A stretch of DNA of 64,000 nt. Source: Pseudooceanicola onchidii. Lineage in GTDB: Bacteria; Pseudomonadota; Alphaproteobacteria; Rhodobacterales; Rhodobacteraceae. A program made the position numbers and the translations under genes. This document shows, piece after piece, positions 1 to 64,000 of the stretch. The notes under the pieces are model-generated. The model searched no databases and was not told where the DNA came from. It worked only from the letters and a program-made list of their open reading frames with translations. The first letter of the stretch is position 1. Each line of letters begins with the position of its first letter. Location: positions 930,001-994,000 of the forward strand of contig NZ_SPUW01000001.1 of assembly GCF_004959925.1 (NCBI RefSeq), written 5' to 3'.

Positions 1-1347
1 GCCGTGGCGATCCTGAAGCAGGCCGGGTGCCGGGTGGACGGAGAGATCGTCTACATGGGCCGCGACTTCGTGATGGAGATGCTGGGCCATGCGCCCGCCG
101 AATGGACGATCACACCGCGCAACCCGGACCGCAAGGTGACCGTCGGCGGCAGGCACATGCTTTTCGGTAACGTCTCTTCGCCGCCCAATTACTGGGATCT
201 GGAACTGGGGCGCAAGCTGCCCGGCACGCGTGAACTGCAGACACGGTTCTACAAGATGTCGCAGTATTACAACTGCATCCACTTCATCGGCGGCTACGCG
301 GTCGAACCGGTCGATCTGCACCCCTCGATCCGCCACCTGGACGCGCTTTTCGACAAGCTGACGCTGACCGACAAGGTGCCCCATGCCTATTCTCTCGGCG
401 CCGAACGCATTGAAGACGGGATGGAGATGGTGCGCATCGCCGCGGGCCTGAGCCAGGACGACTTCGATGCGACGCCCCGGATGTTCACCAACATCAACTC
501 GACCTCGCCGCTCAAGCACGACTACCCGATGCTGGACGGCTGGATGCGCATGGCGCGGCGCGGCCAGGGGCTGATCGTGTCACCCTTCACGCTGGCGGGG
601 GCCATGGCCCCGGTGACCATGGTCGGCGCGGTGGCGCAGTCGCTGGCCGAGGGGCTCGCCGCGATTGCACTGGCGCAGTACATCAATCCCGGCGTGGCCT
701 GCGCCTTCGGCACCTTTACCTCGAACGTCGACATGAAGTCCGGCGCCCCCGCCTTCGGCACGCCCGAATACATGCGCGCAACCCAGATCACCGGCCAGAT
801 GTGCCGGTTCTACGGTCTGCCGATGCGATCGTCGGGGGCCTGCGCGGCCAACGTGCCCGACGGACAGGCGATGTGGGAGACGTCGAATTCGCTCTGGGCC
901 GCCGTGCAGTCGGGCAGCCACATCGTCTATCACGCGGCAGGCTGGCTTGAGGGCGGGCTGATCGCCAGCCCCGAGAAGTTCGTGATGGACTGCGAGGTGA
1001 TCGGGCAGATCCTGCGGTACTTCGATCCCGTCCTGTGGCGCACCGAAGACGGAGATCTGGCGTACGAGGCGATGGACCAGGTGCGCCACGACGGCCATTT
1101 CTTCGGCATCGACCACACGCAGGACCGCTATGCCACGGCCTTCTGGCAGCCGAACCTGTCGGACTGGCGCAATTTCGAAGGCTGGCAGGCGCAGGGCGGT
1201 GTCTGGACGGCCGAACGCGCACACCTTCTGTATCAGCGGGTTCTCGACGACTATGTCGAACCACCCATGGAGGACGCGATCCGGGGCGAGCTGATCGAGT
1301 TTGTCGAGCGCCGCCGTGCCGAAGGGGGGGCACCGACGGATTTCTGA
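1..1347 (+). CDS. MttB-family (trimethylamine/betaine) methyltransferase homologue, 5' truncated
   Basis: The frame is open from the first base, so the GTG at base 4 is an internal codon and the gene begins upstream of the window. About 447 residues are visible; full-length MttB-family proteins have roughly 500, so some 50-60 N-terminal residues are missing. The family transfers a methyl group from a quaternary or tertiary amine to a corrinoid protein. No in-frame TAG is present, so this is a non-pyrrolysine member; such homologues act on glycine betaine or related betaines where studied, but the substrate here cannot be told. No corrinoid protein gene lies in the visible part. The H-NOX gene follows 84 bases later on the same strand and is probably unrelated. 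Confidence 0.85.
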   Translation, partial: AVAILKQAGCRVDGEIVYMGRDFVMEMLGHAPAEWTITPRNPDRKVTVGGRHMLFGNVSSPPNYWDLELGRKLPGTRELQTRFYKMSQYYNCIHFIGGYAVEPVDLHPSIRHLDALFDKLTLTDKVPHAYSLGAERIEDGMEMVRIAAGLSQDDFDATPRMFTNINSTSPLKHDYPMLDGWMRMARRGQGLIVSPFTLAGAMAPVTMVGAVAQSLAEGLAAIALAQYINPGVACAFGTFTSNVDMKSGAPAFGTPEYMRATQITGQMCRFYGLPMRSSGACAANVPDGQAMWETSNSLWAAVQSGSHIVYHAAGWLEGGLIASPEKFVMDCEVIGQILRYFDPVLWRTEDGDLAYEAMDQVRHDGHFFGIDHTQDRYATAFWQPNLSDWRNFEGWQAQGGVWTAERAHLLYQRVLDDYVEPPMEDAIRGELIEFVERRRAEGGAPTDF

Positions 1348-1431
1348 CCCGACACGGGAAAATCGCGCGCCGTTCGGACCTTCTTAAGCCCCTTCGCCGA
1401 TACTGGCCCCGAACGGGAAGGCGGGGCGGCG

Positions 1432-2019
1432 ATGCATGGCCTGATGATGAGATCGATCCAGTGTTTCGCAAGGGACACCTACGGGCAGGGCCTCTGGGCG
1501 GCTGTGGCCCGTCGTGCGGCACTGGACGTTCCGGACTTCGAAGCCATGCTGACCTACGACCAGCGCGTGGCCGAAGAGGTCATCGCCGCGTTGACGGTCG
1601 AACTGGGCCGTCCCCGCGCCAGCGTGCTGGAAGACATCGGGACCTACCTCGTGTCGGACCCCAATGTCGAAAGGCTGCGGCGGCTGCTGCGGTTCGCGGG
1701 CATCAGCTTCGAGGATTTTCTTCAATCGCTCGAAGATCTGCCGGGCCGTGCGCGGCTTGCGGTATCTGACCTCATCCTGCCGCGCCTGACCCTGCAGGCC
1801 TTGCCGGGCGGCCGTTACATCCTGCGCATCGACGGGGATCCGCCGGGCTTTGCCCATGTCATGGTGGGTATCCTGCGGGCCATGGCCGACGACTATGGCG
1901 CGCTGGTGATGCTGGATCATCACGGCCAGCGCGACGGGGTGGACGAAATCGCGATCACCCTGGTCGAAGCCGCCTTTGCCGAAGGTCGACAGTTCGTGCT
2001 GGGGGACCACGCCGGATGA
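1432..2019 (+). CDS. H-NOX (haem NO-binding) domain protein lacking the haem ligand set
   Basis: A 195-residue protein with the length and fold signature of stand-alone bacterial H-NOX sensors: the MHGLM start, the helical N-terminal half, and the segment around GFAHVMVGILRAMADDYG (residues 139-156). H-NOX proteins bind haem through a proximal His near residue 102 and a Y-x-S-x-R motif near 131-135, and sense NO or O2. Here the His position reads Pro (LEDLPGRARL, P104) and the YxSxR stretch reads I-D-G-D-P (133-137), so all four haem-contact residues are gone. I infer that it is haem-free or binds something else. Its stop overlaps the start of the diguanylate cyclase gene (ATGA), the classic H-NOX partner arrangement, so a regulatory partnership is likely kept. 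Confidence 0.85.
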   Translation: MHGLMMRSIQCFARDTYGQGLWAAVARRAALDVPDFEAMLTYDQRVAEEVIAALTVELGRPRASVLEDIGTYLVSDPNVERLRRLLRFAGISFEDFLQSLEDLPGRARLAVSDLILPRLTLQALPGGRYILRIDGDPPGFAHVMVGILRAMADDYGALVMLDHHGQRDGVDEIAITLVEAAFAEGRQFVLGDHAG

Positions 2020-3107
2020 GCGGGGACATGACCCGCCTACTGCCGGACGACGGGGCGGGTGGGGGCGCCCTGTGCTCGGCGCTCGATCAGCTGTGCCCGA
2101 TGCATTGCATCCTGGATCCGCAGGGCATGATCCTGCATGCGGGGCCCACGCTGCAAAAGCTGCGCCCTGGCCTGTCGTTGCCCGGTCAGACCCTCTGGCA
2201 GGTGTTTGATATCGTCCAGCCCTGCGCGGCGACCTCGATGGCGGCGCTGACCTCGGCCGCCGGGCGCCGCACGCGCCTGCGCTTGCGGTTTCGCGACCTG
2301 CCGCGCACTGACCTGCAGGGGCTGCTGGTGCCGCAGGCGGACGGCGGCGCCATCGTGAACCTCGCCTTCGGGATCTCGATCCTGGATGCGGTGCGGGATT
2401 ATGCTCTGACGAACACCGATTTCGCCGCCACCGATCCGACGGTCGAAATGCTGTTCCTGGTCGAAGCCAAGTCCGCCGCGATGGAGGCGTCGCGCAAACT
2501 GACCCGCCAGCTGCACGTCGCCAAGATCGCCGCCGAGGAACAGGCCTTCACCGATACGCTCACCGGGCTGAAGAACCGCAGGGCGCTGGACCATGTGCTG
2601 GGGCGCATGATCGGCGCGGGCCGGGAATTTGCCCTGATGCACCTCGACCTCGATTTCTTCAAGCAGGTCAACGACACCCTTGGGCATGCGGCGGGCGATC
2701 ACGTGCTGGAACACGTCGCCGCCATCATGGTCGAGGAAACGCGCAACGACGACGTGGTGGCCCGCGTCGGCGGGGATGAATTCGTGCTGGTCTTTCACAG
2801 CCTCTGCGACCGCGCGCGGCTTTCCGAAATCGCGCACCGCCTGATCGCGCGGCTCGAGGAACCGATCCGGTGGAAGGACGAGACCTGCCGCATCTCGGCC
2901 TCTGTCGGCACGGCGATATCAACCGACTACGCGGACCCCGAGGCCGAGCGCATGATCGCGGACGCAGACACCGCGCTGTATGCCGCCAAGCGCGGCGGAC
3001 GGGCGCAGCATCGGTTCTTCGAACCCGTCGCGCCGCCCGCCGGGTCACGCGTGACCGCGCCGGAGGCGAAAATGCCGCCAGAGCAGGCGGAACGGCGAAA
3101 AAGATGA
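2016..3107 (+). CDS. HNOBA-GGDEF diguanylate cyclase (H-NOX partner)
   Basis: A 363-residue cytoplasmic protein that should make cyclic di-GMP from GTP. Residues ~15-130 form the PAS-like haem-NO-binding-associated (HNOBA) domain that docks H-NOX proteins, ~145-180 a helical linker, and ~175-335 a GGDEF domain. The active-site GGDEF is intact at 252-256, and an RxxD inhibitory site (R243-D246) sits five residues before it, so product feedback is expected. No EAL domain and no transmembrane segment are seen. The start codon overlaps the H-NOX stop by four bases, so the pair is translationally coupled. The last ~30 residues are low-complexity and charged. Because the H-NOX lost its haem ligands, the input signal to this cyclase is uncertain. 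Confidence 0.9.
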   Translation: MSGDMTRLLPDDGAGGGALCSALDQLCPMHCILDPQGMILHAGPTLQKLRPGLSLPGQTLWQVFDIVQPCAATSMAALTSAAGRRTRLRLRFRDLPRTDLQGLLVPQADGGAIVNLAFGISILDAVRDYALTNTDFAATDPTVEMLFLVEAKSAAMEASRKLTRQLHVAKIAAEEQAFTDTLTGLKNRRALDHVLGRMIGAGREFALMHLDLDFFKQVNDTLGHAAGDHVLEHVAAIMVEETRNDDVVARVGGDEFVLVFHSLCDRARLSEIAHRLIARLEEPIRWKDETCRISASVGTAISTDYADPEAERMIADADTALYAAKRGGRAQHRFFEPVAPPAGSRVTAPEAKMPPEQAERRKR

Positions 3108-3307
3108 CGGGGGGACAAGCGGATCGCCAAGGCGGACAGCAAGACGCCTTTCACCACCGCAGGTGTCGAGGGCCGGACGCGGACGGGCCATGGTGTGCGG
3201 TGCATGACGACGGAAGCCGCGACTGCCCCCATGACAGACCAAAACAGACTCACCGATCGCCCCCGAAGGCCGCCGCATGGGGCAAGGCCACGCGGGCCGC
3301 GCGCCGG

Positions 3308-4837
3308 CTACGCCGGATGCGCCGCCCGCAACGCCACCTTGTCGATCTTGTTCACCCGGGTCAGCGGCAGCGGATCGCGGGTCAGGGTCATCGTCTTGGG
3401 GCATTTGTAACCTGCCAGCCGCGCGCGCGAATAGGCGATCAGCTCGGCTTCGGTCGCCTCGCCAATCAACTGGATGACGGCGTGCACGCGTTCGCCCCAC
3501 TTGGCGTCCGGCACGCCGATCACCGCCACCTGATGCACCGCCGGGTGAGAATCCAGCACCTGTTCGACCTCGATCGGATAGACGTTCTCGGCCCCGGTGA
3601 TGATCATGTCCTTGATCCGCCCCGACAGGTAGAGATAGCCGTCGGCATCCAGATAGCCCGCGTCGCCCGTGTGATACCATCCGCCGCGCATGGCCTCGGC
3701 GGTCTGGTCGGGTTGGTCCCAATAGCCCAGCATGACGTTCGGCCCGCGGGTCACGATCTCTCCGATCTCACCGGGGGGCAGGGGCATGTCGTTTTCGTCG
3801 AAGATCATCAGGTCGGCAAAGGCCGCGGCCCGCCCCAGGGAATTGAGCCGGGGCGAGCCGAGATCCTCGTAATCCTCGGGATTGAGGTAGGTGACGATCG
3901 GCGAGGCCTCGGTCATGCCGAAGGCCTGCCCGAACCGAACGCCCGGAAAGGCGCGCATGGTCCGCGCCAGCAGGTCGGGCGGCATCGGCGCGCCGCCATA
4001 GCTGACCATCCGGATCGACGAGGTGTCGAACCGCCCGAAATCGGGATGGTCCAGCATCATGGCCAGCATGGTCGGCACGAATTGCGCCATCGCGATCCGG
4101 TGGTCCTCGATCCCCCTGAGCAGCCCGGGGATATCGAACCGCGCCTGCAGGAACATGTGCGACCCCAGGAAGACCGACACGAAGATCCGCGCCCCGGCAG
4201 CGGAGTGGAACAGCGGCCCGGTGACGGCATAGGCGTCGCCCTCGGGCAGGTGCCAGGCCCCGAGAAGGCCCATGGAATTGGCAAAGAGGTTGGTATGCGA
4301 CAGCATCACGCCCTTGGGCCGCCCGGTCGTGCCGCCGGTGTAGTACATTACCAGCATGTCGTCCCCGCCGCCGATCAGATCCCGGGCGGGCGGCGTGGCA
4401 GGCTGGGCGGCCAGGGCGTCTTCGTAAGGTGTCCAGCCCTCGCGCGGCGTCGCGCTCAGCACCAGCATGACCGAGGGACAGTCAGGCAGGCAGGCCGCCA
4501 GCATGTCGGCATGGTCCGCGTCGACGATCACCACCCGGGGGCGGCAATCGTTGATCGTCTGGATCAGCTCGGGCACAGCAAGCCGCACGTTCAACGGCAC
4601 CACCGAGGCGCCGATGAAGGGCGGGGCATAGAAGGTCTCGACCCCCATGTGCCCGTTGAAGCCAAGAAACCCCACGCGGTCGCCCGGACCCACGCCATGG
4701 GCCGCCAGGACCTGCGCCAGCTGCTGACACCGGTCGATCAGCGCGGCCCAGGTCAGCGTGCCGGCCGCGCAGGTCACGGCCGGGTTGTCGGGCCAGGTGC
4801 GCGCAGCCTTCAGAAGCTGGTCGGAAAATCGGAACAT
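3308..4837 (-). CDS. AMP-dependent acyl-CoA synthetase/ligase
   Basis: A 509-residue member of the ANL superfamily. It activates a carboxylic acid with ATP to an acyl-adenylate and then to an acyl-CoA thioester. The nucleotide-binding loop YYTGGTTGRPKG lies at about 165-176, the A5-type motif GQAFGMTEAS around 305, the hinge region GRIKDMI near 405 and the catalytic C-terminal Lys in VNKIDK near the end. The overall look is that of medium/long-chain or aryl-acid CoA ligases; the substrate cannot be fixed. It lies 15 bases downstream of a second ligase on the same strand, so the two form an operon divergent from an IclR regulator that probably controls them. Confidence 0.88.
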   Translation of the reverse strand: MFRFSDQLLKAARTWPDNPAVTCAAGTLTWAALIDRCQQLAQVLAAHGVGPGDRVGFLGFNGHMGVETFYAPPFIGASVVPLNVRLAVPELIQTINDCRPRVVIVDADHADMLAACLPDCPSVMLVLSATPREGWTPYEDALAAQPATPPARDLIGGGDDMLVMYYTGGTTGRPKGVMLSHTNLFANSMGLLGAWHLPEGDAYAVTGPLFHSAAGARIFVSVFLGSHMFLQARFDIPGLLRGIEDHRIAMAQFVPTMLAMMLDHPDFGRFDTSSIRMVSYGGAPMPPDLLARTMRAFPGVRFGQAFGMTEASPIVTYLNPEDYEDLGSPRLNSLGRAAAFADLMIFDENDMPLPPGEIGEIVTRGPNVMLGYWDQPDQTAEAMRGGWYHTGDAGYLDADGYLYLSGRIKDMIITGAENVYPIEVEQVLDSHPAVHQVAVIGVPDAKWGERVHAVIQLIGEATEAELIAYSRARLAGYKCPKTMTLTRDPLPLTRVNKIDKVALRAAHPA

Positions 4838-4852
4838 GGCAATCCCCGTGGT

Positions 4853-6403
4853 CTAGAGCCGGTCCTTCAGCAGCGCCTTCTGGATCTTGCCCGTCGGCCC
4901 GATCGGCATGGCGTCCAGCACGATGATCTCGGAGGGCACCTTGTAGGCGGTGAGCGTCCCGCGCACGAAATCACGCAGCGCGTCGGGGTCGATCCGGGCG
5001 CCGGGCATGGCGGTGACAAAGCCCACGACCTCTTCGTTGCCGGGCACCGCGCGGCCCACGACGGCGGCCTCGGCGACACTGTCATGCGACGACAGGGCCG
5101 CCTCGACGTCCGAGGGGTAGACGTTGAAGCCTGACCGGATGATGACCTCTTTCTTGCGGCCGACGATGGCCAACATGCCGCTGGGCTGGATCTCTCCCAG
5201 ATCGCCGGTGGCCAGCCAGCCGCCCGGGTGCAGCACCTTGGCGGTCTCGTCGGGGTTGCGGAAGTAGCCCTGCATGCAGAAGGGACCGCGCGCCCAGATC
5301 TCTCCGGACTGGCCTTGCGGCACGTCCTGCCCGGCCTCGTCCACGATGCGCACCTCGACCCCGGGGCAGGGGGTGCCGACGACGTTGCTGTCGGCCTCCA
5401 TCCCCATGGGAACGCGGGTGATCGGGACGAATTCGGTCGCGCCATAGCCGTTCGACAGGGTGACGTTCAGCACCTCGCGCACCCGGGCTTTCAAGGCCGG
5501 ATCAAGGCTGGCGCCGCCGCTGGCCGCGATGCGCAACCGGGCGGCGGACATGTCGATGCCCTGTGTCGCGATATGTTCCAGCATCCGGGTGTAAAGCTGC
5601 GGCACGGCTACCATCATCGTGACCTCACCGCTTGCGATGCGGTCGATCAGGTCGGCGACGTTGAACCGGGCGGCAACGTGCAGCCGCGCCCCGGCGGCGA
5701 AACAGGCCATGATGTTCGATGACAACCCGATGCTGTGCGCGATCGGCGAGACAAGGTAGATCACGTCGTCAGAGGTCAGGCCACGATTGACGCACTGCGC
5801 CTCGCCCTGCGTCAGAAGGGTGGCATTGGTCAGCATCACACCCTTCGGCACGCCCGTCGTGCCCGAGGTGAACATGATCAGCCCCAGGTCCTGCTGCCGA
5901 CTGGGCGCAGCATCGTTCGGCGTGACATCCTGCGCGGTGGTGTGGCGGATCGCGCCGAAACCCTCCACTTGGATCGTGGCGTCCGCACCAAAGTCGTCGG
6001 CGAGCGTGGCGGTCAGGGGGCTGATCGCCGGGTCGACCTGCGGAAAGGCGATCAGGCGCGGTTCGGCGAAATCAGCGATGGCGCGAACCTCCTGCGGTGT
6101 CATGCGGGCGTTCAGGATCGAGGCGCAGGCCCCCAGCCGGTTGACCGCGCTGACCAGAACGATGGCGGAAACCGAGTTTTCCGCGACGATCAGGATCCGG
6201 TCACGCCGCCGCAGCCCGGCATCGGCAAGGGCCTGCGCGACCGCAGTGACCTGCCGGTCCAGCGCGGCGTAGGTCATGGTCGCGCCGCCTTCGATCATCA
6301 CCGGGGCGTCGGGCGTTTCGCGCGCCCAGTGCGTGATCAATTCGTGAAACCCTTCGTGGCGCTCGGCCAATGGGGCCTGCGGGGCCGCTGCCGCGTGGCT
6401 CAT
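4853..6403 (-). CDS. AMP-dependent acyl-CoA synthetase/ligase (first gene of ligase operon)
   Basis: A 516-residue ANL-superfamily enzyme paralogous to its downstream neighbour. It has the phosphate loop MFTSGTTGVPKG, the SNGYGATE motif, the hinge GRKKEVI and the C-terminal GPTGKIQK with the catalytic Lys. I chose the ATG at 6403 because a strong GAGGGAGG ribosome-binding site precedes it; the frame stays open 21 codons further upstream. Two tandem but divergent ligases suggest related acids, or a ligase plus a broader-specificity partner, in catabolism of an organic acid. The gene heads a minus-strand operon facing the IclR gene, with a 15-bp palindrome (6468-6482) in the shared promoter region. 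Confidence 0.88.
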   Translation of the reverse strand: MSHAAAAPQAPLAERHEGFHELITHWARETPDAPVMIEGGATMTYAALDRQVTAVAQALADAGLRRRDRILIVAENSVSAIVLVSAVNRLGACASILNARMTPQEVRAIADFAEPRLIAFPQVDPAISPLTATLADDFGADATIQVEGFGAIRHTTAQDVTPNDAAPSRQQDLGLIMFTSGTTGVPKGVMLTNATLLTQGEAQCVNRGLTSDDVIYLVSPIAHSIGLSSNIMACFAAGARLHVAARFNVADLIDRIASGEVTMMVAVPQLYTRMLEHIATQGIDMSAARLRIAASGGASLDPALKARVREVLNVTLSNGYGATEFVPITRVPMGMEADSNVVGTPCPGVEVRIVDEAGQDVPQGQSGEIWARGPFCMQGYFRNPDETAKVLHPGGWLATGDLGEIQPSGMLAIVGRKKEVIIRSGFNVYPSDVEAALSSHDSVAEAAVVGRAVPGNEEVVGFVTAMPGARIDPDALRDFVRGTLTAYKVPSEIIVLDAMPIGPTGKIQKALLKDRL

Positions 6404-6467
6404 GCTGTGTCCTCCCTCTCTCCTCGGGAAGGTTGGAATGATCGACGCGCCACTTGCAAGGCACAAA

Positions 6468-6482
6468 TACCGCAGAGCGGTA
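6468..6482. promoter_or_regulatory. Perfect 15-bp palindrome, candidate IclR operator
   Basis: TACCGCAGAGCGGTA, with 6-bp perfect arms around a 3-base centre, lies between the divergent ligase operon (start 6403) and the IclR gene (start 6550). A second short perfect palindrome, TGAAATTTCA, lies at 6499-6508. IclR-family proteins bind palindromes of this size, so one or both are probable operators controlling both directions. This is inferred from position and symmetry. Confidence 0.5.
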
Positions 6483-6549
6483 CTTGATTTTGCAATTGTG
6501 AAATTTCATGCTGGTGACTGGCCCGTCCCCCGATCCATCAGGACCACCG

Positions 6550-7404
6550 ATGACCAAAACACCGTTCAAACCGCGTCTCCCAGACCGCCAGACCACGGCG
6601 AGCCTGCTGGGCACCCGGGATCTGGCCAGTCTCGAGGCCGACTATGGCGCGGATCGCAAGTTCATCTGGTCCATTGCCCGCGCGATGCAGATCCTGCAGG
6701 CCTTCCGTCTGCGCGACGGGGCGCTAGGCAACGGGGATCTGTCGGAAAGCACCGGCATCGCCAAGGCCACGGTGACCCGGCTGACCCACACGCTGACCGA
6801 ACTTGGCTATCTCAAGCGCAATCGCAGTCGGAAATATTATCCCAGCCCGGCGCTGCTGACGCTGGGCTACACGGTGATGGGCAAGCTTAGGGTGCGCCAG
6901 CTTTTGCAGTCGGGCATGCAGGATCTGGCCAATGCCGCCAATGCCTCGGTCGCGCTGGCCTGGCCCGAAGAAGACACGATGATCTATGTTGCGGCCAATG
7001 CGGCGGCGACGGCCGACGGGGTGCTTCTGGATGTCGGGCGGCGGATCGGAATGGCCAATACCTCGGCCGGGCGCGCCTATCTGGCCTGCCTGTCCGATGC
7101 CGAGCTTGATGCAAAATTCGCGAGATGGGAGGTCATCTACGGCGCCGCCTGGCCTGAATTGCACGACCGCATTCTGAAATCGATCGAGGACGTCCGGACC
7201 AAGGGCTTTTGCATTGTCGACAGTGAATGGCGCAGCAATGTGCGTGCCGTGGCGACGCCGATTTACGATAGCGATCACCGCACGTTCATGTCGCTGAATT
7301 GCGGCGGTCCAACCTTTCTTCTGAATGACGCGCGGCTCGAGGAGGAATTCGGCCCACGCCTTCTGCATCTTTCGGCCCGGCTGGGGTGGCGTCCGCCATG
7401 GTGA
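6550..7404 (+). CDS. IclR-family transcriptional regulator
   Basis: A 284-residue protein with an N-terminal winged helix-turn-helix (roughly residues 40-105, including LSESTGIAKATVTRLTHTL) and a C-terminal IclR effector-binding domain ending in LSARLGWRPPW. The frame opens at 6508, but I prefer the ATG at 6550 since a TCAGGA ribosome-binding site lies just before it. The N-terminal extension before the HTH is longer than usual. It is divergent from two acyl-CoA ligase genes, so it most likely represses or activates that operon in response to an organic acid or its CoA ester. Confidence 0.87.
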   Translation: MTKTPFKPRLPDRQTTASLLGTRDLASLEADYGADRKFIWSIARAMQILQAFRLRDGALGNGDLSESTGIAKATVTRLTHTLTELGYLKRNRSRKYYPSPALLTLGYTVMGKLRVRQLLQSGMQDLANAANASVALAWPEEDTMIYVAANAAATADGVLLDVGRRIGMANTSAGRAYLACLSDAELDAKFARWEVIYGAAWPELHDRILKSIEDVRTKGFCIVDSEWRSNVRAVATPIYDSDHRTFMSLNCGGPTFLLNDARLEEEFGPRLLHLSARLGWRPPW

Positions 7405-7783
7405 TGTGGTGGGTGTTGACAGGTGACATTGGCCAGCCGGGCGCACGACATTGCACGGCGGCGCAAGGGCAAAAAGAAACCGGCGCGGGGTGGGGACCCT
7501 ACGCCGGCTTCCAATCAAAAAAATTGCTATAAGCGTCCACTCACAAACGCCGGAAAAATTTATTTTTGAATAACTTACCGCACGAAAGTGCAGCATGTTC
7601 GACTTGTGGGTATGGGGACCTGACGCAATTTATGCATGGTAAAGGAATGGTGTAAAATGCGCATCATTGCCTGCGTAGTTTTGCCTATGTGGACTGTTTG
7701 CGCTCACAGTTGCGTGAAATGCCGCTTTGTGAAATGCAATGGGCCGGGGCGCGGGGCCTCGCTGATGGAACAGGGGACAGGCC
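7405..7783. other. Intergenic region without a supported gene
   Basis: The 379 bases between the IclR gene and the histidine kinase hold no convincing gene. A hairpin lies at 7480-7507 (CCGGCG and CGCCGG arms with an inner GGGT/ACCC pair); it is flanked by an A-rich stretch on its left, so it would look like a terminator only for minus-strand transcripts. A 9-base direct repeat GTGAAATGC occurs at 7714-7722 and 7729-7737. The kinase promoter must lie here. The frame open from 7636 overlaps the kinase start and has no family resemblance. Confidence 0.5.
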
Positions 7784-10093
7784 ATGCGCAACTCACTCGG
7801 GGCTTTGCTGGCCATCGGCCTGGCCGGGCTGCAGCTGATCGCGGTGCTGGCGGTGGTGTTTTCGTCCTTCGTGACGTCGGAGCGCGCGCTTCTGGATCAC
7901 GCGCGTGCATTGCTGAGCGACATCGGCACCAACGCCATCGAACATTCACGCGGGTTCCTGAACCCGGCACGCGGCGCGGCGGAATTGTCGGCGCGTCTGG
8001 CTGAAGACCGCGTGGTCGCCAGCGATGTGCCCGAACAGCTTGAGCGCCTGCTGTTCCAGCAGTTGCAGATCGCGCCGCAGTTCGCCGGCGTCTATCACGG
8101 CACCGAAGACGGCGGTTTCGTCTACGTCATGCGCAGCCAGGAAATCGGCCCCTTCCGCACCAAGATCATCCGCATGGATGGCGACACCCGCAGCGTCGAT
8201 CTGATCTGGCGTGACAATGAATTCAACATGATAGACCGGAAGGTCGATCCGGAAGATCCCTATGATCCGCGCACCCGGCCCTGGTATATTCGCGCCCGCG
8301 AACAGCTGACCACGATCTGGACCGATCCCTATATCTTCTTTTCGTCGCAGCGGCCCGGCATCACCCTGGCCTCGCCCGTGCTCGAGGGGCCGGATGCGGT
8401 GCGCGGCATCGTCGGTGTCGATATCGAGATCAGCGAGATCTCTGATTTCCTGGCCCGCCTGCGCATCGGAGCCTCCGGCAAGGCCCTGATCATCCACCGA
8501 AACGGGGATGTCATCGCGCATCCCGACAAGGCCCTGCTGAAAACCAAGGATGCCGACGGATCGCTGCGGTTTGTCGATGTTCAGAACTTCGACGATCCGA
8601 TTGTTCCTGCGGCCTTCGGGCATCTGTTAAAGGACGGCATGATCTCGGTCGAGAAGGAGACGCTGTCACAGTTCACCTACAGCGGTGAAACCTATGTCTC
8701 GGTCGTCATGCCGCCGATCGACGAAAACCTGCCCTGGATCACGGCCGCCTATGCGCCGGAAAGCGACTTTACCGCCGTCATCGAACAGAACAGGACGACG
8801 AACCTTTGGATCGCGGTCTTTGTGGCCATCGTCACCGGGCTGTGCGGGCTGGGGTTGGCCAATTACATCTACAAGCCCGTGCGCGCCTTTGCCGTCCGCT
8901 CGGCCTTGATTTCGCAGGGCGAGATCGACCCGAACGACCCGCAGCCCAAAACCTATCAAGAGCTTGAGAACGCCAACCAGGCCTTGATGCAGGAAATCGC
9001 AGCGCGGCGCGCGACGGAAATCGAATACGGCCAGACCTTCGACCTGTCGTCGCGCGGGATGGCGCAGATCGACGCCGAGACGGGGCACCTGAGCCGGGTG
9101 AACGACCGGTTTGTCGCGATCACTGGCTATTCGGCGCAGGCGCTGGCGGGCATGACCTTTTCTGACCTTGCCCACCCCGATGACCCGCCCTTCCTGGCGT
9201 TCAACCCCGGCCAGGGCGACGACCCGCACGAGACAACGCATGAGCTGCGTTGCCTGCGCCCCGATGGCAGCGTGATCTGGGTCGTCGTGACCGGCATCAT
9301 GATCTTCAACGCGGGCGGGACCCCGCTGCATTACGTGCTGACGATCGAAGACATTTCCCAGGCCCGCCAGACCGAGGACCAGATCGCCCACCTGAGCCGC
9401 GATCTGTCGAACCTTTCGCGTGACAAGACCATGGGGCAGGTGGCCGCCGGTCTGGCGCACGAACTGAACCAGCCGCTGACCGCCATCACCCAGAACGCCG
9501 ACAGTGCGCTGTATGCCGTGGATCAGATGGCCAACGCGGATGCCGACCTGCGCGCCACGCTGGAAGAAATCGCCGAACAGTCGATGCGGGCGGGCGAGAT
9601 CATCAAGGCCCTGCGCGCCTTCATCCGGCGCGACGAAGGCACGCGCACGCATTTCGATCTGGCCGATCTGGTGGACCAGACCAAGCAGCTGGTCATCGCC
9701 GAGGCCCGGTCGGCGCGCGTCACCATCACCGCCGATCTCGACCGCCTGCCTTTGGTCAATGCCAATCGGCTTCAGATTGCGCAGGTGCTGGTCAATCTGA
9801 TCCGCAATGCAATCGAGGCGCTGAACGACAGCCCGAATGCCGGGCGGCGGATCCATATCTCGGCCGAGGATACCGGCGATCAGATCCGCGTCTGCGTTGC
9901 CGACACCGGGCCGGGCGTCGATCCGAAGATCAGCCTCTTCACGGATTTCGAATCCACCAAGCCTGCGGGGATGGGACTTGGCCTGTCGATCTGCAAATCG
10001 ATTGTGCAGGCCAACGGCGGTCGCCTCTGGCACGAGAAAAGAGAGCCCGACGGCGCCAATTTCTACTTCACCATCGATGTTGCAGATGCATGA
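7784..10093 (+). CDS. Membrane sensor histidine kinase with dCache and PAS domains (DctB/FixL-like)
   Basis: A 769-residue kinase. Residues ~8-30 form the first membrane helix, ~35-335 a periplasmic dCache sensor (the typical YDPRTRPWY at ~160-168), and ~340-362 the second membrane helix. A PAS domain follows (~415-525, with VNDRFVAITGYS), then an HisKA-type dimerisation helix with the phosphorylated H559 in AHELNQPLTAI, and an ATPase domain with DTGPGV and GMGLGLSI. The catalytic half resembles FixL/DctB. dCache domains of this kind bind small carboxylates, amino acids or similar nutrients. The FixJ-type regulator gene follows 98 bases downstream and is the expected phosphate acceptor. Target genes are not evident. 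Confidence 0.9.
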   Translation: MRNSLGALLAIGLAGLQLIAVLAVVFSSFVTSERALLDHARALLSDIGTNAIEHSRGFLNPARGAAELSARLAEDRVVASDVPEQLERLLFQQLQIAPQFAGVYHGTEDGGFVYVMRSQEIGPFRTKIIRMDGDTRSVDLIWRDNEFNMIDRKVDPEDPYDPRTRPWYIRAREQLTTIWTDPYIFFSSQRPGITLASPVLEGPDAVRGIVGVDIEISEISDFLARLRIGASGKALIIHRNGDVIAHPDKALLKTKDADGSLRFVDVQNFDDPIVPAAFGHLLKDGMISVEKETLSQFTYSGETYVSVVMPPIDENLPWITAAYAPESDFTAVIEQNRTTNLWIAVFVAIVTGLCGLGLANYIYKPVRAFAVRSALISQGEIDPNDPQPKTYQELENANQALMQEIAARRATEIEYGQTFDLSSRGMAQIDAETGHLSRVNDRFVAITGYSAQALAGMTFSDLAHPDDPPFLAFNPGQGDDPHETTHELRCLRPDGSVIWVVVTGIMIFNAGGTPLHYVLTIEDISQARQTEDQIAHLSRDLSNLSRDKTMGQVAAGLAHELNQPLTAITQNADSALYAVDQMANADADLRATLEEIAEQSMRAGEIIKALRAFIRRDEGTRTHFDLADLVDQTKQLVIAEARSARVTITADLDRLPLVNANRLQIAQVLVNLIRNAIEALNDSPNAGRRIHISAEDTGDQIRVCVADTGPGVDPKISLFTDFESTKPAGMGLGLSICKSIVQANGGRLWHEKREPDGANFYFTIDVADA

Positions 10094-10191
10094 TCCGGCA
10101 ATATGGAATACCGTTTCGTGCCGGGCAGATGACAAGTCGCCCGAAAAACTTATATGATCAGGAACCCGGATTTGATCCCGAACAAAGCTGA

Positions 10192-10830
10192 ATGACCACT
10201 CGACCGCCTCTCGTTTTTATCGTTGACGACGATCAGGATATCCGGACGTCACTGACGCGGGCCCTTGGCCAGCGCGGCTACGAGGTCGAAGCCTATGCCT
10301 CGGCGGCGTCCTTCCTTGACGCCTACGACGGCACGCGCGCGGCCTGTCTTGTCCTGGATTACGGTATGCCGGGCATGAACGGGCTTGAGCTTCAGCAGGA
10401 ACTCAACCGTCGCAACTGGCCGCTGGCGGTCGTCTTCATCACCGGTCACGGCGGCGTGCCGGAATCCGTGCAGGCGATGAAGGGCGGGGCGGTCGACTTT
10501 CTGGAAAAACCCTTCCGCCAGTCGGATCTGCTGGACCGCATCGCGACGGCCTACCAGATGGCCTCGGCCCGAATGGCCGATACCGCGTCGCAGGACGCGC
10601 TGCGCGAACGCTTTGCCCGGCTGACCGACCGCGAGGCCGAGGTGGTCAACCACGTGCTGGCCAACCCCGCCGAGGTGTCGTCGAAGGAAATCGGCGGCGC
10701 CCTTGGGATCAGCCCGCGCACCGTGGATCATCACCGCGCGCGGATCCTGGAAAAGATCGGGGTCAAGTCGCTGGTCGAACTGGTCCGGCTGGCCGCGACC
10801 CTGCAGGATGACGGGCCGTTGCGGCCCTGA
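10192..10830 (+). CDS. FixJ/NarL-type response regulator
   Basis: A 212-residue two-domain regulator. The receiver domain spans ~5-120, with acidic residues VDDDQD at 11-16, the phosphoacceptor D56 in VLDYGMPG and the conserved Lys in EKPF. A LuxR-type helix-turn-helix occupies ~145-205 (SSKEIGGALGISPRTVDHHR). It pairs with the dCache-PAS kinase just upstream and resembles FixJ/TodT-class regulators. It ends four bases from the stop of the convergent transaldolase gene; a 14-bp perfect palindrome covers both stop codons (10826-10839). Confidence 0.9.
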   Translation: MTTRPPLVFIVDDDQDIRTSLTRALGQRGYEVEAYASAASFLDAYDGTRAACLVLDYGMPGMNGLELQQELNRRNWPLAVVFITGHGGVPESVQAMKGGAVDFLEKPFRQSDLLDRIATAYQMASARMADTASQDALRERFARLTDREAEVVNHVLANPAEVSSKEIGGALGISPRTVDHHRARILEKIGVKSLVELVRLAATLQDDGPLRP

Positions 10831-10839
10831 CGCGTCAGG
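10826..10839. repeat. Perfect 14-bp palindrome spanning two convergent stop codons
   Basis: CCTGACGCGTCAGG contains the TGA of the FixJ-type gene and, on the other strand, the TGA of the transaldolase gene. A second hairpin, GGGCC-gttgc-GGCCC, overlaps it at 10813-10827. Together they could fold at the 3' ends of both transcripts, though no U-tract follows on either side. Confidence 0.45.
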
Positions 10840-11494
10840 CGCGGGCCGCCTCTTCGAACTGTTGCACCGCCGCGACGGACCTGTCGTCCGTCAGCAGCAT
10901 GTCGGCCACGCTGGCGGCGATGGTAAAGCAGTCATGCCCCATCTCGGACAGGCGGCACAGCTGGTCGGTGTCACGCAGCGACGCGATCAGGACCCGCGTG
11001 TGGTTGCCGGGGGACCGGGTGACCGCCAGCATTTGCGCCATCGCCTCGTAAGCCGGCAGCCCGGCCTCGAGCATCCGGCCGAAGTAGGGCGCGATGAAAT
11101 CCGCGCCAAGCGCGCTGGCCACCAGCATCTGCTTGGCGTCGTAGCAGGCGGTCATCAGGATCGGACAGCCCGCAGCCTTCAGCGCGGGCACCTGGCGGAT
11201 CGCCTCTTCGATCAGCGGCACCTTGACGACGGTTCGGATCCCGGCGCGCGACCCGGCCTCCAGCAGGGCATCGGCCCAGGCGGCATAGCTGTCGGGCGCG
11301 CCATAGACCTGCGCGTGCAGTTCGCTCGCGCCCAGATCGGCGGCATGCTGCGCCATGGCGGCCCAGTCGATCTGCGGATAGGACAGCCCCGCGCGCGCGG
11401 CCAGCAGGGGGTTCGTGGTGATCCCCGTGAACAGCCCCGTGGGCATCAGCCGGTCCCAGTCCGCCGTCATCGCGCTGTCGAGATAAAGATCCAT
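10835..11494 (-). CDS. Transaldolase-family protein (TalC/fructose-6-phosphate aldolase type)
   Basis: A 219-residue single-domain protein, the size of the short transaldolase / fructose-6-phosphate aldolase class. The Schiff-base Lys is in TVVKVPL (about residue 91), and the substrate-binding NPLLA near residue 28 is present. It would transfer a dihydroxyacetone unit between sugar phosphates, or split fructose 6-phosphate. It is the last gene of the minus-strand sugar operon, three bases after the PfkB kinase, so it probably channels the phosphorylated sugar into the pentose phosphate pathway. Confidence 0.85.
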   Translation of the reverse strand: MDLYLDSAMTADWDRLMPTGLFTGITTNPLLAARAGLSYPQIDWAAMAQHAADLGASELHAQVYGAPDSYAAWADALLEAGSRAGIRTVVKVPLIEEAIRQVPALKAAGCPILMTACYDAKQMLVASALGADFIAPYFGRMLEAGLPAYEAMAQMLAVTRSPGNHTRVLIASLRDTDQLCRLSEMGHDCFTIAASVADMLLTDDRSVAAVQQFEEAARA

Positions 11495-11497
11495 GGC

Positions 11498-12457
11498 TCA
11501 GGTCCTTTCCGGGGTCCGGGGCGTTGCGGCGGCCAGCTCTGCCTCGGTCGGGGGATTGCACCCGGCGCGTTCGCAGTTGAGCGATGCCGCCCGGGAGGCC
11601 CGGGTCATGATCGTCTGCGCGTCCGCTGCCGTCAGCGTGTCAAGCCGCGCCGGGCTGAGGTATCCCATGAGACCCAGCCCCACAAGCAGCGACGCCATGT
11701 AGGTGTCCCCCGCGCCGACCGTATCGACCAGCGGCTGCGCCGGGTGCACCGGCACCTCGACGACCGATCCGTCGACCCAGGCGCTGGCCCCTGCGCCCCC
11801 GCGCGTCAGCACCAGAAGCCTGGCCGGCGTGGCGGCGCGCAGCGCTTCGATCGCCTCGGCCTCGGGGGTGCCCGGGAACAGCCCCTCAAGGTCTTCGTCC
11901 GACAGCTTGAGAACGTGCACGCGCCGGATCATCCGCAGGATGCGGGCGCGGTAGCTGTGGATGTCGCGGATGATGGACAGCCGCACGTTCGGATCCAGGC
12001 TGACCACCTTGCCCGATGCGTAAAGGTGGGCCATCGTCGCCTCCCACGCCGCCGCATCCGCGCCGTCGATCAGCGTCAGCGATCCGGTGTGCACGACCTG
12101 CGCGTCATCCGGGATCGCGCGCAGCAGAGAGGCCTCGGTCACCGCACGTTCGGCCGTCTTGTCGCGGTCGAAGACATAGGACGGGATGCCCGCCTCGACC
12201 GTCACCTTGGCCATGGTGCTGGGCAGGTCGTTGCGCCCGCCGGTCAGTGTCACGCCGTCGTCCGTCAGCCGCCCCGCCAGCATCTGTCCCCAGGCATCCG
12301 TCGAGATCGGAGAGACATAGCTGACCGCTGCGCCCTGACGTGCGGCGGCCATGGCCACGTTGAACGGCGATCCGCCGGGGTGAGAGACGGTGTCGCCGTC
12401 GGTGGTCACCTGGTCGATCAGGTTCTCGCCGCCGACTGCAATCCGGATATCAGTCAT
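11498..12457 (-). CDS. PfkB-family sugar kinase (fructokinase-like)
   Basis: A 319-residue ribokinase/PfkB-family kinase. It shows the N-terminal GGSPFNVA substrate motif (near residue 28) and the C-terminal DTVGAGDTY motif with the catalytic Asp. The tail ASLNCERAGCNPP resembles bacterial fructokinases. The ATG at 12457 was chosen because it overlaps the stop of the upstream permease gene (ATGACTGA); the frame remains open further upstream. It likely phosphorylates the sugar brought in by the adjacent ABC transporter. Fructose is the best guess because the set (binding protein, permease, single-domain ATPase, ROK repressor, kinase) matches the frc systems of rhizobia. Confidence 0.88.
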   Translation of the reverse strand: MTDIRIAVGGENLIDQVTTDGDTVSHPGGSPFNVAMAAARQGAAVSYVSPISTDAWGQMLAGRLTDDGVTLTGGRNDLPSTMAKVTVEAGIPSYVFDRDKTAERAVTEASLLRAIPDDAQVVHTGSLTLIDGADAAAWEATMAHLYASGKVVSLDPNVRLSIIRDIHSYRARILRMIRRVHVLKLSDEDLEGLFPGTPEAEAIEALRAATPARLLVLTRGGAGASAWVDGSVVEVPVHPAQPLVDTVGAGDTYMASLLVGLGLMGYLSPARLDTLTAADAQTIMTRASRAASLNCERAGCNPPTEAELAAATPRTPERT

Positions 12458-14009
12458 GCGAAAGGCTCCGTGCACGTTCGAACAGGGTGAAGACAAAGGC
12501 GCTGGCGGCCAGCGCGCAGGCCCCGAGGACAAGGAAGGGCGTGGCAGCCTGGTATCCCATCAGCGCGACCACCGGGATCATGACGACAAAGCCCGCCGCC
12601 AGGACCAACGTCATCGGGCGCGCGCCGCGGAAGATGTTGACCGCCGCCAGGATCGTCAAGACCAGCAGCACCAGCGTGCCGACTAGCGTCGACTGCGCGG
12701 CCAGCTGCGCGGCCTGGATCGCCTCGGGCTCCATCAGGCGGGCGGTGTGGCCGGGGGCCAGCGTGTCACCCGCCTCGCGCAGGGCCATGGCGGCGGCGTG
12801 TTCGCCCAGGCTGATCTTGGCGCGCAGCCAGACCGAGGCCGGGGTCATCAATGTCAGGAAGGCCATGAAGGCCCCCACGGTGGCCAGCAGTTTGCGCACG
12901 GCCTCGGGGTCGCGGGACTGGCGCACGATGTCGATGCCGACGGCGACAAGGATGATCCCGCCGGTCACCACCATCTGCCAGAAGGTGTTCAGCTGTGCCA
13001 GCGTCAGCCCGTTGTTGATCAGTTTCAGCAGGATGACCCCCATGAAGGTCCCCCACAGGGACCCGCGTCCGCCGAACAGCGACGTTCCCCCGATCACCAC
13101 GGCGGCGATCGCGTCCAGTTCCCACATCTGGCCATAGTCGGACTTGGCATAGGGCGCGCGGCCCAGGAACAGCAGCGCACCGAAGGCGGCGGCGAACGAC
13201 CCGAACATGTAGGTCATCAGCGTGTAGCGGCGGGTGTTGATCCCGGCCTGGCGCGCCCCCGGTTCATTGGACCCGATGGCATAGACATACCGGCCATAGC
13301 GCGTGTTCGCGACCACGATGGACAGGACAAGGAAGAAGGCGATGAAGATCAGCATCGACATCTGGAAGGTGCGGAAGAAGTTCAGCCAATTGGCATCGAC
13401 GAACGCGCCGATGTTTTCCCAGATCCCGGTCAGCTCTCCGTCGCGATAGGCCTGGCGCAGTCCGGCAAAGGGATTGTAGCGGCCGAAATAGTCGAAGGCC
13501 TCGGGCAATTTGGGCGTCGCCTGCGCATTGGTCGTCAGGTGCCCGGTGCCGCGCCAGATCGACAGGCCGGCCAGCGTCACGATGAAGGCGGGCATCCCGA
13601 AATAGGCAACCAGCGTGCCATTGAAGGCCCCGACCGCCAGCCCGATGCCCAGCCCCGTCAGGATCGCGAGGGCAGGGGGGAAGCCCCAGAAGCTGGCGAC
13701 ATAACCGGTCAGCGCCGCCGTCAGCCCCATGACCGACCCGACCGACAGATCGATGCCGGCGGTCAGGATGATCAGCGTCATGCCCCCCGCCACCACGCCG
13801 ATCGCGGCCGAGTTGTTGAGGATCGTCATCAGGTTCGACGGCCGGAAGAACATCGTGTCGGTGGTCGCGACCTCGATCGCGAGGCCGAGGATGACGATCG
13901 CCAGCAGCGCGCCGGACCATTCGGCCCGGAAGAAGCGGACCAGCAGGGCGATCATGCGGTCCTGCAGGGAAAGCCGGGGCACCGGAGTGCTGTGGGTCGC
14001 GTCCGTCAT
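12450..14009 (-). CDS. Sugar ABC transporter permease (RbsC/FrcC family) with long C-terminal extension
   Basis: A 519-residue inner-membrane permease. Residues ~30-366 match the RbsC/XylH/FrcC core, with LTAGIDLSVGSVMG at ~82-95 and the cytoplasmic coupling segment AIAAVVIGGTSLFGG around 300-314. Family members usually have 320-430 residues. This protein carries a loop insertion around 160-215 and about 150 extra residues after the core, with three or four further hydrophobic segments (~375-390, 440-460, 466-486, 490-510). It is encoded between the binding protein and the kinase on the minus strand; the matching ATPase is divergent at 15205. Confidence 0.88.
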   Translation of the reverse strand: MTDATHSTPVPRLSLQDRMIALLVRFFRAEWSGALLAIVILGLAIEVATTDTMFFRPSNLMTILNNSAAIGVVAGGMTLIILTAGIDLSVGSVMGLTAALTGYVASFWGFPPALAILTGLGIGLAVGAFNGTLVAYFGMPAFIVTLAGLSIWRGTGHLTTNAQATPKLPEAFDYFGRYNPFAGLRQAYRDGELTGIWENIGAFVDANWLNFFRTFQMSMLIFIAFFLVLSIVVANTRYGRYVYAIGSNEPGARQAGINTRRYTLMTYMFGSFAAAFGALLFLGRAPYAKSDYGQMWELDAIAAVVIGGTSLFGGRGSLWGTFMGVILLKLINNGLTLAQLNTFWQMVVTGGIILVAVGIDIVRQSRDPEAVRKLLATVGAFMAFLTLMTPASVWLRAKISLGEHAAAMALREAGDTLAPGHTARLMEPEAIQAAQLAAQSTLVGTLVLLVLTILAAVNIFRGARPMTLVLAAGFVVMIPVVALMGYQAATPFLVLGACALAASAFVFTLFERARSLSHD

Positions 14010-14084
14010 GGCAGATCTCTCATGTGGGAAAGGCGTGGAAGGGGGCGCAGGCCGGAGGTCTGGCCTGCGCCGGTCGGGTCCGGA

Positions 14085-15020
14085 TCACTCCATCCCGATC
14101 ATTTTCTTGTATTCGGCCGAGGTTTCCGGCGTCACCAGGAAGTAGCCGGTGTCGATGCGTGGGTTCACGTCTTCGCCCCGCGCGGCGGCGGCGGCGGCTT
14201 TGATCCCCTGGTAGCCCATCTGGTACAGCATCTGCGCCGTGTCTGCGTGCACCCAGCCTTCGTCCATCGCGACGATGGCATCAGAGGCGCCGTCAAAGCC
14301 CACGAGCTTCACGTCGCCCGCGCCGTAGCCGAGGTTTTCCAGCGCCGCCTTGGCGCCCATTGTGCCGCCGTCCCAGGCGTTCACGACCATCTTGATGTCG
14401 TCGCGCGAATTGAGGATCGCCTCGACCCCTTCCTGGGCCTGGGCGCTGTCCCATTCGGTCGGCACTTCGATCACTTCGGACTTCGGGCGCTGCGCCTTGA
14501 AGGTCTCCATGAAGCCGTTGCGGCGTTCCTGCCCCGTCGACTGCGCCTGATTGCCGGTGACGTAGATCACCGCATCGCCGTCTTCGACCAGGCCGGCCGC
14601 GGCGTTGCCCTGTTCCTTCGCCACGGCGAAGTTGTCGGTCGCCACGAACGAGGTCACGTCAGCGCCCGAGACACCGGTGTCGATGGCGATGATCGGGATG
14701 CCTGCCGACATGGCGTCGTTGACCGCCGGCGCGATGCCCGAACTGTCGACCGGCGCGACACCGATGGCCTTGGCGCCCTGCGCGACGAGGTTCTCGAAGA
14801 CCTCGAGCTGGCTGGACAGATCGCCCTGGAAGGACGGCCCGACCGAGACGAGCTGCACGCCTTCCTCGGCCGCCGCGTCGGCGGCGCCCTGGTTGATCAT
14901 CATCCAGCCCGCGTTGGTGGCGGACTTGGTGATATAGCCGATCACGTCCTGCGCCTGGGCGGCAGTCCCCGCGATGAGCGCGGCAATGGCTGCACCCGCG
15001 AAGGTGAGTTTCATGTTCAT
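14085..15020 (-). CDS. Sugar ABC transporter periplasmic binding protein (FrcB/RbsB family)
   Basis: A 311-residue periplasmic binding protein of the ribose/fructose class (peripla_BP_4 fold). A Sec signal peptide is clear (residues ~1-22, ending AAQAQ). The mature part starts with the beta-strand DVIGYITKSATNAGWMM and contains the hinge-region motifs VAPVDSSGIAPAV and GFDGASDAIVAM. The ATG at 15020 follows a GGAGGA ribosome-binding site. It is the first gene of the minus-strand sugar operon and faces the ATPase gene across a 184-base region containing a 41-bp palindrome. Confidence 0.9.
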   Translation of the reverse strand: MNMKLTFAGAAIAALIAGTAAQAQDVIGYITKSATNAGWMMINQGAADAAAEEGVQLVSVGPSFQGDLSSQLEVFENLVAQGAKAIGVAPVDSSGIAPAVNDAMSAGIPIIAIDTGVSGADVTSFVATDNFAVAKEQGNAAAGLVEDGDAVIYVTGNQAQSTGQERRNGFMETFKAQRPKSEVIEVPTEWDSAQAQEGVEAILNSRDDIKMVVNAWDGGTMGAKAALENLGYGAGDVKLVGFDGASDAIVAMDEGWVHADTAQMLYQMGYQGIKAAAAAARGEDVNPRIDTGYFLVTPETSAEYKKMIGME

Positions 15021-15095
15021 TGGTGCTCCTCCCAAATGCCGAAGGCCTCCTTGCCCGCGGCTCTGATGCAGACAGAAAGCGCGATTCTCTGCCTG

Positions 15096-15136
15096 CCTGT
15101 CAATAAATAAATCAACTTGATTTAAGTATTGACAGG
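15096..15136. promoter_or_regulatory. 41-bp near-perfect palindrome, candidate operator of the sugar locus
   Basis: Two 20-bp arms flank a central C at 15116, and only two positions per arm fail to match. The left arm contains TGTCAATA and TAAATCAA; the right arm mirrors it with TTGATTTA and TATTGACA. Each end carries TTGACA reading outward (15129-15134 on plus, 15098-15103 on minus), so both divergent promoters could place their -35 elements inside the palindrome. It is AT-rich in a GC-rich region and lies midway between the binding-protein and ATPase genes. The ROK-family repressor encoded at 15994 is the probable ligand; this is inference. Confidence 0.75.
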
Positions 15137-15204
15137 ATGCGCCTCCCGGTGCCTTCTAGGCCCGAGGACTGGTCCGGCATCATTGCTGCGACAGGGGAGG
15201 ACAC

Positions 15205-15987
15205 ATGGCCCAAGATCGCAAAATCATCCTTGAGACCAAGGGGTTGACCAAGCATTACGGCGGCGTTCAGGCGCTGAATGATGCCGATTTCAAGATGTAT
15301 GCTGACGAACATATCGCCATCGTCGGGGACAACGGTGCAGGCAAGTCCACCTTCGTGCGCAACATCACCGGGGTCGAACAGCGCACCCGGGGCGAGGTCT
15401 TCGTCGATGGTGAACCGGTGCACTTCGCCTCGCCGCAGGAGGCGCGCGAACATGGCATCGAAACCGTCTACCAGAACCTCGCGCTGGCCGATCATCTTGA
15501 CGTGCCCGCGAACATCTTTCTGGGCCGCGAAGAGGTGCGGTTCAACCTCGGCCCGCTGTCCTGGCTGAACAAGAAGGCCATGGCCAAGCGCGCCAAGGAA
15601 CTGCTGGACGAAACCGGGATCAAGATCCCCGACCCGCGCCAGCCCGTGGCGGGCATGTCGGGCGGCCAGCGCCAGTGCGTCGCGATCAGCCGCGCGGCCG
15701 GCTGGGGATCGAAACTGATCATCATGGATGAACCGACCGCCGCGCTTGGCATCCAGGAAACCACCCGGGTCGAACACATCATCCGCGGGCTCAAGGAACG
15801 CGGCGTGCCGGTCATCATCATCTCTCACAACCTGCGGCAGGTCTTTAACCTGGTCGACCGGATCGTCGTCTTCCGGCAGGGCCGGATCGCCGGGGTGCTG
15901 GACGCCAAGACCGCCAGCGGCAACGACGTGGTGGCCATGATCACCGGGGTCGATCAGGGTGTGCACGACAACGCCAGCTACATCTGA
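15205..15987 (+). CDS. Sugar ABC transporter ATP-binding protein (single domain, FrcA-like)
   Basis: A 260-residue ATPase with Walker A GDNGAGKST, signature MSGGQRQ, Walker B IIMDEPT and the switch ISHN. Most ribose-type importers use a fused double ATPase of about 500 residues; single-domain versions of this length are typical of FrcA and close relatives. It has ATG after the sequence GACAGGGGAGGACAC, a good ribosome-binding site. It lies divergent from the genes for its binding protein and permease and six bases ahead of the ROK repressor gene. Confidence 0.9.
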   Translation: MAQDRKIILETKGLTKHYGGVQALNDADFKMYADEHIAIVGDNGAGKSTFVRNITGVEQRTRGEVFVDGEPVHFASPQEAREHGIETVYQNLALADHLDVPANIFLGREEVRFNLGPLSWLNKKAMAKRAKELLDETGIKIPDPRQPVAGMSGGQRQCVAISRAAGWGSKLIIMDEPTAALGIQETTRVEHIIRGLKERGVPVIIISHNLRQVFNLVDRIVVFRQGRIAGVLDAKTASGNDVVAMITGVDQGVHDNASYI

Positions 15988-15993
15988 CGGCCC

Positions 15994-17172
15994 ATGACCT
16001 TCACCGACCACCCGACAAAGGCCCCCTTGACCCCCAGCCAGAGGCCAGAGAACGAACGGCACATCCTCAGCCTCGTCCGGCAGGCCGGCGCGATGAGCAA
16101 GGCGGACATCGCCCGCGCAACGGGCCTGTCGGCGCAGTCGGCGACCAATATCGTCAACCGGCTTGAGGACGAGGGGCTTCTGCGCGCCGGTGAAAGCGTG
16201 CGCGGGCGGGTCGGCCAGCCGTCCAAACCCTATGCGATCGATCCCGAAGGCGCGCTGACCATCGGCGTGAAGATCGGGCGGCAGTCCGTCGAAATCGCCA
16301 CCATGGGCTTTGACTACCGCATCATCGAACACCGCCGCACCCGCTATGATTACCCGATCTACGACACCGTCCGGACGCAGATCCTCGACACGACACGGGA
16401 CCTGATCGACGGGCTTGGCCCCGACCGCGCGGCCCGTGTCCTCGGCATCGGCCTGTCGCTGCCCGATGCGCTGAGCAGCTGGGAAAGCACCATCGGCGCA
16501 CCGGAAGGATCTATGGCGCCCTGGGACGTGTCGGACCTGCGCGCCGAGATCGAGGCGACCTTCGCCATGCCCGTGTCGCAGATGAACGATGCCTCGGCCG
16601 CGTGCCTCGCCGCGCTGAAGCTGGGTCAGACGACGGACGCGCAATCGTTCATGTATGTCTACGTTGGCACCTTCGCGGGGGGCGGGCTGGCAATTGACGG
16701 CCGCGTCTTCGAAGGCCGCACCGGAAACGCCGCCGCCATCGGGTCGATGCCGATGCAGGTGGTCCGGACGGGCGGGGGGCAACAGCTGATCGACGCGGCC
16801 TCTCTCCATCATCTCGAGGACATGGCCGAAGCCGCGGGCCTCGACCCGCAGGTCTTCTACGCGGACGCGCCGCTGGATGAGACCGCCGCGCGTGTGCTGG
16901 ACGACTGGATCGCCGTAGCCGCGCCCGCGCTGGCCTTCACCTTCGTCGCGGGGCAGGCAATCCTGGATCTGGGCACCGTGGTGCTGGACACCAGTCTGTC
17001 CGACGCCCTGCGCGCCCGGCTGGTCGAGGCCACGCGCGCCGCCTGTCCCAGGTACGACACGCGCGGGCTCCGGCCCTTCCGGATCATCGCCGGAGACCTT
17101 GGTGTCACCGCCCGGTCCCTGGGCAGCGCGCTGCTGCCCTTCCAGGCGGTGACAGAGTTTGACCTGATGTGA
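15994..17172 (+). CDS. ROK/NagC-family transcriptional repressor of the sugar locus
   Basis: A 392-residue protein with an N-terminal winged helix-turn-helix (residues ~20-75: MSKADIARATGLSAQSATNIV) fused to a ROK sugar-kinase-like domain. ROK signature elements are present (GGGLAIDGRVFEGRTGNAAAIG), but the usual zinc-binding Cys cluster is not seen, which suggests a regulator and not a kinase. FrcR-type ROK repressors sit in the same position in related sugar loci. It follows the ATPase gene by six bases and probably binds the palindrome at 15096-15136, released by the transported sugar or its phosphate. Confidence 0.88.
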   Translation: MTFTDHPTKAPLTPSQRPENERHILSLVRQAGAMSKADIARATGLSAQSATNIVNRLEDEGLLRAGESVRGRVGQPSKPYAIDPEGALTIGVKIGRQSVEIATMGFDYRIIEHRRTRYDYPIYDTVRTQILDTTRDLIDGLGPDRAARVLGIGLSLPDALSSWESTIGAPEGSMAPWDVSDLRAEIEATFAMPVSQMNDASAACLAALKLGQTTDAQSFMYVYVGTFAGGGLAIDGRVFEGRTGNAAAIGSMPMQVVRTGGGQQLIDAASLHHLEDMAEAAGLDPQVFYADAPLDETAARVLDDWIAVAAPALAFTFVAGQAILDLGTVVLDTSLSDALRARLVEATRAACPRYDTRGLRPFRIIAGDLGVTARSLGSALLPFQAVTEFDLM

Positions 17173-17175
17173 CGC

Positions 17176-17550
17176 TCAGGGATGCGTCTTGAGGAAGGCG
17201 ATGACATCGGCCACGTCGTCTTCCTTGCGCAGCCCGGCAAAGGACATCCGCGTGCCCTTCAGAAAGTCGCGCGGTTTGGCCAGATAGGCCGAAAGCGACG
17301 CCTCGTCCCAGACAAGCCCGTCCGCCGCCGCGTCCTGCAGGGCCGAGGAATAGTCGAACCCCTCCGCCGTGCCCGCCGCCTTGCCGACGATGCCGTTCAA
17401 CGCCGGTCCGGTGCGGTTCTCCGCGCCCTCGCCAACCTGGTGGCAGGCCTTGCATTTGCGAAACACCTTTTCGCCGCTTGCGGCGTCTCCGTCGGCCAGC
17501 GCCGGGGTCGCAAGCGTCAAAGCAAGAACAAGGGGCAGGGCGCGTGGCAT
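17176..17550 (-). CDS. Class I c-type cytochrome (c2/c550-like)
   Basis: A 124-residue periplasmic monohaem cytochrome. A signal peptide ends near ALADG (residue ~20), the haem site is CKACH (~33-37), and the distal Met is in GTRMSFAGL near residue 98. The ATG at 17550 follows AGGAGG. The fold resembles mitochondrial-type cytochrome c / bacterial c2. It has its own promoter region carrying the locus box (17598-17617), so it is probably an electron carrier between the quinoprotein dehydrogenase or PedF and the terminal oxidase. It converges with the ROK gene, with three bases between the stops. Confidence 0.88.
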   Translation of the reverse strand: MPRALPLVLALTLATPALADGDAASGEKVFRKCKACHQVGEGAENRTGPALNGIVGKAAGTAEGFDYSSALQDAAADGLVWDEASLSAYLAKPRDFLKGTRMSFAGLRKEDDVADVIAFLKTHP

Positions 17551-17597
17551 GGGGGATCCTCCTGGGTTTCGGCTGACCATATGCGGCGCGTGGATCG

Positions 17598-17618
17598 TGG
17601 AAAATAAGACCAAGGTCG
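17598..17618 (-). promoter_or_regulatory. Quinoprotein-locus box, upstream of cytochrome c
   Basis: Read on the minus strand, GACCTTGGTCTTATTTTCCA matches the 20-bp box found before other units of this locus; the half GACC-TT-GGTC is perfect and the ATAY part is a weaker ATTT. The box ends 47 bases before the cytochrome ATG and lies between that gene and the permease gene upstream of it. Confidence 0.55.
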
Positions 17619-17637
17619 CGGCGCACCCGTCGGCTTC

Positions 17638-18402
17638 TCAGGCCCTGCGCCAGCGCGTTGCCCGCGCCTCCAGTACCTGCAGAACGCCGTATTCCAGCAC
17701 CAGCATCAGCGCCACGAAGCTGAGCGAATAGGCCAGCACGTAGCCGGTTTCGAACAGCTGGAAATACAGGTGGATCTGGAACCCGATCCCGTTGCTGCGG
17801 CCCAGGAATTCGACCACCAGCACGATCTTCCAGATGATCGCCAGCCCGTTGCGCGTGCTGGCCGCCACAAAGGGCCAGAGCTGCGGCAGGATCACGTGCC
17901 GCAATCGCGCCAGCCCCGGCATACGGTACGCCCGCGCCATGTCCGACAGCTGCCGGTCCATGGCATGGACACCTTCGCGCAGGGTCACGGCCACCATGGC
18001 GGTCTTGTTCAGCGCCACCGCCGTGATCGCCGCGACCTCGTTCAGCCCGATCCAGAGGTAACACAGCACGATCACCACCAGCGCGGGGATGTTCAGCATC
18101 ACCACCAGCCAGGGCGACAGCCAGCGGTTCAGGCGCGGCGACAGGCCCAGCCCGACGCCGATCACCAGCCCGAAGACCATGGCCAGCGCAAACGCCAACA
18201 GAACCCGCCGCAGGGTCGCCCACATGTGGAACGGCAGCTCTCCGGCCGCGGTTTCCTGCACGGCGATCCGCCATACCTCGCCCGGGCCGGGCAGCACCGA
18301 GGGGTCGTTGCCCAGCCACGCCGCCACCACCCAGACAAGGCCAAGCGCCGCAAGCGACACGGCGACGACGGGGGCTGGGGACTGTGACGAGGGCGGGGCC
18401 AT
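17638..18402 (-). CDS. ABC transporter permease (nitrate/taurine/sulfonate SsuC-TauC family)
   Basis: A 254-residue inner-membrane permease with about six transmembrane helices and the cytoplasmic EAA-type loop DMARAYRMPGLARLRHVILPQLWPFV. The family imports small ions or organics such as taurine, nitrate or pyrimidine precursors. No ATPase or binding protein is adjacent. The only matching partners in the window are the ATPase at 31604 and binding protein at 32224, both minus strand and about 13 kb away inside the same locus. The start at 18402 is the ATG nearest the conserved N-terminus; the ribosome-binding site is weak. The locus box at 18457-18468 precedes it. Confidence 0.85.
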   Translation of the reverse strand: MAPPSSQSPAPVVAVSLAALGLVWVVAAWLGNDPSVLPGPGEVWRIAVQETAAGELPFHMWATLRRVLLAFALAMVFGLVIGVGLGLSPRLNRWLSPWLVVMLNIPALVVIVLCYLWIGLNEVAAITAVALNKTAMVAVTLREGVHAMDRQLSDMARAYRMPGLARLRHVILPQLWPFVAASTRNGLAIIWKIVLVVEFLGRSNGIGFQIHLYFQLFETGYVLAYSLSFVALMLVLEYGVLQVLEARATRWRRA

Positions 18403-18456
18403 GATCGGAACCTGCCACGGAACGCCCACGCCGCCCATACGCAAAGGCATGGGCCA

Positions 18457-18477
18457 CGACCAAGGTCGCATATGGGT
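18457..18477. promoter_or_regulatory. Quinoprotein-locus box between divergent permease and NosR-like genes
   Basis: CGACCAAGGTCG (18457-18468) is a perfect 12-bp palindrome. Reading on the plus strand it continues GCATATGGG, matching the full 20-bp box (GACCAAGGTCGCATATGGGT) in the direction of the NosR-like gene, whose ATG is 28 bases further on. In the other direction only the palindromic half is conserved, 54 bases before the permease ATG. Confidence 0.6.
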
Positions 18478-18505
18478 GCTGTCGGCGCGGCCCTAACCTG
18501 CCGCC

Positions 18506-20608
18506 ATGATCCTGTACCGTCCCCTGTCCGTCGTCCTTGCCGCTGCCTGCATCTGGCTGGCCCTTGCGGTCGTGGCCCTGTCCGATCCCCTGCCGCGCGA
18601 CCGCATCGCGCCGCTGGTCGCCCCGCCCATGTCGCTTGGCGAAAGGATCACCGACGACGGCGTGTGGGAGCTGTTGAATTCCGGCGGGGCGCAGGCGGGC
18701 TATGTGTTCGAAACCGAACCCACGGCGCCGCTTCCCGGGTTTTCCGGCGCGCCGATCAACCTGCTGGTGGTGCTGGACCTCGACGGGCGGTTCCTTGACG
18801 TGCAGCTGATATCGCACAACGAACCGATCTTCGTGTCGGGGCTGGGGCAGGCGCCCTTTCATGCGTTCGTCGAACAGTACCGGGGCCATTCGATTTCCGA
18901 CAGCCTCGTGGTCGGAACACCCTATGGCGGGGCGACGGACGGCAGCGCGCTGGTCTACCTGGACGGCGTGACCAAGGCGACGGCTTCGGTCCGGATCGCG
19001 CATGAGACGATCCTGGCCGCCGCGCTGAAGGTCGCGCGGGAAAAGATGGGCGGTCTGTCCGCTGGCCCGCCGGCCTATCCCGATCCGACCCATGACGAAG
19101 ACCTGAGCTGGGACGACCTGATCGCCCAGGGCCTTGTCACCCGCAAGATCGTCACCAATGCCGAGGTCGACGCGGCCTTCGCCGGCACGCTCTGGGAAGA
19201 CGACGATGCCGAAGCGCAGGCCGACCCCGAAGGCACGTACCTCGATCTCTGGATCATCGACCTTGGCCCGCCTTCGATTGCGCGCGCGGTGCTGTCGTCG
19301 GGCAGCCTGCGTGAACTTCAGGGCTTCATGGAGATCGCGACGACGGACGAACCGATCCTGGTGATCGAAACCGCACGCCACGGGCTGGTGACCGAAGAGT
19401 TCATCCGCAACACCGCGCCCGATCTGCTGAGCGCGGAACAGGGCGGCTTTCCGGTCGCCCTGCGCGACGCCGACATCTATGTCGAGATGAGCGATGCTGT
19501 GCCCGAAGCGGTGCGCGACGGCACCGCCCTGATCCTGCGCACCGATCGTCGGCTGGGGTTCGATCCCACGACCGAATGGATGCTGCAGGTCAAGGCATTG
19601 CGCGAACACGGGGTTTTTCAGCCCGAAATCGGGTCGGTGCAGCTGACCGCGACCCATGTCACCGACGCCCGGTTCTTCATCCGGCCGGAATTGCCCAGAC
19701 CCGTCCCGCCCTGGCTTGAGGCGCTGCGCAACCGCCAGGCCGACCTGATCGTGCTGGGGCTGTTCATGATCGCGCTGGTCATGGCCCTGGGCTGGCGCAT
19801 GAACCGGCTGGCGGGGCATCGCCATTTCACCGCGATCCGGCTTGGCATCCTTGGCTTCGTCATCGGCTTCGTCGGGTGGTGGGGGCAGGGGCAGCTGTCG
19901 ATCGCAACCCCGCTTGGCGTGATCCGAACGCTGAAGGACGGCGGCAGCTTTGCCTTTCTTCTTTACGATCCCTTCTCGCTGGCCATCTGGGGCGTCACCA
20001 TCCTTGGCTTCTTGGCCTGGGGGCGGGGGCTTTTCTGCGGCTGGCTGTGTCCCTTCGGCGCGATGCAGGAATTTGCCCATCACCTGGGCCGCCTGCTGCA
20101 CCTGCCGCAGATCGAGGTCAGCCAAAGGTGGGATCGACGCCTGAAGGGCCTGAAATACGTGGTTCTTGTGGCACTTGTCGTCGTGGTCTTCACCGCGCCC
20201 GCGCGGCTCGACAAGGCGATCGAGGTCGAACCCTTCAAGACCGCCGTCACCACCTTCTTCCTGCGCGAATGGTATTACGTCGCCTATGCCGCCGGGCTGC
20301 TTGTGCTGTCGATGGTGCTGTTCAAGGGCTTCTGCCGCTATCTGTGTCCGCTTGGGGCGGTCATGGCCATCGGCGGGCTGCTGCGGGGCCGTGACTGGAT
20401 CGCCCGGCGCGCCGAATGCGGATCGCCCTGTCAGCTGTGCAAGGTCAAATGTGCCTACGGCGCGATCAGAAAGGACGGCGCCATCGACTATTCCGAATGC
20501 TTCCAGTGCCTGGACTGCGTGACGATCCACGACGATCCGGCGCAATGCGTGCCGCTGATTATCAGGGCACGGCGCAATCGTCGCCTGACGGGTGTTCCGG
20601 CGAAATAA
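18506..20608 (+). CDS. NosR-like membrane protein: periplasmic FMN-binding domain, transmembrane region, 4Fe-4S ferredoxin tail
   Basis: A 700-residue protein with the NosR/NirI layout. An N-terminal helix (~7-25) is followed by a periplasmic FMN-binding domain containing DGVTKATAS (153-161), the motif in which a Thr is covalently flavinylated by ApbE in related proteins (T159 here). Then come a long periplasmic region, about six transmembrane helices (~415-620) with the two CGWLCPFGA / CRYLCPLGA loops typical of this family, and a C-terminal cytoplasmic segment with two Cys clusters (CGSPCQLCKVKC and CFQCLDC). It likely moves electrons across the membrane to a periplasmic flavin. NosR serves nitrous oxide reductase, but no nos gene is near; the gene lies in the quinoprotein regulon and is preceded by its box. 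Confidence 0.85.
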   Translation: MILYRPLSVVLAAACIWLALAVVALSDPLPRDRIAPLVAPPMSLGERITDDGVWELLNSGGAQAGYVFETEPTAPLPGFSGAPINLLVVLDLDGRFLDVQLISHNEPIFVSGLGQAPFHAFVEQYRGHSISDSLVVGTPYGGATDGSALVYLDGVTKATASVRIAHETILAAALKVAREKMGGLSAGPPAYPDPTHDEDLSWDDLIAQGLVTRKIVTNAEVDAAFAGTLWEDDDAEAQADPEGTYLDLWIIDLGPPSIARAVLSSGSLRELQGFMEIATTDEPILVIETARHGLVTEEFIRNTAPDLLSAEQGGFPVALRDADIYVEMSDAVPEAVRDGTALILRTDRRLGFDPTTEWMLQVKALREHGVFQPEIGSVQLTATHVTDARFFIRPELPRPVPPWLEALRNRQADLIVLGLFMIALVMALGWRMNRLAGHRHFTAIRLGILGFVIGFVGWWGQGQLSIATPLGVIRTLKDGGSFAFLLYDPFSLAIWGVTILGFLAWGRGLFCGWLCPFGAMQEFAHHLGRLLHLPQIEVSQRWDRRLKGLKYVVLVALVVVVFTAPARLDKAIEVEPFKTAVTTFFLREWYYVAYAAGLLVLSMVLFKGFCRYLCPLGAVMAIGGLLRGRDWIARRAECGSPCQLCKVKCAYGAIRKDGAIDYSECFQCLDCVTIHDDPAQCVPLIIRARRNRRLTGVPAK

Positions 20609-20626
20609 CCCCTTTACGAGACCAAC

Positions 20627-20653
20627 AAAAAAGGCCCGCGATGAACGCGGGCC
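20627..20653 (-). terminator. Intrinsic terminator of the cox-like operon
   Basis: A perfect 8-bp stem (GGCCCGCG / CGCGGGCC, loop atgaa) is followed on the minus strand by six T residues. It lies about 95 bases after the stop of the FAD-subunit gene and terminates the coxG-S-L-M transcript. It also separates this operon from the convergent NosR-like gene. Confidence 0.85.
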
Positions 20654-20748
20654 CCAGTCCTCAGGGAGAGTGTGAACCGGCCGGGATCCGAGGGCGCGGC
20701 CGGGTCTGTGGTGCGGGCGGCGATGGAAGCCACCGCCCGCACCGACAG

Positions 20749-21537
20749 TCATTCGGCCGCCGCAACCGCCCGCTTGGTCATCACCTTGATCAGGTGCGCG
20801 CGATAGGCGGCGCTGCCGTGCAGGTCCGAAATCAGCCCGTCCGCGCTGACCGACAGCCCCTCGACCGCGCCGGGCGTGAATGAGGACGACAGCGCCGTCT
20901 CGGCCTCGGTCCAACGGAACACGCCGTCCTCGCCCGCACCGGTCACTGCCACGCGCACGCCATCTGCGAACTTGGCGACGAAGACGCCGACCATGGCAAA
21001 GCGCGAGGCGGGCTGTTCGAACTTCTGATAGTTCGACGCCTCGGGGCGGGGGAACCTGACGGCGGTGACGATCTCTCCGTCCTCCAGCGCGGTGTCGAAG
21101 AGGCCGGTAAAGAAGTCGTCCGCGGCGATGTCGCGCCGGTCGGTCACGATGGTCGCCCCGTGGGCCAGCGCCGCCGAGGGATAGCAGGCCGCCGGGTCGT
21201 TGTTGGCGATGGATCCGCCGATGGTGCCGCGATGGCGCACCGCCGGATCACCGATCCGCGCCGCCAGACCGGCGAGACCCGGGTGGGTCGCCCCGGCCTC
21301 TTTGGCCACGGTGTCGTGCTTGGTCGCGCCACCGATGCGCAGTGCACCGCCCTCGTCCGACAGCCCGATCATGTCGCTGATCCCCGACAGGGAGATCAGC
21401 TTGGACGGGGCCGCCAGACGCGCCTTGAGCGTCGGGATCAGCGTCTGCCCGCCCGACAGCGGCTGGGCCTCGTCGGCCTTCAGCGCCGCGACGGCGTCGG
21501 CGATGGTGGTCGGGCGTTCAATGTCGAATGCGTACAT
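20749..21537 (-). CDS. coxM: FAD-binding medium subunit of CO-dehydrogenase-like molybdenum hydroxylase (CoxM)
   Basis: A 262-residue member of the xanthine dehydrogenase/CO dehydrogenase FAD subunit family. FAD motifs SGGQTLIP (~28-35) and TIGGSIANNDPAACYP (~104-119) are in the usual places. It transfers electrons from the 2Fe-2S subunit to FAD and on to an acceptor. It is slightly shorter than typical CoxM (about 285). It is encoded 12 bases downstream of the molybdenum subunit, and a strong terminator follows. The large subunit has the form II active-site loop, so CO may not be the substrate. Confidence 0.9.
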   Translation of the reverse strand: MYAFDIERPTTIADAVAALKADEAQPLSGGQTLIPTLKARLAAPSKLISLSGISDMIGLSDEGGALRIGGATKHDTVAKEAGATHPGLAGLAARIGDPAVRHRGTIGGSIANNDPAACYPSAALAHGATIVTDRRDIAADDFFTGLFDTALEDGEIVTAVRFPRPEASNYQKFEQPASRFAMVGVFVAKFADGVRVAVTGAGEDGVFRWTEAETALSSSFTPGAVEGLSVSADGLISDLHGSAAYRAHLIKVMTKRAVAAAE

Positions 21538-21549
21538 GTCCGGTCCTCC

Positions 21550-23919
21550 TTACGCGTTGGTCATTGCCGTCCACACCGCGTGCGGCGTGAGGGGCATGTC
21601 GATATGGGTGACGTTCTTGCCACCCGACTGAAGCGCATCGATCACCGCGTTCACGATGGTCGGCGGCGACCCGATCGCCCCGGCCTCGCCGCAGCCCTTC
21701 ACGCCAAGCGGGTTGTGCGTGCAGGCCGTGCCCTGGCTGTGGTCGACGGTGAAGAAGGGCAGGTCGTCGGCGCGCGGCATGGTGTAATCCATGTAGCTGG
21801 CCGACAGAAGCTGGCCGTCCTCGTCGTACTTGCACCCCTCAAGCAGCGCCTGGCCGATGCCCTGGCCCAGCCCGCCATGCACCTGGCCGGTCACGATCAT
21901 CGGGTTCATCACGTTGCCGAAATCGTCGACGGCGGCAAAGCGATCGACCCGGACCTTGCCGGTCTCGGGATCGACCTCGACCTCGCAGCAGTAGGCGCCC
22001 GAGGGGTAGGTGAAGTTCGCCGGATCGTAGAAGGCGGTTTCCTCGAGCCCCGGTTCGATGTCCTCGAGCGGGAAGTTGTGCGGGATATAGGCCTTCAGGG
22101 CCACTTCGCCGAAGCTGACCGACTTGTCGGTGCCCGCGACCGTGAATTGCCCGTCCTTGAACTCGATATCGCTGTCCGAGGCCTCCATCATGTGGGCCGC
22201 GATCTTCTTGGCCTTGTTGATGATCTTCTCGGTCGCGCGCACCACGGCAGACCCGCAGACCGCAAGGCTGCGCGAGCCATAGGTGCCCATGCCGAAGGGG
22301 ATCTTCGAGGTGTCGCCATGCACGATGTCGATGCTCTGGGGATCGATTCCCAGCATCTCGCCCACAACCTGCGGGAAGACCGTCTCGTGGCCCTGACCGT
22401 GGCTGTGCGCGCCGACCATGACCGACAGGTTGCCGGTGGCGTTCACCCGCACCGTCGCCGCATCGTAGAGACCCACGCGGCTGCCCAACTGACCCACAAG
22501 GTTCGACGGCGCGATGCCGCAGGCCTCGATATAGGCGTTGACGCCAAAGCCGCGCAGCATACCCCTGGCTTCGCTGTCCTTGCGGCGTGCTTCGAACCCG
22601 TCGCGGTCGCAGACCTTGAGCATCTGGTCCATCAGCGCGTCGTAGTTGCCGCTGTCGTATTCCAGACCGGCGGCAGAGGCATAGGGATACATGTCCGGCT
22701 TCACGAAGTTCTTCCGGCGCAGTTCGATCGGGTCCATGCCCAGTTCGCGGGCGCATTTGTCGATGACACGTTCCAGCGAATAGGTGGCCTCTGGCCGACC
22801 GGCTCCGCGATAGGCATCGACCGGCGCGGTGTTGGTGAAGACCGCCTTCACGTTCACGTAGACATTGGGCACCGTGTAGTTGCCCGCCATCAGCGTGCCA
22901 TGCAGGAAGGTCGGCGTCGCCGTGGCAAAGTTCGACAGGTAGGCGCCGACGTTGGCATAGGTTTCGGTCCGGAACGCCAGGAACTTGCCGTCGGCATCCG
23001 TGGCCAGTTCGATCTTGGTCACGTGGTCACGACCATGGGCGTCGGTCAGGAAGGCCTCGGTCCGGTCGGCGGTCCACTTGACGGTGCGGCCCGTGCGCTT
23101 GGCCGCGGCCAGCACCAGGGCCTCTTCGCCGTAGTGATAGATCTTGGATCCGAAGCCACCGCCCACGTCCGGCGCGATCACGGTCAGCTTGTTTTCCGGG
23201 ATCCCCATCACGAAGGCCGAGATCAGCAGCCGCGTCAGGTGCGGGTTCTGCGAAGTCGTGTGCAGCGTGTATTCGTCACCCGATTCCTTGTAGGCGCCGA
23301 TCGAGGACCGCGGTTCCATCGCGTTCGGCACCAGCCGGTTATTCACCAGCTCAAGCGTGGTGACATGGGCCGCGCCCTTGATCGCCGCGTCGGTGGCCGC
23401 GCGGTTGTCCTCGATCCAGCCCCAGTCGAAACACTGATTGGTCTCGATCTCGTCATGCACGAAGGTGTCGCCCGAAAGGGCGGCCTTCACGTCGATGATC
23501 GCGGGCAGTTCCTCGATCTCGGCCTCGATGGCCTCGACCGCGTCCATCGCCTGCTGCTTGGTCTCGGCGATGACGGCGGCGTAGGCGTCGCCGACATGGC
23601 GCACCTTGCCATGCGCCAGCACGGGGCGCTTGGGTTCCTTCATCGGCGTGCCATCACGGCTGTTGATCAGCCAGCCGGCCGGGTTGCCGCCGACCTCGAC
23701 GAAATCCTCGCCGGTGAAGACGGCCAGCACGCCGGGCATGGCTTCGGCCGCCGAGGTGTCGATCGACACGATCCGGCCATGAGCCATGGTCGATCGCGCA
23801 AAGACCGCATGGGCCAGGTCGCGGGCGGAAATGTCGTCGGTGTATTCTCCCTTCCCCTTGAGGAAACGTACGTCCTCGCGGCGGCGGGTTGAGGCACCGA
23901 TACCAGTGTCCTTGGGCAT
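21550..23919 (-). CDS. coxL: Molybdenum-binding large subunit of form II CO-dehydrogenase-like hydroxylase (CoxL-like)
   Basis: A 789-residue xanthine dehydrogenase-family catalytic subunit. The active-site loop reads AYRGAGR (369-375), the form II signature; genuine form I CO dehydrogenase has AYxCSFR. The catalytic Glu is E745 in KGCGEAGA, and the molybdopterin motif GGGFGSK (253-259) is intact. Form II enzymes are widespread in this group and their substrates are mostly unknown; some are aldehyde or N-heterocycle oxidising. Its place inside an alcohol-oxidation locus, behind the same promoter box, suggests oxidation of an aldehyde product. It is encoded between the 2Fe-2S and FAD subunit genes, the order S-L-M being reversed from form I M-S-L. 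Confidence 0.9.
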   Translation of the reverse strand: MPKDTGIGASTRRREDVRFLKGKGEYTDDISARDLAHAVFARSTMAHGRIVSIDTSAAEAMPGVLAVFTGEDFVEVGGNPAGWLINSRDGTPMKEPKRPVLAHGKVRHVGDAYAAVIAETKQQAMDAVEAIEAEIEELPAIIDVKAALSGDTFVHDEIETNQCFDWGWIEDNRAATDAAIKGAAHVTTLELVNNRLVPNAMEPRSSIGAYKESGDEYTLHTTSQNPHLTRLLISAFVMGIPENKLTVIAPDVGGGFGSKIYHYGEEALVLAAAKRTGRTVKWTADRTEAFLTDAHGRDHVTKIELATDADGKFLAFRTETYANVGAYLSNFATATPTFLHGTLMAGNYTVPNVYVNVKAVFTNTAPVDAYRGAGRPEATYSLERVIDKCARELGMDPIELRRKNFVKPDMYPYASAAGLEYDSGNYDALMDQMLKVCDRDGFEARRKDSEARGMLRGFGVNAYIEACGIAPSNLVGQLGSRVGLYDAATVRVNATGNLSVMVGAHSHGQGHETVFPQVVGEMLGIDPQSIDIVHGDTSKIPFGMGTYGSRSLAVCGSAVVRATEKIINKAKKIAAHMMEASDSDIEFKDGQFTVAGTDKSVSFGEVALKAYIPHNFPLEDIEPGLEETAFYDPANFTYPSGAYCCEVEVDPETGKVRVDRFAAVDDFGNVMNPMIVTGQVHGGLGQGIGQALLEGCKYDEDGQLLSASYMDYTMPRADDLPFFTVDHSQGTACTHNPLGVKGCGEAGAIGSPPTIVNAVIDALQSGGKNVTHIDMPLTPHAVWTAMTNA

Positions 23920-23976
23920 GTGTTTTCTCTCCCTGTAAGTCGTGGCGCGGGCAGGGGCCTGCCCGGCGGCTGCGTC

Positions 23977-24462
23977 TTATTCCGCCGCGATGGCGCTGAC
24001 GTCCTGGCCGGATGCGGCCAGGATCGCCTTGACGATGTTGTGGTAGCCCGTGCACCGGCAGATATTGCCTTCGAGGTAGGCGCGAACCTCGCCTTCCGTC
24101 GGTTTCGGGTTTTCCTTCAGCAGGTTGGACGCGGTCATCACCATGCCCGGCGTGCAGAAGCCGCACTGAAGCCCGTGATGTTCCTGGAACGCCGCCTGGA
24201 TCACCGACAGCGATCCATCCGCGTTGGCCATGCCTTCGATGGTCGTCACCTCGGCACCGTCGGCTTCGGCGGCGAACATGGTGCAGGATTTCACCGACGT
24301 GCCGTTCACATGCACCGTGCAGGCGCCGCACTGCGAGGTGTCGCAGCCCACGTGGGTGCCGGTCAGCCCGATATCGTCGCGCAGGAGCGACGACAGCAGC
24401 GTCTCTCCGGCCACGTCGCGGGTCACCGACCGCCCGTTGATCGTCATTGTTACCTTGGCCAT
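23977..24462 (-). CDS. coxS: 2Fe-2S small subunit of CO-dehydrogenase-like hydroxylase (CoxS)
   Basis: A 161-residue iron-sulfur subunit. The plant-ferredoxin-type cluster is [15 protein letters not shown] with a further Cys downstream, and the second cluster lies in the helical domain (CGFCTPGM ... GNICRCTGY). The ATG at 24462 follows GGGAGGA; the frame stays open 17 codons upstream. It passes electrons from the molybdenum centre to the FAD subunit. It is the second gene of the coxG-S-L-M operon. Confidence 0.92.
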
Positions 24463-24488
24463 GCCATTCCTCCCTTTATGCAGTCCGG

Positions 24489-25025
24489 TCAGCCGACAAG
24501 CCGCCGGAGCCATCCCTTTTTCTTCTCGCCCGCGTCCGGGGCACCTTCGGTGGTCACGTCAGCCGCCGGGTCGGCCACGGGTTCGGGCCGACCGACGGTG
24601 TCCTGGAAATTGGTGAAGAACTGGTCGGCGGTCTTCTTGGCAAAGCCGTCGATCACGCGGCTGCCCAGCTGCGCCAGCTTGCCGCCGACCTTGGCGTCGA
24701 CCTCGTAATGCAGGATCGTTGCGGCGCCGTCCGCTTCCAGCCGGACCTTGGCCCCGCCCTTGGCAAACCCGGCCGCGCCGCCCTTGCCTTCGCCGGTGAT
24801 GGTCATGCTCTCGGGGGCGTTGATGTCGCTCAGCTGCACGACGCCGCGAAAGGTCGCCTTCACCGGTCCGACCTTCTGGGTCACCGTGGCCTCGAACCCC
24901 TCATCGGGCGATCCGGTCATCTCTTCGCAGCCGGGCACGCAGGCCTTCAGCACCTCGGGGTCGAGAAGGGCGTTGAACACCGTCTCCCGATCCGCGCCGA
25001 TCCGTTTCTGATCACTCAGGTTCAT
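24489..25025 (-). CDS. coxG: CoxG-like SRPBCC membrane-recruitment protein
   Basis: A 178-residue protein. Residues ~1-145 form the SRPBCC/CoxG domain ([16 protein letters not shown] is the family's characteristic start), followed by a linker rich in Ala, Pro and Asp, and a basic tail [11 protein letters not shown]. CoxG proteins anchor CO-dehydrogenase-type enzymes to the membrane and bind quinone in studied cases; here the tail is short and basic, lacking a long hydrophobic anchor. The ATG at 25025 follows AAAGGAA; GTG one codon upstream is also possible. It is the first gene of the operon, 48 bases after a locus box. Confidence 0.85.
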
Positions 25026-25073
25026 CACATGGTTCCTTTGGTTTGGGTCCGAGCCTAGGCGCTGCCGACGGCC

Positions 25074-25093
25074 CGCGATATTCGACCAAGGGC
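25074..25093 (-). promoter_or_regulatory. Quinoprotein-locus box upstream of coxG
   Basis: On the minus strand the sequence reads GCCCTTGGTCGAATATCGCG, a strong match to the 20-bp box. It lies in the 75 bases between coxG and the MoxJ-like gene, 48 bases before the coxG ATG, so the cox operon probably has its own promoter there. Confidence 0.65.
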
Positions 25094-25100
25094 GTAGGCC

Positions 25101-26003
25101 CTAGCGTTCGGGGGGCTGATGGGTCAGCCCGTAGGTTGCGTAGATCGCGGCGATCCGCCCGTCGTCGAGCGCCCGCGCCACAGCGTCGTCGACCGCGTAG
25201 GCAAGGGGCCGGAACCGGAAATTCACCGCCACGCCAAGGGTCCAGCGGCTGACGGCGAACCCCGCGAGCGGCGGCTGGTGCAGATCGGTGCGCCTGGTCA
25301 GCCCGTATTCCAGCTGACCGCGCGGCCCCATGGCGGCCATGACCGTGCCCGCATCCAGCGCGGCCATGCCGTCGGACATGGCCGGGAAACGGTGGATGTT
25401 GGCGGCGGCCTGACCCCCGGCCAGGCCGGTGAGGTAGAAATCCGAGATTGAATCGTTCTCGACCGCCACCGTGTCGAACCGGAAATAGGCCGGCACGGGC
25501 TTCTCCTCGGGATAGGCGTCGCGGGCATAGGCGATGGCGATGCTTTCGGCCGCGTACTGTCCGGTGAAGACCGCCTGTTCGACCCGGCATTTGAAAGCGG
25601 AATCGTAGGGGATCCGCATCATCACGTTCGACACCCGCCCGCCCACGACCGGGCCGCGCCAGATGTTGTTGCGCAGGTCTGCCTCGAGGTTTTCATCGGC
25701 GGTGACGAAGGTGAACCGCGCCTCGATGCCAAGGTCCTGGGCGATCAGCCGGGCGATGTCGATGTCGACGCCGCGCGGGGTGCTGCCCTCTTGCCAGCTG
25801 TAGGGGGGGTAATCGGCGTAGACCGCGAAGCGCATGTGGCCCTGGTCGATCAGCGTGTCCAGGTCCTGCCCGACCTCGTTCGCCCCGACGTTCTGCGGCC
25901 TGGCCTGCGGGACAAAGTCGGCGCAGGGATCGGCAGCGCGGGCCGGTCCGACAAGGGACAGGCCCGCCACCACCACCGCGGGGAGGATCGCGGTCAGACG
26001 CAT
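25101..26003 (-). CDS. Quinoprotein-dehydrogenase-associated periplasmic binding protein (MoxJ/XoxJ-like)
   Basis: A 300-residue periplasmic protein of the amino-acid binding (SBP type 3) fold with a Sec signal peptide (ends at ARAAD, ~23). The segment RFAVYADYPPYSWQEG ... GVDIDIARLIAQDLGI is the typical start of the family. This subgroup occurs next to PQQ alcohol dehydrogenases and cytochromes; MoxJ/XoxJ help mature or activate the dehydrogenase and are not transporters. It is encoded one base after pedF, in one transcript with it. Confidence 0.87.
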   Translation of the reverse strand: MRLTAILPAVVVAGLSLVGPARAADPCADFVPQARPQNVGANEVGQDLDTLIDQGHMRFAVYADYPPYSWQEGSTPRGVDIDIARLIAQDLGIEARFTFVTADENLEADLRNNIWRGPVVGGRVSNVMMRIPYDSAFKCRVEQAVFTGQYAAESIAIAYARDAYPEEKPVPAYFRFDTVAVENDSISDFYLTGLAGGQAAANIHRFPAMSDGMAALDAGTVMAAMGPRGQLEYGLTRRTDLHQPPLAGFAVSRWTLGVAVNFRFRPLAYAVDDAVARALDDGRIAAIYATYGLTHQPPER

Positions 26004-26004
26004 G

Positions 26005-26703
26005 TCAATGGGCCGCCGACAGGCCGATCGTCAGCGTTTCGGCCGCCTTTCCATAGGCGTCCTGGGTGCCGTCGATCATGTTGGCGGCGCGGTAGGCCAC
26101 CGAATCCGCCACCGGTGCGCCGGACAGGGTTTCGATACCTGTCGCGATCTCCGTCAGTCGGGTTTTCAGCGCTTCGGGGTCGGCCCCGCTGTCGTCGCTG
26201 GCATAGCCCGCCAGCTGGTCGCGGATCGCCTTCAGCTCGTCCGAGACCTCTTCCATCTGGTCGGTGTCGGGGCGCGTCTCGATATAGGTGCGGATCGCCC
26301 AGGCAGCGTCCTGGCCCAGCAGCTCTCCGAACTCGGGCATCTTGGTGATGCCGTTCTGGGTATAGCCATAGCGGAACCGTTCCACGTACCATTCGTCGCC
26401 GTATTCCTCGGCCTCGAGAAACCGCAGGTCCGGCGCCAACCCGCCCGACACGGCCTCAAGCCCATGGCAGCGCGCGCAGTTCTGGTTGTAGCCCGAGGCG
26501 CCGATCTCTACCGCCGTCTTCCAGACGTCATCGCCCACCTTGTCGGCGCGATAGGGGTTCTCGGTCAGCCAGTCTTCACCGGTTTCGGGCAGGCCGGTGG
26601 TGTCGACCGCCTGCGGCGCCACGTCGCCGTGGGCATGGGCAAGGGCGGCAAGGGCTGTAAGCGCGGCGGCAAGGCCGAACGTCCGGGGGCTGGCAAGCGT
26701 CAT
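26005..26703 (-). CDS. pedF: Cytochrome c-550 PedF, electron acceptor of PQQ alcohol dehydrogenase
   Basis: A 232-residue periplasmic cytochrome with a signal peptide (ends near AHAHG, ~24) and the start HGDVAPQAVDTTGLP typical of PedF. One haem site, CARCH (~76-80), and a likely Met ligand in KMPEF. A C-terminal helical extension (~150-232) goes beyond the haem domain. PedF accepts electrons from PQQ-dependent ethanol dehydrogenases in pseudomonads. The ATG at 26703 follows CGAGGAG. The gene is divergent from the ABC binding-protein gene at 26879, and each direction has its own locus box in the shared 175-base region. Confidence 0.85.
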   Translation of the reverse strand: MTLASPRTFGLAAALTALAALAHAHGDVAPQAVDTTGLPETGEDWLTENPYRADKVGDDVWKTAVEIGASGYNQNCARCHGLEAVSGGLAPDLRFLEAEEYGDEWYVERFRYGYTQNGITKMPEFGELLGQDAAWAIRTYIETRPDTDQMEEVSDELKAIRDQLAGYASDDSGADPEALKTRLTEIATGIETLSGAPVADSVAYRAANMIDGTQDAYGKAAETLTIGLSAAH

Positions 26704-26760
26704 ATCTGGTCTCCTCGGGCAGATGAGCGTTGGCAGGAGTTGTATGGGCCGCGCATCTTT

Positions 26761-26780
26761 CGCGGTATTCGACTTTGGTT
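26761..26780 (-). promoter_or_regulatory. Quinoprotein-locus box upstream of pedF
   Basis: On the minus strand AACCAAAGTCGAATACCGCG matches the locus box, sharing GTCGAATA(C/T)CGCG with the box before coxG. It ends 57 bases before the pedF ATG. Confidence 0.6.
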
Positions 26781-26814
26781 GGGGGGCAGGGGCGGTCGGC
26801 GCGGGCACCACTGC

Positions 26815-26834
26815 GACCTTGGTCCAATATGCCC
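26815..26834 (+). promoter_or_regulatory. Quinoprotein-locus box upstream of the Ped/Lut ABC operon
   Basis: GACCTTGGTCCAATATGCCC, one of the best matches to the 20-bp box, with a perfect GACC-TT-GGTC palindrome. It ends 44 bases before the ATG of the binding-protein gene at 26879. Confidence 0.65.
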
Positions 26835-26878
26835 GGCCCACCCCCGCCGGATAGCGTCCCCGGCAGGAGGAGACCGGG

Positions 26879-28042
26879 ATGTTCAGACGCATGGTCTATG
26901 CGGCCTTGATCGCGCTGTGTGCCGCCCAGGCGCGGGCCGATCTGACCGTGGGCATCGCCCATCTCCAGGTCGCGCAGCCCATGCCGCCGACCCTGTCGAA
27001 CCTCGATCCCGTGCCGGATGACCTTGGCCTCGCCGGTGCGCTGACGGGGCTGTCGGACAACACCACGACCGGTCGGTTCCTGGGCCAGGCCTACACGCTG
27101 GAAAGCACGGTGGTCGGCGAAGGGGACGACCCGCTGCCTGCCGCCCGCGCGCTGCTGGCCAACCACCGGTTCCTGGTCCTTGATGCAGCCCCCGAGGTGC
27201 AACTGGCCATCGCCGACATGTCCGAGGCGCAGGGGGCGCTGCTGTTCAATGCCTCCTCGGGTGCGGCGGCGCTACGGGATGGGAACTGCCGGGCGAACCT
27301 GCTGCATACGCTGCCCTCGGACGCCATGCGCACCGATGCGCTGGCGCAGGTGCTGGTGCAGAAACGCTGGACCGACCTTGCGCTGATATCGGGCACGCAC
27401 CCGCAGGACGAGGCCTATGCCGAGGCGCTGCGCCGGTCGCTGACCAAGTTCGGCCTGCGTCTGAAGGCGGAAAAGACCTGGGCTTTCGACGCCGACATGC
27501 GCCGCAACGCCGCGCAGGAGGTGCCGCTGTTCACCCAGGATCTGGGCGATTACGACGCGCTGATCCTGGCGGACGAATTGCACGATTTTGGCCGCTACGT
27601 GCTGTACAACACCTGGCAGGCCCGGCCCGTCGTCGGATCCGAAGGGCTGACGGCCGTGACCTGGAGCCCGGTGATCGAACAATGGGGCGCCGCGCAGCTG
27701 CAATCCCGCTTCCACGAAGCCCACGCCCGCGACATGCAATCCGAAGACTACGCCGCCTGGGCCGCCCTCCGCACGATCGGAGAGGCGGTGACCCGCACCG
27801 GGTCGGACGACCCACAGGTGCTGCGCGACTACATCCTGTCCGACGCCTTCGAGCTGGCAGGCTTCAAGGGGCGCCCGCTGACCTACCGCCGCTGGAATGG
27901 CCAGCTGCGCCAGCCGATCGCCGTGGCGCACCCCCGCGCCTTGGTCGCCCAGGCGCCGCTGGATGGCTTCCTGCACCGGGTCAACGAACTCGATACCCTC
28001 GGGCTGGACGCTCCCGAAAGCACCTGCGAGGCCTTCAAATGA
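26879..28042 (+). CDS. ABC transporter periplasmic binding protein of PQQ alcohol dehydrogenase systems (Ped/LutA-type)
   Basis: A 387-residue exported protein with a signal peptide (ends ARADL, ~21). The body looks like the type I (branched-chain amino-acid/LIVBP) fold but is divergent. This family is recognised as the binding-protein-like component of an ABC system encoded beside PQQ alcohol dehydrogenases; the related lut genes of Methylobacterium serve lanthanide handling. A GGCAGGAGGAG ribosome-binding site precedes the ATG. It is the first gene of a tightly coupled operon (ATGA overlap with the next gene) that runs through the permease. Confidence 0.85.
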   Translation: MFRRMVYAALIALCAAQARADLTVGIAHLQVAQPMPPTLSNLDPVPDDLGLAGALTGLSDNTTTGRFLGQAYTLESTVVGEGDDPLPAARALLANHRFLVLDAAPEVQLAIADMSEAQGALLFNASSGAAALRDGNCRANLLHTLPSDAMRTDALAQVLVQKRWTDLALISGTHPQDEAYAEALRRSLTKFGLRLKAEKTWAFDADMRRNAAQEVPLFTQDLGDYDALILADELHDFGRYVLYNTWQARPVVGSEGLTAVTWSPVIEQWGAAQLQSRFHEAHARDMQSEDYAAWAALRTIGEAVTRTGSDDPQVLRDYILSDAFELAGFKGRPLTYRRWNGQLRQPIAVAHPRALVAQAPLDGFLHRVNELDTLGLDAPESTCEAFK

Positions 28043-29004
28043 AAACCACCACTGCCCTTGCCCTGATCCTGATGATGGGCGCCCCCGCGCTGGCCGACGA
28101 GATCTGGGTGACCAACGAAAAGGACGACACCGTCAGCGTGATCGATACCGACACGCTTGAAGTCATCCAGACCTACGCCACCGGCGAACGCCCGCGCGGC
28201 ATCACCTTTTCGCACGATTATTCGCGGGTCTACATCTGCGCCTCCGACAGCGACGCCGTGCAGGTGATTGACCCCGCCACCGGAGAGATCCTGCATGACC
28301 TGCCGTCGGGCGAAGACCCTGAACAGTTCGTGCTGCACCCCGACGACGTGCACCTCTACATCGCCAACGAAGACGACGCGATCACCACGGTCGTGAACAC
28401 GCAGACCCGCAAGGTCGTAGCCCAGATCGACGTCGGCGTCGAACCCGAGGGCATGGCCGTGTCGCCCGATGGCAAGATCGCCATCACGACTTCGGAAACC
28501 ACCAACATGGCGCATTGGATCGACACCGGAACGCAGGAGCTTTTCGCCAACACTCTGGTCGACAGCCGCCCGCGCCATGCGGAATTCACCCGCGACGGGT
28601 CCGAGATGTGGGTGAGCTCGGAAATCGGCGGCACCCTGACCGTCTTCGACACCGCCACCCAGACCGAAAAGGCCAAGATCACGTTCGAGATCAAGGGCAT
28701 CCACCCCGACCGCGTGCAGCCCGTGGGCTTTGAGTTCACCGAGGGCGACAGCCATGTCTTTGTCGCGCTAGGGCCGTCCAACCATGTCGCCGTGGTCAAC
28801 GCCAGGACCTACGAGGTCGAGGATTACATCCTTGTCGGCCGCCGGGTCTGGCACATGGCCTTCAACAGCGACCGCACGCGGCTTTTCACCACCAACGGCG
28901 TGTCCGGCGATGTCACCGTGATCGACGTGGCCGGTCGCAAGGCACTGAAATCCATCAAGGTCGGCCGCTTCCCCTGGGGCGCGGCCTTCCGCCCGACTGA
29001 CTGA
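28039..29004 (+). CDS. PQQ-dependent catabolism-associated beta-propeller protein (YVTN-type)
   Basis: A 321-residue periplasmic protein with a signal peptide (ends ALADE, ~20) and seven or so YVTN-type repeats such as WVTNEKDDTVSVIDT, YICASDSDAVQVID, YIANEDDAITTVVN and FTTNGVSGDVTVIDV. It matches the beta-propeller family always found with quinoprotein ABC genes (LutD-type in methylotrophs). Its role is unknown; scaffold or metal/cofactor transfer in the periplasm is plausible. The start overlaps the stop of the preceding gene (ATGA), and the stop overlaps a potential upstream start of the next. Confidence 0.88.
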   Translation: MKTTTALALILMMGAPALADEIWVTNEKDDTVSVIDTDTLEVIQTYATGERPRGITFSHDYSRVYICASDSDAVQVIDPATGEILHDLPSGEDPEQFVLHPDDVHLYIANEDDAITTVVNTQTRKVVAQIDVGVEPEGMAVSPDGKIAITTSETTNMAHWIDTGTQELFANTLVDSRPRHAEFTRDGSEMWVSSEIGGTLTVFDTATQTEKAKITFEIKGIHPDRVQPVGFEFTEGDSHVFVALGPSNHVAVVNARTYEVEDYILVGRRVWHMAFNSDRTRLFTTNGVSGDVTVIDVAGRKALKSIKVGRFPWGAAFRPTD

Positions 29005-29021
29005 TGCTGAAAGGACAGGCG

Positions 29022-29462
29022 ATGAAACTGCTTTGGATCACGCTGATCGCCATGCTGACGGCGACCTTCGCCATGGCCGACGACGACGCGCCGTCCCTTG
29101 GCGCGGCGGGTCTTCTGTCCGGCAAGAACAAGCAGGACCTGCCGCCCATCATCCTGTCGGCCGGAATGCCGCTGGCCGAGGCACCCTGGGTGCTGAAATC
29201 CGGCACCTACTACGAAGTCGAGATCCAGGGCGACGGCAGCCAGGAACTGGCGCTGGTCGGCCCCGAGTTTTTCCGCGCCATCTGGATCGACGAGATCGTG
29301 GTCGAAGGGCTGGAAATCCGCCCGCTCGGTCTCGACAGTGTCGAATTCGACGAGGCCGGAGAGATGGAGATCGGCTTTATCGCCATCAAACCCGGCCGCT
29401 ATCATATCAAGATCCCGGGCACCACGGGCGAGACGCAGCGGCTGGACATCACCATCGAATGA
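29022..29462 (+). CDS. Small exported protein of the quinoprotein ABC operon (LutC-like position)
   Basis: A 146-residue protein with a signal peptide (ends FAMADD, ~20) and an all-beta body (~50-146). It looks like a cupredoxin or Ig-like sandwich, but lacks the Cys/His/Met set for copper. I place the start at 29022 because AAAGGAC precedes it; an ATG at 29004 overlapping the previous stop is the alternative. Only its position between beta-propeller and ATPase genes indicates a role: an accessory of the same transport or maturation system. I do not recognise a precise family. Confidence 0.75.
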   Translation: MKLLWITLIAMLTATFAMADDDAPSLGAAGLLSGKNKQDLPPIILSAGMPLAEAPWVLKSGTYYEVEIQGDGSQELALVGPEFFRAIWIDEIVVEGLEIRPLGLDSVEFDEAGEMEIGFIAIKPGRYHIKIPGTTGETQRLDITIE

Positions 29463-30175
29463 GCGGGCTGAGGGTATCCGGGCTGTCCTATGCCTATGGG
29501 GCAAAGCAGGCGCTGGACCGGGTGTCCTTCGACCTTGCACCGGGATGCTTCTGCGCCCTTCTGGGGCCGAACGGAGCGGGCAAGTCGACGCTCTTCGCCC
29601 TGCTGACCCGCCTGCTGACGACGCCCGAAGGCCGGATCGAGATCGCCGGGTACGATCTGTCGCGTGACCCGCGCAAGGCCCTGGCGCGGCTGGGGATCGT
29701 CTTTCAGCAGACCACGCTGGATCTGGATCTGACGGTCCGTCAGAATCTGATGTATTTCGCCGCGCTGCACGGGATCGCGGGCCGTGACGCCGCCTGTCGG
29801 ATAGACGCCGCGCTTGACCGGCTTGCGATCCGCGACCGGGCCGGGGAAAAGGCCCGCGCGCTCAACGGCGGCCACAGGCGGCGCACGGAAATCGCCCGCG
29901 CCCTGCTGCACGACCCGCAGGTGCTGCTGCTGGACGAACCGACCGTGGGCCTTGATGCAGCCGCGCGCCAGGCGATCACCGATCACGTGCATGAACTGGC
30001 GGGCACGGGTATTTCGGTCCTCTGGGCCACCCATCTGACGGACGAGGTGCGCGGCGACGACCGTCTGGTCATCCTGCACCGCGCCCGGGTTCTGGCAGAC
30101 GGCATCGCACGCGACATCGCCGGGGATGCGCCCCTGTCGGACCGGTTCCTGCACCTCACGGGGCAGGGGGCATGA
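29459..30175 (+). CDS. ABC transporter ATPase of PQQ alcohol dehydrogenase system (PedB/LutE-type)
   Basis: A 238-residue ATPase with Walker A GPNGAGKST (~35-43) and Walker B VLLLDEPT. The signature region is LNGGHRRRTEIAR instead of LSGGQ, a deviation I associate with this quinoprotein-linked subfamily. The D-loop and H-switch (WATHL) are intact. It works with the permease encoded next (4-base overlap). ATPases of this ABC-2 class can drive export as well as other membrane work, so transport direction is open. In methylotrophs the homologous genes are needed for lanthanide use. Confidence 0.88.
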   Translation: MSGLRVSGLSYAYGAKQALDRVSFDLAPGCFCALLGPNGAGKSTLFALLTRLLTTPEGRIEIAGYDLSRDPRKALARLGIVFQQTTLDLDLTVRQNLMYFAALHGIAGRDAACRIDAALDRLAIRDRAGEKARALNGGHRRRTEIARALLHDPQVLLLDEPTVGLDAAARQAITDHVHELAGTGISVLWATHLTDEVRGDDRLVILHRARVLADGIARDIAGDAPLSDRFLHLTGQGA

Positions 30176-30963
30176 CCGGGTATCTCACCGCCCTGCGCGC
30201 CATCGTCTGGCGCGAGGCGCTGCGGTTCGTCCATCAGCGCGAACGGTTCATCGCCGCCCTTGTCCGCCCGCTGGTCTGGCTGCTGGTCTTTGCCGCGGGG
30301 TTCCGCGCGGCGCTTGGCGTGTCGATCATTGCGCCCTACGCCACCTACATCACCTACGAGACCTACATCGTGCCGGGCCTGTGCGGCATGATCATGCTGT
30401 TCAACGGGATGCAGTCTTCGCTCAGCCTTGTCTACGACCGCGAAATGGGGTCGATGAAGCTGTTGCTGACCAGCCCGCTGCCGCGCGGCTGGCTGCTTCT
30501 GTCCAAGCTGATCGGATCAACCGCGATCTCGGTCCTGCAGGTCTATGCCTTCCTCGCCATCGCGGCCGCCTTCGGCATCACCGCGCCGCCTTTGGGCTAT
30601 CTCACGGTGCTGCCCGCGCTGGTGGTCACGGGCGTGATGCTGGGGGCGCTTGGGCTGTTGCTGTCCAGCTTCATCAGCCAGTTGGAGAACTTTGCCGGGG
30701 TGATGAACTTTGTCATCTTCCCGATGTTCTTCCTGTCCTCGGCGCTTTACCCGCTGTGGAAGATGGCTGAAAGCTCAGAACTTCTTCATGCCATCTGCGC
30801 CTTCAACCCCTTCACCCACGGGGTCGAGCTGATCCGCTTCGCACTTTACCAGCAGCTGAACCTTCCGGCCCTGGGCTGGGTGCTGCTGGCCACGGCGATC
30901 TTCTCCCTCGGCGCGATCCGGGGCTACGACCCGGCGCGCGGCATGAAAGGTCGCAAGGGCTGA
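30172..30963 (+). CDS. ABC-2-type permease of PQQ alcohol dehydrogenase system (PedC/LutF-type)
   Basis: A 263-residue membrane protein with six predicted helices, an ABC-2 permease with the conserved segments YDREMGSMKLLLTSPLPR (~86-103) and FNPFTHGVELIRF near 215-227. The fold is that of NodJ/DrrB-like exporters. It forms the membrane channel of the ATPase encoded immediately upstream. It is the last gene of the coupled operon; a Sel1-repeat gene follows after 71 bases. Confidence 0.88.
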   Translation: MTGYLTALRAIVWREALRFVHQRERFIAALVRPLVWLLVFAAGFRAALGVSIIAPYATYITYETYIVPGLCGMIMLFNGMQSSLSLVYDREMGSMKLLLTSPLPRGWLLLSKLIGSTAISVLQVYAFLAIAAAFGITAPPLGYLTVLPALVVTGVMLGALGLLLSSFISQLENFAGVMNFVIFPMFFLSSALYPLWKMAESSELLHAICAFNPFTHGVELIRFALYQQLNLPALGWVLLATAIFSLGAIRGYDPARGMKGRKG

Positions 30964-31034
30964 CCCGTCTTGCGACCATGGCAGGCTTGGTCGGGCCGCC
31001 CCGGTTGCCTACCATGCCCCCCAAGGAGGACCGC

Positions 31035-31583
31035 ATGAGACATCACCTGACCGCCGTCATCGCCTTGGCCCTGACAGTGCCCTGCGCCCGGGCCGAAGAG
31101 GATCCGGCAACCTTCGGCACCCTGAATCCGGACGAGATGACCTGGCAGAAGAACGTCGAACGGGCCGGGCGCGGCGAGGTCGACATGATGGTCTGCGCCA
31201 GCGGCTACCTGATGACCAAGGCGGGCGATCACGCCTCGGCCCGCGCGGTGTTCGAGGCCTGCGCGGCCCGGGGCTACACCGGGGCCATGACCTGGATGAG
31301 CCAGCTCGACAACAACGGGTTGGGGGCAGAGTACGACCCCGATGCCGCCGCCGACTGGGATCGCCGTGCGGCCGAGGCCGGTGATCCGGTCGGGCAGTTC
31401 AACCATGGCCTGAACCTGATGCGCGGGCACGGCGTGCCGAAGGACGAGGCATTGGGCCGCCAGTATGTCGACACCGCCGCCGCCGAAGGGCTGGACATCG
31501 CGCAGCGCCTGCAGTCCTCGGGCTATGACCTGGATGAGGTCACGCCGGATGCCGACAACTGGAAATACGCCCCCGTCTTCTAG
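31035..31583 (+). CDS. Exported Sel1-like repeat protein
   Basis: A 182-residue periplasmic protein with a signal peptide (ends ARAEED, ~21). Two to three Sel1-like TPR repeats are visible, such as AADWDRRAAEAGDPVGQFNHGLNL and the segment starting DEALGRQYVDTAAAEG. Such repeats bind other proteins. The ATG at 31035 follows AAGGAGG. It is co-directional with the ABC operon and convergent with the ATPase gene at 31604 (20 bases between stops). A partial CTTGGTCGG match to the locus box lies at 30986-30994. Its role in alcohol oxidation is only inferred from place. Confidence 0.8.
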   Translation: MRHHLTAVIALALTVPCARAEEDPATFGTLNPDEMTWQKNVERAGRGEVDMMVCASGYLMTKAGDHASARAVFEACAARGYTGAMTWMSQLDNNGLGAEYDPDAAADWDRRAAEAGDPVGQFNHGLNLMRGHGVPKDEALGRQYVDTAAAEGLDIAQRLQSSGYDLDEVTPDADNWKYAPVF

Positions 31584-31603
31584 GTTCAGTTGGCCTCTCA
31601 GGC

Positions 31604-32224
31604 TCAGCCGGGCACCACGGTTGCGGGGCTGCCGTCCAGCCGGACGATACGGTCCGCCAGGTACGATGCCTCGCCCGCGTCATGGGTGACGAACAGCGTT
31701 GCGACCCCATGCCGGTCGCGCAGGCGCAGGAACAGGTCCATCATCTCGCGCACCAGCGCGGCGTCGAGCGACACGAAGGGTTCATCCAGCAGCAGCAGAT
31801 CCGGCGCCACGGCAAAGGCCCGCGCCAGCGCGACGCGCCGTTGCTGGCCAAGCGACAGCTGGCCGGGATAGTCACCGTCCCGGCCCGCCAGTCCGACCTC
31901 GGCCAGCATTGCCTCGGCGACATCGGGCGGGGCGCCGGTCGGCAGGCAGATGTTGTCGCGCAGGGATCGCCAGGGCAGAAGGGCCGGTTCCTGGAACACC
32001 ACTGCCATGCGGCCCGCCACGTGCAGCGTGCCCTCGAACCCGTCCTCGAGCCCCGCGAAGATCCGCAGCAGTGTCGTCTTGCCGATCCCCGACGGCCCGA
32101 CCAGCGCCAGCGTCTGGCCCGGGTGCACCGTCAAGGTGACGTCGCGCAGAACGGCACGACCGCCGCGCGAGAATGAGGCAAGCTCAAGCCGCGCGACGAC
32201 AGGGGGGGCGGAACCGTCGGGCAT
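31604..32224 (-). CDS. ABC transporter ATP-binding protein (nitrate/taurine/sulfonate family)
   Basis: A 206-residue compact ATPase of the SsuB/TauB group: Walker A GPSGIGKTT, Q-loop FQEPALLPW, signature LSLGQQRR and Walker B LLLLDEPF, switch VTHD. It is about 30-50 residues shorter than usual members, lacking most of the C-terminal tail. Its ATG touches the stop of the upstream binding-protein gene. Its membrane partner is not adjacent; the only permease of this family in the window is at 17638-18402. Confidence 0.87.
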   Translation of the reverse strand: MPDGSAPPVVARLELASFSRGGRAVLRDVTLTVHPGQTLALVGPSGIGKTTLLRIFAGLEDGFEGTLHVAGRMAVVFQEPALLPWRSLRDNICLPTGAPPDVAEAMLAEVGLAGRDGDYPGQLSLGQQRRVALARAFAVAPDLLLLDEPFVSLDAALVREMMDLFLRLRDRHGVATLFVTHDAGEASYLADRIVRLDGSPATVVPG

Positions 32225-33198
32225 CAGCCGCCCGGCGACAGGAAGACACCCTGCGGCAGGGTGGTGGCCTCTCCGACCAGCTCGGATCCGCCAAGGCGGG
32301 CCATCAGCGCCAGCATCCGCGCGGCGGCCTCTTCATCGATCGGACCGGCGTCGGGGATGCCGTCCCGGAAGCCCGCCTTCAGTGCCTCGAACTGCGCGTC
32401 GGTCTTGACGTTCATCACGGGCCGCAGGCGGTCCCATTCGGCGTCGTCCCCGGCCAGGCGTTCCTTGGCGGCGCGGCTGGCCTGGGCAAAGCCTTCGACC
32501 ACGGCGCGGTTGTCGCGCAGGTAGTCCCCCTTGACCACATAGCCCAGCAGCGGGGTGTTGGGATCAAGGCCAAGGGCGGTCGAGGCTTCGGCCACGGTGA
32601 TCAGGCTGCGCATCCCGGCGGCCTGCATCTTGGCGTTGAAGTGCCAATAGTTCAGCGCCCCGTCGACCTCGCCCGAGAGGGCGGATTTGAAGATCAGCGG
32701 CGGCGCGCCAAAGACCTGTTCGGTGTCGGCCTTCAGGTCCATGCCGAATTCCTGTTCCGCGTAGGCCTGCAGGATGAGCCAGCTTTTATCCAGCGGCCCG
32801 CCCGCGATGCCGATGGATGTGCCCTTCATGTCCGACAGGCTTTGCGCCGGGCTGTCCTGTTTGACCAGCATCCCCCCGACCGCGCGGGAATAGGGGATGA
32901 AGACATAGTCCTTGCCCGCTGCCCGCTGCCGCGCGACCCACAGCCAGTCCGTGACCATCGCATCGGCCTCGCCACCCTGAAAGGCGATCTGGCTGGCCGA
33001 TCCGCCGGCCATGCCCTGTACCTCCATCCGGAAGCCGTTGGCGGTGTCGTCACCATGATGGGCGATGCTGTCGAGCTCCCAGTTGACGGTGCCGAACTTG
33101 AGCACGGCGATGCGGAAGACCGGGTTTTCGGCCTGCGCCGCCGCGGTGGTGAACAGGCCGCAGACGGCGGCCATCAGGTAGATCTTGATCCGTTTCAC
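32224..33198 (-). CDS. ABC transporter periplasmic binding protein (SsuA/TauA/NMT1-like)
   Basis: A 324-residue periplasmic protein with a signal peptide (ends AAAQAEN, ~23). The mature part starts FRIAVLKFGTVNWELDSI and has GGEADAMVTDWLWVARQR, typical of the NMT1/SsuA fold that binds small organic molecules such as sulfonates or pyrimidines. The ligand here is unknown; in this setting a PQQ- or metal-related or alcohol-derived compound is conceivable. The upstream region (33199-33552) is shared with the alcohol dehydrogenase gene and contains locus boxes. Confidence 0.86.
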   Translation of the reverse strand: MKRIKIYLMAAVCGLFTTAAAQAENPVFRIAVLKFGTVNWELDSIAHHGDDTANGFRMEVQGMAGGSASQIAFQGGEADAMVTDWLWVARQRAAGKDYVFIPYSRAVGGMLVKQDSPAQSLSDMKGTSIGIAGGPLDKSWLILQAYAEQEFGMDLKADTEQVFGAPPLIFKSALSGEVDGALNYWHFNAKMQAAGMRSLITVAEASTALGLDPNTPLLGYVVKGDYLRDNRAVVEGFAQASRAAKERLAGDDAEWDRLRPVMNVKTDAQFEALKAGFRDGIPDAGPIDEEAAARMLALMARLGGSELVGEATTLPQGVFLSPGG

Positions 33199-33352
33199 GA
33201 AGCTGCTCCTTGCGGGTGGGCGGCGGTCCGGGGACCGGCGCGGGGAACCGGGGCAGGGCAGGTCACGGCCCCTTGGTGGCCCGGCGCAGATGGCCCGGGC
33301 GTGATGGCGTGACAGTCCTCCCTGCCTTGCAGCCTAGCGAAGCGCCTGGTGC

Positions 33353-33372
33353 CGCGCATCGCGACTTTGGTT
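33353..33372 (-). promoter_or_regulatory. Weak quinoprotein-locus box toward the ABC binding-protein gene
   Basis: On the minus strand AACCAAAGTCGCGATGCGCG matches the first eleven positions of the pedF box but lacks ATAY. It lies 154 bases before the binding-protein ATG, further than the others, so it is uncertain. Confidence 0.35.
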
Positions 33373-33431
33373 GTAGACCCGCCGCCCCACGGCACGGACG
33401 GGCCAGCAAATCAAGGGGCATGGGGTCGTAC

Positions 33432-33451
33432 GACCAAGGTTCAATACCCCG
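33432..33451 (+). promoter_or_regulatory. Quinoprotein-locus box upstream of the PQQ dehydrogenase
   Basis: GACCAAGGTTCAATACCCCG is a strong match to the 20-bp box. It lies 101 bases before the dehydrogenase ATG and immediately ahead of a TTGACA element at 33461, a placement that fits a transcription activator site. Confidence 0.65.
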
Positions 33452-33552
33452 GCGCATGGTTTGACAGAATACTGCCGCCAGTTCGTCCGGCCCCGATCTG
33501 CACGGCCCGACGGCACTGACCCAACACCTGGGACCCAAATGGGAGGAAACCA

Positions 33553-35316
33553 ATGAACAGATTTGTACTGGCCCTGACCGCGTCGATGATCGCGGCCAGC
33601 GGAGCCACCGCACAGGTGACGGAGGCGGATCTTGCCAATGACGCCGCGTCGACCGGGGATGTCCTGACCAACGGCATGGGCCGCCACCTGCAACGCTTCT
33701 CGCCTCTGGATACGCTGAACAAGGAAAACGTCGGCAACCTCGTCCCCGCCTATGCCTTCTCGCTTGGCGGGGAAAAGCAGCGCGGGCAGGAAACCCAGCC
33801 GATCGTGCATGACGGCGTGATGTACCTGACCGGGTCCTATTCGCGGCTGTATGCCATCGACGCGATCACCGGTGAAGAGCTGTGGCAGTACGACGCCCGC
33901 CTGCCCGAAGGCATCCTGCCCTGCTGCGATGTCATCAACCGGGGCGCGGCGATCTATGGCAACAACATCTACTTCGGCACCCTCGACGCCCGCATCGTCG
34001 CCCTGAACAAGGACACCGGCGACGTCGTCTGGAACAAGAAGATTGCGGACTACAAGGCGGGCTACAGCTATACCGCCGCCCCGCTGATCGTGAACGGGCT
34101 GATCATCACCGGCAATTCGGGTGGTGAGTTCGGCATCGTCGGCGCGGTTCAGGCGCGGGACGCCGAGACGGGCGAGCTTGTCTGGGAACGTCCGGTGATC
34201 GAAGGCCACATGGGCATGCTGAACGGCGAAGAATCCACCATGACCGGGACGCTGAACGCCACCTGGCCCGGCGACATGTGGAAGACCGGCGGCGGGGCGA
34301 CCTGGCTGGGCGGATCCTATGACGCGGACACCGACACGCTGGTCTTCGGCACGGGCAACCCGGCACCCTGGAACAGCCACCTGCGCAATGCGGGCACCCC
34401 GACCGAGGGCAACAGCGGCGATAACCTTTATGCCGCCTCACGCCTTGGCATCGATCCGGCGACGGGCGAGATCAAGTGGCACTTCCAGACCACGCCGCGC
34501 GAAGGCTGGGATTATGACGGCGTGAACGAAGTCGTCGCCTACACCGACCGCAGCGGCAACCAGCGCTTTGCCACCGCCGACCGCAACGGGTTCTTCTACG
34601 TTCTGAACCGCGAAGACGGGGCCTTTGTCAGCGCCACGCCTTTCGTCAAGGACATCACCTGGGCCGACGGCATCGACGACACCGGCCGCCCGATCTTCAA
34701 CGAAGGCAACCGCCCCGGCAATCCGTCGTCCGCCGCCGACGGCAAGAAGGGCGAGGTGGTCTTTTCGTCCCCGTCCTTCCTGGGCGGCAAGAACTGGATG
34801 CCGATGGCGCATTCACCCGATACCGGCCTGTTCTACGTGCCTTCGAACGAATGGGGCATGGACATCTGGAACGAGCCGATCACCTACAAGAAGGGCGCGG
34901 CCTATCTGGGATCCGGCTTCACCATCAAGCCGAACTACGAAGACCACATCGGCTCTCTCAAGGCGATCGATCCGGACACCGGCGAGATCAAGTGGGAATA
35001 CAAGAACGACGCGCCGCTCTGGGGTGGCGTGATGGCGACGGCCGGCGGGCTGGTCTTCACCGGCACGCCCGAGGGGGCCTTCAAGGCCTTCGACGCCGAC
35101 ACCGGAGAGGTCCTGTGGTCCTTCCAGACCGGGTCGGGCATCGTCGGCCAGCCGATCACCTGGGAACAGGACGGCACCCAGTATGTCACCGTGATTTCCG
35201 GCTGGGGTGGCGCAGTGCCGCTTTGGGGCGGGGAAGTGGCCAAGAAGGTCAACTACCTCAACCAGGGTGGTCTGCTGTGGACTTTCCGCCTGCCCGAGAA
35301 ATTCGCGGCTAACTGA
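33553..35316 (+). CDS. exaF: PQQ-dependent alcohol dehydrogenase, lanthanide type (ExaF/PedH-like)
   Basis: A 587-residue periplasmic quinoprotein with a signal peptide (ends TAQV, ~21) and an eight-bladed propeller with tryptophan-docking repeats. Active-site residues are all seen: the adjacent-cysteine pair C124-C125 ([10 protein letters not shown]), metal ligands E192 (SGGEFG) and N269 (GTGNPAPWN), catalytic D320 and the extra D322 in GWDYDGVNE. Calcium enzymes such as ExaA have Ser or Ala at the last position; an Asp there marks lanthanide-dependent XoxF, ExaF and PedH. Overall sequence follows ExaA/PedH more closely than XoxF, so short-chain alcohols, not just methanol, are likely substrates. 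PQQ synthesis genes are not in the window. It is surrounded by PedF, MoxJ-like and ABC genes. Confidence 0.92.
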
Positions 35317-35340
35317 GCCGTCGACCAAGATTGGCCAAGG

Positions 35341-35365
35341 TACGCCCCCGCATGTCGGGGGCGTA
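35341..35365. terminator. Strong hairpin after the PQQ dehydrogenase gene
   Basis: A perfect 10-bp stem, TACGCCCCCG / CGGGGGCGTA with loop catgt, starts 25 bases after the dehydrogenase stop. No U-tract follows, so it may be a processing or mRNA-stabilising end, or a partial terminator that lowers read-through into the regulator gene. The loop-stem sequence CATGTCGGGG is repeated at 35370-35379. Confidence 0.55.
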
Positions 35366-35444
35366 TCTGCATGTCGGGGTCCTGTCTGCGGCCTAATACC
35401 TTTTGGTAAGATCCCCATTGCGGATTAATGGCTATAGTGGGGGT

Positions 35445-36152
35445 ATGAAACCACAGCAGGCCCCCATGACCGACCCAAGCCCCCAACCGTCCATCGGTCG
35501 ATGGGCGCTGATCGTCGACGACCACCCCCTGTTCTGCGACGCGCTGGAACTGACGCTGAAATCGGTCGCCGATTTTGCGATCGTGCGCACCGCCAACAGC
35601 CTTGCCGCCGCGCTTGAGGAACTGGACGGCCTGCCGGACCCGGGGATCATCCTGCTGGATCTGAACCTGCCGGACGTCAGCGGGCTGGACGGGCTTTTGC
35701 GCCTGAAACGCGCGGCAGAGGGGGCGCAGATCATCATCGTGTCCTCGATGACCGAAAATGCGGTCATCAATTCGGCCATCGCTGCGGGGGCCGCGGGCTA
35801 CGTGCCCAAGCATTCCAGCCGCGCGACCTTCAAGGAGGCGATGGACCGCATCGCCGAAGGCGCGGTCTACAAGCCCGGCGGCTTTGTCGAAGGCGAGGGC
35901 GAGGACACCTTGCCCGACACCGACAGCATCGAACGGCTGGCCTCGCTCACCAACCAGCAGGCGCGGATCCTGCACCTGATCTGCGAAGGCAAGCTGAACA
36001 AGCAGATCGCCTATGACCTGTCGATCGCCGAAACCACGGTGAAGGCGCATGTCACCGCGATCATGCGCAAACTTGGCGTGCACAGCCGGACGCAGGCCGT
36101 TCTGGTTGCGAACGAGGTGAAGTTTACAACCCTATTGCCAAGCCAGGATTGA
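35445..36152 (+). CDS. LuxR-type response regulator, AgmR/PedR1/ErbR-like
   Basis: A 235-residue two-domain regulator. The receiver (~18-135) has IVDDHPLF and the phosphoacceptor D72 in LLDLNLPD; a LuxR-type HTH (~165-225) includes NKQIAYDLSIAETTVKAHV and RKLGVHSRTQAV, close to the AgmR/ErbR regulators that activate PQQ alcohol oxidation in pseudomonads. The frame opens at 35403; I chose the ATG at 35445 where GTGGGGG precedes it, and ATG 35466 is also possible. It lies between the dehydrogenase and a FIST-kinase pair, so it is the best candidate for the protein that binds the repeated locus box. GACCAAGATT at 35323 is a weak box upstream. Confidence 0.87.
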   Translation: MKPQQAPMTDPSPQPSIGRWALIVDDHPLFCDALELTLKSVADFAIVRTANSLAAALEELDGLPDPGIILLDLNLPDVSGLDGLLRLKRAAEGAQIIIVSSMTENAVINSAIAAGAAGYVPKHSSRATFKEAMDRIAEGAVYKPGGFVEGEGEDTLPDTDSIERLASLTNQQARILHLICEGKLNKQIAYDLSIAETTVKAHVTAIMRKLGVHSRTQAVLVANEVKFTTLLPSQD

Positions 36153-36183
36153 CGACCCTATCGTTGTGGAAGGGAGGCCACAA

Positions 36184-37353
36184 TTGGTACACAAGGACAG
36201 GGGCGCGCCGTCGGGCGCGCAGCATTCGCTGTGTCGCGCGCAGGTCTCTGCGCATGATCCCCGAGCCGTGGACAAGCTGCGCGCGGGACTGGGCCCCGAT
36301 CCGCTGGCGCTGGTCATCCTCTTCATCTCTCCGCAAGCTGATTTCCAGGCGACCGTGTCGTCGATCCGGGCGCACTACCTGCACACCGATGTCGTCGCCT
36401 GCACCACGGCCGGAGAGATAGGCGCAGGCGGCTACGTCGAAGGCGAGATCATCGCCGTGGGCTTTCCGGCGGACCACTTCGCCACGACTTCGATCCTGAT
36501 CGACGGGCTGTCGGAACAGACCCCCCAGGGGGTCCTGGACCGGATCGCGCTGGCCCGCCTGGCCCTGCAGGAGGGCAACCTGGACAAGCCGCACGGCTTT
36601 GCCTTCCTCGCCATCGACGGGCTGTCGCTGCGCGAGGATACCCTGACCTCGGTCATCGCGCCCGCCCTGCGCGACATGCCGCTGTTCGGCGGATCGGCCG
36701 GGGACGGCATGGATTTCGCCCATACGGTGGTGTCGTTGAACGGCGCGGTGCGGCAGGATGCGGCCGTCCTGACGATGATCCAGACGGATCACCGCACCAA
36801 GGTCTTCAGCATCGATCACCTTGTGCCGACCGAAAAGCAGATGGTCGTCACCGGCGCGGATCCGGACCGCCGCATCGTGAAATCCATCAATGCCGAACCG
36901 GCGGCGCGCGAATACGCCCGGCTGGTCGGCAAGGATCCCGACCAGCTGGACCGTTTCACCTTTGCCTCGCACCCGGTGGTGGTTCGCATCGGCGACAGCC
37001 ACCATGTCCGCGCCATCCAGCAGGTGAACGAGGCCGGAGAGCTGGTGTTCTTCTCGGCCATCGACGAGGGCATGGTGCTGACCGTGGCCGAACCGCGCAA
37101 CATGGCCGAACACCTGCAGGAACAGCTGGACCAGATTGCTGAATCCGGCGGGCTGACCGATATCCTGGGGTGCGACTGCGTGTTGCGCCGGATCCAGGCC
37201 GAACAGATCCAGGCCACGCGGGACCTGTCGGATATCCTGGCCAGCCACAAGGTCATCGGCTTTTCGACCTACGGCGAACAGATCGGGCCGCTGCATGTCA
37301 ATCACACGATGACGGGCGTGGCCATCTATGCGCAGGACCCGGGCCGGTCGTGA
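36184..37353 (+). CDS. FIST-domain sensory protein
   Basis: A protein of about 389 residues with the FIST N domain (including TTAGEIG near residue 75) and FIST C domain (from ~225, ending GFSTYGEQ near 365). FIST proteins are intracellular small-ligand sensors coupled to signalling proteins. I favour the TTG at 36184 since AGGGAGG precedes it at ideal spacing; the frame extends to a GTG at 36166 with no such site. Its stop overlaps the start of the hybrid kinase (TGATG), so it probably supplies the sensory input for that kinase. FIST-kinase pairs beside AgmR/ErbR-type regulators also occur in the ethanol-oxidation loci of pseudomonads. Confidence 0.85.
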   Translation: MVHKDRGAPSGAQHSLCRAQVSAHDPRAVDKLRAGLGPDPLALVILFISPQADFQATVSSIRAHYLHTDVVACTTAGEIGAGGYVEGEIIAVGFPADHFATTSILIDGLSEQTPQGVLDRIALARLALQEGNLDKPHGFAFLAIDGLSLREDTLTSVIAPALRDMPLFGGSAGDGMDFAHTVVSLNGAVRQDAAVLTMIQTDHRTKVFSIDHLVPTEKQMVVTGADPDRRIVKSINAEPAAREYARLVGKDPDQLDRFTFASHPVVVRIGDSHHVRAIQQVNEAGELVFFSAIDEGMVLTVAEPRNMAEHLQEQLDQIAESGGLTDILGCDCVLRRIQAEQIQATRDLSDILASHKVIGFSTYGEQIGPLHVNHTMTGVAIYAQDPGRS

Positions 37354-39560
37354 TGCCGACCTCGCTGATAAACCCCGAAGACAGTCTGGAACGACAGAAC
37401 GAAAAGCTGCTTCAGATCGTCGGGGCGCTGATGCGCAAGGTCGAGAAGAAGAACGAACAATCCAGCGTGGCCTATGCCCAGTTCGAACGCGCCGCCATGC
37501 TGGAAGTGCAGGTGCGCGAACGGACCATCGACCTGGAACGTACGCTCGACCTGCTGCAGGAATCGAACGCGCGGCTGGAAGCGGCGAACCGCGAAACCCA
37601 GATCGCGCGGGAAAACCTGATCGAGGCGATCGAGACCGTCAGCGAAGGCTTTGCGCTTTTCGGTCCCGACGACCGGCTGGTACTGTACAACAGCCGGTTC
37701 TGTCGCGAACTGTCGGATGTCGAACCCCGCCTGCAGGAAGGGCTGACCTTTTCGAACTATGTCCGGCTGATTTCCAACAGCCGCCACCTGTCGCTGCCCC
37801 CGCCGATGACGCCGCAGGCCTGGGCGACGCAGCGCACCCGTCGCCACCGCGACGACCGCGTGGTCTTCAACGTCAGCCTGACCTATGACCGCTGGCTGCA
37901 GGTCAGCGAACACCGCACCCTGCGGGGCGGCACCGTGATCCTGCAGACCGATGTGACCAACATCATCCGGCTGGAACGCAAGGAACGCGAGAAGATGCGG
38001 GACGAACAGGCCCGCATCCTGCAGGCCACGCTCGACCACCTGAACCAGGGCGTGTGCATCTTCGACCGCAACAACGATCTTGTCGGTTGGAACAAGCGGA
38101 TGGATTACCTGCTGGATCTGCCGCCGCAGGAACTGGCGCTTGGCCGCAACTTCATGGTCCTGCTGCAGCGCCTGCGTGACCAGCTGGATTTCGACGGCGA
38201 TTTCGACGGCGACATGCTGATCAGGTGGGCCGAGAACAAAGAAGGCCGCCCCCCCGTCGCCTTCGAGGTCATCCGCGCCGAACGCCAGATCCTGAGCGTC
38301 TTCGCGCAGGAGATGCCGGACCGGGGCTTCGTGATCAGCTTTACCGACGTCACTGCCGAACGCGAAGCCACCCGCGCCCTGTCCGAGGTGAACGAGATGC
38401 TGGAGCGGCGTGTGCAGGACCGCACCAAGGAGTTGGGCATCGCCCTGGCCGAGGCCGAGCGGGCCAATGCCTCCAAATCACGCTTTGTGGCCGCCGCCAG
38501 CCATGACCTGCTGCAACCCCTGTCGGCGGCCAAGCTGTTCATCAACTCGCTCGCGGGCAGCGTCGAAAATGCCGGGCAGCAGGATGTCATCGCCAAGGCG
38601 GAAAGCGCGCTGTCGAGCGTCGAACAGATCATCGAGGCGCTGCTGGATATCTCGCGCCTGGATGCGCGGCGGCCCAGTTTCGACCTGCGCACCGTGCGGC
38701 TTTCGGCAATCCTCGATCCGCTGCGGGACGAACTGACCCCGGTCGCGGCGGCCAAGGGGATCGACCTGCGCGTCATCGGGTCCGGCCTGTCGGTGCGCAG
38801 CGACCCGGGCTACCTGCGCCGGATCATCCAGAACCTCGTGTCGAACGCGATCCGGTATACCGACCGGGGCAGAGTGCTGGTCGGCGTGCGCCGTATCGGC
38901 AGTGTCGCGCGGGTGCAGGTCTGGGACACCGGGCGCGGCATCGCCCCCGAGGACCAGCAGGCGATCTTCCAGGAATTCAGGCGGCTCGATACCAGTCATG
39001 ACGTCAACAGCCTCGGGCTTGGCCTCGCCATTGTCGAACGGGCCTGCAAGAGCCTTGATCATCCGCTCGGCCTGACCTCCGAACCGGGGAAGGGCAGCCT
39101 GTTCACTGTCGATCTGCCGATGCGGCAGGGGGTGGCCGAAAAGCTGCCCAAGGCCCCGATCCTGCGCCGCCAGGTGCCGCAGCTGAACGGAGAGATCGTC
39201 TTTCTGGTCGAGAACGACGAGAACCTCGCCAAGGCCGTGACGCTGACCATCGAAGGCTGGGGCGGAGAGGTCATTCACGCCTGGAACGGCGAAGAGGGCC
39301 TTCAGCTTCTGTCCGAGATCGACCTGAGGCCGGATGCGCTGGTGCTGGATTACCAGCTGGGCGACGGCATGACCGGGCTCGAGCTTCTGGCGCGCATCCG
39401 CGCCCTGCATGGCGACGTGCCTGCGCGCATCGTCTCGGCCAACCGCGGGGCGGATCTGCAGGCGGCCTGCCACGAGGCCGACGTGGTCCTGATGCCCAAG
39501 CCGATCGACTGGACGCAGTTCTTCACCTTCCTCAGCGAAGCCACCCTGCCGCGCGGCTGA
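37353..39560 (+). CDS. Cytoplasmic hybrid sensor histidine kinase (ErcS-like)
   Basis: A 735-residue soluble kinase with no membrane segment. It has an N-terminal coiled coil (~10-90), two PAS-like domains (~92-205 and ~225-335), a second short coiled coil, HisKA with H384 in AASHDLLQPL, an ATPase domain (DTGRGIAP, LGLGLAI), and a C-terminal receiver domain (VLDYQL Asp, LMPKPID Lys). The HDLLQPL box is typical of hybrid kinases of this class. It is translationally coupled to the FIST gene. Likely flow: FIST ligand signal, kinase, then the LuxR-type regulator at 35445. Confidence 0.9.
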   Translation: MPTSLINPEDSLERQNEKLLQIVGALMRKVEKKNEQSSVAYAQFERAAMLEVQVRERTIDLERTLDLLQESNARLEAANRETQIARENLIEAIETVSEGFALFGPDDRLVLYNSRFCRELSDVEPRLQEGLTFSNYVRLISNSRHLSLPPPMTPQAWATQRTRRHRDDRVVFNVSLTYDRWLQVSEHRTLRGGTVILQTDVTNIIRLERKEREKMRDEQARILQATLDHLNQGVCIFDRNNDLVGWNKRMDYLLDLPPQELALGRNFMVLLQRLRDQLDFDGDFDGDMLIRWAENKEGRPPVAFEVIRAERQILSVFAQEMPDRGFVISFTDVTAEREATRALSEVNEMLERRVQDRTKELGIALAEAERANASKSRFVAAASHDLLQPLSAAKLFINSLAGSVENAGQQDVIAKAESALSSVEQIIEALLDISRLDARRPSFDLRTVRLSAILDPLRDELTPVAAAKGIDLRVIGSGLSVRSDPGYLRRIIQNLVSNAIRYTDRGRVLVGVRRIGSVARVQVWDTGRGIAPEDQQAIFQEFRRLDTSHDVNSLGLGLAIVERACKSLDHPLGLTSEPGKGSLFTVDLPMRQGVAEKLPKAPILRRQVPQLNGEIVFLVENDENLAKAVTLTIEGWGGEVIHAWNGEEGLQLLSEIDLRPDALVLDYQLGDGMTGLELLARIRALHGDVPARIVSANRGADLQAACHEADVVLMPKPIDWTQFFTFLSEATLPRG

Positions 39561-39581
39561 TCCGTGCGACGTGGCCGGTCC

Positions 39582-39618
39582 AAAAGAAAACCGCGCGGCA
39601 ACCTGCGTCGCCGGGCGG
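39582..39618 (-). terminator. Intrinsic terminator of the TAXI-TRAP operon
   Basis: On the minus strand, CCGCCCGGC and GCCGCGCGG (one central mismatch, 10-base loop) form a stem followed by TTTTCTTTT. It lies 25 bases after the stop of the TRAP permease gene. Confidence 0.75.
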
Positions 39619-39642
39619 TGTCATCATGTTTTGTCTTGCCGA

Positions 39643-41877
39643 TCAGGCGGCACTGGCACGCGGTGGCACCGGCCGCAGCAGGATCGCCGCCACCACCAGA
39701 AGGCCCACGAGGATCGCGGCATAGTGGGTCGAGATCAGCAGCAGACCGGCCACCGTCAGAGAGATCTTTTCCCACAGCGCCAGGTCCCGGCGGAACCAGC
39801 CGATATAGGCCGCCGACAGGGCCAGCACGCCGACCAGGCCCGACAGCAGCGCCGTGATGAATTCCACCCAGGTGAAGTTCACGAACAGCAGGCTGGGCGC
39901 ATAGATGAACATGAACGGCACCAGCGCCTTGCCCATGGACAGGCGGAAGGCAGTTGTGCCGGTGCTCATCGGTTCGGACCGCGCCAGGCCCGCCGCCGCA
40001 TAGGCCGCCAGCGCGACCGGCGGCGTCACATCCGCAAGAACCCCGAAGTAGAAGACGAAGAAGTGTGTCGCGATCAGCGGCACGCCGAATTCCGTCAGCG
40101 CCGGGGCGGCGATCGAGGCGAGGATGATGTAGGTCGGCGTCGTCGGGATGCCCGCGCCCATGATGATGCAGGCGATGGCCACGAAGATCAGGCCGAAGAA
40201 CAGCGCCAGGCCATTTTCCGACAGCAGACCGGTGAAATCGATGCCGATCACGAAGCCCGCCAGGTCATGCGCCAGTTCGACCACGGCGGCCGAGAACTTG
40301 AAGCCAAGGCCGGTCAGCGTCGTCATCCCCAGCAGGAAGCCGACACAGGCACAGGCGGCGCCGATGGCCAGGGCGAACTTGGCCCCGTCCTCGAACCCGC
40401 GCACCAGGCGCGGCGGCGTCAGCACCGTCGAGGTGTCCATCGAGGTATTGCCAAGCGCGCGCATCACCAGCGGCACGTAGCTGCACACGATGGTCAGGAT
40501 GATGCCCCAGAAGGCGGCCAGGAAGGGCGTGTACTGCATCAGCAGCATCGCCACCATCACGCCAAGCGGCACGAACAGGTGCCAGGACTTGGCCAGCACC
40601 GCGCCGAACTGCGGGATCTTGTCCTTGGACATGCCGGTCAGGCCCAGCTTCTTCGCCTCGAGGTGCACCATCAGCAGGATGGCGATGTAGTGGAAGGCGG
40701 CCGGGACGATCGCGATCAGGATCAGCTCGTTATAGGGCACGCCTAGCATCTCGGTCATCACGAAGGCCGAGGCCCCCATGATCGGCGGCGTGATCTGCCC
40801 CCCGCAGGAGGCCGAGGCCTCGACCGCGCCGGCAAAGCGCCCCGAGAAGCCGGATTTCTTCATCAGCGGGATCGTGAAGGCACCCGTCGTCACCGTGTTG
40901 GCGATCGGAGAGCCCGAGATCATCCCGAAGAAACCCGAGGACACGACCGACACCTTGGCCGACCCACCCGAGGCGCGGCCCGCGATGATGGTGGCAAGGT
41001 CGATGAACAGCTGCCCCAGCCCCGACATCTGCGCCAGGATCCCGAACAGAACGAAGTGGAACACGTAGGTCGCGACCACGCCGACGGCGACGCCATAGAT
41101 GCCTTCGGTGCCGACGAAGAGGTGGTTGATGATCCGCGTGATCGAATAACCCCGGTGCGCCATGATGCCCGGCAGGTAAGGCCCGGCCAGCGCGTAGATC
41201 AGGCAGCCGACGCCGATCCAGGCCAGCGTCGCGCCCATGGTGCGGCGCGTGGCCTCAAGCGTCATGATGATCGCCATGAAGCCCAGCATATAGACCGGCT
41301 CGGGCGGGTTGCCGACATTCACGATGAAGATATGTTCAAAGAAAACCGACAGATAGGCCGAGAACCCCGCGCCGGCAGCGGCAAAGATCCAGTCGCGCAG
41401 GGCGATTTTTTCGGGGTCGGCGCCCTTGCGATTGAAGGGCAGCGTCAGGAAGATCAGGCCGACCATGAGGGCGATGAAGACCGTCTTGATCCCGCTGGCG
41501 GGAAGGGCGGTCGCCAGCCCGTAAAGCAGGTAGAGGTAGAAGCCCGCGAAGATCAGCGATTCAATCCACATGCCCCGGGTCGGCACGGCGCGCTTGCGCG
41601 GGAAGACCAGGAAGATCAGGCCCATCACGAAGGCCAGGTGGATCGTGCGGTGCATCACCTCGTTCAGCAGGCCGAAGCCGGCGGTATAGACGTGGAACAG
41701 CGACAGCACGACCGACAGGATCGTGACCAGCTTGGCGGTCGGTCCGACCAGGTTCCGGAAGTTCGATTCGCTGTCGTATTCCCTGACCAGGGCTTCGACT
41801 TCGTCGGCGGTGAATTCGTGATCGCCGTCCGCCGCCGTATGGCCGCGGTTGTCGTTCGGGTTGGGCCCTTGGGTCAT
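39643..41877 (-). CDS. TRAP transporter fused permease (DctQ-DctM, TAXI type)
   Basis: A 744-residue membrane protein with some 16-18 hydrophobic helices, the fused small and large membrane subunits of TAXI-TRAP systems. The large-subunit motifs SGSPIANTVTTGAFTIP (~335-351) and ASASCGGQITPPIMG (~370-384) are diagnostic. An ~45-residue hydrophilic N-terminus precedes the first helix. It imports organic acids with Na+ or H+. Its ATG overlaps the stop of the DUF1850 gene by four bases, and the TAXI binding protein is first in the operon. Confidence 0.92.
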   Translation of the reverse strand: MTQGPNPNDNRGHTAADGDHEFTADEVEALVREYDSESNFRNLVGPTAKLVTILSVVLSLFHVYTAGFGLLNEVMHRTIHLAFVMGLIFLVFPRKRAVPTRGMWIESLIFAGFYLYLLYGLATALPASGIKTVFIALMVGLIFLTLPFNRKGADPEKIALRDWIFAAAGAGFSAYLSVFFEHIFIVNVGNPPEPVYMLGFMAIIMTLEATRRTMGATLAWIGVGCLIYALAGPYLPGIMAHRGYSITRIINHLFVGTEGIYGVAVGVVATYVFHFVLFGILAQMSGLGQLFIDLATIIAGRASGGSAKVSVVSSGFFGMISGSPIANTVTTGAFTIPLMKKSGFSGRFAGAVEASASCGGQITPPIMGASAFVMTEMLGVPYNELILIAIVPAAFHYIAILLMVHLEAKKLGLTGMSKDKIPQFGAVLAKSWHLFVPLGVMVAMLLMQYTPFLAAFWGIILTIVCSYVPLVMRALGNTSMDTSTVLTPPRLVRGFEDGAKFALAIGAACACVGFLLGMTTLTGLGFKFSAAVVELAHDLAGFVIGIDFTGLLSENGLALFFGLIFVAIACIIMGAGIPTTPTYIILASIAAPALTEFGVPLIATHFFVFYFGVLADVTPPVALAAYAAAGLARSEPMSTGTTAFRLSMGKALVPFMFIYAPSLLFVNFTWVEFITALLSGLVGVLALSAAYIGWFRRDLALWEKISLTVAGLLLISTHYAAILVGLLVVAAILLRPVPPRASAA

Positions 41878-42374
41878 TTGGATGTCTCCTCGTCGCAGGG
41901 GGCAAGGGTAAGCGCCGCATGGCCCAGATCCGCAAGCGGAAAGGCCTTGTCGGCGATATGCAGGGTGTTCTTGAATTGCGCCTGAACGCGCAGCGGGATG
42001 GGCCCTGTATGGCGCCTCATGTCAAGTATGAACTGGCCGTTTTCATGCCGCCATGCCGTCGCGTCCATGTCATTGGCGATCGACGGCAGGCCCGCGCCAT
42101 GGGCCACGAAGACCTCGCGCGTCTGGATGATCTCTCCGGTCTCGACCACGTAGCTGTCCGTGACAAGCGTGCGGGAGACGGAGTGGATGAAGCTCAGATC
42201 GAAGGTCCGGTCGTCACCGAGGGGCAGACGGGCCACGAGGGACTGGGTGCCGCGCGTTTCGGTCAGACACAGCCAGGTGGCTGCATCCGTGGCCCGCACC
42301 GGACAGGCGGGCGCAAGCAGAAGGGCGGCACAGGCCGCCCTTCCGACATGGCGCAGGGATCTGCGCCCTGCCAT
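41874..42374 (-). CDS. DUF1850 protein, TAXI-TRAP accessory
   Basis: A 166-residue exported protein with an N-terminal hydrophobic segment (~10-28). The core contains SFIHSVSRTLVTDSYVVE (~61-78) and FVAHGAGLPS, characteristic of DUF1850 proteins encoded between TAXI binding proteins and fused TRAP permeases. Its function is unknown; a role in transporter assembly is inferred from constant linkage. The ATG at 42374 overlaps the stop of the binding-protein gene, and its stop overlaps the start of the permease gene. Confidence 0.85.
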   Translation of the reverse strand: MAGRRSLRHVGRAACAALLLAPACPVRATDAATWLCLTETRGTQSLVARLPLGDDRTFDLSFIHSVSRTLVTDSYVVETGEIIQTREVFVAHGAGLPSIANDMDATAWRHENGQFILDMRRHTGPIPLRVQAQFKNTLHIADKAFPLADLGHAALTLAPCDEETSK

Positions 42375-43348
42375 TACTTGGAGATGCCTTTTTCGGCGTA
42401 GTACTTCTCGGCACCCGGGTGGACGGGGATCGACACCGATTCCAGCGCCTTCTCGACCGAGATCTGCTTGCCCATGGGGTGAACCTTGCCAAGCGTTTCG
42501 GTGTTTTCGTACAGCGCCTTGGTCACCGCGTAGATGATGTCGTCGGACACGTCCGCATGGGTCGCCCAGATCGCGCGCACGGCCAGCGTTTCGACGTCGG
42601 AATCCACACCCTTGTAGCTTTCGGCCGGAATGACCGAGTTGGCGTAGTAGGGCTGGGTTTCCTGCAGCTTGGCGATCGCCGGGCCGTTCAGCGGCACGAT
42701 GCGGATGTCGTGGCCGTTGGCCAGGTCGGTCACCGAAGAGGTCGGCAGGCCGGCGGTGATCAGCGACGCGTCGAGGTTGCCGTCCTTGATCTTGTCGACC
42801 GACTGCGCGAAGGACGAATAGTCTTCCGACACGTCTTCGCGGGTCAGGCCGTGGGCTTCCAGCAGGTCGCCCAGAAGCTGCCACTGGCCCGAACCCGGCG
42901 AACCGGAGGACACGGATTTGCCCTTGATGTCCTCGAAAGTCTCGATGCCGCTGTCGGCACGCACGACCAGCTGCACGGTTTCGGGGTAGAGCGCGCCGAT
43001 GGCCCGGATGTTGTCCAGTGCCGCACCGTCGAACTGGTTCACACCCTTGTAGGCAGCGTCGAGGATGTCGGCAGCCGCGAAGGCCGATTCAATCTCGCCA
43101 CGGCCCAGCAGCTGGGCGTTCGCAACCGAGGCGTTGCCGGTTTCGGCCGTTGCCGACAGCTTGGTGTCGGGCAGTTCGGCGGTGTTCGAGATCAGCTGCG
43201 CCAGCATCCCGCCAAGCGGGTAATAGGTGCCGCCGGTGCCGCCGGTGGCGATACCGAAGAACGTGCGACCAGCCGCAAGGGCCGAGGTCGACATCAGGGC
43301 CAGGGCGGCCGTGGACGTGCCGAGGAATTGGCGACGGGAAAAAGACAT
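42374..43348 (-). CDS. TAXI-family TRAP transporter binding protein
   Basis: A 324-residue periplasmic protein. The N-terminus SRRQFLG followed by a hydrophobic stretch looks like a Tat signal; cleavage falls near ALAAGR (~26). TAXI features are clear: FFGIATGGTGGTYYPLGGMLAQLI (~30-53), GKSVSSGSPGSGQW (~142-155) and the C-terminal VHPGAEKYY. TAXI systems take up glutamate, other amino acids or organic acids. It is divergent from hutG-hutF, so a formylated glutamate, histidine-derived or imidazole compound is a reasonable ligand guess. The divergent region of 116 bases includes TTTCAaataTGAAA at 43457-43470. Confidence 0.9.
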   Translation of the reverse strand: MSFSRRQFLGTSTAALALMSTSALAAGRTFFGIATGGTGGTYYPLGGMLAQLISNTAELPDTKLSATAETGNASVANAQLLGRGEIESAFAAADILDAAYKGVNQFDGAALDNIRAIGALYPETVQLVVRADSGIETFEDIKGKSVSSGSPGSGQWQLLGDLLEAHGLTREDVSEDYSSFAQSVDKIKDGNLDASLITAGLPTSSVTDLANGHDIRIVPLNGPAIAKLQETQPYYANSVIPAESYKGVDSDVETLAVRAIWATHADVSDDIIYAVTKALYENTETLGKVHPMGKQISVEKALESVSIPVHPGAEKYYAEKGISK

Positions 43349-43464
43349 GAAAACCTCCGTGTCTGTTATGGATCACCGCCCGGGCGGAGCCGGGGCGGGT
43401 ATCGCGGGTTTGATGGATAACTTCTTGACCCTGAGATTTTGCATGTCAATAACAGTTTTCAAAT

Positions 43465-44307
43465 ATGAAAGGCTTCGAGATGCAAGTTGGTCTGAAAGAC
43501 CCCGAAAACCGCCCGCTTTTTGAACGCATTACCGGGGACTCGCCCTTGCTGCTGCATGTGCCCCATGCCGGCACCCATGTTCCGCAAGATCTCCGTGCCG
43601 CTCTCAAACCCGAAGCTCTGGACCTGAGCGACACCGACTGGCACATGGACCGCATCGCCCGCGATCTGCTGCCCAAGGGGGCGTCTCTGATGACGGCCAC
43701 GGTCACGCGCTATGCCGCCGACCTAAACCGTCCGTCGGATGACACGCCGCTTTATACCGGGGCGACGACCGGGCTGATGTCGACGATCGATTTCGACGGC
43801 GGGCCGCTCTATCGCCCGGGTGCCGAACCGACCCCGGACCAGCAGGCCGCCCGCATCGCAACCTACTGGGATCCCTACCACGCCGCGCTGACCGCCGAGA
43901 TCGACCGCATCCGCGGCGCCCATGGCTACTGCGTGATGCTGGACCTGCATTCGATCCGCAGCCACGTCCCGCGCCTGTTCGACGGGCGCCTTCCCGATCT
44001 GAACCTCGGCAGCAACTCCGGCACCTCCTGCGCGCCGGAACTGGCCGAGGCGGCCGAGGCGGCGTTGAAGCAAAGCGACTTCAGCATGGTCCACAACGGC
44101 CGCTTCAAGGGGGGGCACATCACCCGCCACTATGGACGTCCCGACCAGAACGTTCACGTCCTGCAGATCGAGATCGCGCAGGATTGCTACATGCTGGAAG
44201 AGACCCCCTGGACCTATCTGCCAGACCGCGCCGACCGCCTGAAGGTCGCGCTGGCGCGGCTTGTCGGTGTCATGGATGCCTTCCAGCCCGAACTGGCGGG
44301 GTCGTGA
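43465..44307 (+). CDS. hutG: N-formylglutamate deformylase (HutG)
   Basis: A 280-residue N-formylglutamate amidohydrolase that splits N-formylglutamate to glutamate and formate. Family motifs include LLLHVPHAGTHVP (~28-40), TDWHMDRIA with metal/active-site residues, DLNRPSD, and MLDLHSIRS near 157. The start may be ATG 43465 or ATG 43480; neither has a strong ribosome-binding site. Its stop overlaps the hutF start (TGATG). With HutF it converts formimidoylglutamate to glutamate by the five-step histidine pathway. hutH, hutU and hutI are not in the window. Confidence 0.9.
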   Translation: MKGFEMQVGLKDPENRPLFERITGDSPLLLHVPHAGTHVPQDLRAALKPEALDLSDTDWHMDRIARDLLPKGASLMTATVTRYAADLNRPSDDTPLYTGATTGLMSTIDFDGGPLYRPGAEPTPDQQAARIATYWDPYHAALTAEIDRIRGAHGYCVMLDLHSIRSHVPRLFDGRLPDLNLGSNSGTSCAPELAEAAEAALKQSDFSMVHNGRFKGGHITRHYGRPDQNVHVLQIEIAQDCYMLEETPWTYLPDRADRLKVALARLVGVMDAFQPELAGS

Positions 44308-45722
44308 TGGGGTTCGATCTGCTGAACGGCGCGCATTTCCGCCAGGCGCTGACGCCCGAGGGCTGGGTGCGCAACCTCTCGGTCCATTTCGCGGCCGACG
44401 GTACCATCGCCAGCACCGCGCAGGACGACAATCCGGACGGTCTGCCGGTCTATGAAAATCCCGTGGTTCCCGGCATCACCGACCTGCACAGCCATGCCTT
44501 TCAATACGCCATGGCCGGCCTGTCCGAGGTGCGCCGCAATCCCGTCGACAGCTTCTGGTCCTGGCGCGACATCATGTATTTCTTCGCGCTGACCCTGTCG
44601 CCCGAGGATCTGCAGGCCATCGCCGCACGGCTCTACCTGTCGCTGCTCAAGGGCGGCTACACCGGGATCGTCGAATTCCACTACGTCCACAACGATCTGG
44701 ACGGCACGCCCTATGCCCGGCGCGAGGAACTGTCGCTCGGCATCTTCGAGGCCGCCAAGCTCACGGGGCTCGATCTGACGCATCTGCCCGTGTTCTACGC
44801 CCATTCGAACTTCGGGGGCCTCGCCCCGACCGATGGCCAGCGCCGGTTCATTCAGGATCTCGACGGGTATGCGGCGATGCTGGACAGCCTGCGCGCCCCC
44901 GCGCAAGCGGGCGGGCACACGCTTGGCATCGCGCCGCATTCCCTGCGCGCCGCCACGCCCGAGGAAATCACCCAGCTGCTCAAGCTGCGCGCCGATCTGA
45001 TCCCCGGCAGCCCCGTGCACATCCACGTCGCCGAACAGGTGAAAGAGGTCGAGGACGCCCTGGCCTGGAACGGCCGTCGTCCGGTTCAGCAACTGTTCGA
45101 CATCGCCCCGGTGGATGAGGCCTGGTGCCTGATCCACGCGACCCACCTGACGGCGTCCGAGGTCGCGATGATCGCCCATTCCGGTGCGACCGTCGGCCTG
45201 TGCCCGATGACCGAAGCCAACCTGGGCGACGGCATCTTCCGCGCCACCGACTATATCGCGCAGGGCGGCAGCTTTGGCATCGGGTCGGATTCGAACATTG
45301 CCACCTATGCGTCGCAGGAACTGCAGCAGCTGGAATACAGCCAGCGTCTGCGCGACCGTCAACGCAACGTGCTGTCGTCGATGGACACGCCCCATGTGGC
45401 CGCGAACCTCTGGTCGCGGGCGGCGCAGGGCGGGGCACGGGCGGCGGGTCGGCCGGAACAGGGCCTTGCCCCCGGCGGTCTGGCCAGCTTTGTCGAACTC
45501 ACCACGCCCGAACCCGGCGCGATGCTGCCGGTCGATCCCGAGGCCGCGCTGGATTTCCACGTCTTTGCTGGCCGGGGCTTCCACGTCGGCGACGTGGTCG
45601 TGCGCGGGCGGCGCGTGGTCACGGCGGGCCATCATCCCATGGAAAATGTGATCGTTTCGGACTATCACAAGGCCATGCAACGCGTCGCGGCACGTCTGTC
45701 GGATCGCGGAACCGTGGCCTGA
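44307..45722 (+). CDS. hutF: Formimidoylglutamate deiminase (HutF)
   Basis: A 471-residue amidohydrolase-superfamily enzyme that deaminates N-formimidoylglutamate to N-formylglutamate. Metal motifs are in place: DLHSHAFQ (~60-67), HIHVAEQ (~237-243), CLIHATHL (~274) and GSDSN (~329). The start ATG overlaps the hutG stop. A short gap of 21 bases separates it from the IclR gene downstream, suggesting one transcript of hutG, hutF and regulator. Confidence 0.92.
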   Translation: MGFDLLNGAHFRQALTPEGWVRNLSVHFAADGTIASTAQDDNPDGLPVYENPVVPGITDLHSHAFQYAMAGLSEVRRNPVDSFWSWRDIMYFFALTLSPEDLQAIAARLYLSLLKGGYTGIVEFHYVHNDLDGTPYARREELSLGIFEAAKLTGLDLTHLPVFYAHSNFGGLAPTDGQRRFIQDLDGYAAMLDSLRAPAQAGGHTLGIAPHSLRAATPEEITQLLKLRADLIPGSPVHIHVAEQVKEVEDALAWNGRRPVQQLFDIAPVDEAWCLIHATHLTASEVAMIAHSGATVGLCPMTEANLGDGIFRATDYIAQGGSFGIGSDSNIATYASQELQQLEYSQRLRDRQRNVLSSMDTPHVAANLWSRAAQGGARAAGRPEQGLAPGGLASFVELTTPEPGAMLPVDPEAALDFHVFAGRGFHVGDVVVRGRRVVTAGHHPMENVIVSDYHKAMQRVAARLSDRGTVA

Positions 45723-45743
45723 CGGGTCGGAAAGGGACGCAGC

Positions 45744-46493
45744 TTGGCCAAGGAACCGGATTACCGATCGAACTCGCTGGTGCGCGGGCTGAGCATCCTG
45801 GAATGCTTCACCGTCACCCGCCCCGAGATGATGCTGTCGGAAATCGCCGAGGCGCTGTCGATCACCAGCAGCGCCGCCTATCGGTTCGTCGTCACGCTGG
45901 AACGCGAAGGCTTCCTGGTCAAGCATGAAACCCGCTATCGGCTGGCACCCCGGGTGATGGACCTTGGGTACCGCTACCTGGCCTCGCTCGATATCTACGA
46001 CCTGGCCCGCATCCCGGCGGACCAGCTGCGCAACGACACCGGCTTTACCGCCCACGTTTCGGTGCTTGAAGGGGTCGAGATCGTCTATGTCTATCGCGCC
46101 CTGTCGGACCGATCGATGGTGTCGAACGTGCCGGTCGGGTCGCGCCTGCCGGCCTTCTCGACCACCATGGGGCGCCTGCTTCTGTCGGACCTGCCCGAGG
46201 CCGAGCTGGACCGCCGCTTCAAGGATTACACCTTCAACCCGATGAGCCCGCAGGCCCCGGCGTCCCTGGCCGACCTGAAGCCGCTGCTGAAGGAAGACCG
46301 GGCCCGTGGCTACGTCGCGCAGCGGTCGCATCTGGCCACCGGCACCTTATCGATCGCGGCACCGCTGGTGTCGCGGCACGGGCGTTACCTTGGTGCGATC
46401 AACCTGTCGGGCCACGAGATGCAGATCCAGCCGGATGACGCCCTGATCGAGCGCGTGCTGGACGCCGCGCGCGAAATCTCACGCATGCTCTGA
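45744..46493 (+). CDS. IclR-family regulator of the hut/TAXI locus
   Basis: A 249-residue IclR protein starting at a TTG (AAAGGGA upstream). The winged helix-turn-helix covers ~12-70 (LSEIAEALSITSSAAYRFV) and the effector domain ~80-245. It lies directly behind hutF and likely controls both hutG-hutF and the divergent TAXI-TRAP operon. Its 3' end overlaps the 3' end of the convergent GlxA regulator gene by 15 bases. Confidence 0.87.
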   Translation: MAKEPDYRSNSLVRGLSILECFTVTRPEMMLSEIAEALSITSSAAYRFVVTLEREGFLVKHETRYRLAPRVMDLGYRYLASLDIYDLARIPADQLRNDTGFTAHVSVLEGVEIVYVYRALSDRSMVSNVPVGSRLPAFSTTMGRLLLSDLPEAELDRRFKDYTFNPMSPQAPASLADLKPLLKEDRARGYVAQRSHLATGTLSIAAPLVSRHGRYLGAINLSGHEMQIQPDDALIERVLDAAREISRML

Positions 46494-47435
46494 CGGCCCG
46501 CTGCGCAGCGCGCGGGGGCTGTGACCGAACCGGGCCCGCACGGCATCGGACAGGTGCGATTGGGTGGCGAACCCGGCCATCTGCGCCACCTCGCTCATCG
46601 GCAGGCGGGTGCGGGTGATCAGATCCTTCGCCAGATCCAGCCGCATGCGGCGATAGACCTCGGCGACCGGCAGGCCGAGGCTCTCGGAGCTGAGCCGTTG
46701 CAGCTGCCGCACCGACACGCCGACCAGCGCCGCGATCTGCGTGACCGACAGAGGATCGGCCAGGTGCGTCTCCATCAGGTCCAGCGCAAGGCGCACCGGA
46801 TCGGGCAGGGGACCATAGCGCGCCGCCACGCCCGCCTGCTGCGGCGCCTCGGCGATCCGCACCTCGGTCTGGATGAACCAATCCGCAATGCGCCGCGCGA
46901 AGGGGCCGCCGTGATCGCGCGCGATGATCGCGTGCATCATGTCCAGCGGTGCGGTGCCGCCCGCGCAGGTGTAACGGTCGCGGTCGATGACAAACAGCCG
47001 CCGATCGACCACGGCGCCGGGGTCCTCGGCCCGCAGCGCCTCGATATGGTGCCAGTGCAGGGTGAACCGTCGCCCGCCCATCAGCCCCGCCCGCCACAGG
47101 ATCGCCGCGCCGCCCGAAATGCCGCCAAGCGCCACGCCCGCCCGGTCCATCCGGCGCAGCCAGCCCATCAGCCGCGGATCGCGCACCGCCAGGGGATCGC
47201 CCCCCGCTACGACGAAAATCAGATCGGGGCGGTCAGGTGCGTCATCAAGCGGAAGGCTGTCGAACCAGCTGCCAAGCGAGGCCCGTGCCGGCCCGCCTTC
47301 GGGTGTCAGGGTGACCGGATCGTAAAGGGTCTGGCCCGCGAACAGGTTCGCCGCCCGCAGCGGTTCAAGCGCGGCGGCGGTCGACATGAGCGCATAGCCG
47401 TCCAGCAGGACGAAGGCGAAGGTCTTGGGCGACAT
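46479..47435 (-). CDS. GlxA-family AraC-type regulator (GbdR-like)
   Basis: A 318-residue regulator with an N-terminal DJ-1/PfpI-like domain (~1-190, with FVVAGGDPL) and a C-terminal AraC HTH (~220-315: SVTQIAALVGVSVRQLQRL). This architecture is shared by GbdR, which activates glycine betaine and sarcosine catabolic genes. The ATG at 47435 is preferred; a TTG at 47471 lengthens the protein by 12 residues without a better ribosome-binding site. It is divergent from soxBDAG, so it most likely activates the sarcosine oxidase operon. Confidence 0.87.
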   Translation of the reverse strand: MSPKTFAFVLLDGYALMSTAAALEPLRAANLFAGQTLYDPVTLTPEGGPARASLGSWFDSLPLDDAPDRPDLIFVVAGGDPLAVRDPRLMGWLRRMDRAGVALGGISGGAAILWRAGLMGGRRFTLHWHHIEALRAEDPGAVVDRRLFVIDRDRYTCAGGTAPLDMMHAIIARDHGGPFARRIADWFIQTEVRIAEAPQQAGVAARYGPLPDPVRLALDLMETHLADPLSVTQIAALVGVSVRQLQRLSSESLGLPVAEVYRRMRLDLAKDLITRTRLPMSEVAQMAGFATQSHLSDAVRARFGHSPRALRSGPSEHA

Positions 47436-47529
47436 GTTCGGCACAATTTCGGAAAAGAACGGCAGATGCAAAGAAGAAATCGCCGTGCCGGGGGCGTATC
47501 ACCAAATTGACCAGCAGGAGGCGCACGGG

Positions 47530-48780
47530 ATGAAGTTTTCCGGCTTCAAAGTCATCAAGGAAGCCCTGACGGGCCACAAGGGGTGGGCACCGCTGTGGCG
47601 CGATCCCGATCCGCAACCGGCCTATGATTTCGTCATCGTCGGCGGCGGCGGCCACGGGCTGGCGACGGCCTTTCACCTGGCGGCGACCTTCGGGCAGGCG
47701 CGGATCGCTGTGCTTGAGAAAGGCTGGCTGGGCTCGGGCAACATCGGGCGCAACACGACGATCATCCGGTCGAACTACCTGCTGCCAGGCAACCAGCCCT
47801 TCTACGAATTCTCGATGAAGCTCTGGGAGAGCATGGAGCAGGACCTGAACTTCAACGCCATGGTCAGCCAGCGCGGGATCCTCAACCTGTTCCATTCCGA
47901 CGGCCAGCGCGATGCCTATCGCCGCCGGGGCAACGCGATGCACCTGTCGGGCGCCGATGCCGAACTGCTGGACCAGCAGGCCGTGCGCGCGATGTATCCC
48001 TGGCTCAACTTCGACAACGCGCGCTTTCCGATCAAGGGCGGACTGCTGCAAAGGCGCGCGGGCACGGCGCGGCACGACGGGGTGGCCTGGGGATATGCCC
48101 GCGCCGCCGACCAGCGCGGCGTCGACATCATCCAGAATTGCGAGGTCACAGGCTTTCGCATCGACCAGGGCCGCGTTCTGGGGGTCGAGACATCGCGCGG
48201 CTTCATCGGCGCCGGCAAGGTCGGCGTCGCGGTGGCCGGGTCGTCGTCGCGCGTGATGCAGATGGCCGGGATGCGCCTGCCGATCGAAAGCCACGTCCTG
48301 CAGGCCTTTGTCAGTGAAGGGCTCAAACCCGTCATCGACGGCGTCATCACCTTCGGTGCGGGACACTTCTATGTCAGCCAGTCCGACAAGGGCGGTCTGG
48401 TCTTTGGCGGCGACATCGACGGCTACAATTCCTACGCGCAGCGCGGCAACCTGCCGGTGGTCGAGGACGTGCTGGAAGGCGGCATGGCGCTGATGCCGCG
48501 CATCGGCCGCGCGCGCCTTCTGCGGTCCTGGGGCGGGGTGATGGACATGTCGATGGACGGGTCTCCGATCATCGACCGCACCCCGGTCGAAGGGCTCTAT
48601 CTGAATGCGGGCTGGTGCTACGGCGGGTTCAAGGCCACCCCGGCCTCGGGCTATGCCTTTGCCCATCTGCTGGCCACCAACACCCCGCATGAAACCGCAA
48701 CCGCCTATCGGCTGGACCGCTTCGCGCGCGGCCATGTCATCGACGAAAAGGGCGTGGGTGCCACGCCGAACCTGCATTGA
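47530..48780 (+). CDS. soxB: Sarcosine oxidase beta subunit (SoxB)
   Basis: A 416-residue flavoprotein with the dinucleotide-binding motif IVGGGGHGLATAFHLA (~34-49) and the ARHDGVAWGYARAAD segment near residue 180, whose His corresponds to the covalent FMN attachment site in heterotetrameric sarcosine oxidases. It oxidises sarcosine to glycine with transfer of the methyl carbon to folate or as formaldehyde. The ATG at 47530 follows GGAGG. It heads the soxB-D-A-G-purU operon. Confidence 0.92.
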   Translation: MKFSGFKVIKEALTGHKGWAPLWRDPDPQPAYDFVIVGGGGHGLATAFHLAATFGQARIAVLEKGWLGSGNIGRNTTIIRSNYLLPGNQPFYEFSMKLWESMEQDLNFNAMVSQRGILNLFHSDGQRDAYRRRGNAMHLSGADAELLDQQAVRAMYPWLNFDNARFPIKGGLLQRRAGTARHDGVAWGYARAADQRGVDIIQNCEVTGFRIDQGRVLGVETSRGFIGAGKVGVAVAGSSSRVMQMAGMRLPIESHVLQAFVSEGLKPVIDGVITFGAGHFYVSQSDKGGLVFGGDIDGYNSYAQRGNLPVVEDVLEGGMALMPRIGRARLLRSWGGVMDMSMDGSPIIDRTPVEGLYLNAGWCYGGFKATPASGYAFAHLLATNTPHETATAYRLDRFARGHVIDEKGVGATPNLH

Positions 48781-48787
48781 GACCGCC

Positions 48788-49069
48788 ATGCTGATCCCCC
48801 ATCCGCTTCTCGGCCTGCGTGACGCGCAGGAATTCACCTATCTCGGCGATGCCGCGCTGATCGACCGTCCTGATCCCGAGGCGGGCGAGGCCGCCTTTGC
48901 CTCCTATGTCTACGACCGCGACAACCCTGCCGGTCTGCACCGCGAGCTGTGGTTTCACGAACAGGGCGACCGGTCCTGGCTGGTCGTCACGCGCGATACC
49001 CTGACGCACGAGATCCTGGGCGCCGAACTGGCCCGGAATGTCGCCCGGACGCGGAGGGCAGGGGCATGA
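48788..49069 (+). CDS. soxD: Sarcosine oxidase delta subunit (SoxD), zinc ligands lost
   Basis: A 93-residue small subunit. The family frame is clear: an IP-x-P start, RDAQEFTYLGDA, YDRDNPAG, ELWFHEQGDRSWL and RDTLTHEI. Known SoxD proteins bind zinc with three Cys and one His (Cys6, Cys9, His59, Cys63 in Corynebacterium enzyme). Here the IPCPxCG motif reads IPHPLLG and the GCRRWF motif reads GDRSWL; only H57 is kept. The zinc site is therefore probably absent. Its stop overlaps the soxA start (ATGA). Confidence 0.85.
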   Translation: MLIPHPLLGLRDAQEFTYLGDAALIDRPDPEAGEAAFASYVYDRDNPAGLHRELWFHEQGDRSWLVVTRDTLTHEILGAELARNVARTRRAGA

Positions 49070-52011
49070 CGCGGGTATCCGGCGGGCTGATCGACCGGTC
49101 ACGGTCTCTGACCTTCACCTTCAACGGCCAAAGCTATGCGGGCCATCCCGGTGACACGCTGGCCTCGGCCCTGATGGCCAACGGTGTGCGGCTGGTCGGG
49201 CGCAGCTTCAAATACCACCGGCCGCGCGGCATCTTCTCGGCCGGGTCCGAGGAACCCAATGCCCTTGTCACCCTGCGCAGCAGCGCGCGGGCCGAACCCA
49301 ACACCCGCGCCACCGTGGCCGAACTGTATGACGGGCTCGAGGCATCCTCGCAGAACCACGTGGGCCCGCTTGGCTTTGACCTGCTGGCGGTGAACGACCT
49401 CATGGCGCCCTTCTTTGCCGCCGGGTTCTACTACAAGACCTTCATGTGGCCGCGCGCCTTCTGGGAAAGGCTTTACGAGCCGATGATCCGGCGGGCAGCG
49501 GGACTTGGACGGTTGTCGGACCTGCCGGACCCGGACGCCTATGATCGCGGGTACCTGCATTGCGACGTGCTGATCATCGGCGGCGGTGCCGCGGGCCTGA
49601 TGGCGGCGCTGAGCGCCGGGCGGGCCGGGGCGCGGGTGATCCTGGCGGATGAGGATTTCCGTCTGGGCGGCCGTCTGCTGGCCGAAAGCGATCCGATCGA
49701 CGACGCCCCCGCACCCCAATGGGTCGAGCGCGTCGAGGCCGAACTGCGCAGCCTGCCGAACGTCCGCATCCTGACGCGCACGACCGTCTTTGGCGCTTAT
49801 GACCACGGCATCTATGGCGCGGTCGAACGGGTCGCGGATCACCTTGCAACCCCCGGCGACGGTGTGCGCCAGACGCTGTGGCGGATCACTGCGAAGCGGG
49901 CGGTACTGGCGGCGGGCGCCACGGAACGGCATGTGCCCTTCGCCGACAACGACCGCCCCGGCATCCTGCTGTCGGGGGCCATGCGCGCCTATGCCAACCG
50001 CTGGTCGGTCGCGCCTGTGGCTAAGGCCGATGATCCGGTGGCGATCTTCACCACTTGCGACGATGGTCACCGTACCGCGCGCGACCTTCTGGCCAAGGGC
50101 GTCAACCTGATTGGCGTCGTGGATGCCCGGGCGGATGCGCCAGCGGGCAAGGATTACGAGGTCTTCGCGGGTGGGCTGGTGACCGGCACGCGGGGGCGGC
50201 GCGGGCTGACCTCCATCCGGCTGCGCCATGGCGGTCAGGACCGCTGGATCGACTGTACTGCCCTGGGCGTCGCGGGTGGCTGGAACCCCAACGTGCACCT
50301 GGCCTCGCACCATCGCGGGCGGCCGGTGTGGGACGACACGCGCCTGGCCTTCCTGCCCGGTGACGGTGGCCCCGGCGGCCTGATTCCTGCGGGCGCCTGC
50401 GCGGGCAAGGGATCGACCGCGGCGGCCCTCGCCGACGGTGCGGCCGCGGCCGAAACGGCCCTCACCGCGCTTGGCATCACGGCCCGGACGCCTGACATGC
50501 CGCGCGCCGAAGACCACGCCGACCGCCCCTCGGCCATCTGGCACGTGCCGGGCAAGGGGCGGGCCTGGGTCGATTTCCAGAACGATGTGACGGTGAAGGA
50601 TATCCAGCTTTCGCACAAAGAGAATATGCGTTCTGTCGAGCACATGAAGCGGTGGACCACCCTTGGCATGGCGACCGACCAGGGCAAGACGTCGAACGTC
50701 ACGGCCCTTGCTGTCATGGCTGAAATGACAGAACGATCAATTCCGCAAACCGGCACCACGATCTTCCGTCCGCCCTATACCGGCGTCTCTCTCGGCGTGC
50801 TGGGCGGCGGCGACACGGGGGCGGATTTCCGTCCGCGCCGCCTGACCCCGACGCATCACTGGGCCGAAACCCAAGGCGCAGTCTTTGTCGAGGTGGGCCC
50901 CTGGATGCGCGCCCAGTACTTTCCGCAGCCCGGAGAGACCCACTGGCGCCAGTCCGTCGACCGAGAGGCGCTGGCGGTCCGGGCGGGCGTCGGTCTGTGC
51001 GACGTGACGACCCTGGGCAAGATCGATGTGCAGGGGGCAGACGCGAGGGACTTCCTGAACCGTGTCTATGCCAACATGATGGGGACGCTGCAGGTCGGCC
51101 GCACCCGCTATGGCCTGATGCTGCGCGAGGACGGCACGCTGTTTGACGACGGCACCTGCGCCCGGCTGGCCGAGGATCACTACGTGGTGACCACGACCAC
51201 CGCCAACGCGGGCGCGGTCTATCGCAACATGGAATTCGCCCGACAGTGCCTCTGGCCCGATCTGGACGTGCAGCTGATCTCGACCACCGACGCCTGGGCG
51301 CAGATCGCCGTGGCAGGGCCGAAATCGCGGCAGCTTCTGACACGGATCACCGACGGCGCCGATCTGTCGAACGCGGCCTTTCCCTTCATGGCCTGCGCCA
51401 ACCTGACCGTCTGCGGCGGGCTGCGCGCACGGCTGTTCCGGATCTCGTTCTCGGGGGAACTGGCCTATGAAATCGCCGTGCCCGCCCGCTATGGCGCGGC
51501 CCTGATGCAGCGGCTGATGGAGGAGGGCGCGGATCTGGGCGTCACCCCCTATGGCACCGAAACGCTTGCGGTGTTGCGGATCGAAAAGGGTCACGCCGCC
51601 GGGGCCGAGCTGAACGGCCAGACCACCGCACAGATGCTGGGACTGGGGCGGATGGTGTCGGCCAAGAAGGACAGCATCGGGGCCGTCATGTCGCGCCGCG
51701 AAGGGCTGGCCGCCGACACCCGCCGCCTTGTCGGGCTGGTGCCCGTCGATCCGGCGCAGAAGGTCACCGCCGGGGCGCATCTGTTCACCAAAGGCGCGGT
51801 GCAGAATACGGTGACCGACCAGGGCTGGATCACCTCGGCCTGCCATTCGCCACACCTGGGCCATGCGATCGGGCTTGGCTTTCTTGAACATGGTGACACC
51901 CGGATCGGAGAGATCATCACCGCCGCCAACCCGCTTGAAGGTCAGGAGGTCGCCCTGCGTGTCGCTTCGGCCCATTTCGTCGACCCTGAGGGAGAGCGCC
52001 TTCGTGACTGA
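49066..52011 (+). CDS. soxA: Sarcosine oxidase alpha subunit (SoxA)
   Basis: A 981-residue subunit. An N-terminal 2Fe-2S-ferredoxin-like fold without the cluster (~1-100) is followed by an NAD-binding Rossmann domain (IIGGGAAGLMAALSAGRAG, ~170-188), a linker, and a C-terminal folate-binding GcvT-like domain (~600-975). It hosts NAD+ and the tetrahydrofolate site that captures the sarcosine methyl carbon. The length matches other SoxA proteins (960-1000). Stop overlaps the soxG start region. Confidence 0.93.
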   Translation: MTRVSGGLIDRSRSLTFTFNGQSYAGHPGDTLASALMANGVRLVGRSFKYHRPRGIFSAGSEEPNALVTLRSSARAEPNTRATVAELYDGLEASSQNHVGPLGFDLLAVNDLMAPFFAAGFYYKTFMWPRAFWERLYEPMIRRAAGLGRLSDLPDPDAYDRGYLHCDVLIIGGGAAGLMAALSAGRAGARVILADEDFRLGGRLLAESDPIDDAPAPQWVERVEAELRSLPNVRILTRTTVFGAYDHGIYGAVERVADHLATPGDGVRQTLWRITAKRAVLAAGATERHVPFADNDRPGILLSGAMRAYANRWSVAPVAKADDPVAIFTTCDDGHRTARDLLAKGVNLIGVVDARADAPAGKDYEVFAGGLVTGTRGRRGLTSIRLRHGGQDRWIDCTALGVAGGWNPNVHLASHHRGRPVWDDTRLAFLPGDGGPGGLIPAGACAGKGSTAAALADGAAAAETALTALGITARTPDMPRAEDHADRPSAIWHVPGKGRAWVDFQNDVTVKDIQLSHKENMRSVEHMKRWTTLGMATDQGKTSNVTALAVMAEMTERSIPQTGTTIFRPPYTGVSLGVLGGGDTGADFRPRRLTPTHHWAETQGAVFVEVGPWMRAQYFPQPGETHWRQSVDREALAVRAGVGLCDVTTLGKIDVQGADARDFLNRVYANMMGTLQVGRTRYGLMLREDGTLFDDGTCARLAEDHYVVTTTTANAGAVYRNMEFARQCLWPDLDVQLISTTDAWAQIAVAGPKSRQLLTRITDGADLSNAAFPFMACANLTVCGGLRARLFRISFSGELAYEIAVPARYGAALMQRLMEEGADLGVTPYGTETLAVLRIEKGHAAGAELNGQTTAQMLGLGRMVSAKKDSIGAVMSRREGLAADTRRLVGLVPVDPAQKVTAGAHLFTKGAVQNTVTDQGWITSACHSPHLGHAIGLGFLEHGDTRIGEIITAANPLEGQEVALRVASAHFVDPEGERLRD

Positions 52012-52540
52012 CCTGACCCCGACCTGCGCCCTGGGCGCGACCACCCCGCGCAGCCTGCGCCTCGGCGCCTTTGGCCTGACCGAATGCCCCGAGGTGGCGC
52101 TGGCCTCGCTTGCGCTGCGGCGGGATGCACCACGGCCCGACGCGACCCTGCCGGAAGCCGGATTTTGGGCCGAAACCGCGCTTGGCACCGCGCTCTGGAC
52201 CGGTCCCGACCAGTGGATGATCGAAGGCCCCGGTCTGGCCGACACCGATTTCGCGGCGCAGGTCGCGCACAGGGCCCCGGGGTGTTCGGTCACGGACCAG
52301 ACCGACGGCTGGGTGCTGTTCGATCTGTCCGGCCCGGTCGAGCGGGTGCTGGAACGCGCCGTGAACCTCGATCCGGCCCGGCTGGCACCGGGGCAGGCGC
52401 TGCGCAGCGTGATCGACCACATGCCTGTCCTGCTTGTCCGACGCGCGCCGGACCGCCTGGGGATCTGGGGCATGCGGTCCTCGGCCGAAAGCCTCTGGCA
52501 CGCGCTCGAGCGCATGCTGGCGCATCTGTCTGCCCGCTAA
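52004..52540 (+). CDS. soxG: Sarcosine oxidase gamma subunit (SoxG)
   Basis: A 178-residue subunit of the GcvT-like SoxG family (e.g. CSVTDQTDGWVLFDLSGP, MPVLLVRRAPDRLGIWGMRSSAESLW). The start is a GTG at 52004 after GGGAGAG, overlapping the soxA stop by eight bases; the frame is open upstream but inside soxA. It completes the heterotetrameric sarcosine oxidase together with soxB, soxD and soxA. Confidence 0.88.
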   Translation: MTDLTPTCALGATTPRSLRLGAFGLTECPEVALASLALRRDAPRPDATLPEAGFWAETALGTALWTGPDQWMIEGPGLADTDFAAQVAHRAPGCSVTDQTDGWVLFDLSGPVERVLERAVNLDPARLAPGQALRSVIDHMPVLLVRRAPDRLGIWGMRSSAESLWHALERMLAHLSAR

Positions 52541-52558
52541 GTTCACAAGGGATCCGGA

Positions 52559-53443
52559 ATGAACACCTATTGCCTGACGGTCGCCTGTCCGACCGCCCGT
52601 GGAATCGTCGCCGCCATCGCCACCCTGCTGGCGGAGGAAGGCTGCAACATCGTCGACAGCTCTCAGTTCGACGATCTCGAAACCGGTCGCTTTTTCATGC
52701 GCGTCAGCTTCACCTCGGACACCGGCGCCTCGCTGGACCGGATCGCGGCCCGGTTCGCCCCGGTGGCGGCCCGGTTCGACATGACCCACGCCTTCCACGA
52801 CGAGGCCACCAAGATGAAGGTGGTCATCATGGTGTCGCGTTTCGGGCATTGCCTGAACGATCTGCTCTACCGCTGGCGGATCGGCGCCCTGCCGGTCGAC
52901 ATCACCGCCGTGATCTCGAATCACATGGACTATCAGAAGCTTGTCGTGAACCACGACATTCCCTTCCACTGTATCCCCGTGACCCGGGCGAACAAGCCTC
53001 AGGCCGAGGCGCAGATCATGCAGGTGGTCGAGGAGACAGGTGCCGAGCTGATCGTGCTGGCCCGCTACATGCAGATCCTCAGCGATGAGATGTGCCAGAA
53101 GATGTCGGGCCGGATCATCAACATCCACCATTCATTCCTGCCATCCTTCAAGGGCGCGAACCCCTACAAGCAGGCCTACGAGAGGGGGGTGAAGCTGATC
53201 GGCGCGACCTCGCACTATGTCACCGCCGACCTCGACGAAGGCCCGATCATCGAACAGGACACCGTCCGCGTCACCCATGCCCAGTCACCGGGCGATTACG
53301 TGTCGCTTGGCCGTGATGTCGAAGCGTCGGTGCTGGCCCGCGCGATCCACGCCCATGCCCACCACCGGGTCTTTCTGAACGGCACCAAGACCGTGGTCTT
53401 CCCCGCCTCTCCGCGTGGCTTCGCGTCGGAACGGATGGGGTAG
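52559..53443 (+). CDS. purU: Formyltetrahydrofolate deformylase (PurU)
   Basis: A 294-residue enzyme with an N-terminal ACT domain (~1-80) and a formyltransferase-like catalytic domain (NIHHSFLPSFKGANPY at ~196-211, with the catalytic His and the later Asp in TADLDEGPII). It hydrolyses 10-formyl-THF to THF and formate. Eighteen bases after soxG, it recycles folate loaded with the sarcosine methyl group. A strong hairpin follows. Confidence 0.93.
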   Translation: MNTYCLTVACPTARGIVAAIATLLAEEGCNIVDSSQFDDLETGRFFMRVSFTSDTGASLDRIAARFAPVAARFDMTHAFHDEATKMKVVIMVSRFGHCLNDLLYRWRIGALPVDITAVISNHMDYQKLVVNHDIPFHCIPVTRANKPQAEAQIMQVVEETGAELIVLARYMQILSDEMCQKMSGRIINIHHSFLPSFKGANPYKQAYERGVKLIGATSHYVTADLDEGPIIEQDTVRVTHAQSPGDYVSLGRDVEASVLARAIHAHAHHRVFLNGTKTVVFPASPRGFASERMG

Positions 53444-53447
53444 GCAC

Positions 53448-53483
53448 GGGCGCGGGGCAGGGCAACGGCCCGCCCCCGCGCCC
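53448..53483 (+). terminator. Hairpin at the end of the sox-purU operon
   Basis: GGGCGCGGGG and CCCCGCGCCC form a perfect 10-bp stem with a 16-base loop that itself can pair (GGGC/GCCC). It begins five bases after the purU stop. No T-run follows, so termination may be Rho-assisted. Confidence 0.6.
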
Positions 53484-53653
53484 GCCGCATCACGTTTGAA
53501 GCCGAAGGGCCTGATGCAGGCTGATGGTCCGGTCGCCGCGATACCGGTGTGACCAAGCCCCCCACGCGCTGCCATGCCGCGGTGACCGCAACGCCTTCCA
53601 AATTGGGCCGGGGCGCGGTAGGCAGTCCAATCCTTGAAGAGATTGGGCAGCTC

Positions 53654-54196
53654 ATGGCGCAGAAAGCCACCATCTATAAAATCGAATTGTCGGTCTCGGA
53701 CATGGACCGGCACTATTACGAAACGCACCGCCTGACCGTGGCGCGCCATCCGTCGGAAACCGACGAACGGCTGATGGTCCGCGTGATCGCCTTCGCCCTG
53801 AACGCGCATGAGCAGCTTGAGCTGGCCAAGGGCCTGTCCACCGACGACGAGCCCGACATCTGGCGCAAGAGCCTGAGCGGCGAGATCGACCTGTGGATCT
53901 CCTTGGGCCTGCCGAGCGAGAAGGTCATCCGCCAGTCCTGCAACAAGGCCGCCGAGGTCATCGTCTATGCCTACGGCCGCACGGCCGAAACCTGGTGGGA
54001 CAGGACAAAGGGGGCCACCACCCGGTTCGACAATCTGCGGGTGCTGCACCTCGGGGTGGACGACACCGAAGCGCTGGCCGCATTGGCCAGCCGGTCGATG
54101 AAGCTGCAGATCAACATCCAGGAAGGCGAGGTCATGGTCGCGATGGACGACACCGTGATCTACCTGACGCCAGACACATGGAAGGGCACGGCCTGA
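53654..54196 (+). CDS. YaeQ-family protein
   Basis: A 180-residue YaeQ-family protein (MAQKATIYKIELSVSDMDR start; LNAHEQLELAKGLS; EIDLWISLGLPSE). YaeQ has a PD-(D/E)XK nuclease-like fold; its role is unclear and the E. coli homologue was once linked to transcription antitermination. The ATG at 53654 is inside a longer open frame from 53549. The 170 bases before it hold no other gene. It seems a stand-alone gene. Confidence 0.87.
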   Translation: MAQKATIYKIELSVSDMDRHYYETHRLTVARHPSETDERLMVRVIAFALNAHEQLELAKGLSTDDEPDIWRKSLSGEIDLWISLGLPSEKVIRQSCNKAAEVIVYAYGRTAETWWDRTKGATTRFDNLRVLHLGVDDTEALAALASRSMKLQINIQEGEVMVAMDDTVIYLTPDTWKGTA

Positions 54197-54500
54197 CGAT
54201 CTGCCAGGGGGATCCAGGTTTGGACGCTTGCCCTGGCCCGCCGGTATCCCTGCCGCCCAGGATCGCCAACAAGACACCGCCCATCCCGTGCGGTATGACC
54301 GACACGGGCGTCATTTTCGCACCTAGGTCTGCGATGTGGCGAGAGAAGATCAGGCGCGCGCGGTCCTGCGGATCGGTGACGATCAGGGGCGCGTTTTGCG
54401 ACCAATCATGGGAAGGTGAGAGCTTTGACCAAAGCGGTCGCAACCACCCACGGCGAGTGGTCGGGGTTGGTTTCTCGGCACCTGTCAGGAGATAGCCATG
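54197..54500. other. Gap between yaeQ-family gene and tRNA-Glu; no supported gene
   Basis: About 300 bases with no recognisable gene. Frames on both strands stay open in parts (one minus-strand frame of ~100 codons runs from 54443 to 54132), but none has a ribosome-binding site plus a family resemblance, and that frame overlaps the end of the yaeQ-family gene. It might be a decayed gene next to the tRNA; I see no attachment-site repeat. Confidence 0.4.
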
Positions 54501-54575
54501 GCAGCCCGTAGGGGAATCGAACCCCTCTTTCCAGGTTGAAAACCTGGCGTCCTAACCGATAGACGAACGGGCCGC
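54501..54575 (-). tRNA. tRNA-Glu (anticodon UUC)
   Basis: On the minus strand a 75-base cloverleaf begins GGCCCGTTCG and ends with encoded CCA. The acceptor stem GGCCCGT/ACGGGCT pairs with one G-U; the anticodon arm CCAGG-TTTTCAA-CCTGG presents UUC; the T arm is GAGGGGTTCGATTCCCCT, with GTTCGAT conserved. It is a single gene with no rRNA nearby. Confidence 0.95.
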
Positions 54576-54706
54576 GCTTGGCGTGAGGCGGTGTTTAGGC
54601 AAAGCGCCGATCCACCGCAAGGGGAAATTTTCGCGTTTTTGAAGATTTTCTTTCAAGCTGCTCCCAAAGCGGGTCAGCCAATGGGAAGAGCCAACAAAAC
54701 AAGGGG

Positions 54707-56449
54707 TCACGCGACGGGCGCCGCATCCTCCAGTCGCATCTGAACGCTTTGCCGACCACCCCAGGTGTTGATCTCAAGCCGCCCGGCCAGGTGGAATCTC
54801 TTGCCCGAGCGTTCCGACAGGGCGGGGCCGATCGGTCCGTCGAAGGCGCCAAAGCAGATCGCGTCCAGTGACGCGCCCAGCCCGTCGCCGAACCGCAGCT
54901 TCAGATGGCTTTCCCCGACCCGCTTAGCAAAGCTCACGGTGACATCGGGAAAGGCGAAGCGCGGGGCAGAGGCGCCTGCGCCGAAGGGACCCGCCGCCTC
55001 GATCGACCGGATCAGGTCGACCGTCGCGCCGCCGGGCATCAAGAGCCCGTCCAGGCGCAGATCCGCCGCGCCGCCCAGCCCGGCGCCCTGTTTCGCCAGA
55101 AGCTCGCTCAGCCGCGCCATGGCGGGCTCCAGCAGGTCACGCGCGACGGTCAGGCCCGCCGCCATCTTGTGCCCGCCACCCTTGATCAGCTGCCCCTCGG
55201 CCGCCAGCCGCTGGATCGAGGCGCCAAGGTCCACGCCCGCCACCGACCGGCCCGATCCCTTGCCCTCGTCGCCGTCCAGCCCGATGACCACGGCAGGCCG
55301 GTTCGTGGCCTCTTTCAGGCGCGAGGCGACGATGCCCACGACGCCCGGATGCCAGCCTTCGCCCGCCGCCCAGACCAGCGGCGCGTCCAAGCCCCGCTCC
55401 TCGGCCTGCGCCAGCGCGGCGGCGGTCACATTGGCCTCGATCTCGCGCCGTTCGGCGTTCAGATCGTTCAGCCGGTCCGCCATGGCGGCGGCCTCGTGCG
55501 GGTCTGTGCAGGACAGAAGCCGCGCCCCCAGGTCCGCCTTGCCGATCCGCCCACCCGCGTTGATCCGCGGGCCCAGCAGGTAACCGAGGTGATAGGCCGC
55601 AGGCGCCGTATCCATCCGCGCCACATCCGCCAGCGCCGCCAGCCCGGGCCGGGCGCGCCGCCCCATGACGACCAGCCCCTGCCGGACAAAGGCGCGGTTC
55701 ACCCCGATCAGCGGCGCCACATCGGCCACCGTGGCCAGCGCCACCAGGTCCAGCATCGACATCAGGTCCGGAAGCCCCTTGGCCCCGTCCTCGCGGGCCT
55801 GCCGGTTCGCCTCCACCAGCATCAGAAAGACCACGGCCGCCGCGCACAGATGCGCCAGCGCCCCGTCCTCGTCCTGGCGGTTGGGGTTCACGCAGGCGAC
55901 GCAGTCGGGCAGGGTCTCTCCGCCCAGGTGGTGGTCCAGGATCACCACGTCGCACCCCGCCGCGGCCACCGGTTCGTGGCTCAATGTCCCGCAGTCGACA
56001 CAGACGATCAGGTCATGCGCCGCCCCCAGCTCCTGCATGGCGGGCACGTTCGGCCCATAGCCCTCGTCGATCCGGTCGGGCACATAAAGCGTCGCCTCGC
56101 GCCCCATCTGGCGCAGCCAGTCGATCAGCAGCGCGGCCGAGGTGCCGCCGTCCACGTCGTAATCCGCAAAGACGGCAATCCTCTCGCGCCCCTTCACGGC
56201 CCGCAGGAACCGCGCCGCTGCGGCCTCCATGTCCCGAAGGGATCGCGGATCGGGCAGCAGGTCGCGCAGCGAGGGGGCGAGGAAGGCCTCGGCCTCTGCC
56301 GCATTGACCCCGCGCCGGGCCAGCACCTGGGCCAGGGCCCGGTCCAGCCCGGTGGCCTGCGACAGGGCCTCGGCCGCGCGGTCGATCTCGACCGGCGGGC
56401 CGACCCACCTGCGCCCCAGGAGAGAGGAGGATACACCCAGGAAATCCAT
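54707..56449 (-). CDS. recJ: Single-stranded-DNA-specific exonuclease RecJ
   Basis: A 580-residue DHH-family 5'-3' nuclease used in recombination and repair. The DHH-domain motifs are present: ADYDVDGG (~94-101, here GG where many have GT), CVDCG and LDHHLGGE, and the DHHA1 motif KGGGHKMAAGL at ~435. Length is typical. The homoserine dehydrogenase gene lies upstream on the same strand with a 78-base gap holding a hairpin element. Confidence 0.93.
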   Translation of the reverse strand: MDFLGVSSSLLGRRWVGPPVEIDRAAEALSQATGLDRALAQVLARRGVNAAEAEAFLAPSLRDLLPDPRSLRDMEAAAARFLRAVKGRERIAVFADYDVDGGTSAALLIDWLRQMGREATLYVPDRIDEGYGPNVPAMQELGAAHDLIVCVDCGTLSHEPVAAAGCDVVILDHHLGGETLPDCVACVNPNRQDEDGALAHLCAAAVVFLMLVEANRQAREDGAKGLPDLMSMLDLVALATVADVAPLIGVNRAFVRQGLVVMGRRARPGLAALADVARMDTAPAAYHLGYLLGPRINAGGRIGKADLGARLLSCTDPHEAAAMADRLNDLNAERREIEANVTAAALAQAEERGLDAPLVWAAGEGWHPGVVGIVASRLKEATNRPAVVIGLDGDEGKGSGRSVAGVDLGASIQRLAAEGQLIKGGGHKMAAGLTVARDLLEPAMARLSELLAKQGAGLGGAADLRLDGLLMPGGATVDLIRSIEAAGPFGAGASAPRFAFPDVTVSFAKRVGESHLKLRFGDGLGASLDAICFGAFDGPIGPALSERSGKRFHLAGRLEINTWGGRQSVQMRLEDAAPVA

Positions 56450-56470
56450 CAGGTCAGAAGCTCCCCTGCT

Positions 56471-56500
56471 TCATCTTGCCAGAAATACTCCCGCCGGAGG
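56471..56500 (-). repeat. Short hairpin element between hom and recJ
   Basis: On the minus strand CTCCGGCGGGAG is followed by TATTTCTGGCAAGATGAAG. The first 12 bases form a small hairpin (CTCC/GGAG), followed by a T-rich stretch. I recall near-identical intergenic elements scattered through Rhodobacterales genomes, often at 3' ends of genes; it may act as terminator or processing site for hom. Confidence 0.45.
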
Positions 56501-56527
56501 CCTCCCGCAGGCGCCCCCCGCGCGGCC

Positions 56528-57814
56528 TCAGACCTCTTCGATGCGGATCGCCACGGGCGTGCCCTCGACGACACCGGTGCGGTCCATCGCCGACAGCGCC
56601 CGGTCCAGCGCGTCGCGCTGCGTCTTGTGCGTCACGATCAGCACCGGCGCGCCATCGCCTTCGTGGTCGTACTGGCGCATCCGGTAGATCGAGATCCCGG
56701 CCTCGCCCAGCACGGTCGCCACCTTGGCCAGCGCACCCGGTTTGTCCTGCAGCATCATGCGCAGGTAATAGGCGGCTGGCGTGCCGGATTTCGCCGGAGT
56801 CGCTTCGATCAGGCTGCCCGCAGGCTGGCCGAAGACCGGCAGGCGGACACCGCGCGCGATGTCGCAGACGTCCGCCATCACGGCCGAGGCCGTCGGCCCT
56901 TCGCCTGCGCCCGGTCCGCGCAGCACGATCTGCTGCACCGCATCGCCCTCAAGCACCACCATGTTCGTCCCACCCTCCAGCTGTCCAAGCGGGGAGGTCG
57001 CGGGCACAAGGCAGGGCGACATCCGCTGTTCCAGCCCGCGCCCGGTCATCCGCGCGACGCCCAGAAGCTTGATCCGATAGCCCATGTCGGCGGCGGCGCG
57101 GATGTCCTCGATCGTCAGGCGGCCGATGCCCTCCAGCTCCATCGCGGCGAAATTCACCTGCGTGCCAAAGGCGGCGGCGGCCAGGATCGACAGCTTGTGG
57201 CCCGCGTCGATCCCGCCCACGTCCAGGTTCGGATCAGCCTCGAGATAACCAAGCTGGTTGGCTTCCTCGAAGACCGTCTCATAGGGCAGCCCCGCGCTTT
57301 CCATCCGGGTCAGGATATAGTTGCAGGTGCCGTTCATCACGCCCATGACGCGGGTGATCTGGTTGCCCGCAAGGCCTTCGATCAGCGACTTCACCACCGG
57401 GATGCCGCCCGCCACGGCGGCCTCGTAGCGGATCACGCGGCCGTTCGCCTCGGCCAGCTCTGCCAGGGCCTGACCATGCACGGCCAGCATCGCCTTGTTG
57501 GCGGTCACCACGTCCTTGCCGGCCTTCAGTGCGGCTTCGGTGGCGGCCTTGGCGGGCCCGTCCGATCCGCCCATCAGTTCGACGAAGACATCGACATCGT
57601 CGCGGGTGGCGAGGGTGACGGGATCGTCTTCCCAGGCATAGCCATCCAGCGGCACGCCGCGATCCTTGTCACGGGTGCGGGCCGACACCGCCGAGATCTC
57701 GATCCGCTGGCCGGTGCGTGTGGACAGCATCTCTGCCTCGCGCCGGATGATCTTGACCACCCCCACGCCGACCGTGCCCAGCCCCGCGATACCCAAACGC
57801 AACGTGCCGCTCAT
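56528..57814 (-). CDS. hom: Homoserine dehydrogenase
   Basis: A 428-residue enzyme that reduces aspartate semialdehyde to homoserine on the way to threonine and methionine. The NAD(P)-binding site GLGTVGVGV (~11-19), the homoserine dehydrogenase signature around GYLEADPNLDVGGIDAGHK (~193-211) and a C-terminal ACT domain (~350-425) are present, indicating feedback control by threonine or another amino acid. It is a monofunctional enzyme without aspartokinase domain. Confidence 0.94.
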   Translation of the reverse strand: MSGTLRLGIAGLGTVGVGVVKIIRREAEMLSTRTGQRIEISAVSARTRDKDRGVPLDGYAWEDDPVTLATRDDVDVFVELMGGSDGPAKAATEAALKAGKDVVTANKAMLAVHGQALAELAEANGRVIRYEAAVAGGIPVVKSLIEGLAGNQITRVMGVMNGTCNYILTRMESAGLPYETVFEEANQLGYLEADPNLDVGGIDAGHKLSILAAAAFGTQVNFAAMELEGIGRLTIEDIRAAADMGYRIKLLGVARMTGRGLEQRMSPCLVPATSPLGQLEGGTNMVVLEGDAVQQIVLRGPGAGEGPTASAVMADVCDIARGVRLPVFGQPAGSLIEATPAKSGTPAAYYLRMMLQDKPGALAKVATVLGEAGISIYRMRQYDHEGDGAPVLIVTHKTQRDALDRALSAMDRTGVVEGTPVAIRIEEV

Positions 57815-57919
57815 TCCCGCTCACTCCGCCTTAAATGTTGTCTAGGCGGCTCTAGCGGTTTCGCGCCGACCGTGCAACGCGCCATTGGCCGCGCGGGTCG
57901 GCCGTGGGCGTTCTGGGGT

Positions 57920-58159
57920 CTACTGCGACCGAAGGCGCGCCGCCCGGGCGCGAAGTGCTGCGGCGCGCGCGGTCAGCGCGGCGTCATCGCCGTCCTCGAT
58001 CCGGGGATCTTCGGTGCGGGCCAGAAGATCGGGCAGGGGGGCCAGCGGCGGGTAGGGGCCGTCCAGCTCTGATGCGGGGATGTCGCGCGACAGATCGGGG
58101 AATTCGGCGCAGCCCGCGCCCGCCAGAAGCGTCAGAACCACAAGGCTGCGGATGATCAT
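57920..58159 (-). CDS. Small putative lipoprotein
   Basis: A 79-residue protein with a lipoprotein signal: basic MIIR start, hydrophobic stretch and lipobox LAGAGC (Cys17). The mature part is short, Asp/Pro-rich then Ala/Arg-rich, with no domain I recognise. GGGAGA precedes the ATG. The neighbouring hom gene is 105 bases downstream on the same strand. Confidence 0.75.
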   Translation of the reverse strand: MIIRSLVVLTLLAGAGCAEFPDLSRDIPASELDGPYPPLAPLPDLLARTEDPRIEDGDDAALTARAAALRARAARLRSQ

Positions 58160-58222
58160 GGCATTCTCCCGTCAATCGCGTCGGACCCTGCCGCATCGGG
58201 CGCGCGGGGGCAAGCGGCCTTG

Positions 58223-58242
58223 ATCTGAACAAGCGTTCAGAT
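58223..58242. promoter_or_regulatory. Perfect inverted repeat, probable TetR operator
   Basis: ATCTGAAC-AAGC-GTTCAGAT, perfect 8-bp arms around a 4-base centre, lies 11 bases before the ATG of the TetR-family gene. Its size and place fit autorepression by that regulator. It could also act on the divergent lipoprotein gene. Confidence 0.7.
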
Positions 58243-58253
58243 ACAACGGACCA

Positions 58254-58841
58254 ATGGCCCGAACCGCAGGATCCCATTCCGCCCTGACCGCGCCCCGCAT
58301 CCGCGAGGCCGCGCAGGTGCTGTTCGCCCAACAGGGCTTTGCCGCCGTGTCGATGCGCCAGATCGCGGCCGAGGTCGGGGTGCAGGTCGGCGCGCTTTAC
58401 AATTACACCGCCGACAAGCAGAGCCTGCTGTTCGACCTGATGACCGCCCATCTTGAGGATCTGCTGGCGGCGCTGGATGCGCGCCCCTTGCCCGAGGATC
58501 CGGTCGCCGCGCTTGAGGTTTTCACGCGGTTCCACATCCGCTTTCACGCCGAACGCCCCGACGCCGTCTTCATCGCCTACATGGAACTGCGCAACCTCAC
58601 GCCCGACAACTTCGCCGCCGTCGAGGCGCTGCGCCACCGCTATGAGGACCGCCTGACCGCGATCCTCGCCTCGGGGCAGCAGACAGGCGCTTTCCGGATC
58701 GAGGACCCGCGCATCGCGACCATGGCCATCATCGCCATGCTGACGGGGGTCAACACCTGGTTCCGCCAGTCCGGTCGCCTAAGCCTGGAGGATGTCGAAG
58801 CCATCTACTGGGACATGACCCGCCGGATGGTGGCGGACTAG
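58254..58841 (+). CDS. TetR-family transcriptional regulator
   Basis: A 195-residue regulator with an N-terminal TetR HTH (~15-60: MRQIAAEVGVQVGALYNYTADK) and an all-helical ligand domain. The C-terminal half resembles regulators of fatty-acid or acyl-CoA-type genes, but the ligand is unknown. No ribosome-binding site is obvious because the operator occupies the space just before the ATG, so the transcript may be nearly leaderless. Confidence 0.88.
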   Translation: MARTAGSHSALTAPRIREAAQVLFAQQGFAAVSMRQIAAEVGVQVGALYNYTADKQSLLFDLMTAHLEDLLAALDARPLPEDPVAALEVFTRFHIRFHAERPDAVFIAYMELRNLTPDNFAAVEALRHRYEDRLTAILASGQQTGAFRIEDPRIATMAIIAMLTGVNTWFRQSGRLSLEDVEAIYWDMTRRMVAD

Positions 58842-58865
58842 GTCGCGTCCCAAGCCGACCCGTAG

Positions 58866-58885
58866 GGTGCGTGCTTGCACGCACC
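58866..58885. repeat. Perfect 9-bp-arm palindrome between convergent genes
   Basis: GGTGCGTGC-TT-GCACGCACC lies between the TetR gene stop and the stop of the convergent pirin gene. The surrounding GTAGGGTGCGTGC...GCACGCACC resembles REP-like elements I recall from Rhodobacterales genomes. It may end transcription from both sides. Confidence 0.5.
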
Positions 58886-58905
58886 GCACCCCGCGGACCA
58901 CGCCC

Positions 58906-59817
58906 CTAGTGCGCCGGCTTGATGAACGTCCCGTTGCGCAGTTCGGAAAACGCCTGCTGCAGTTCCTCGGCCGTGTTCATCACGATCGGACCGTGCCAGG
59001 CGACGGGTTCCTGGATCGGCGCGCCTGAAATCAGCAGAAAGCGCACACCCTCTTCGCCCGCCTGAACCGTGATCTCGTCGCCCGTGCCAAAGCGGATCAG
59101 GGTCCGGTTGCCGGACATGTCGCGAATGTTGACCTCTTCCCCGCGCACTTCCTTTTCCAGCAGCACGCCCGTGGGCGCCGAGGCATCGGCAAAGGCGGCC
59201 GATCCTTCGAAGACATAGGCAAAGGCGCGGCGGTAGAGGTCGACCGGAAGGGTCTTCTTCACCCCCGGCGGGATCGAGATATCGAGGTATTGCGGATCGG
59301 CGGCGATGCCGTCGACCGGCCCGCGCTTGCCCCAGAACTCGCCGACCACGACGCGCACGCGGGTGCCATCATCGTCGATGATCTCGGGGATCTCCTTGGC
59401 CTCGACGTCCTGGTAACGCGGGGTGGTCATCTTCAGGTCGCGCGGCAGGTTCGCCCAAAGCTGGAACCCGTGCATCTGGCCGTTGGCGTTGCCCTGCGGC
59501 ATCTCCTGATGCAGGATGCCGGACCCTGCTGTCATCCATTGCACGTCCCCCGCACCAAGCGACCCGGTGTTGCCCAAGCTGTCGGCATGATCGACCGTGC
59601 CCGACAGGACGTAGGTGATCGTCTCGATCCCGCGGTGTGGATGCCAGGGAAAGCCCGACTGGAAATCGCGCGGATCCTCGTTGCGGAAATCGTCGAACAG
59701 CAGGAAGGGGTCAAGCTCGCTCGGGCGGTGGAACCCGAAGGCGCGGTGCAGTTTCACGCCGGCCCCTTCCATGGTGGGTTGGGCGCGGCGGGTCTCAAGC
59801 GTGGGGCGGATGGACAT
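58906..59817 (-). CDS. Pirin family protein
   Basis: A 303-residue bicupin. The N-terminal cupin holds the metal ligands H59, H61 (WHPHRG), H103 and E105 (ILHQE), matching the iron site of pirin and of bacterial quercetinase-type pirins. The C-terminal cupin lacks ligands as usual. Function could be quercetinase or a redox-sensing regulator. The ATG follows GAGACGCCC with AAAGGAGA upstream. Confidence 0.92.
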   Translation of the reverse strand: MSIRPTLETRRAQPTMEGAGVKLHRAFGFHRPSELDPFLLFDDFRNEDPRDFQSGFPWHPHRGIETITYVLSGTVDHADSLGNTGSLGAGDVQWMTAGSGILHQEMPQGNANGQMHGFQLWANLPRDLKMTTPRYQDVEAKEIPEIIDDDGTRVRVVVGEFWGKRGPVDGIAADPQYLDISIPPGVKKTLPVDLYRRAFAYVFEGSAAFADASAPTGVLLEKEVRGEEVNIRDMSGNRTLIRFGTGDEITVQAGEEGVRFLLISGAPIQEPVAWHGPIVMNTAEELQQAFSELRNGTFIKPAH

Positions 59818-59955
59818 GGGCGTCTCCTTTCACCGCCAAATCTAGGGTGCCGCCCGCCATCGGCCAAGATGGCAAAGCCTTCGTCCCGGCACGGGATCTG
59901 TGCGGCAATCCACAGTGGGCTTGCAATGGACCAAGGGCTCCTCTACCGCAGCCGC

Positions 59956-60459
59956 ATGAGCCAGATCGACGCGACCTCCGCCCCGCTTGCCACGGTTTCC
60001 GTATCCCCCGGCCGCCGCATCTTCGGCGTCGCCGTTCTGGCGGGGCTGTCCGTGCTGCTGCTGCGCATGGCGCTGGCGGGGGCGGGCGGAAGCTGGCTGG
60101 ACGCGATGGTTCTGCTGATGGGGCTGGTCGCGGCCCTTGGGGCCTGGGTGATGTACCGGGCCACGCGGCGCAGCGTGATCCTGACCCGCGAGGGGGTGTT
60201 CGACAGCACCGGCACCTGCCTGACGACGCTGGACGACATCGTCACCGTCGATCGCGGCACCTTTGCCTTCAAGCCGTCGAACGGATTTCTTCTGCGCACC
60301 CGGACCAAGGCCACGCGCCTGTGGCAGCCGGGTCTTTACTGGCGCTTTGGTCGGCGGATCGGCGTCGGCGGCATCACTCGGGCCGCCGAGGCCAAGCAGA
60401 TGGCGGATGTCCTGGCCGTGACACTGGCCGAACGCGCCGCCGAGGATACGGCCGGTTAA
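59956..60459 (+). CDS. Small membrane protein of unknown function
   Basis: A 167-residue protein with two adjacent transmembrane helices (~22-42 and ~50-68) followed by a cytoplasmic PH-like segment (RRSVILTREGVFDSTG ... LDDIVTVDRGTFAFKPSNGFLLRT). It resembles small proteins with a bacterial PH-like domain, but I cannot name a family. Overlaps the end of the convergent TadE-like gene by four bases. Confidence 0.75.
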   Translation: MSQIDATSAPLATVSVSPGRRIFGVAVLAGLSVLLLRMALAGAGGSWLDAMVLLMGLVAALGAWVMYRATRRSVILTREGVFDSTGTCLTTLDDIVTVDRGTFAFKPSNGFLLRTRTKATRLWQPGLYWRFGRRIGVGGITRAAEAKQMADVLAVTLAERAAEDTAG

Positions 60460-61058
60460 CTTGGCGTGCCGTCGTCCCATTTCAGCTGGTCGGCGAAGCG
60501 CGGGTTGACGAAGACGACCGAGCGCATCTCGAAATCATCCATGCCGATCTTGAACGGGATCACATAGTTGTTCCAGGTCTCGACCAGGATGAATTCATCG
60601 CCGGATTCGACCTCTGGAAGGATTTGACGCAGGTTATTGACCGTGTTTTCGGTCAGCGCCTCATGGCTGCCGACGCCGCGTTTCTTGGACCATTTCACCG
60701 TGTACTTGTCGGTGTCCTGATCAAAGCTCAGAACCGACACGCGCATCGCGGGCGCATTCGACCGGGTCAGTGCCTGGAACAGTTCGAACGTGCTGTCGAC
60801 ATAGGTGTCGTTGATCTTGTCCGTTTCGCGCGAATAGGCGTCCGCTAGTGTAAAGGCGGCCTTCTGGTTCACGCTTTTCATCCGCAGCATGTCGAAAAAG
60901 CTGAACATGGCCACATAGGTCCAGATGACCAGCGGCAGCAGGATGATCGCTTCGGTCGCGACAAGGCCACGGGTGTCGCGGCCATAGTCGGCAATCGCAT
61001 GGCGCAGCCGGGCCGAGATCAGGGACAGGGCAGAGGGGCGGAACTGGGTCATGGCCAT
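60456..61058 (-). CDS. TadE/TadG-like pilus assembly protein
   Basis: A 200-residue protein with a pseudopilin-like N-terminus: a short basic segment, then DTRGLVATEAIILLPLVIWTYVAMFSFFD, i.e. Glu followed by a hydrophobic helix (~30-57), as in TadE-like minor pilins. The rest is periplasmic. The start may be ATG 61058 or 61052. Third in a run of three co-directional TadE/TadG genes; the main tad cluster is not in the window. Confidence 0.83.
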   Translation of the reverse strand: MAMTQFRPSALSLISARLRHAIADYGRDTRGLVATEAIILLPLVIWTYVAMFSFFDMLRMKSVNQKAAFTLADAYSRETDKINDTYVDSTFELFQALTRSNAPAMRVSVLSFDQDTDKYTVKWSKKRGVGSHEALTENTVNNLRQILPEVESGDEFILVETWNNYVIPFKIGMDDFEMRSVVFVNPRFADQLKWDDGTPS

Positions 61059-61059
61059 C

Positions 61060-61599
61060 TCAGGGTTCGTTCACGAATGCGGTGACGGAAAACAGGGACA
61101 TGTCCCCATTGCCGTCCTTGGCCACCTGTTCCCCCAGACCGAAGGTCGGGAAGACGGGGGCGATCTTGACGCAGGCCCGCAGCACCATCAGCTCGTTCGT
61201 GCCGCCGGTGACGAAGGCGCGGACCGGGCTCATTTCCTCGGACTTGTCGATGCAGTCGGCCTTGGGCGGCAGCGAGGTATAGGCGCGCAGGTCCACGGGC
61301 TGCATTTCAAGCCGCAGGCTGGCGCCACAGTCGGGCAGATAGCCGGCATAGGTGCAGATCCGGGATTTCACCTTGGCATGGGTCGGGTCGGTGACCAGCC
61401 CCAGCCGCAGGTCGCGCACCGCCATGTCGAGCCCGCGTTCCAGCATGGTCTGGCGGAAGGCCATCAGGCCCATTTCCGCCGAGGACAGCAGGAACATCAC
61501 GAAGACCGGCAGCATGACCGCAAAGTCCGCGATGACCGCGCCCGTCTCGTCGCCGAGCCAGCGTTTGAGGTGGGTCTTGAGAGAGAAGGAGCAGGTCAT
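61060..61599 (-). CDS. TadE-like pilus assembly protein
   Basis: A 179-residue protein with the TadE motif DETGAVIADFAVMLPVFVMFLLSSAEMGLMAFRQ (hydrophobic helix ~21-45) and several periplasmic Cys residues (~82, 91, 115, 142). Encoded between the TadG-like and second TadE-like genes; its ATG overlaps the stop of the TadG-like gene. Confidence 0.86.
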   Translation of the reverse strand: MTCSFSLKTHLKRWLGDETGAVIADFAVMLPVFVMFLLSSAEMGLMAFRQTMLERGLDMAVRDLRLGLVTDPTHAKVKSRICTYAGYLPDCGASLRLEMQPVDLRAYTSLPPKADCIDKSEEMSPVRAFVTGGTNELMVLRACVKIAPVFPTFGLGEQVAKDGNGDMSLFSVTAFVNEP

Positions 61600-63005
61600 C
61601 AGAGCGTCAGTCTCAGCTGCTTGAGGTTGCGGGCGATGGATTTGAAGGCGTCAGAGATCTGCACGCCCTCCACCCGGTAGAAGTGCGAGGCCGAAGAGGC
61701 GCAGTTTTCCATCTGCGTCGCGGCGTGATTGTTGATCTCGAACCCGATGGTGTAGATCAGGATGCCCTGGTTCTTGGCGGCGGTGCAGATGTTCTGCAGC
61801 AGCAGGTCGCCATAGGACGCGGAATAGGCCACTTCGAAGAATTCGTTCTGCAAGCTGTAGTCCGCATCGTCTTCGAAGATGTTGATCGCGTTGGTGGCCC
61901 AGTAATACCGCATGTCCGGCGTGTCGTAGGCGAATTCCTTGATCGTCTTGGTTTCGGTGTTCTGGCCATCGGTCATCAGCACGACAACCTTCAGGGCCAT
62001 GCCGTTCAGCGGCGCCGGGCGATCGCGGAAGGCTTCGTCAACCAGGCTGGCGTCGACCATGCTGTTGATCACCGGGCGGAAGGCCGGATCCAGCAGACCC
62101 ACACCCCATTTCATGCCAAGGTGGATTGAGGTCTGTTCGCTGCCCTGCAGCTGGCCGATCTGGGTCTTCAGCGCGGTGGCGTTCTGGCTGACCGGAGTGA
62201 TGCGTTCATAGCTGTTGGTCGGGCAGGGCGGCACAGGCCAGTAATCATAGTGCTTGAAGTAGGGCGCCTGCAGATAGTGATCCGCCGGATCGATCGCCGT
62301 CGTGTCGAAATCGGTCGCCTTGAACTTCACGCAGTAGGAATAGTTGTGCAACTGGCGCACGTTCATCCGGCTGAAGATCTCGTAGCCCGCGTTCACGTCG
62401 CCGGTATAGGGCACAAGGTTGACCGACACGTGGTTGACGGCCTCGGCCGGCAGCACGGTGTCGATGAATTCCTTCGCGGCCGTGTGCAGGCGCGTCATGC
62501 GGTTGTTGTCGCTCATCGAGCCCGAGATATCGAGAACCAGCGACACTTCGGAATCGCCCATGGCCTGTTCGGCGCGGCCCTGCACGGGCACGGTGAACTT
62601 CTCGAATCCGAGCGGCTTGAGGAAGGGGGTCTTCACGTCGGCCTTGAGCTTGACGGTGACGGACGTGCCCTGGGACGTGTCGACGGTGATGTCATCGCGC
62701 GAGATGTAGGAGGCAAGGTTCGCCTTGGCGAAATAGTCCATCACCACATCTTTGGGCAGCAGTTCGTTGTCCTTGTGTGCTGCGGCGAGTGTAGAGGTGT
62801 CGATGACCTGCTGGATCCGTGTCCGCTCCATCTCGGTCCGCATGACCTCGACGCCGAAGCCGGCGACGATCATCATGATCAGAAGAATACTCATCACCAG
62901 GGCCAGCATGACGCCGTCTTCCGCCTTGGCGTAATGCACGACATGCTGGCGCAGCCTGCTGCGCGCTGCCTGCACGAGATGGGCAATCCGGAACGTATCA
63001 GCCAT
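61599..63005 (-). CDS. TadG-like pilus assembly protein with von Willebrand A domain
   Basis: A 468-residue protein with an N-terminal TadE/G-type helix (~30-52, EDGVMLALVMSILLIMMIVAGFG) and a periplasmic von Willebrand A domain whose metal site is intact (D159-I-S161-G-S163; LMTDG near 335). It probably helps assemble Flp/Tad pili in the envelope. First of three genes, preceded by a 244-base region shared with the divergent dehydrogenase gene. Confidence 0.9.
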   Translation of the reverse strand: MADTFRIAHLVQAARSRLRQHVVHYAKAEDGVMLALVMSILLIMMIVAGFGVEVMRTEMERTRIQQVIDTSTLAAAHKDNELLPKDVVMDYFAKANLASYISRDDITVDTSQGTSVTVKLKADVKTPFLKPLGFEKFTVPVQGRAEQAMGDSEVSLVLDISGSMSDNNRMTRLHTAAKEFIDTVLPAEAVNHVSVNLVPYTGDVNAGYEIFSRMNVRQLHNYSYCVKFKATDFDTTAIDPADHYLQAPYFKHYDYWPVPPCPTNSYERITPVSQNATALKTQIGQLQGSEQTSIHLGMKWGVGLLDPAFRPVINSMVDASLVDEAFRDRPAPLNGMALKVVVLMTDGQNTETKTIKEFAYDTPDMRYYWATNAINIFEDDADYSLQNEFFEVAYSASYGDLLLQNICTAAKNQGILIYTIGFEINNHAATQMENCASSASHFYRVEGVQISDAFKSIARNLKQLRLTL

Positions 63006-63249
63006 GTCTCTACCTCTGTAGACCTGTCCCGCACCGTCCTGGACCGCGTGGGCAGACTTATTCTCCGTCGGAAGTGTTAACGGGGGATTCAGGCTGAAAT
63101 GCGGCCATATTGCGGTGTGTCGGGGGAAAGGGCCGGGATCGCGGACGATCCCCGGCGTTCACGTGAGATTAAACTTGTTAAGCTCAGGTGGTGACAGAGG
63201 CCCGATGCACGGGCAGGGTACCCTTGTTCCCAGCAGGAGGAGGCGGACG

Positions 63250-64000
63250 ATGAATGAAATGCCCAGAACCGAGCTGAGCTTTCGCGACAGCGTAGACCTG
63301 ATGTTCAACCGCGCGGTGGCGCTGGTCGACCTTCCGCCGGGGCTCGAGGAAAAGATCCGCGTGTCGAACGCGACCTACACGGTGCGCTTTGGCGTCCGCC
63401 TGCGGGGCCAGATCCACACCTTCACCGGCTACCGGTCGGTGCATTCGGAACACATGGAGCCGGTCAAGGGCGGCATCCGCTATGACCTGGCGGTCAACCA
63501 GAACGAGGTCGAGGCGCTGGCGGCGCTGATGACCTACAAGTGCGCGCTGGTCGAAGCCCCCTTCGGCGGATCCAAGGGCGGGCTCTGCATCGATCCCCGC
63601 GCCTGGGAGGAACACGAGCTTGAACAGATCACCCGCCGCTTTGCCTATGAGCTGATCAAGCGCGACCTGATCCACCCCGCGCAGAACGTCCCCGCGCCCG
63701 ACATGGGCACCGGAGAGCGTGAGATGGCCTGGATCGCCGACCAGTACAAACGGATGAACACCACCGACATCAACGGCAATGCCTGCGTCACCGGCAAGCC
63801 GATCGGCGGTGGCGGGATCCAGGGCCGGACCGAGGCCACAGGGCGCGGCGTGCAATACGCCCTGCAGGAATTCTTCCGCGAACCCCGCGACGTCGCCCGC
63901 ACCGGCATGGAAGGCGACCTGGACCGCAAGCGGGTGATCGTGCAGGGCCTGGGCAACGTGGGCTATCACGCGGCCAAGTTCCTGTCAGAAGAAGACGGCT
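63250..64000 (+). CDS. Glu/Leu/Phe/Val dehydrogenase, 3' truncated
   Basis: The first 250 residues of an amino-acid dehydrogenase, cut by the window end. The ATG follows AGGAGGAGG. Motifs: the substrate-binding PVKGGIRYDLAVNQNEVEALAALMTYKCALV, catalytic Lys in PFGGSKGGL, VPAPDMGTGEREMAW, and the start of the NAD(P) domain (VIVQGLGNVGYHAA). This form matches glutamate dehydrogenases of alphaproteobacteria, which interconvert glutamate and 2-oxoglutarate. Confidence 0.92.
   Translation, partial: MNEMPRTELSFRDSVDLMFNRAVALVDLPPGLEEKIRVSNATYTVRFGVRLRGQIHTFTGYRSVHSEHMEPVKGGIRYDLAVNQNEVEALAALMTYKCALVEAPFGGSKGGLCIDPRAWEEHELEQITRRFAYELIKRDLIHPAQNVPAPDMGTGEREMAWIADQYKRMNTTDINGNACVTGKPIGGGGIQGRTEATGRGVQYALQEFFREPRDVARTGMEGDLDRKRVIVQGLGNVGYHAAKFLSEEDG

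Follow-up and report, generated by a model that had tools for sequence, protein, structure and literature searches.

A Group 5 H-NOX protein without the proximal haem ligand, linked to an intact diguanylate cyclase in Pseudooceanicola onchidii

The window, meaning here the whole 64,000-nucleotide stretch of DNA from the marine bacterium Pseudooceanicola onchidii that was analysed, carries an H-NOX-fold gene that has lost its haem-ligand residues and is linked to a diguanylate cyclase gene. The fold is kept, the H-NOX gene is under purifying selection, and the catalytic and inhibitory motifs of the cyclase are intact. We consider it reasonably probable that the pair is a Group 5 H-NOX/diguanylate cyclase module in which the H-NOX protein, as an apo pseudo-H-NOX, binds to the cyclase and holds it in check. 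The loss of the ligand in this type of H-NOX has already been published and is standard for the gene across Rhodobacteraceae; what is new here is the placing of D. shibae among a His-bearing minority, the estimates of selection and the obligate linkage to the cyclase. The features are as follows.

1432–2019, + strand: H-NOX-fold gene (hnoX-like) of the Group 5 type, 195 aa (Pfam HNOB, structural model, family orthologues)
1741–1743, + strand: P104 codon at the position of the proximal haem ligand (His) (ungapped alignment to Nostoc H-NOX, 163-member alignment)
1828–1842, + strand: I133-D-G135-D-P137 in place of YxSxR (alignment to Nostoc H-NOX, 163 relatives)
2016–2019, + strand: ATGA, 4 bases shared by the stop codon of the H-NOX gene and the start codon of the cyclase gene (sequence; 131 of 174 pairs alike)
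2016–3107, + strand: diguanylate cyclase gene, 363 aa (Pfam GGDEF, E=9.1e-40; found downstream at every one of 169 loci)
2076–2369, + strand: HNOBA-like (PAS-like) domain, residues 21–118 (HNOBA 22.5 bits; alpha/beta domain modelled with high confidence)
2436–2546, + strand: long signalling helix or coiled-coil, residues 141–177 (helix 141–177 in the model; conserved in the partner alignment)
2742–2753, + strand: RxxD inhibitory site R243-N-D-D246 (both R243 and D246 unchanged across 37 aligned partners)
2769–2783, + strand: GGDEF active-site motif, residues 252–256 (GGDEF in 162 of 162 aligned partners)

Results

Fold and haem contacts of the window protein

The open reading frame at 1432–2019 scores 60 bits with Pfam HNOB (PF07700), whose curated cut-off is 25.5 (E=3.5e-16), and the closest solved structures found by phmmer were those of Nostoc H-NOX (E about 2e-12). 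An AlphaFold2 model with 48 family members in the input had a mean pLDDT of 89.2 and the helix and strand order of an H-NOX protein. Its top Foldseek match in the PDB was Nostoc H-NOX 2o09, with TM values of 0.82 (query) and 0.87 (target), followed by sGC beta and other H-NOX chains. The HNOB match and the resemblance of the model to Nostoc H-NOX thus demonstrate that the fold is kept despite the lost haem contacts, and a first, sequence-only reading of this DNA was right in taking the fold-defining segments as conserved.

The phmmer alignment pairs 'DNLHARVGL' of Nostoc H-NOX with 'EDLPGRARL' of the window protein, which puts P104 opposite the proximal His, and pairs 'HYQSTR' with 'RIDGDP', which puts I133, G135 and P137 opposite the Tyr, Ser and Arg of YxSxR. 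Both replacements had been called in the sequence-only reading, with correct coordinates, and both are borne out. A misalignment masking a His is ruled out as the alignment has no gap across helix F and the His-bearing relatives place their His in the same column. Haem independence would be the natural reading of such a sequence. The window protein has two candidates for an alternative ligand, H142 and H2, the latter being 97% conserved within the clade. Its single Cys is C11; position 133, where its relatives partly conserve a Cys, is an Ile. The protein begins at the canonical first residue (MHGL), as does the whole clade, and it has no pocket-filling N-terminal extension of the sGC alpha type.

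Distribution and conservation across Rhodobacteraceae

HNOB genes occur in 21 of the 22 Pseudooceanicola genomes and in 299 of 397 genomes of the family. The family scores form two sets, a canonical one at about 100–146 bits and the window type, mostly at 55–97 bits. When 289 genomes of the class were searched with the family alignment, all members at 300 bits or more came from the family to which the window belongs. Four further matches, one of them within that family, were far weaker (49–106 bits). Pooling the named genomes and the survey gave 163 distinct window-type proteins. At position 104 these carry Pro (127), His (11), Ser (9), Ala (5), Gln (3), Arg (3), Asn (2) and Thr, Tyr or Glu (1 each), so that Pro accounts for 78%, His for 6.7%, and about 93% lack the proximal His. 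YxSxR was found in 0 of the 163 relatives; the 4 canonical sequences aligned with them all have it. The earlier reading had raised the question of whether the loss is fixed in a clade: it nearly is, with 152 of 163 members lacking the His, but not fully, since the other 11 keep it.

That so many residues are seen at the ligand position bears on the idea that the vacated pocket holds a different small molecule which controls the cyclase. The retained fold and the constraint next to the pocket (66% of relatives have C133, and P117 hardly varies) would fit such a role. The variety at position 104 argues against one shared contact, however, C133 is replaced by Ile in the window protein, and no ligand is known or predicted; we find this explanation unlikely.

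The dN/dS of the H-NOX gene was 0.21–0.25 between the window and its three nearest relatives and about 0.07–0.45 over all computable pairs, with similar values for the cyclase. The gene is thus under purifying selection in step with its partner. Since all four hallmark haem contacts are gone one might suspect a decaying pseudogene or a local mutation, a view to which we give practically no credence. It is refuted by the clade-wide nature of the substitution, the purifying selection and the constant linkage to the cyclase, which together make the ligand loss neither error nor decay. The same substitution in independent genomes together with dN/dS likewise rules out chance or a sequencing error.

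Several residues are near-invariant in the clade and absent from canonical sequences, namely H2, Y17, E67, D68, L73, R83, F88 and S99 and further along A110, R149, D154, Y155, L158, R186, F188 and L190. Their conservation suggests an interaction surface.

Two Pseudooceanicola genomes (G001 and G002, loci L002 and L003) encode a canonical His-bearing H-NOX beside the Group 5 type, meaning that both types can coexist in one cell. The canonical-type H-NOX of another genome (G108, L144:4625-5278) keeps 'YHSDR' and carries a Gln at the proximal His ('ELQAEVHKLYP'), apparently a separate loss of the ligand.

The diguanylate cyclase and its linkage

The cyclase was also modelled with a pLDDT of 89.2, as an alpha/beta PAS-like domain (about residues 15–118), a helix at 141–177 and then the GGDEF domain. 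Its HNOBA (PF07701) match of 22.5 bits lies below the cut-off of 23.4; of 37 relatives, 33 match HNOBA at E<0.01. In a first screen a same-strand cyclase adjoined the H-NOX gene in 169 of 169 loci, and 4-base overlaps (ATGA, GTGA or TTGA) joined 131 of 174 H-NOX/cyclase pairs. Of the overlapping HNOBA-GGDEF partner described in the sequence-only reading, the 4-base ATGA overlap and the GGDEF domain (E=9e-40) are confirmed, the HNOBA match stays sub-threshold, and the GGDEF motif (residues 252–256) and inhibitory site (residues 243–246) within 2016–3107 are intact as had been claimed. Judged from its sequence, the cyclase that is linked to the H-NOX gene is probably functional.

The order of H-NOXA/PAS, coiled-coil and output domain is common to sGC and the window cyclase, here with GGDEF as the output. 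This order would also suit a non-sensing subunit that serves constitutively for structure or stability, as in the sGC alpha H-NOX, which has no haem. The N-terminal extension that fills the pocket of sGC alpha is absent here, though, and the fact that hundreds of genomes strongly conserve the H-NOX protein as a separate gene is, like the P. denitrificans phenotype (below), compatible with a constitutive subunit but does not require one, so that we regard this as a doubtful account of the pair.

Directly upstream of the window H-NOX gene, on the same strand, lies an MTTB-family methyltransferase gene (4–1347), and 96 of 146 relatives, D. shibae among them, have an MTTB gene in this place and orientation. 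Another GGDEF gene is found outside the window, some 3 kb ahead of it (G000:C1:926626-927129); the genome as a whole has five GGDEF and three EAL matches.

The His-bearing minority

The D. shibae H-NOX (L134, genome G056) is one of the 11 His104 members; the first 4 kb of the second contig of that genome match NC_009955.1 (D. shibae DFL 12) with 100% identity. It reads 'DDLHDRARLAV' and has no YxSxR. On a tree of 142 sequences, built with the His column left out, a minimum of nine changes in the His state is required, many of the branches being weak, and a loss-only history would need 18 losses. A two-state model favoured this loss-only history for the clade alone but not when the outgroup was included. 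Repeated change of the His state is the best reading of this tree, and the models disagree on gain versus loss.

A Trp at the Ser position of YxSxR (135) occurs in 6 of 11 His104 members versus 2 of 152 others (Fisher p=5e-7, unadjusted), and may possibly mark an alternative haem-pocket motif. The co-variation of W135 with His104 was unsupported after correction for the tree, with only one independent pair on well-supported branches. The His-bearing members with Trp135 are L134, L136, L137, L139, L158 and L181.

These comparisons bear on whether haem/NO sensing has been kept through another ligand (H2 or H142) or none, with the NO-bound form inhibiting the cyclase. In favour of this are the conservation of H2, the D. 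shibae protein, which the literature lists as a haem/NO sensor although it has no YxSxR, and the assignment of P. denitrificans HnoX to an NO pathway by its authors (PMC5588039). Given the D. shibae case, a missing YxSxR is not in itself proof against haem. Yet D. shibae still has its proximal His, and His2 accompanies His104 as well in 10 of 11 cases, the exception being L158 with Tyr2, and is therefore not a compensating change. Nor is NnrS enriched among genomes with His104 (6 of 10, against 15 of 30 of those lacking it); NirK above the cut-off was found in 2 of 10 and 4 of 30, respectively. We therefore hold the retention of haem/NO sensing in the window protein to be improbable.

NO metabolism in the window's genome

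In the window's genome no NirK scored above the cut-off, and neither NnrS nor a credible NirS was present, so that no endogenous source of NO is evident in it, a point in favour of the reading preferred below. A weak Cytochrom_D1 match near 28.2 kb was considered as NirS and rejected, the open reading frame there being by its sequence a YVTN-type beta-propeller. That protein follows a substrate-binding-protein-like open reading frame and precedes an ABC-transporter ATPase open reading frame in the region 26879–29004; judged by sequence, this cluster resembles those associated with PQQ dehydrogenases.

Discussion

The Group 5 H-NOX cluster was defined by Lee-Lopez & Yukl in 2022 (PMC8738867) and seeded by the H-NOX of P. 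denitrificans. These authors described a proximal His in less than 10% of members, mostly Pro in its place and no conserved Cys, named GGDEF and MTTB among the neighbour families in their network figure, and posed the question of what Group 5 proteins sense. Our counts (His 11/163, Pro 127/163) match their proportions independently, and the constant GGDEF and frequent MTTB neighbours seen here agree with theirs. The window gene has a P. denitrificans relative, Pro104, an adjoining GGDEF gene, MTTB nearby and no conserved Cys; no feature separates it from Group 5, of which it is a previously undescribed but ordinary member.

The missing His was noted earlier still in P. denitrificans HnoX and in R. 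sphaeroides (Kumar & Spiro 2017, PMC5588039). The P. denitrificans protein, encoded on the 1.73-Mb replicon of strain HAMBI_2443, reads 'RELPGRVKL' with a Pro at the ligand position, and falls into the same clade of our tree as the window protein (39.7% identity over 97%, E=2e-28, tblastn). As in the window, HnoX/DgcA (Pden_3719/3720) combines the change of His to Pro with a lost YxSxR and an overlap with a GGDEF gene. The two H-NOX proteins are however only about 40% identical, the P. denitrificans protein sits on a long branch, and P. denitrificans denitrifies and makes NO, whereas in the window's genome neither NirK above the cut-off nor a credible NirS or NnrS was found. The hnoX mutant was partly biofilm-deficient and BapA-negative, whereas loss of both cyclases (dgcAB) led to excess biofilm; the inhibition of DgcA by HnoX was inferred by the authors from these mutant phenotypes (PMC5588039). 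In a 2025 study of P. denitrificans c-di-GMP could not be measured, so that this inhibition still rests on inference.

The D. shibae H-NOX (Dshi_2815) is reported to be a haem/NO sensor that inhibits Dgc1 when NO-bound, work by Bedrunka et al. in 2018 as cited in PMC7232146 and PMC8846402. It belongs to the same clade as the window protein, has the same partner, has lost YxSxR and lies near mttB, but differs in having kept the proximal His ('DDLHDR') and in the NO-bound inhibition of Dgc1 that is reported for it. As the statement that NO-bound H-NOX inhibits the cyclase rests on this His-bearing protein, it should not be assumed for Pro-bearing ones. More distant are the canonical haem-binding proteins (Nostoc, Shewanella, Legionella and sGC beta), which share the fold, and in Legionella and Shewanella woodyi also diguanylate cyclase partners, but have the proximal His and YxSxR. 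The pseudo-H-NOX of sGC alpha resembles the window protein in lacking a haem ligand and in being linked to a PAS/coiled-coil/cyclase protein; it is however a domain of the same chain, eukaryotic and not close in sequence.

Our preferred reading of the pair, an apo pseudo-H-NOX restraining its cyclase, would run as follows. The H-NOX protein keeps its fold and probably its docking surface but has lost the residues for holding haem by way of a proximal His, making it most likely haem-free. It would dock on the HNOBA/PAS-coiled-coil region of the co-translated cyclase, and once bound may restrain the synthesis of c-di-GMP. From an evolutionary point of view it is tempting to speculate, very tentatively, that Group 5 exchanged gas sensing for a haem-free input, be it another pocket ligand or a partner protein, and that on the sampled tree the proximal His switched state nine times or more. 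Related species might then control the same cyclase through two versions of a single regulator, one NO-sensing and the other NO-blind.

In reviews the D. shibae H-NOX figures as an NO sensor, and that of P. denitrificans as probably similar. D. shibae has the haem ligand, whereas P. denitrificans, the window and about 93% of the clade do not, and the D. shibae mechanism cannot simply be transferred to the window or P. denitrificans proteins. Our findings caution against annotating hundreds of such genes as NO sensors. The His- and Pro-bearing relatives within this clade offer a natural comparison for how an H-NOX protein works without haem.

Follow-up and report, generated by a model that had tools for sequence, protein, structure and literature searches.

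The 64,000-nucleotide stretch of Pseudooceanicola onchidii DNA analysed here (hereafter the window) carries, at 18506..20608 on the forward strand, a gene for a NosR-like membrane iron-sulfur flavoprotein. No nos genes lie near it, as the earlier note on this DNA had remarked, and its neighbourhood is a PQQ alcohol oxidation system, molybdenum hydroxylase genes included. Is this protein a NosR at all, and if not, what does a protein built in this way do in an alcohol-oxidation locus?

The open reading frame is real: it starts with ATG, shows a coding-like GC content at third positions and encodes 700 amino acids, the end coordinate counting the stop codon. The NCBIfam NosR profile NF046105 matches the protein over positions 20-680 of its 680 (E = 9.6e-132) with a score of 440.6 bits, below the equivalog cut-off of 1000. 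The whole NosR layout read from the sequence in the earlier note is thus confirmed, with two CX3CP motifs (C511 and C515, 20036..20050; C610 and C614, 20333..20347) and two C-terminal Cys clusters (C638, C642, C645 and C649, 20417..20452; C665, C668, C671 and C681, 20498..20548), all on the forward strand; all twelve Cys are invariant across 28 orthologs. In Pfam, the protein matches Fer4_5. By the motif logic of known ApbE targets, DGVTKATAS (residues 153-161; 18962..18988, forward strand) is the predicted FMN attachment motif, and Thr159 the predicted flavinylated residue. Note that Thr159 is invariant in 28/28 orthologs and that a Lys stands where Gly or Ser is usual in the ApbE target motif.

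As to the domain that would carry the flavin, Pfam FMN_bind is found at E up to 0.1 in 19 of the 28 orthologs (best 0.0009), the window protein itself being unmatched, and RnfG is the top solved-structure match for both the profile and the model, a weak one (E = 0.003) followed by Ig-like matches; the fold search found no solved NosR relative. From this weak profile and fold match, RnfG and NqrC appear to share the same type of FMN-binding domain, but they have no fused polyferredoxin-type membrane domain and belong to different complexes. An AlphaFold model of the protein (mean pLDDT 75, pTM 0.60) has low confidence both in residues 138-155, which form the flavin loop, and in the Fe-S region, and therefore does not settle the mechanism.

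We compared the protein with its relatives in the window's family (295 genomes). The matches there split cleanly in two, the orthologs having 52-78% identity and the NosR/NirI proteins about 33% at most. In a tree of 67 proteins (quick search, SH-aLRT support values, midpoint root), 31 proteins, 23 alphaproteobacterial and 8 gammaproteobacterial, are split off by a branch with an SH-aLRT of 100, and NosR together with NirI lies on the opposite side. We call this clade, found in alpha- and gammaproteobacteria, K-type after the Lys in its flavin motif, DG[VI][ST]KAT[AV]S, to which the exceptions include DGVTKGTAS, DGVTSATIS and DNVSKATVS; the corresponding motif is SGATVT in NosR and mostly ISRATVS in NirI. 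Close K-type relatives (about 75% identity) are also carried by Sulfitobacter and Pseudosulfitobacter plasmids, where '4Fe-4S binding protein' is their sole annotation.

With the NosR of nitrous-oxide respiration, the K-type protein has in common the full-length architecture, the two CX3CP motifs, the two C-terminal Cys clusters and an FMN motif. It differs from Rhodobacteraceae NosR by an identity of about 30%, by [ST]KAT[AV]S in place of SGATVT and by its separate clade; moreover, the window's genome yields no match to NosZ, and the partner that we propose is a PQQ alcohol dehydrogenase. Neither a grouping with genuine NosR nor a nos operon elsewhere in the genome, the two observations that the earlier note had set against its own proposal, was found, and the genome holds no second NosR homolog. 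The tree, with its SH-aLRT 100 separation from nos-operon NosR, and the gene neighbours exclude a genuine NosR. NirI offers a precedent, as a NosR-like protein that has come to serve a different periplasmic enzyme, the cytochrome cd1 nitrite reductase NirS; some of its loci also have an ApbE gene close by. It carries a different motif, lies on the NosR side of the tree and has NirS as neighbour; the window protein neither is NirS-linked nor groups with NirI, which is excluded on the same two grounds.

The locus itself contains the proposed partner, a PQQ-dependent alcohol dehydrogenase (TIGR03075; 33553..35316, forward strand) that bears the GWDYDG lanthanide-type Asp signature and adjacent C124/C125 and is encoded 13 kb from the Fer4_5 protein. 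Between them, on the forward strand, lie a PQQ-system ABC substrate-binding protein (TIGR03863; 26879..28042), a PQQ-associated beta-propeller protein (TIGR03866; 27682..29004, a longest ORF that overlaps the preceding gene), a PQQ-system ABC ATPase (TIGR03864; 29033..30175, also a longest ORF, with the domain from about residue 146) and a PedC-type ABC permease (TIGR03861; 30172..30963). Two cytochromes c are encoded on the reverse strand: the cytochrome c550 PedF (TIGR04494, above cut-off; 26005..26892, longest ORF, its true start probably downstream of its own box) and a c550 CycA-like c-type cytochrome (17176..17613). The divergent neighbour of the NosR-like gene is an SsuC-like ABC permease (17638..18471, reverse strand, longest ORF), and the rest of this SsuABC-like transporter, an SsuB-like ATPase (31604..32224) and an NMT1/THI5-like substrate-binding protein (32224..33198), both on the reverse strand, is found at 31.6-33.2 kb, away from the permease at 17.6-18.5 kb. 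The three genes are contiguous in four other loci (L066, L068, L069 and L072). As an obligate partner, the split transporter was rejected, the SsuC-like permease being the direct divergent neighbour in only 61 of 121 loci.

The genes of the locus are further connected by a short upstream sequence. The box that the earlier note had placed ahead of the NosR-like gene is real: ACCAAGGTCGCATA occurs at 18459-18472, inside a 20-nt box at 18456..18475 (forward strand) that ends 30 nt before the ATG. The longest ORF of the SsuC-like permease overlaps this box, so that its true start is probably downstream. When ACCWWNGTCNNATA is searched with at most one mismatch, six matches are obtained in the window against 0.57 expected, a number reached in 0 of 100 shuffles, and all six lie within the alcohol locus, each pointing at a locus gene. 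Besides the one described, they precede the cytochrome c gene (17600..17619, reverse strand), the CoxG-like and molybdenum hydroxylase genes (25076..25095, reverse strand), the PedF-type cytochrome c550 gene (26763..26782, reverse strand), the PQQ-ABC substrate-binding protein gene (26813..26832, forward strand) and the PQQ alcohol dehydrogenase gene (33430..33449, forward strand). Note that the box of the cytochrome c gene (17176..17613) overlaps the start of its longest ORF, which indicates that the gene probably starts further downstream. Of 123 alphaproteobacterial K-type orthologs, 79 have a box of the ACCWWNGTCNNATA form upstream of the gene, at a median of 31 nt from the start. This conserved box is the mark of a regulon, and the ErdR-like response regulator encoded downstream of the dehydrogenase (35403..36152, forward strand) is a candidate for its reader.

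Does the K-type protein follow the dehydrogenase from genome to genome? Among the 295 genomes of the family, a K-type protein is present in 59 and an ortholog of the PQQ alcohol dehydrogenase in 57, both occurring together in 55, the former alone in 4 and the latter alone in 2 (Fisher odds ratio 1609, p = 3e-52, a p-value that ignores shared ancestry). The four genomes with the K-type protein only include two with contig-edge matches and two incomplete assemblies (76% and 81%). NosR/NirI, in contrast, displays no association with the dehydrogenase in the same genomes (odds ratio 1.25, p = 0.51). In 13 of the 55 genomes, the K-type and dehydrogenase genes do not share a contig at a distance of 25 kb or less: in 4 they stand on the same contig but at least 130 kb apart, and in 9 on different contigs, where fragmentation may hide linkage; the box is kept upstream of 7 of the 8 unlinked K-type genes examined. 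The recruitment to an alcohol-oxidation system proposed in the earlier note is thus borne out, in phylogeny and neighbourhood alike, by a separate clade (SH-aLRT 100) that is tied to the dehydrogenase and co-inherited with it in these 55 genomes. The same pattern bears on the idea that the protein is a leftover NosR, a relic or a spare, of a denitrification operon since lost. Its distant similarity to NosR would fit such an origin, which we nevertheless rejected as highly improbable in view of the separate clade, the missing NosZ, the conserved Cys and motif residues, the conserved box and a strong co-inheritance with the dehydrogenase that NosR/NirI does not show.

Outside the window's family, a Pseudomonadaceae-like family (f44) was surveyed with a K-type assignment requiring at least 44% identity to L203, five partial or fragmented matches being left out. 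There, the dehydrogenase is found in 33 of 33 genomes with a full-length K-type protein, compared with 145 of 248 overall; 112 of these 145 have no K-type protein, which is therefore not a universal requirement. In gammaproteobacteria, the K-type gene comes directly downstream of the dehydrogenase gene in L213 and L214, and in L250, L252, L258 and L259 it stands at one end of the exa/ped cluster, adjoining NahK-NosP.

Taken at the level of sequence, the K-type protein has the architecture of NosR, stands in a clade of its own, is co-inherited with the dehydrogenase and shares its upstream box with the alcohol genes. It very probably serves the periplasmic PQQ alcohol dehydrogenase as a dedicated redox accessory in the membrane, and not nitrous oxide respiration. 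This degree of confidence covers the accessory role; the direction of electron flow is judged separately below. The motif, with Lys where NosR has Gly, was counted against an accessory role with the predicted flavinylation.

As to the metal of the dehydrogenase, GWD[YF]DG is present in 32 of the 32 alphaproteobacterial dehydrogenase stretches read. A lanthanide-specific accessory is nevertheless not supported as a rule, three K-type gammaproteobacteria (L250, L253 and L254) displaying only Ca-type dehydrogenase signatures in the stretches read. In two other gammaproteobacterial loci (L251 and L257), dehydrogenases with GWDYDG and with AWDFSG are encoded beside one K-type gene, and the accessory there may serve both metal types.

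The partner could in principle be another member of the regulon, for instance the beta-propeller protein (TIGR03866) or the molybdenum hydroxylase. The propeller protein is strongly conserved in K-type loci, has four invariant His across 85 relatives and gives a weak score against the profile of the lactonase-type (clade III) N2O reductase (53 bits for a cut-off of 700), which is probably due to shared propeller repeats only. However, its family is general to PQQ alcohol dehydrogenase systems, as the profile name says, and no more than about 50 of 121 K-type loci have molybdenum hydroxylase genes in view. We consider such a partner unlikely and retain the dehydrogenase.

In this accessory role, the protein would first need its flavin. 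An ApbE gene follows the K-type gene in 116 of 121 alphaproteobacterial loci (oriented tblastn layout), and one of these copies (L094), confirmed with Pfam, starts with RRRFL as in Tat signals. In the window, a gap of 140 bp (20609..20748) stands in place of the Tat-signal ApbE gene, with no ApbE-like sequence left in the window, whereas Pseudooceanicola atlanticus, the nearest named relative, has the same gene order with ApbE present. ApbE is also missing after the K-type gene in L057, L093, L148, L152 and L163. Since the dedicated enzyme is missing, flavinylation would have to come from the genome's single ApbE, encoded outside the window, so that a flavin transferase is available. The genome's one other FMN_bind gene lies 3.3 kb from this ApbE and, on account of this proximity, probably encodes NqrC. 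Paracoccus NosX was reported not to be replaceable by NirX (PMC7660919), whereas P. stutzeri NosR is served by a non-dedicated ApbE; the Paracoccus case and the missing dedicated ApbE count against the accessory reading, and flavinylation in trans is here something that we infer. ApbE would thereby attach FMN to Thr159, the membrane part and the Fe-S clusters would link the quinone pool or the cytoplasm to this periplasmic FMN, and the FMN would exchange electrons either with the dehydrogenase itself or with a partner on which the activity of that enzyme depends.

The recruitment of a NosR-like protein to alcohol oxidation is not new as such. The earlier note had held this role to be undescribed for NosR relatives, a claim that is not supported: NapH/NosR-like flavinylated proteins were reported with ExaA in 172 genomes, in associations that arose several times, and were proposed as the route by which the alcohol oxidase passes its electrons to the respiratory chain, a task performed by cytochrome c in other microbes (Meheust et al, 2021, eLife; PMC8238504). 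These ExaA systems resemble the K-type loci in that an FMN-binding and membrane Fe-S protein is encoded with a PQQ alcohol oxidase, and the K-type clade is probably included among the 172 genomes; they differ in that the clusters were picked via flavinylation genes and in the place proposed for the protein, that of cytochrome c. In the literature searched, no direct report came up on NosR in connection with lanthanides or PQQ. What is new here is the clade, its motif, the co-inheritance when unlinked, the shared box and the retention of c550.

This last point bears on the direction of electron flow. With the K-type protein as electron acceptor, a proposal already published for exaA clusters (PMC8238504), the flavin would oxidise the dehydrogenase and the Fe-S clusters would deliver the electrons to the quinone pool, in replacement of c550 or beside it. 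The dehydrogenase does need an acceptor. Transfer from PQQ to ubiquinone is known, moreover, in the membrane-bound PQQ glucose dehydrogenase, while ApbE-type flavins, usually lower in potential than PQQ or ubiquinone, count against such a path. Among the 97 K-type loci in which the alcohol cluster is in view, 94 retain the cytochrome c550 PedF, and in the window both PedF and another c-type cytochrome are encoded, each gene preceded by a box. This argues against the flavoprotein as a simple replacement for c550 in the K-type clade; replacement is disfavoured and a parallel route still compatible. NosR itself has been proposed as an electron donor toward the periplasm (PMC7660919), the opposite of an acceptor. 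Taken together, we regard an acceptor function as possible, and rather doubtful.

Electrons may instead be supplied from quinol or the cytoplasm to the periplasmic FMN, keeping the dehydrogenase, PQQ or an assembly factor competent. Such a reductive activation is suggested by the analogy with NosR, which is needed for whole-cell N2O reduction and not for Cu-centre assembly (PMC7660919), by the kinship of the K-type clade with NosR and NirI and by the retention of c550. The many dehydrogenase-bearing gammaproteobacteria without a K-type protein argue against it. To our knowledge, moreover, no such step has been described for PQQ alcohol dehydrogenases, nor any electron-supplied activation or maintenance step for quinoproteins in general. 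We place this activation just short of an even prospect. Regarding direction alone, a flow toward the periplasm that keeps the enzyme or cofactor active appears to us about evenly poised, and is favoured over the reverse path, from the enzyme into the quinone pool, a lesser though serious possibility, because the usual acceptor c550 is retained and because NosR, by analogy, is proposed as a donor to NosZ.

A broader idea can be formulated from the enzymes that the three clades would serve. NosZ (CuZ), NirS (heme d1) and the PQQ alcohol dehydrogenase all have a propeller fold. It is conceivable, though on balance improbable, that every NosR-like clade has its own beta-propeller oxidoreductase in the periplasm, one whose propeller axis holds an unusual cofactor, and that the K-type protein feeds electrons to the PQQ enzyme so as to activate or maintain it. 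As far as we know, cytochrome c is the only acceptor that PQQ alcohol dehydrogenases, those of the lanthanide type in particular, require; a co-inherited flavin and Fe-S membrane protein beside cytochrome c is an unaccounted-for component of these systems. With its defined clade, motif and regulon, the K-type protein is directly testable by deletion.

The locus also encodes sensory proteins on the forward strand, a NosP/FIST-type sensor (36166..37353) and an NahK/ErcS'-like hybrid histidine kinase (37170..39560, longest ORF). Their counterparts adjoin the K-type gene in the four gammaproteobacterial loci with the gene at the cluster end, and their presence near it hints at a nitric oxide or heme signal.
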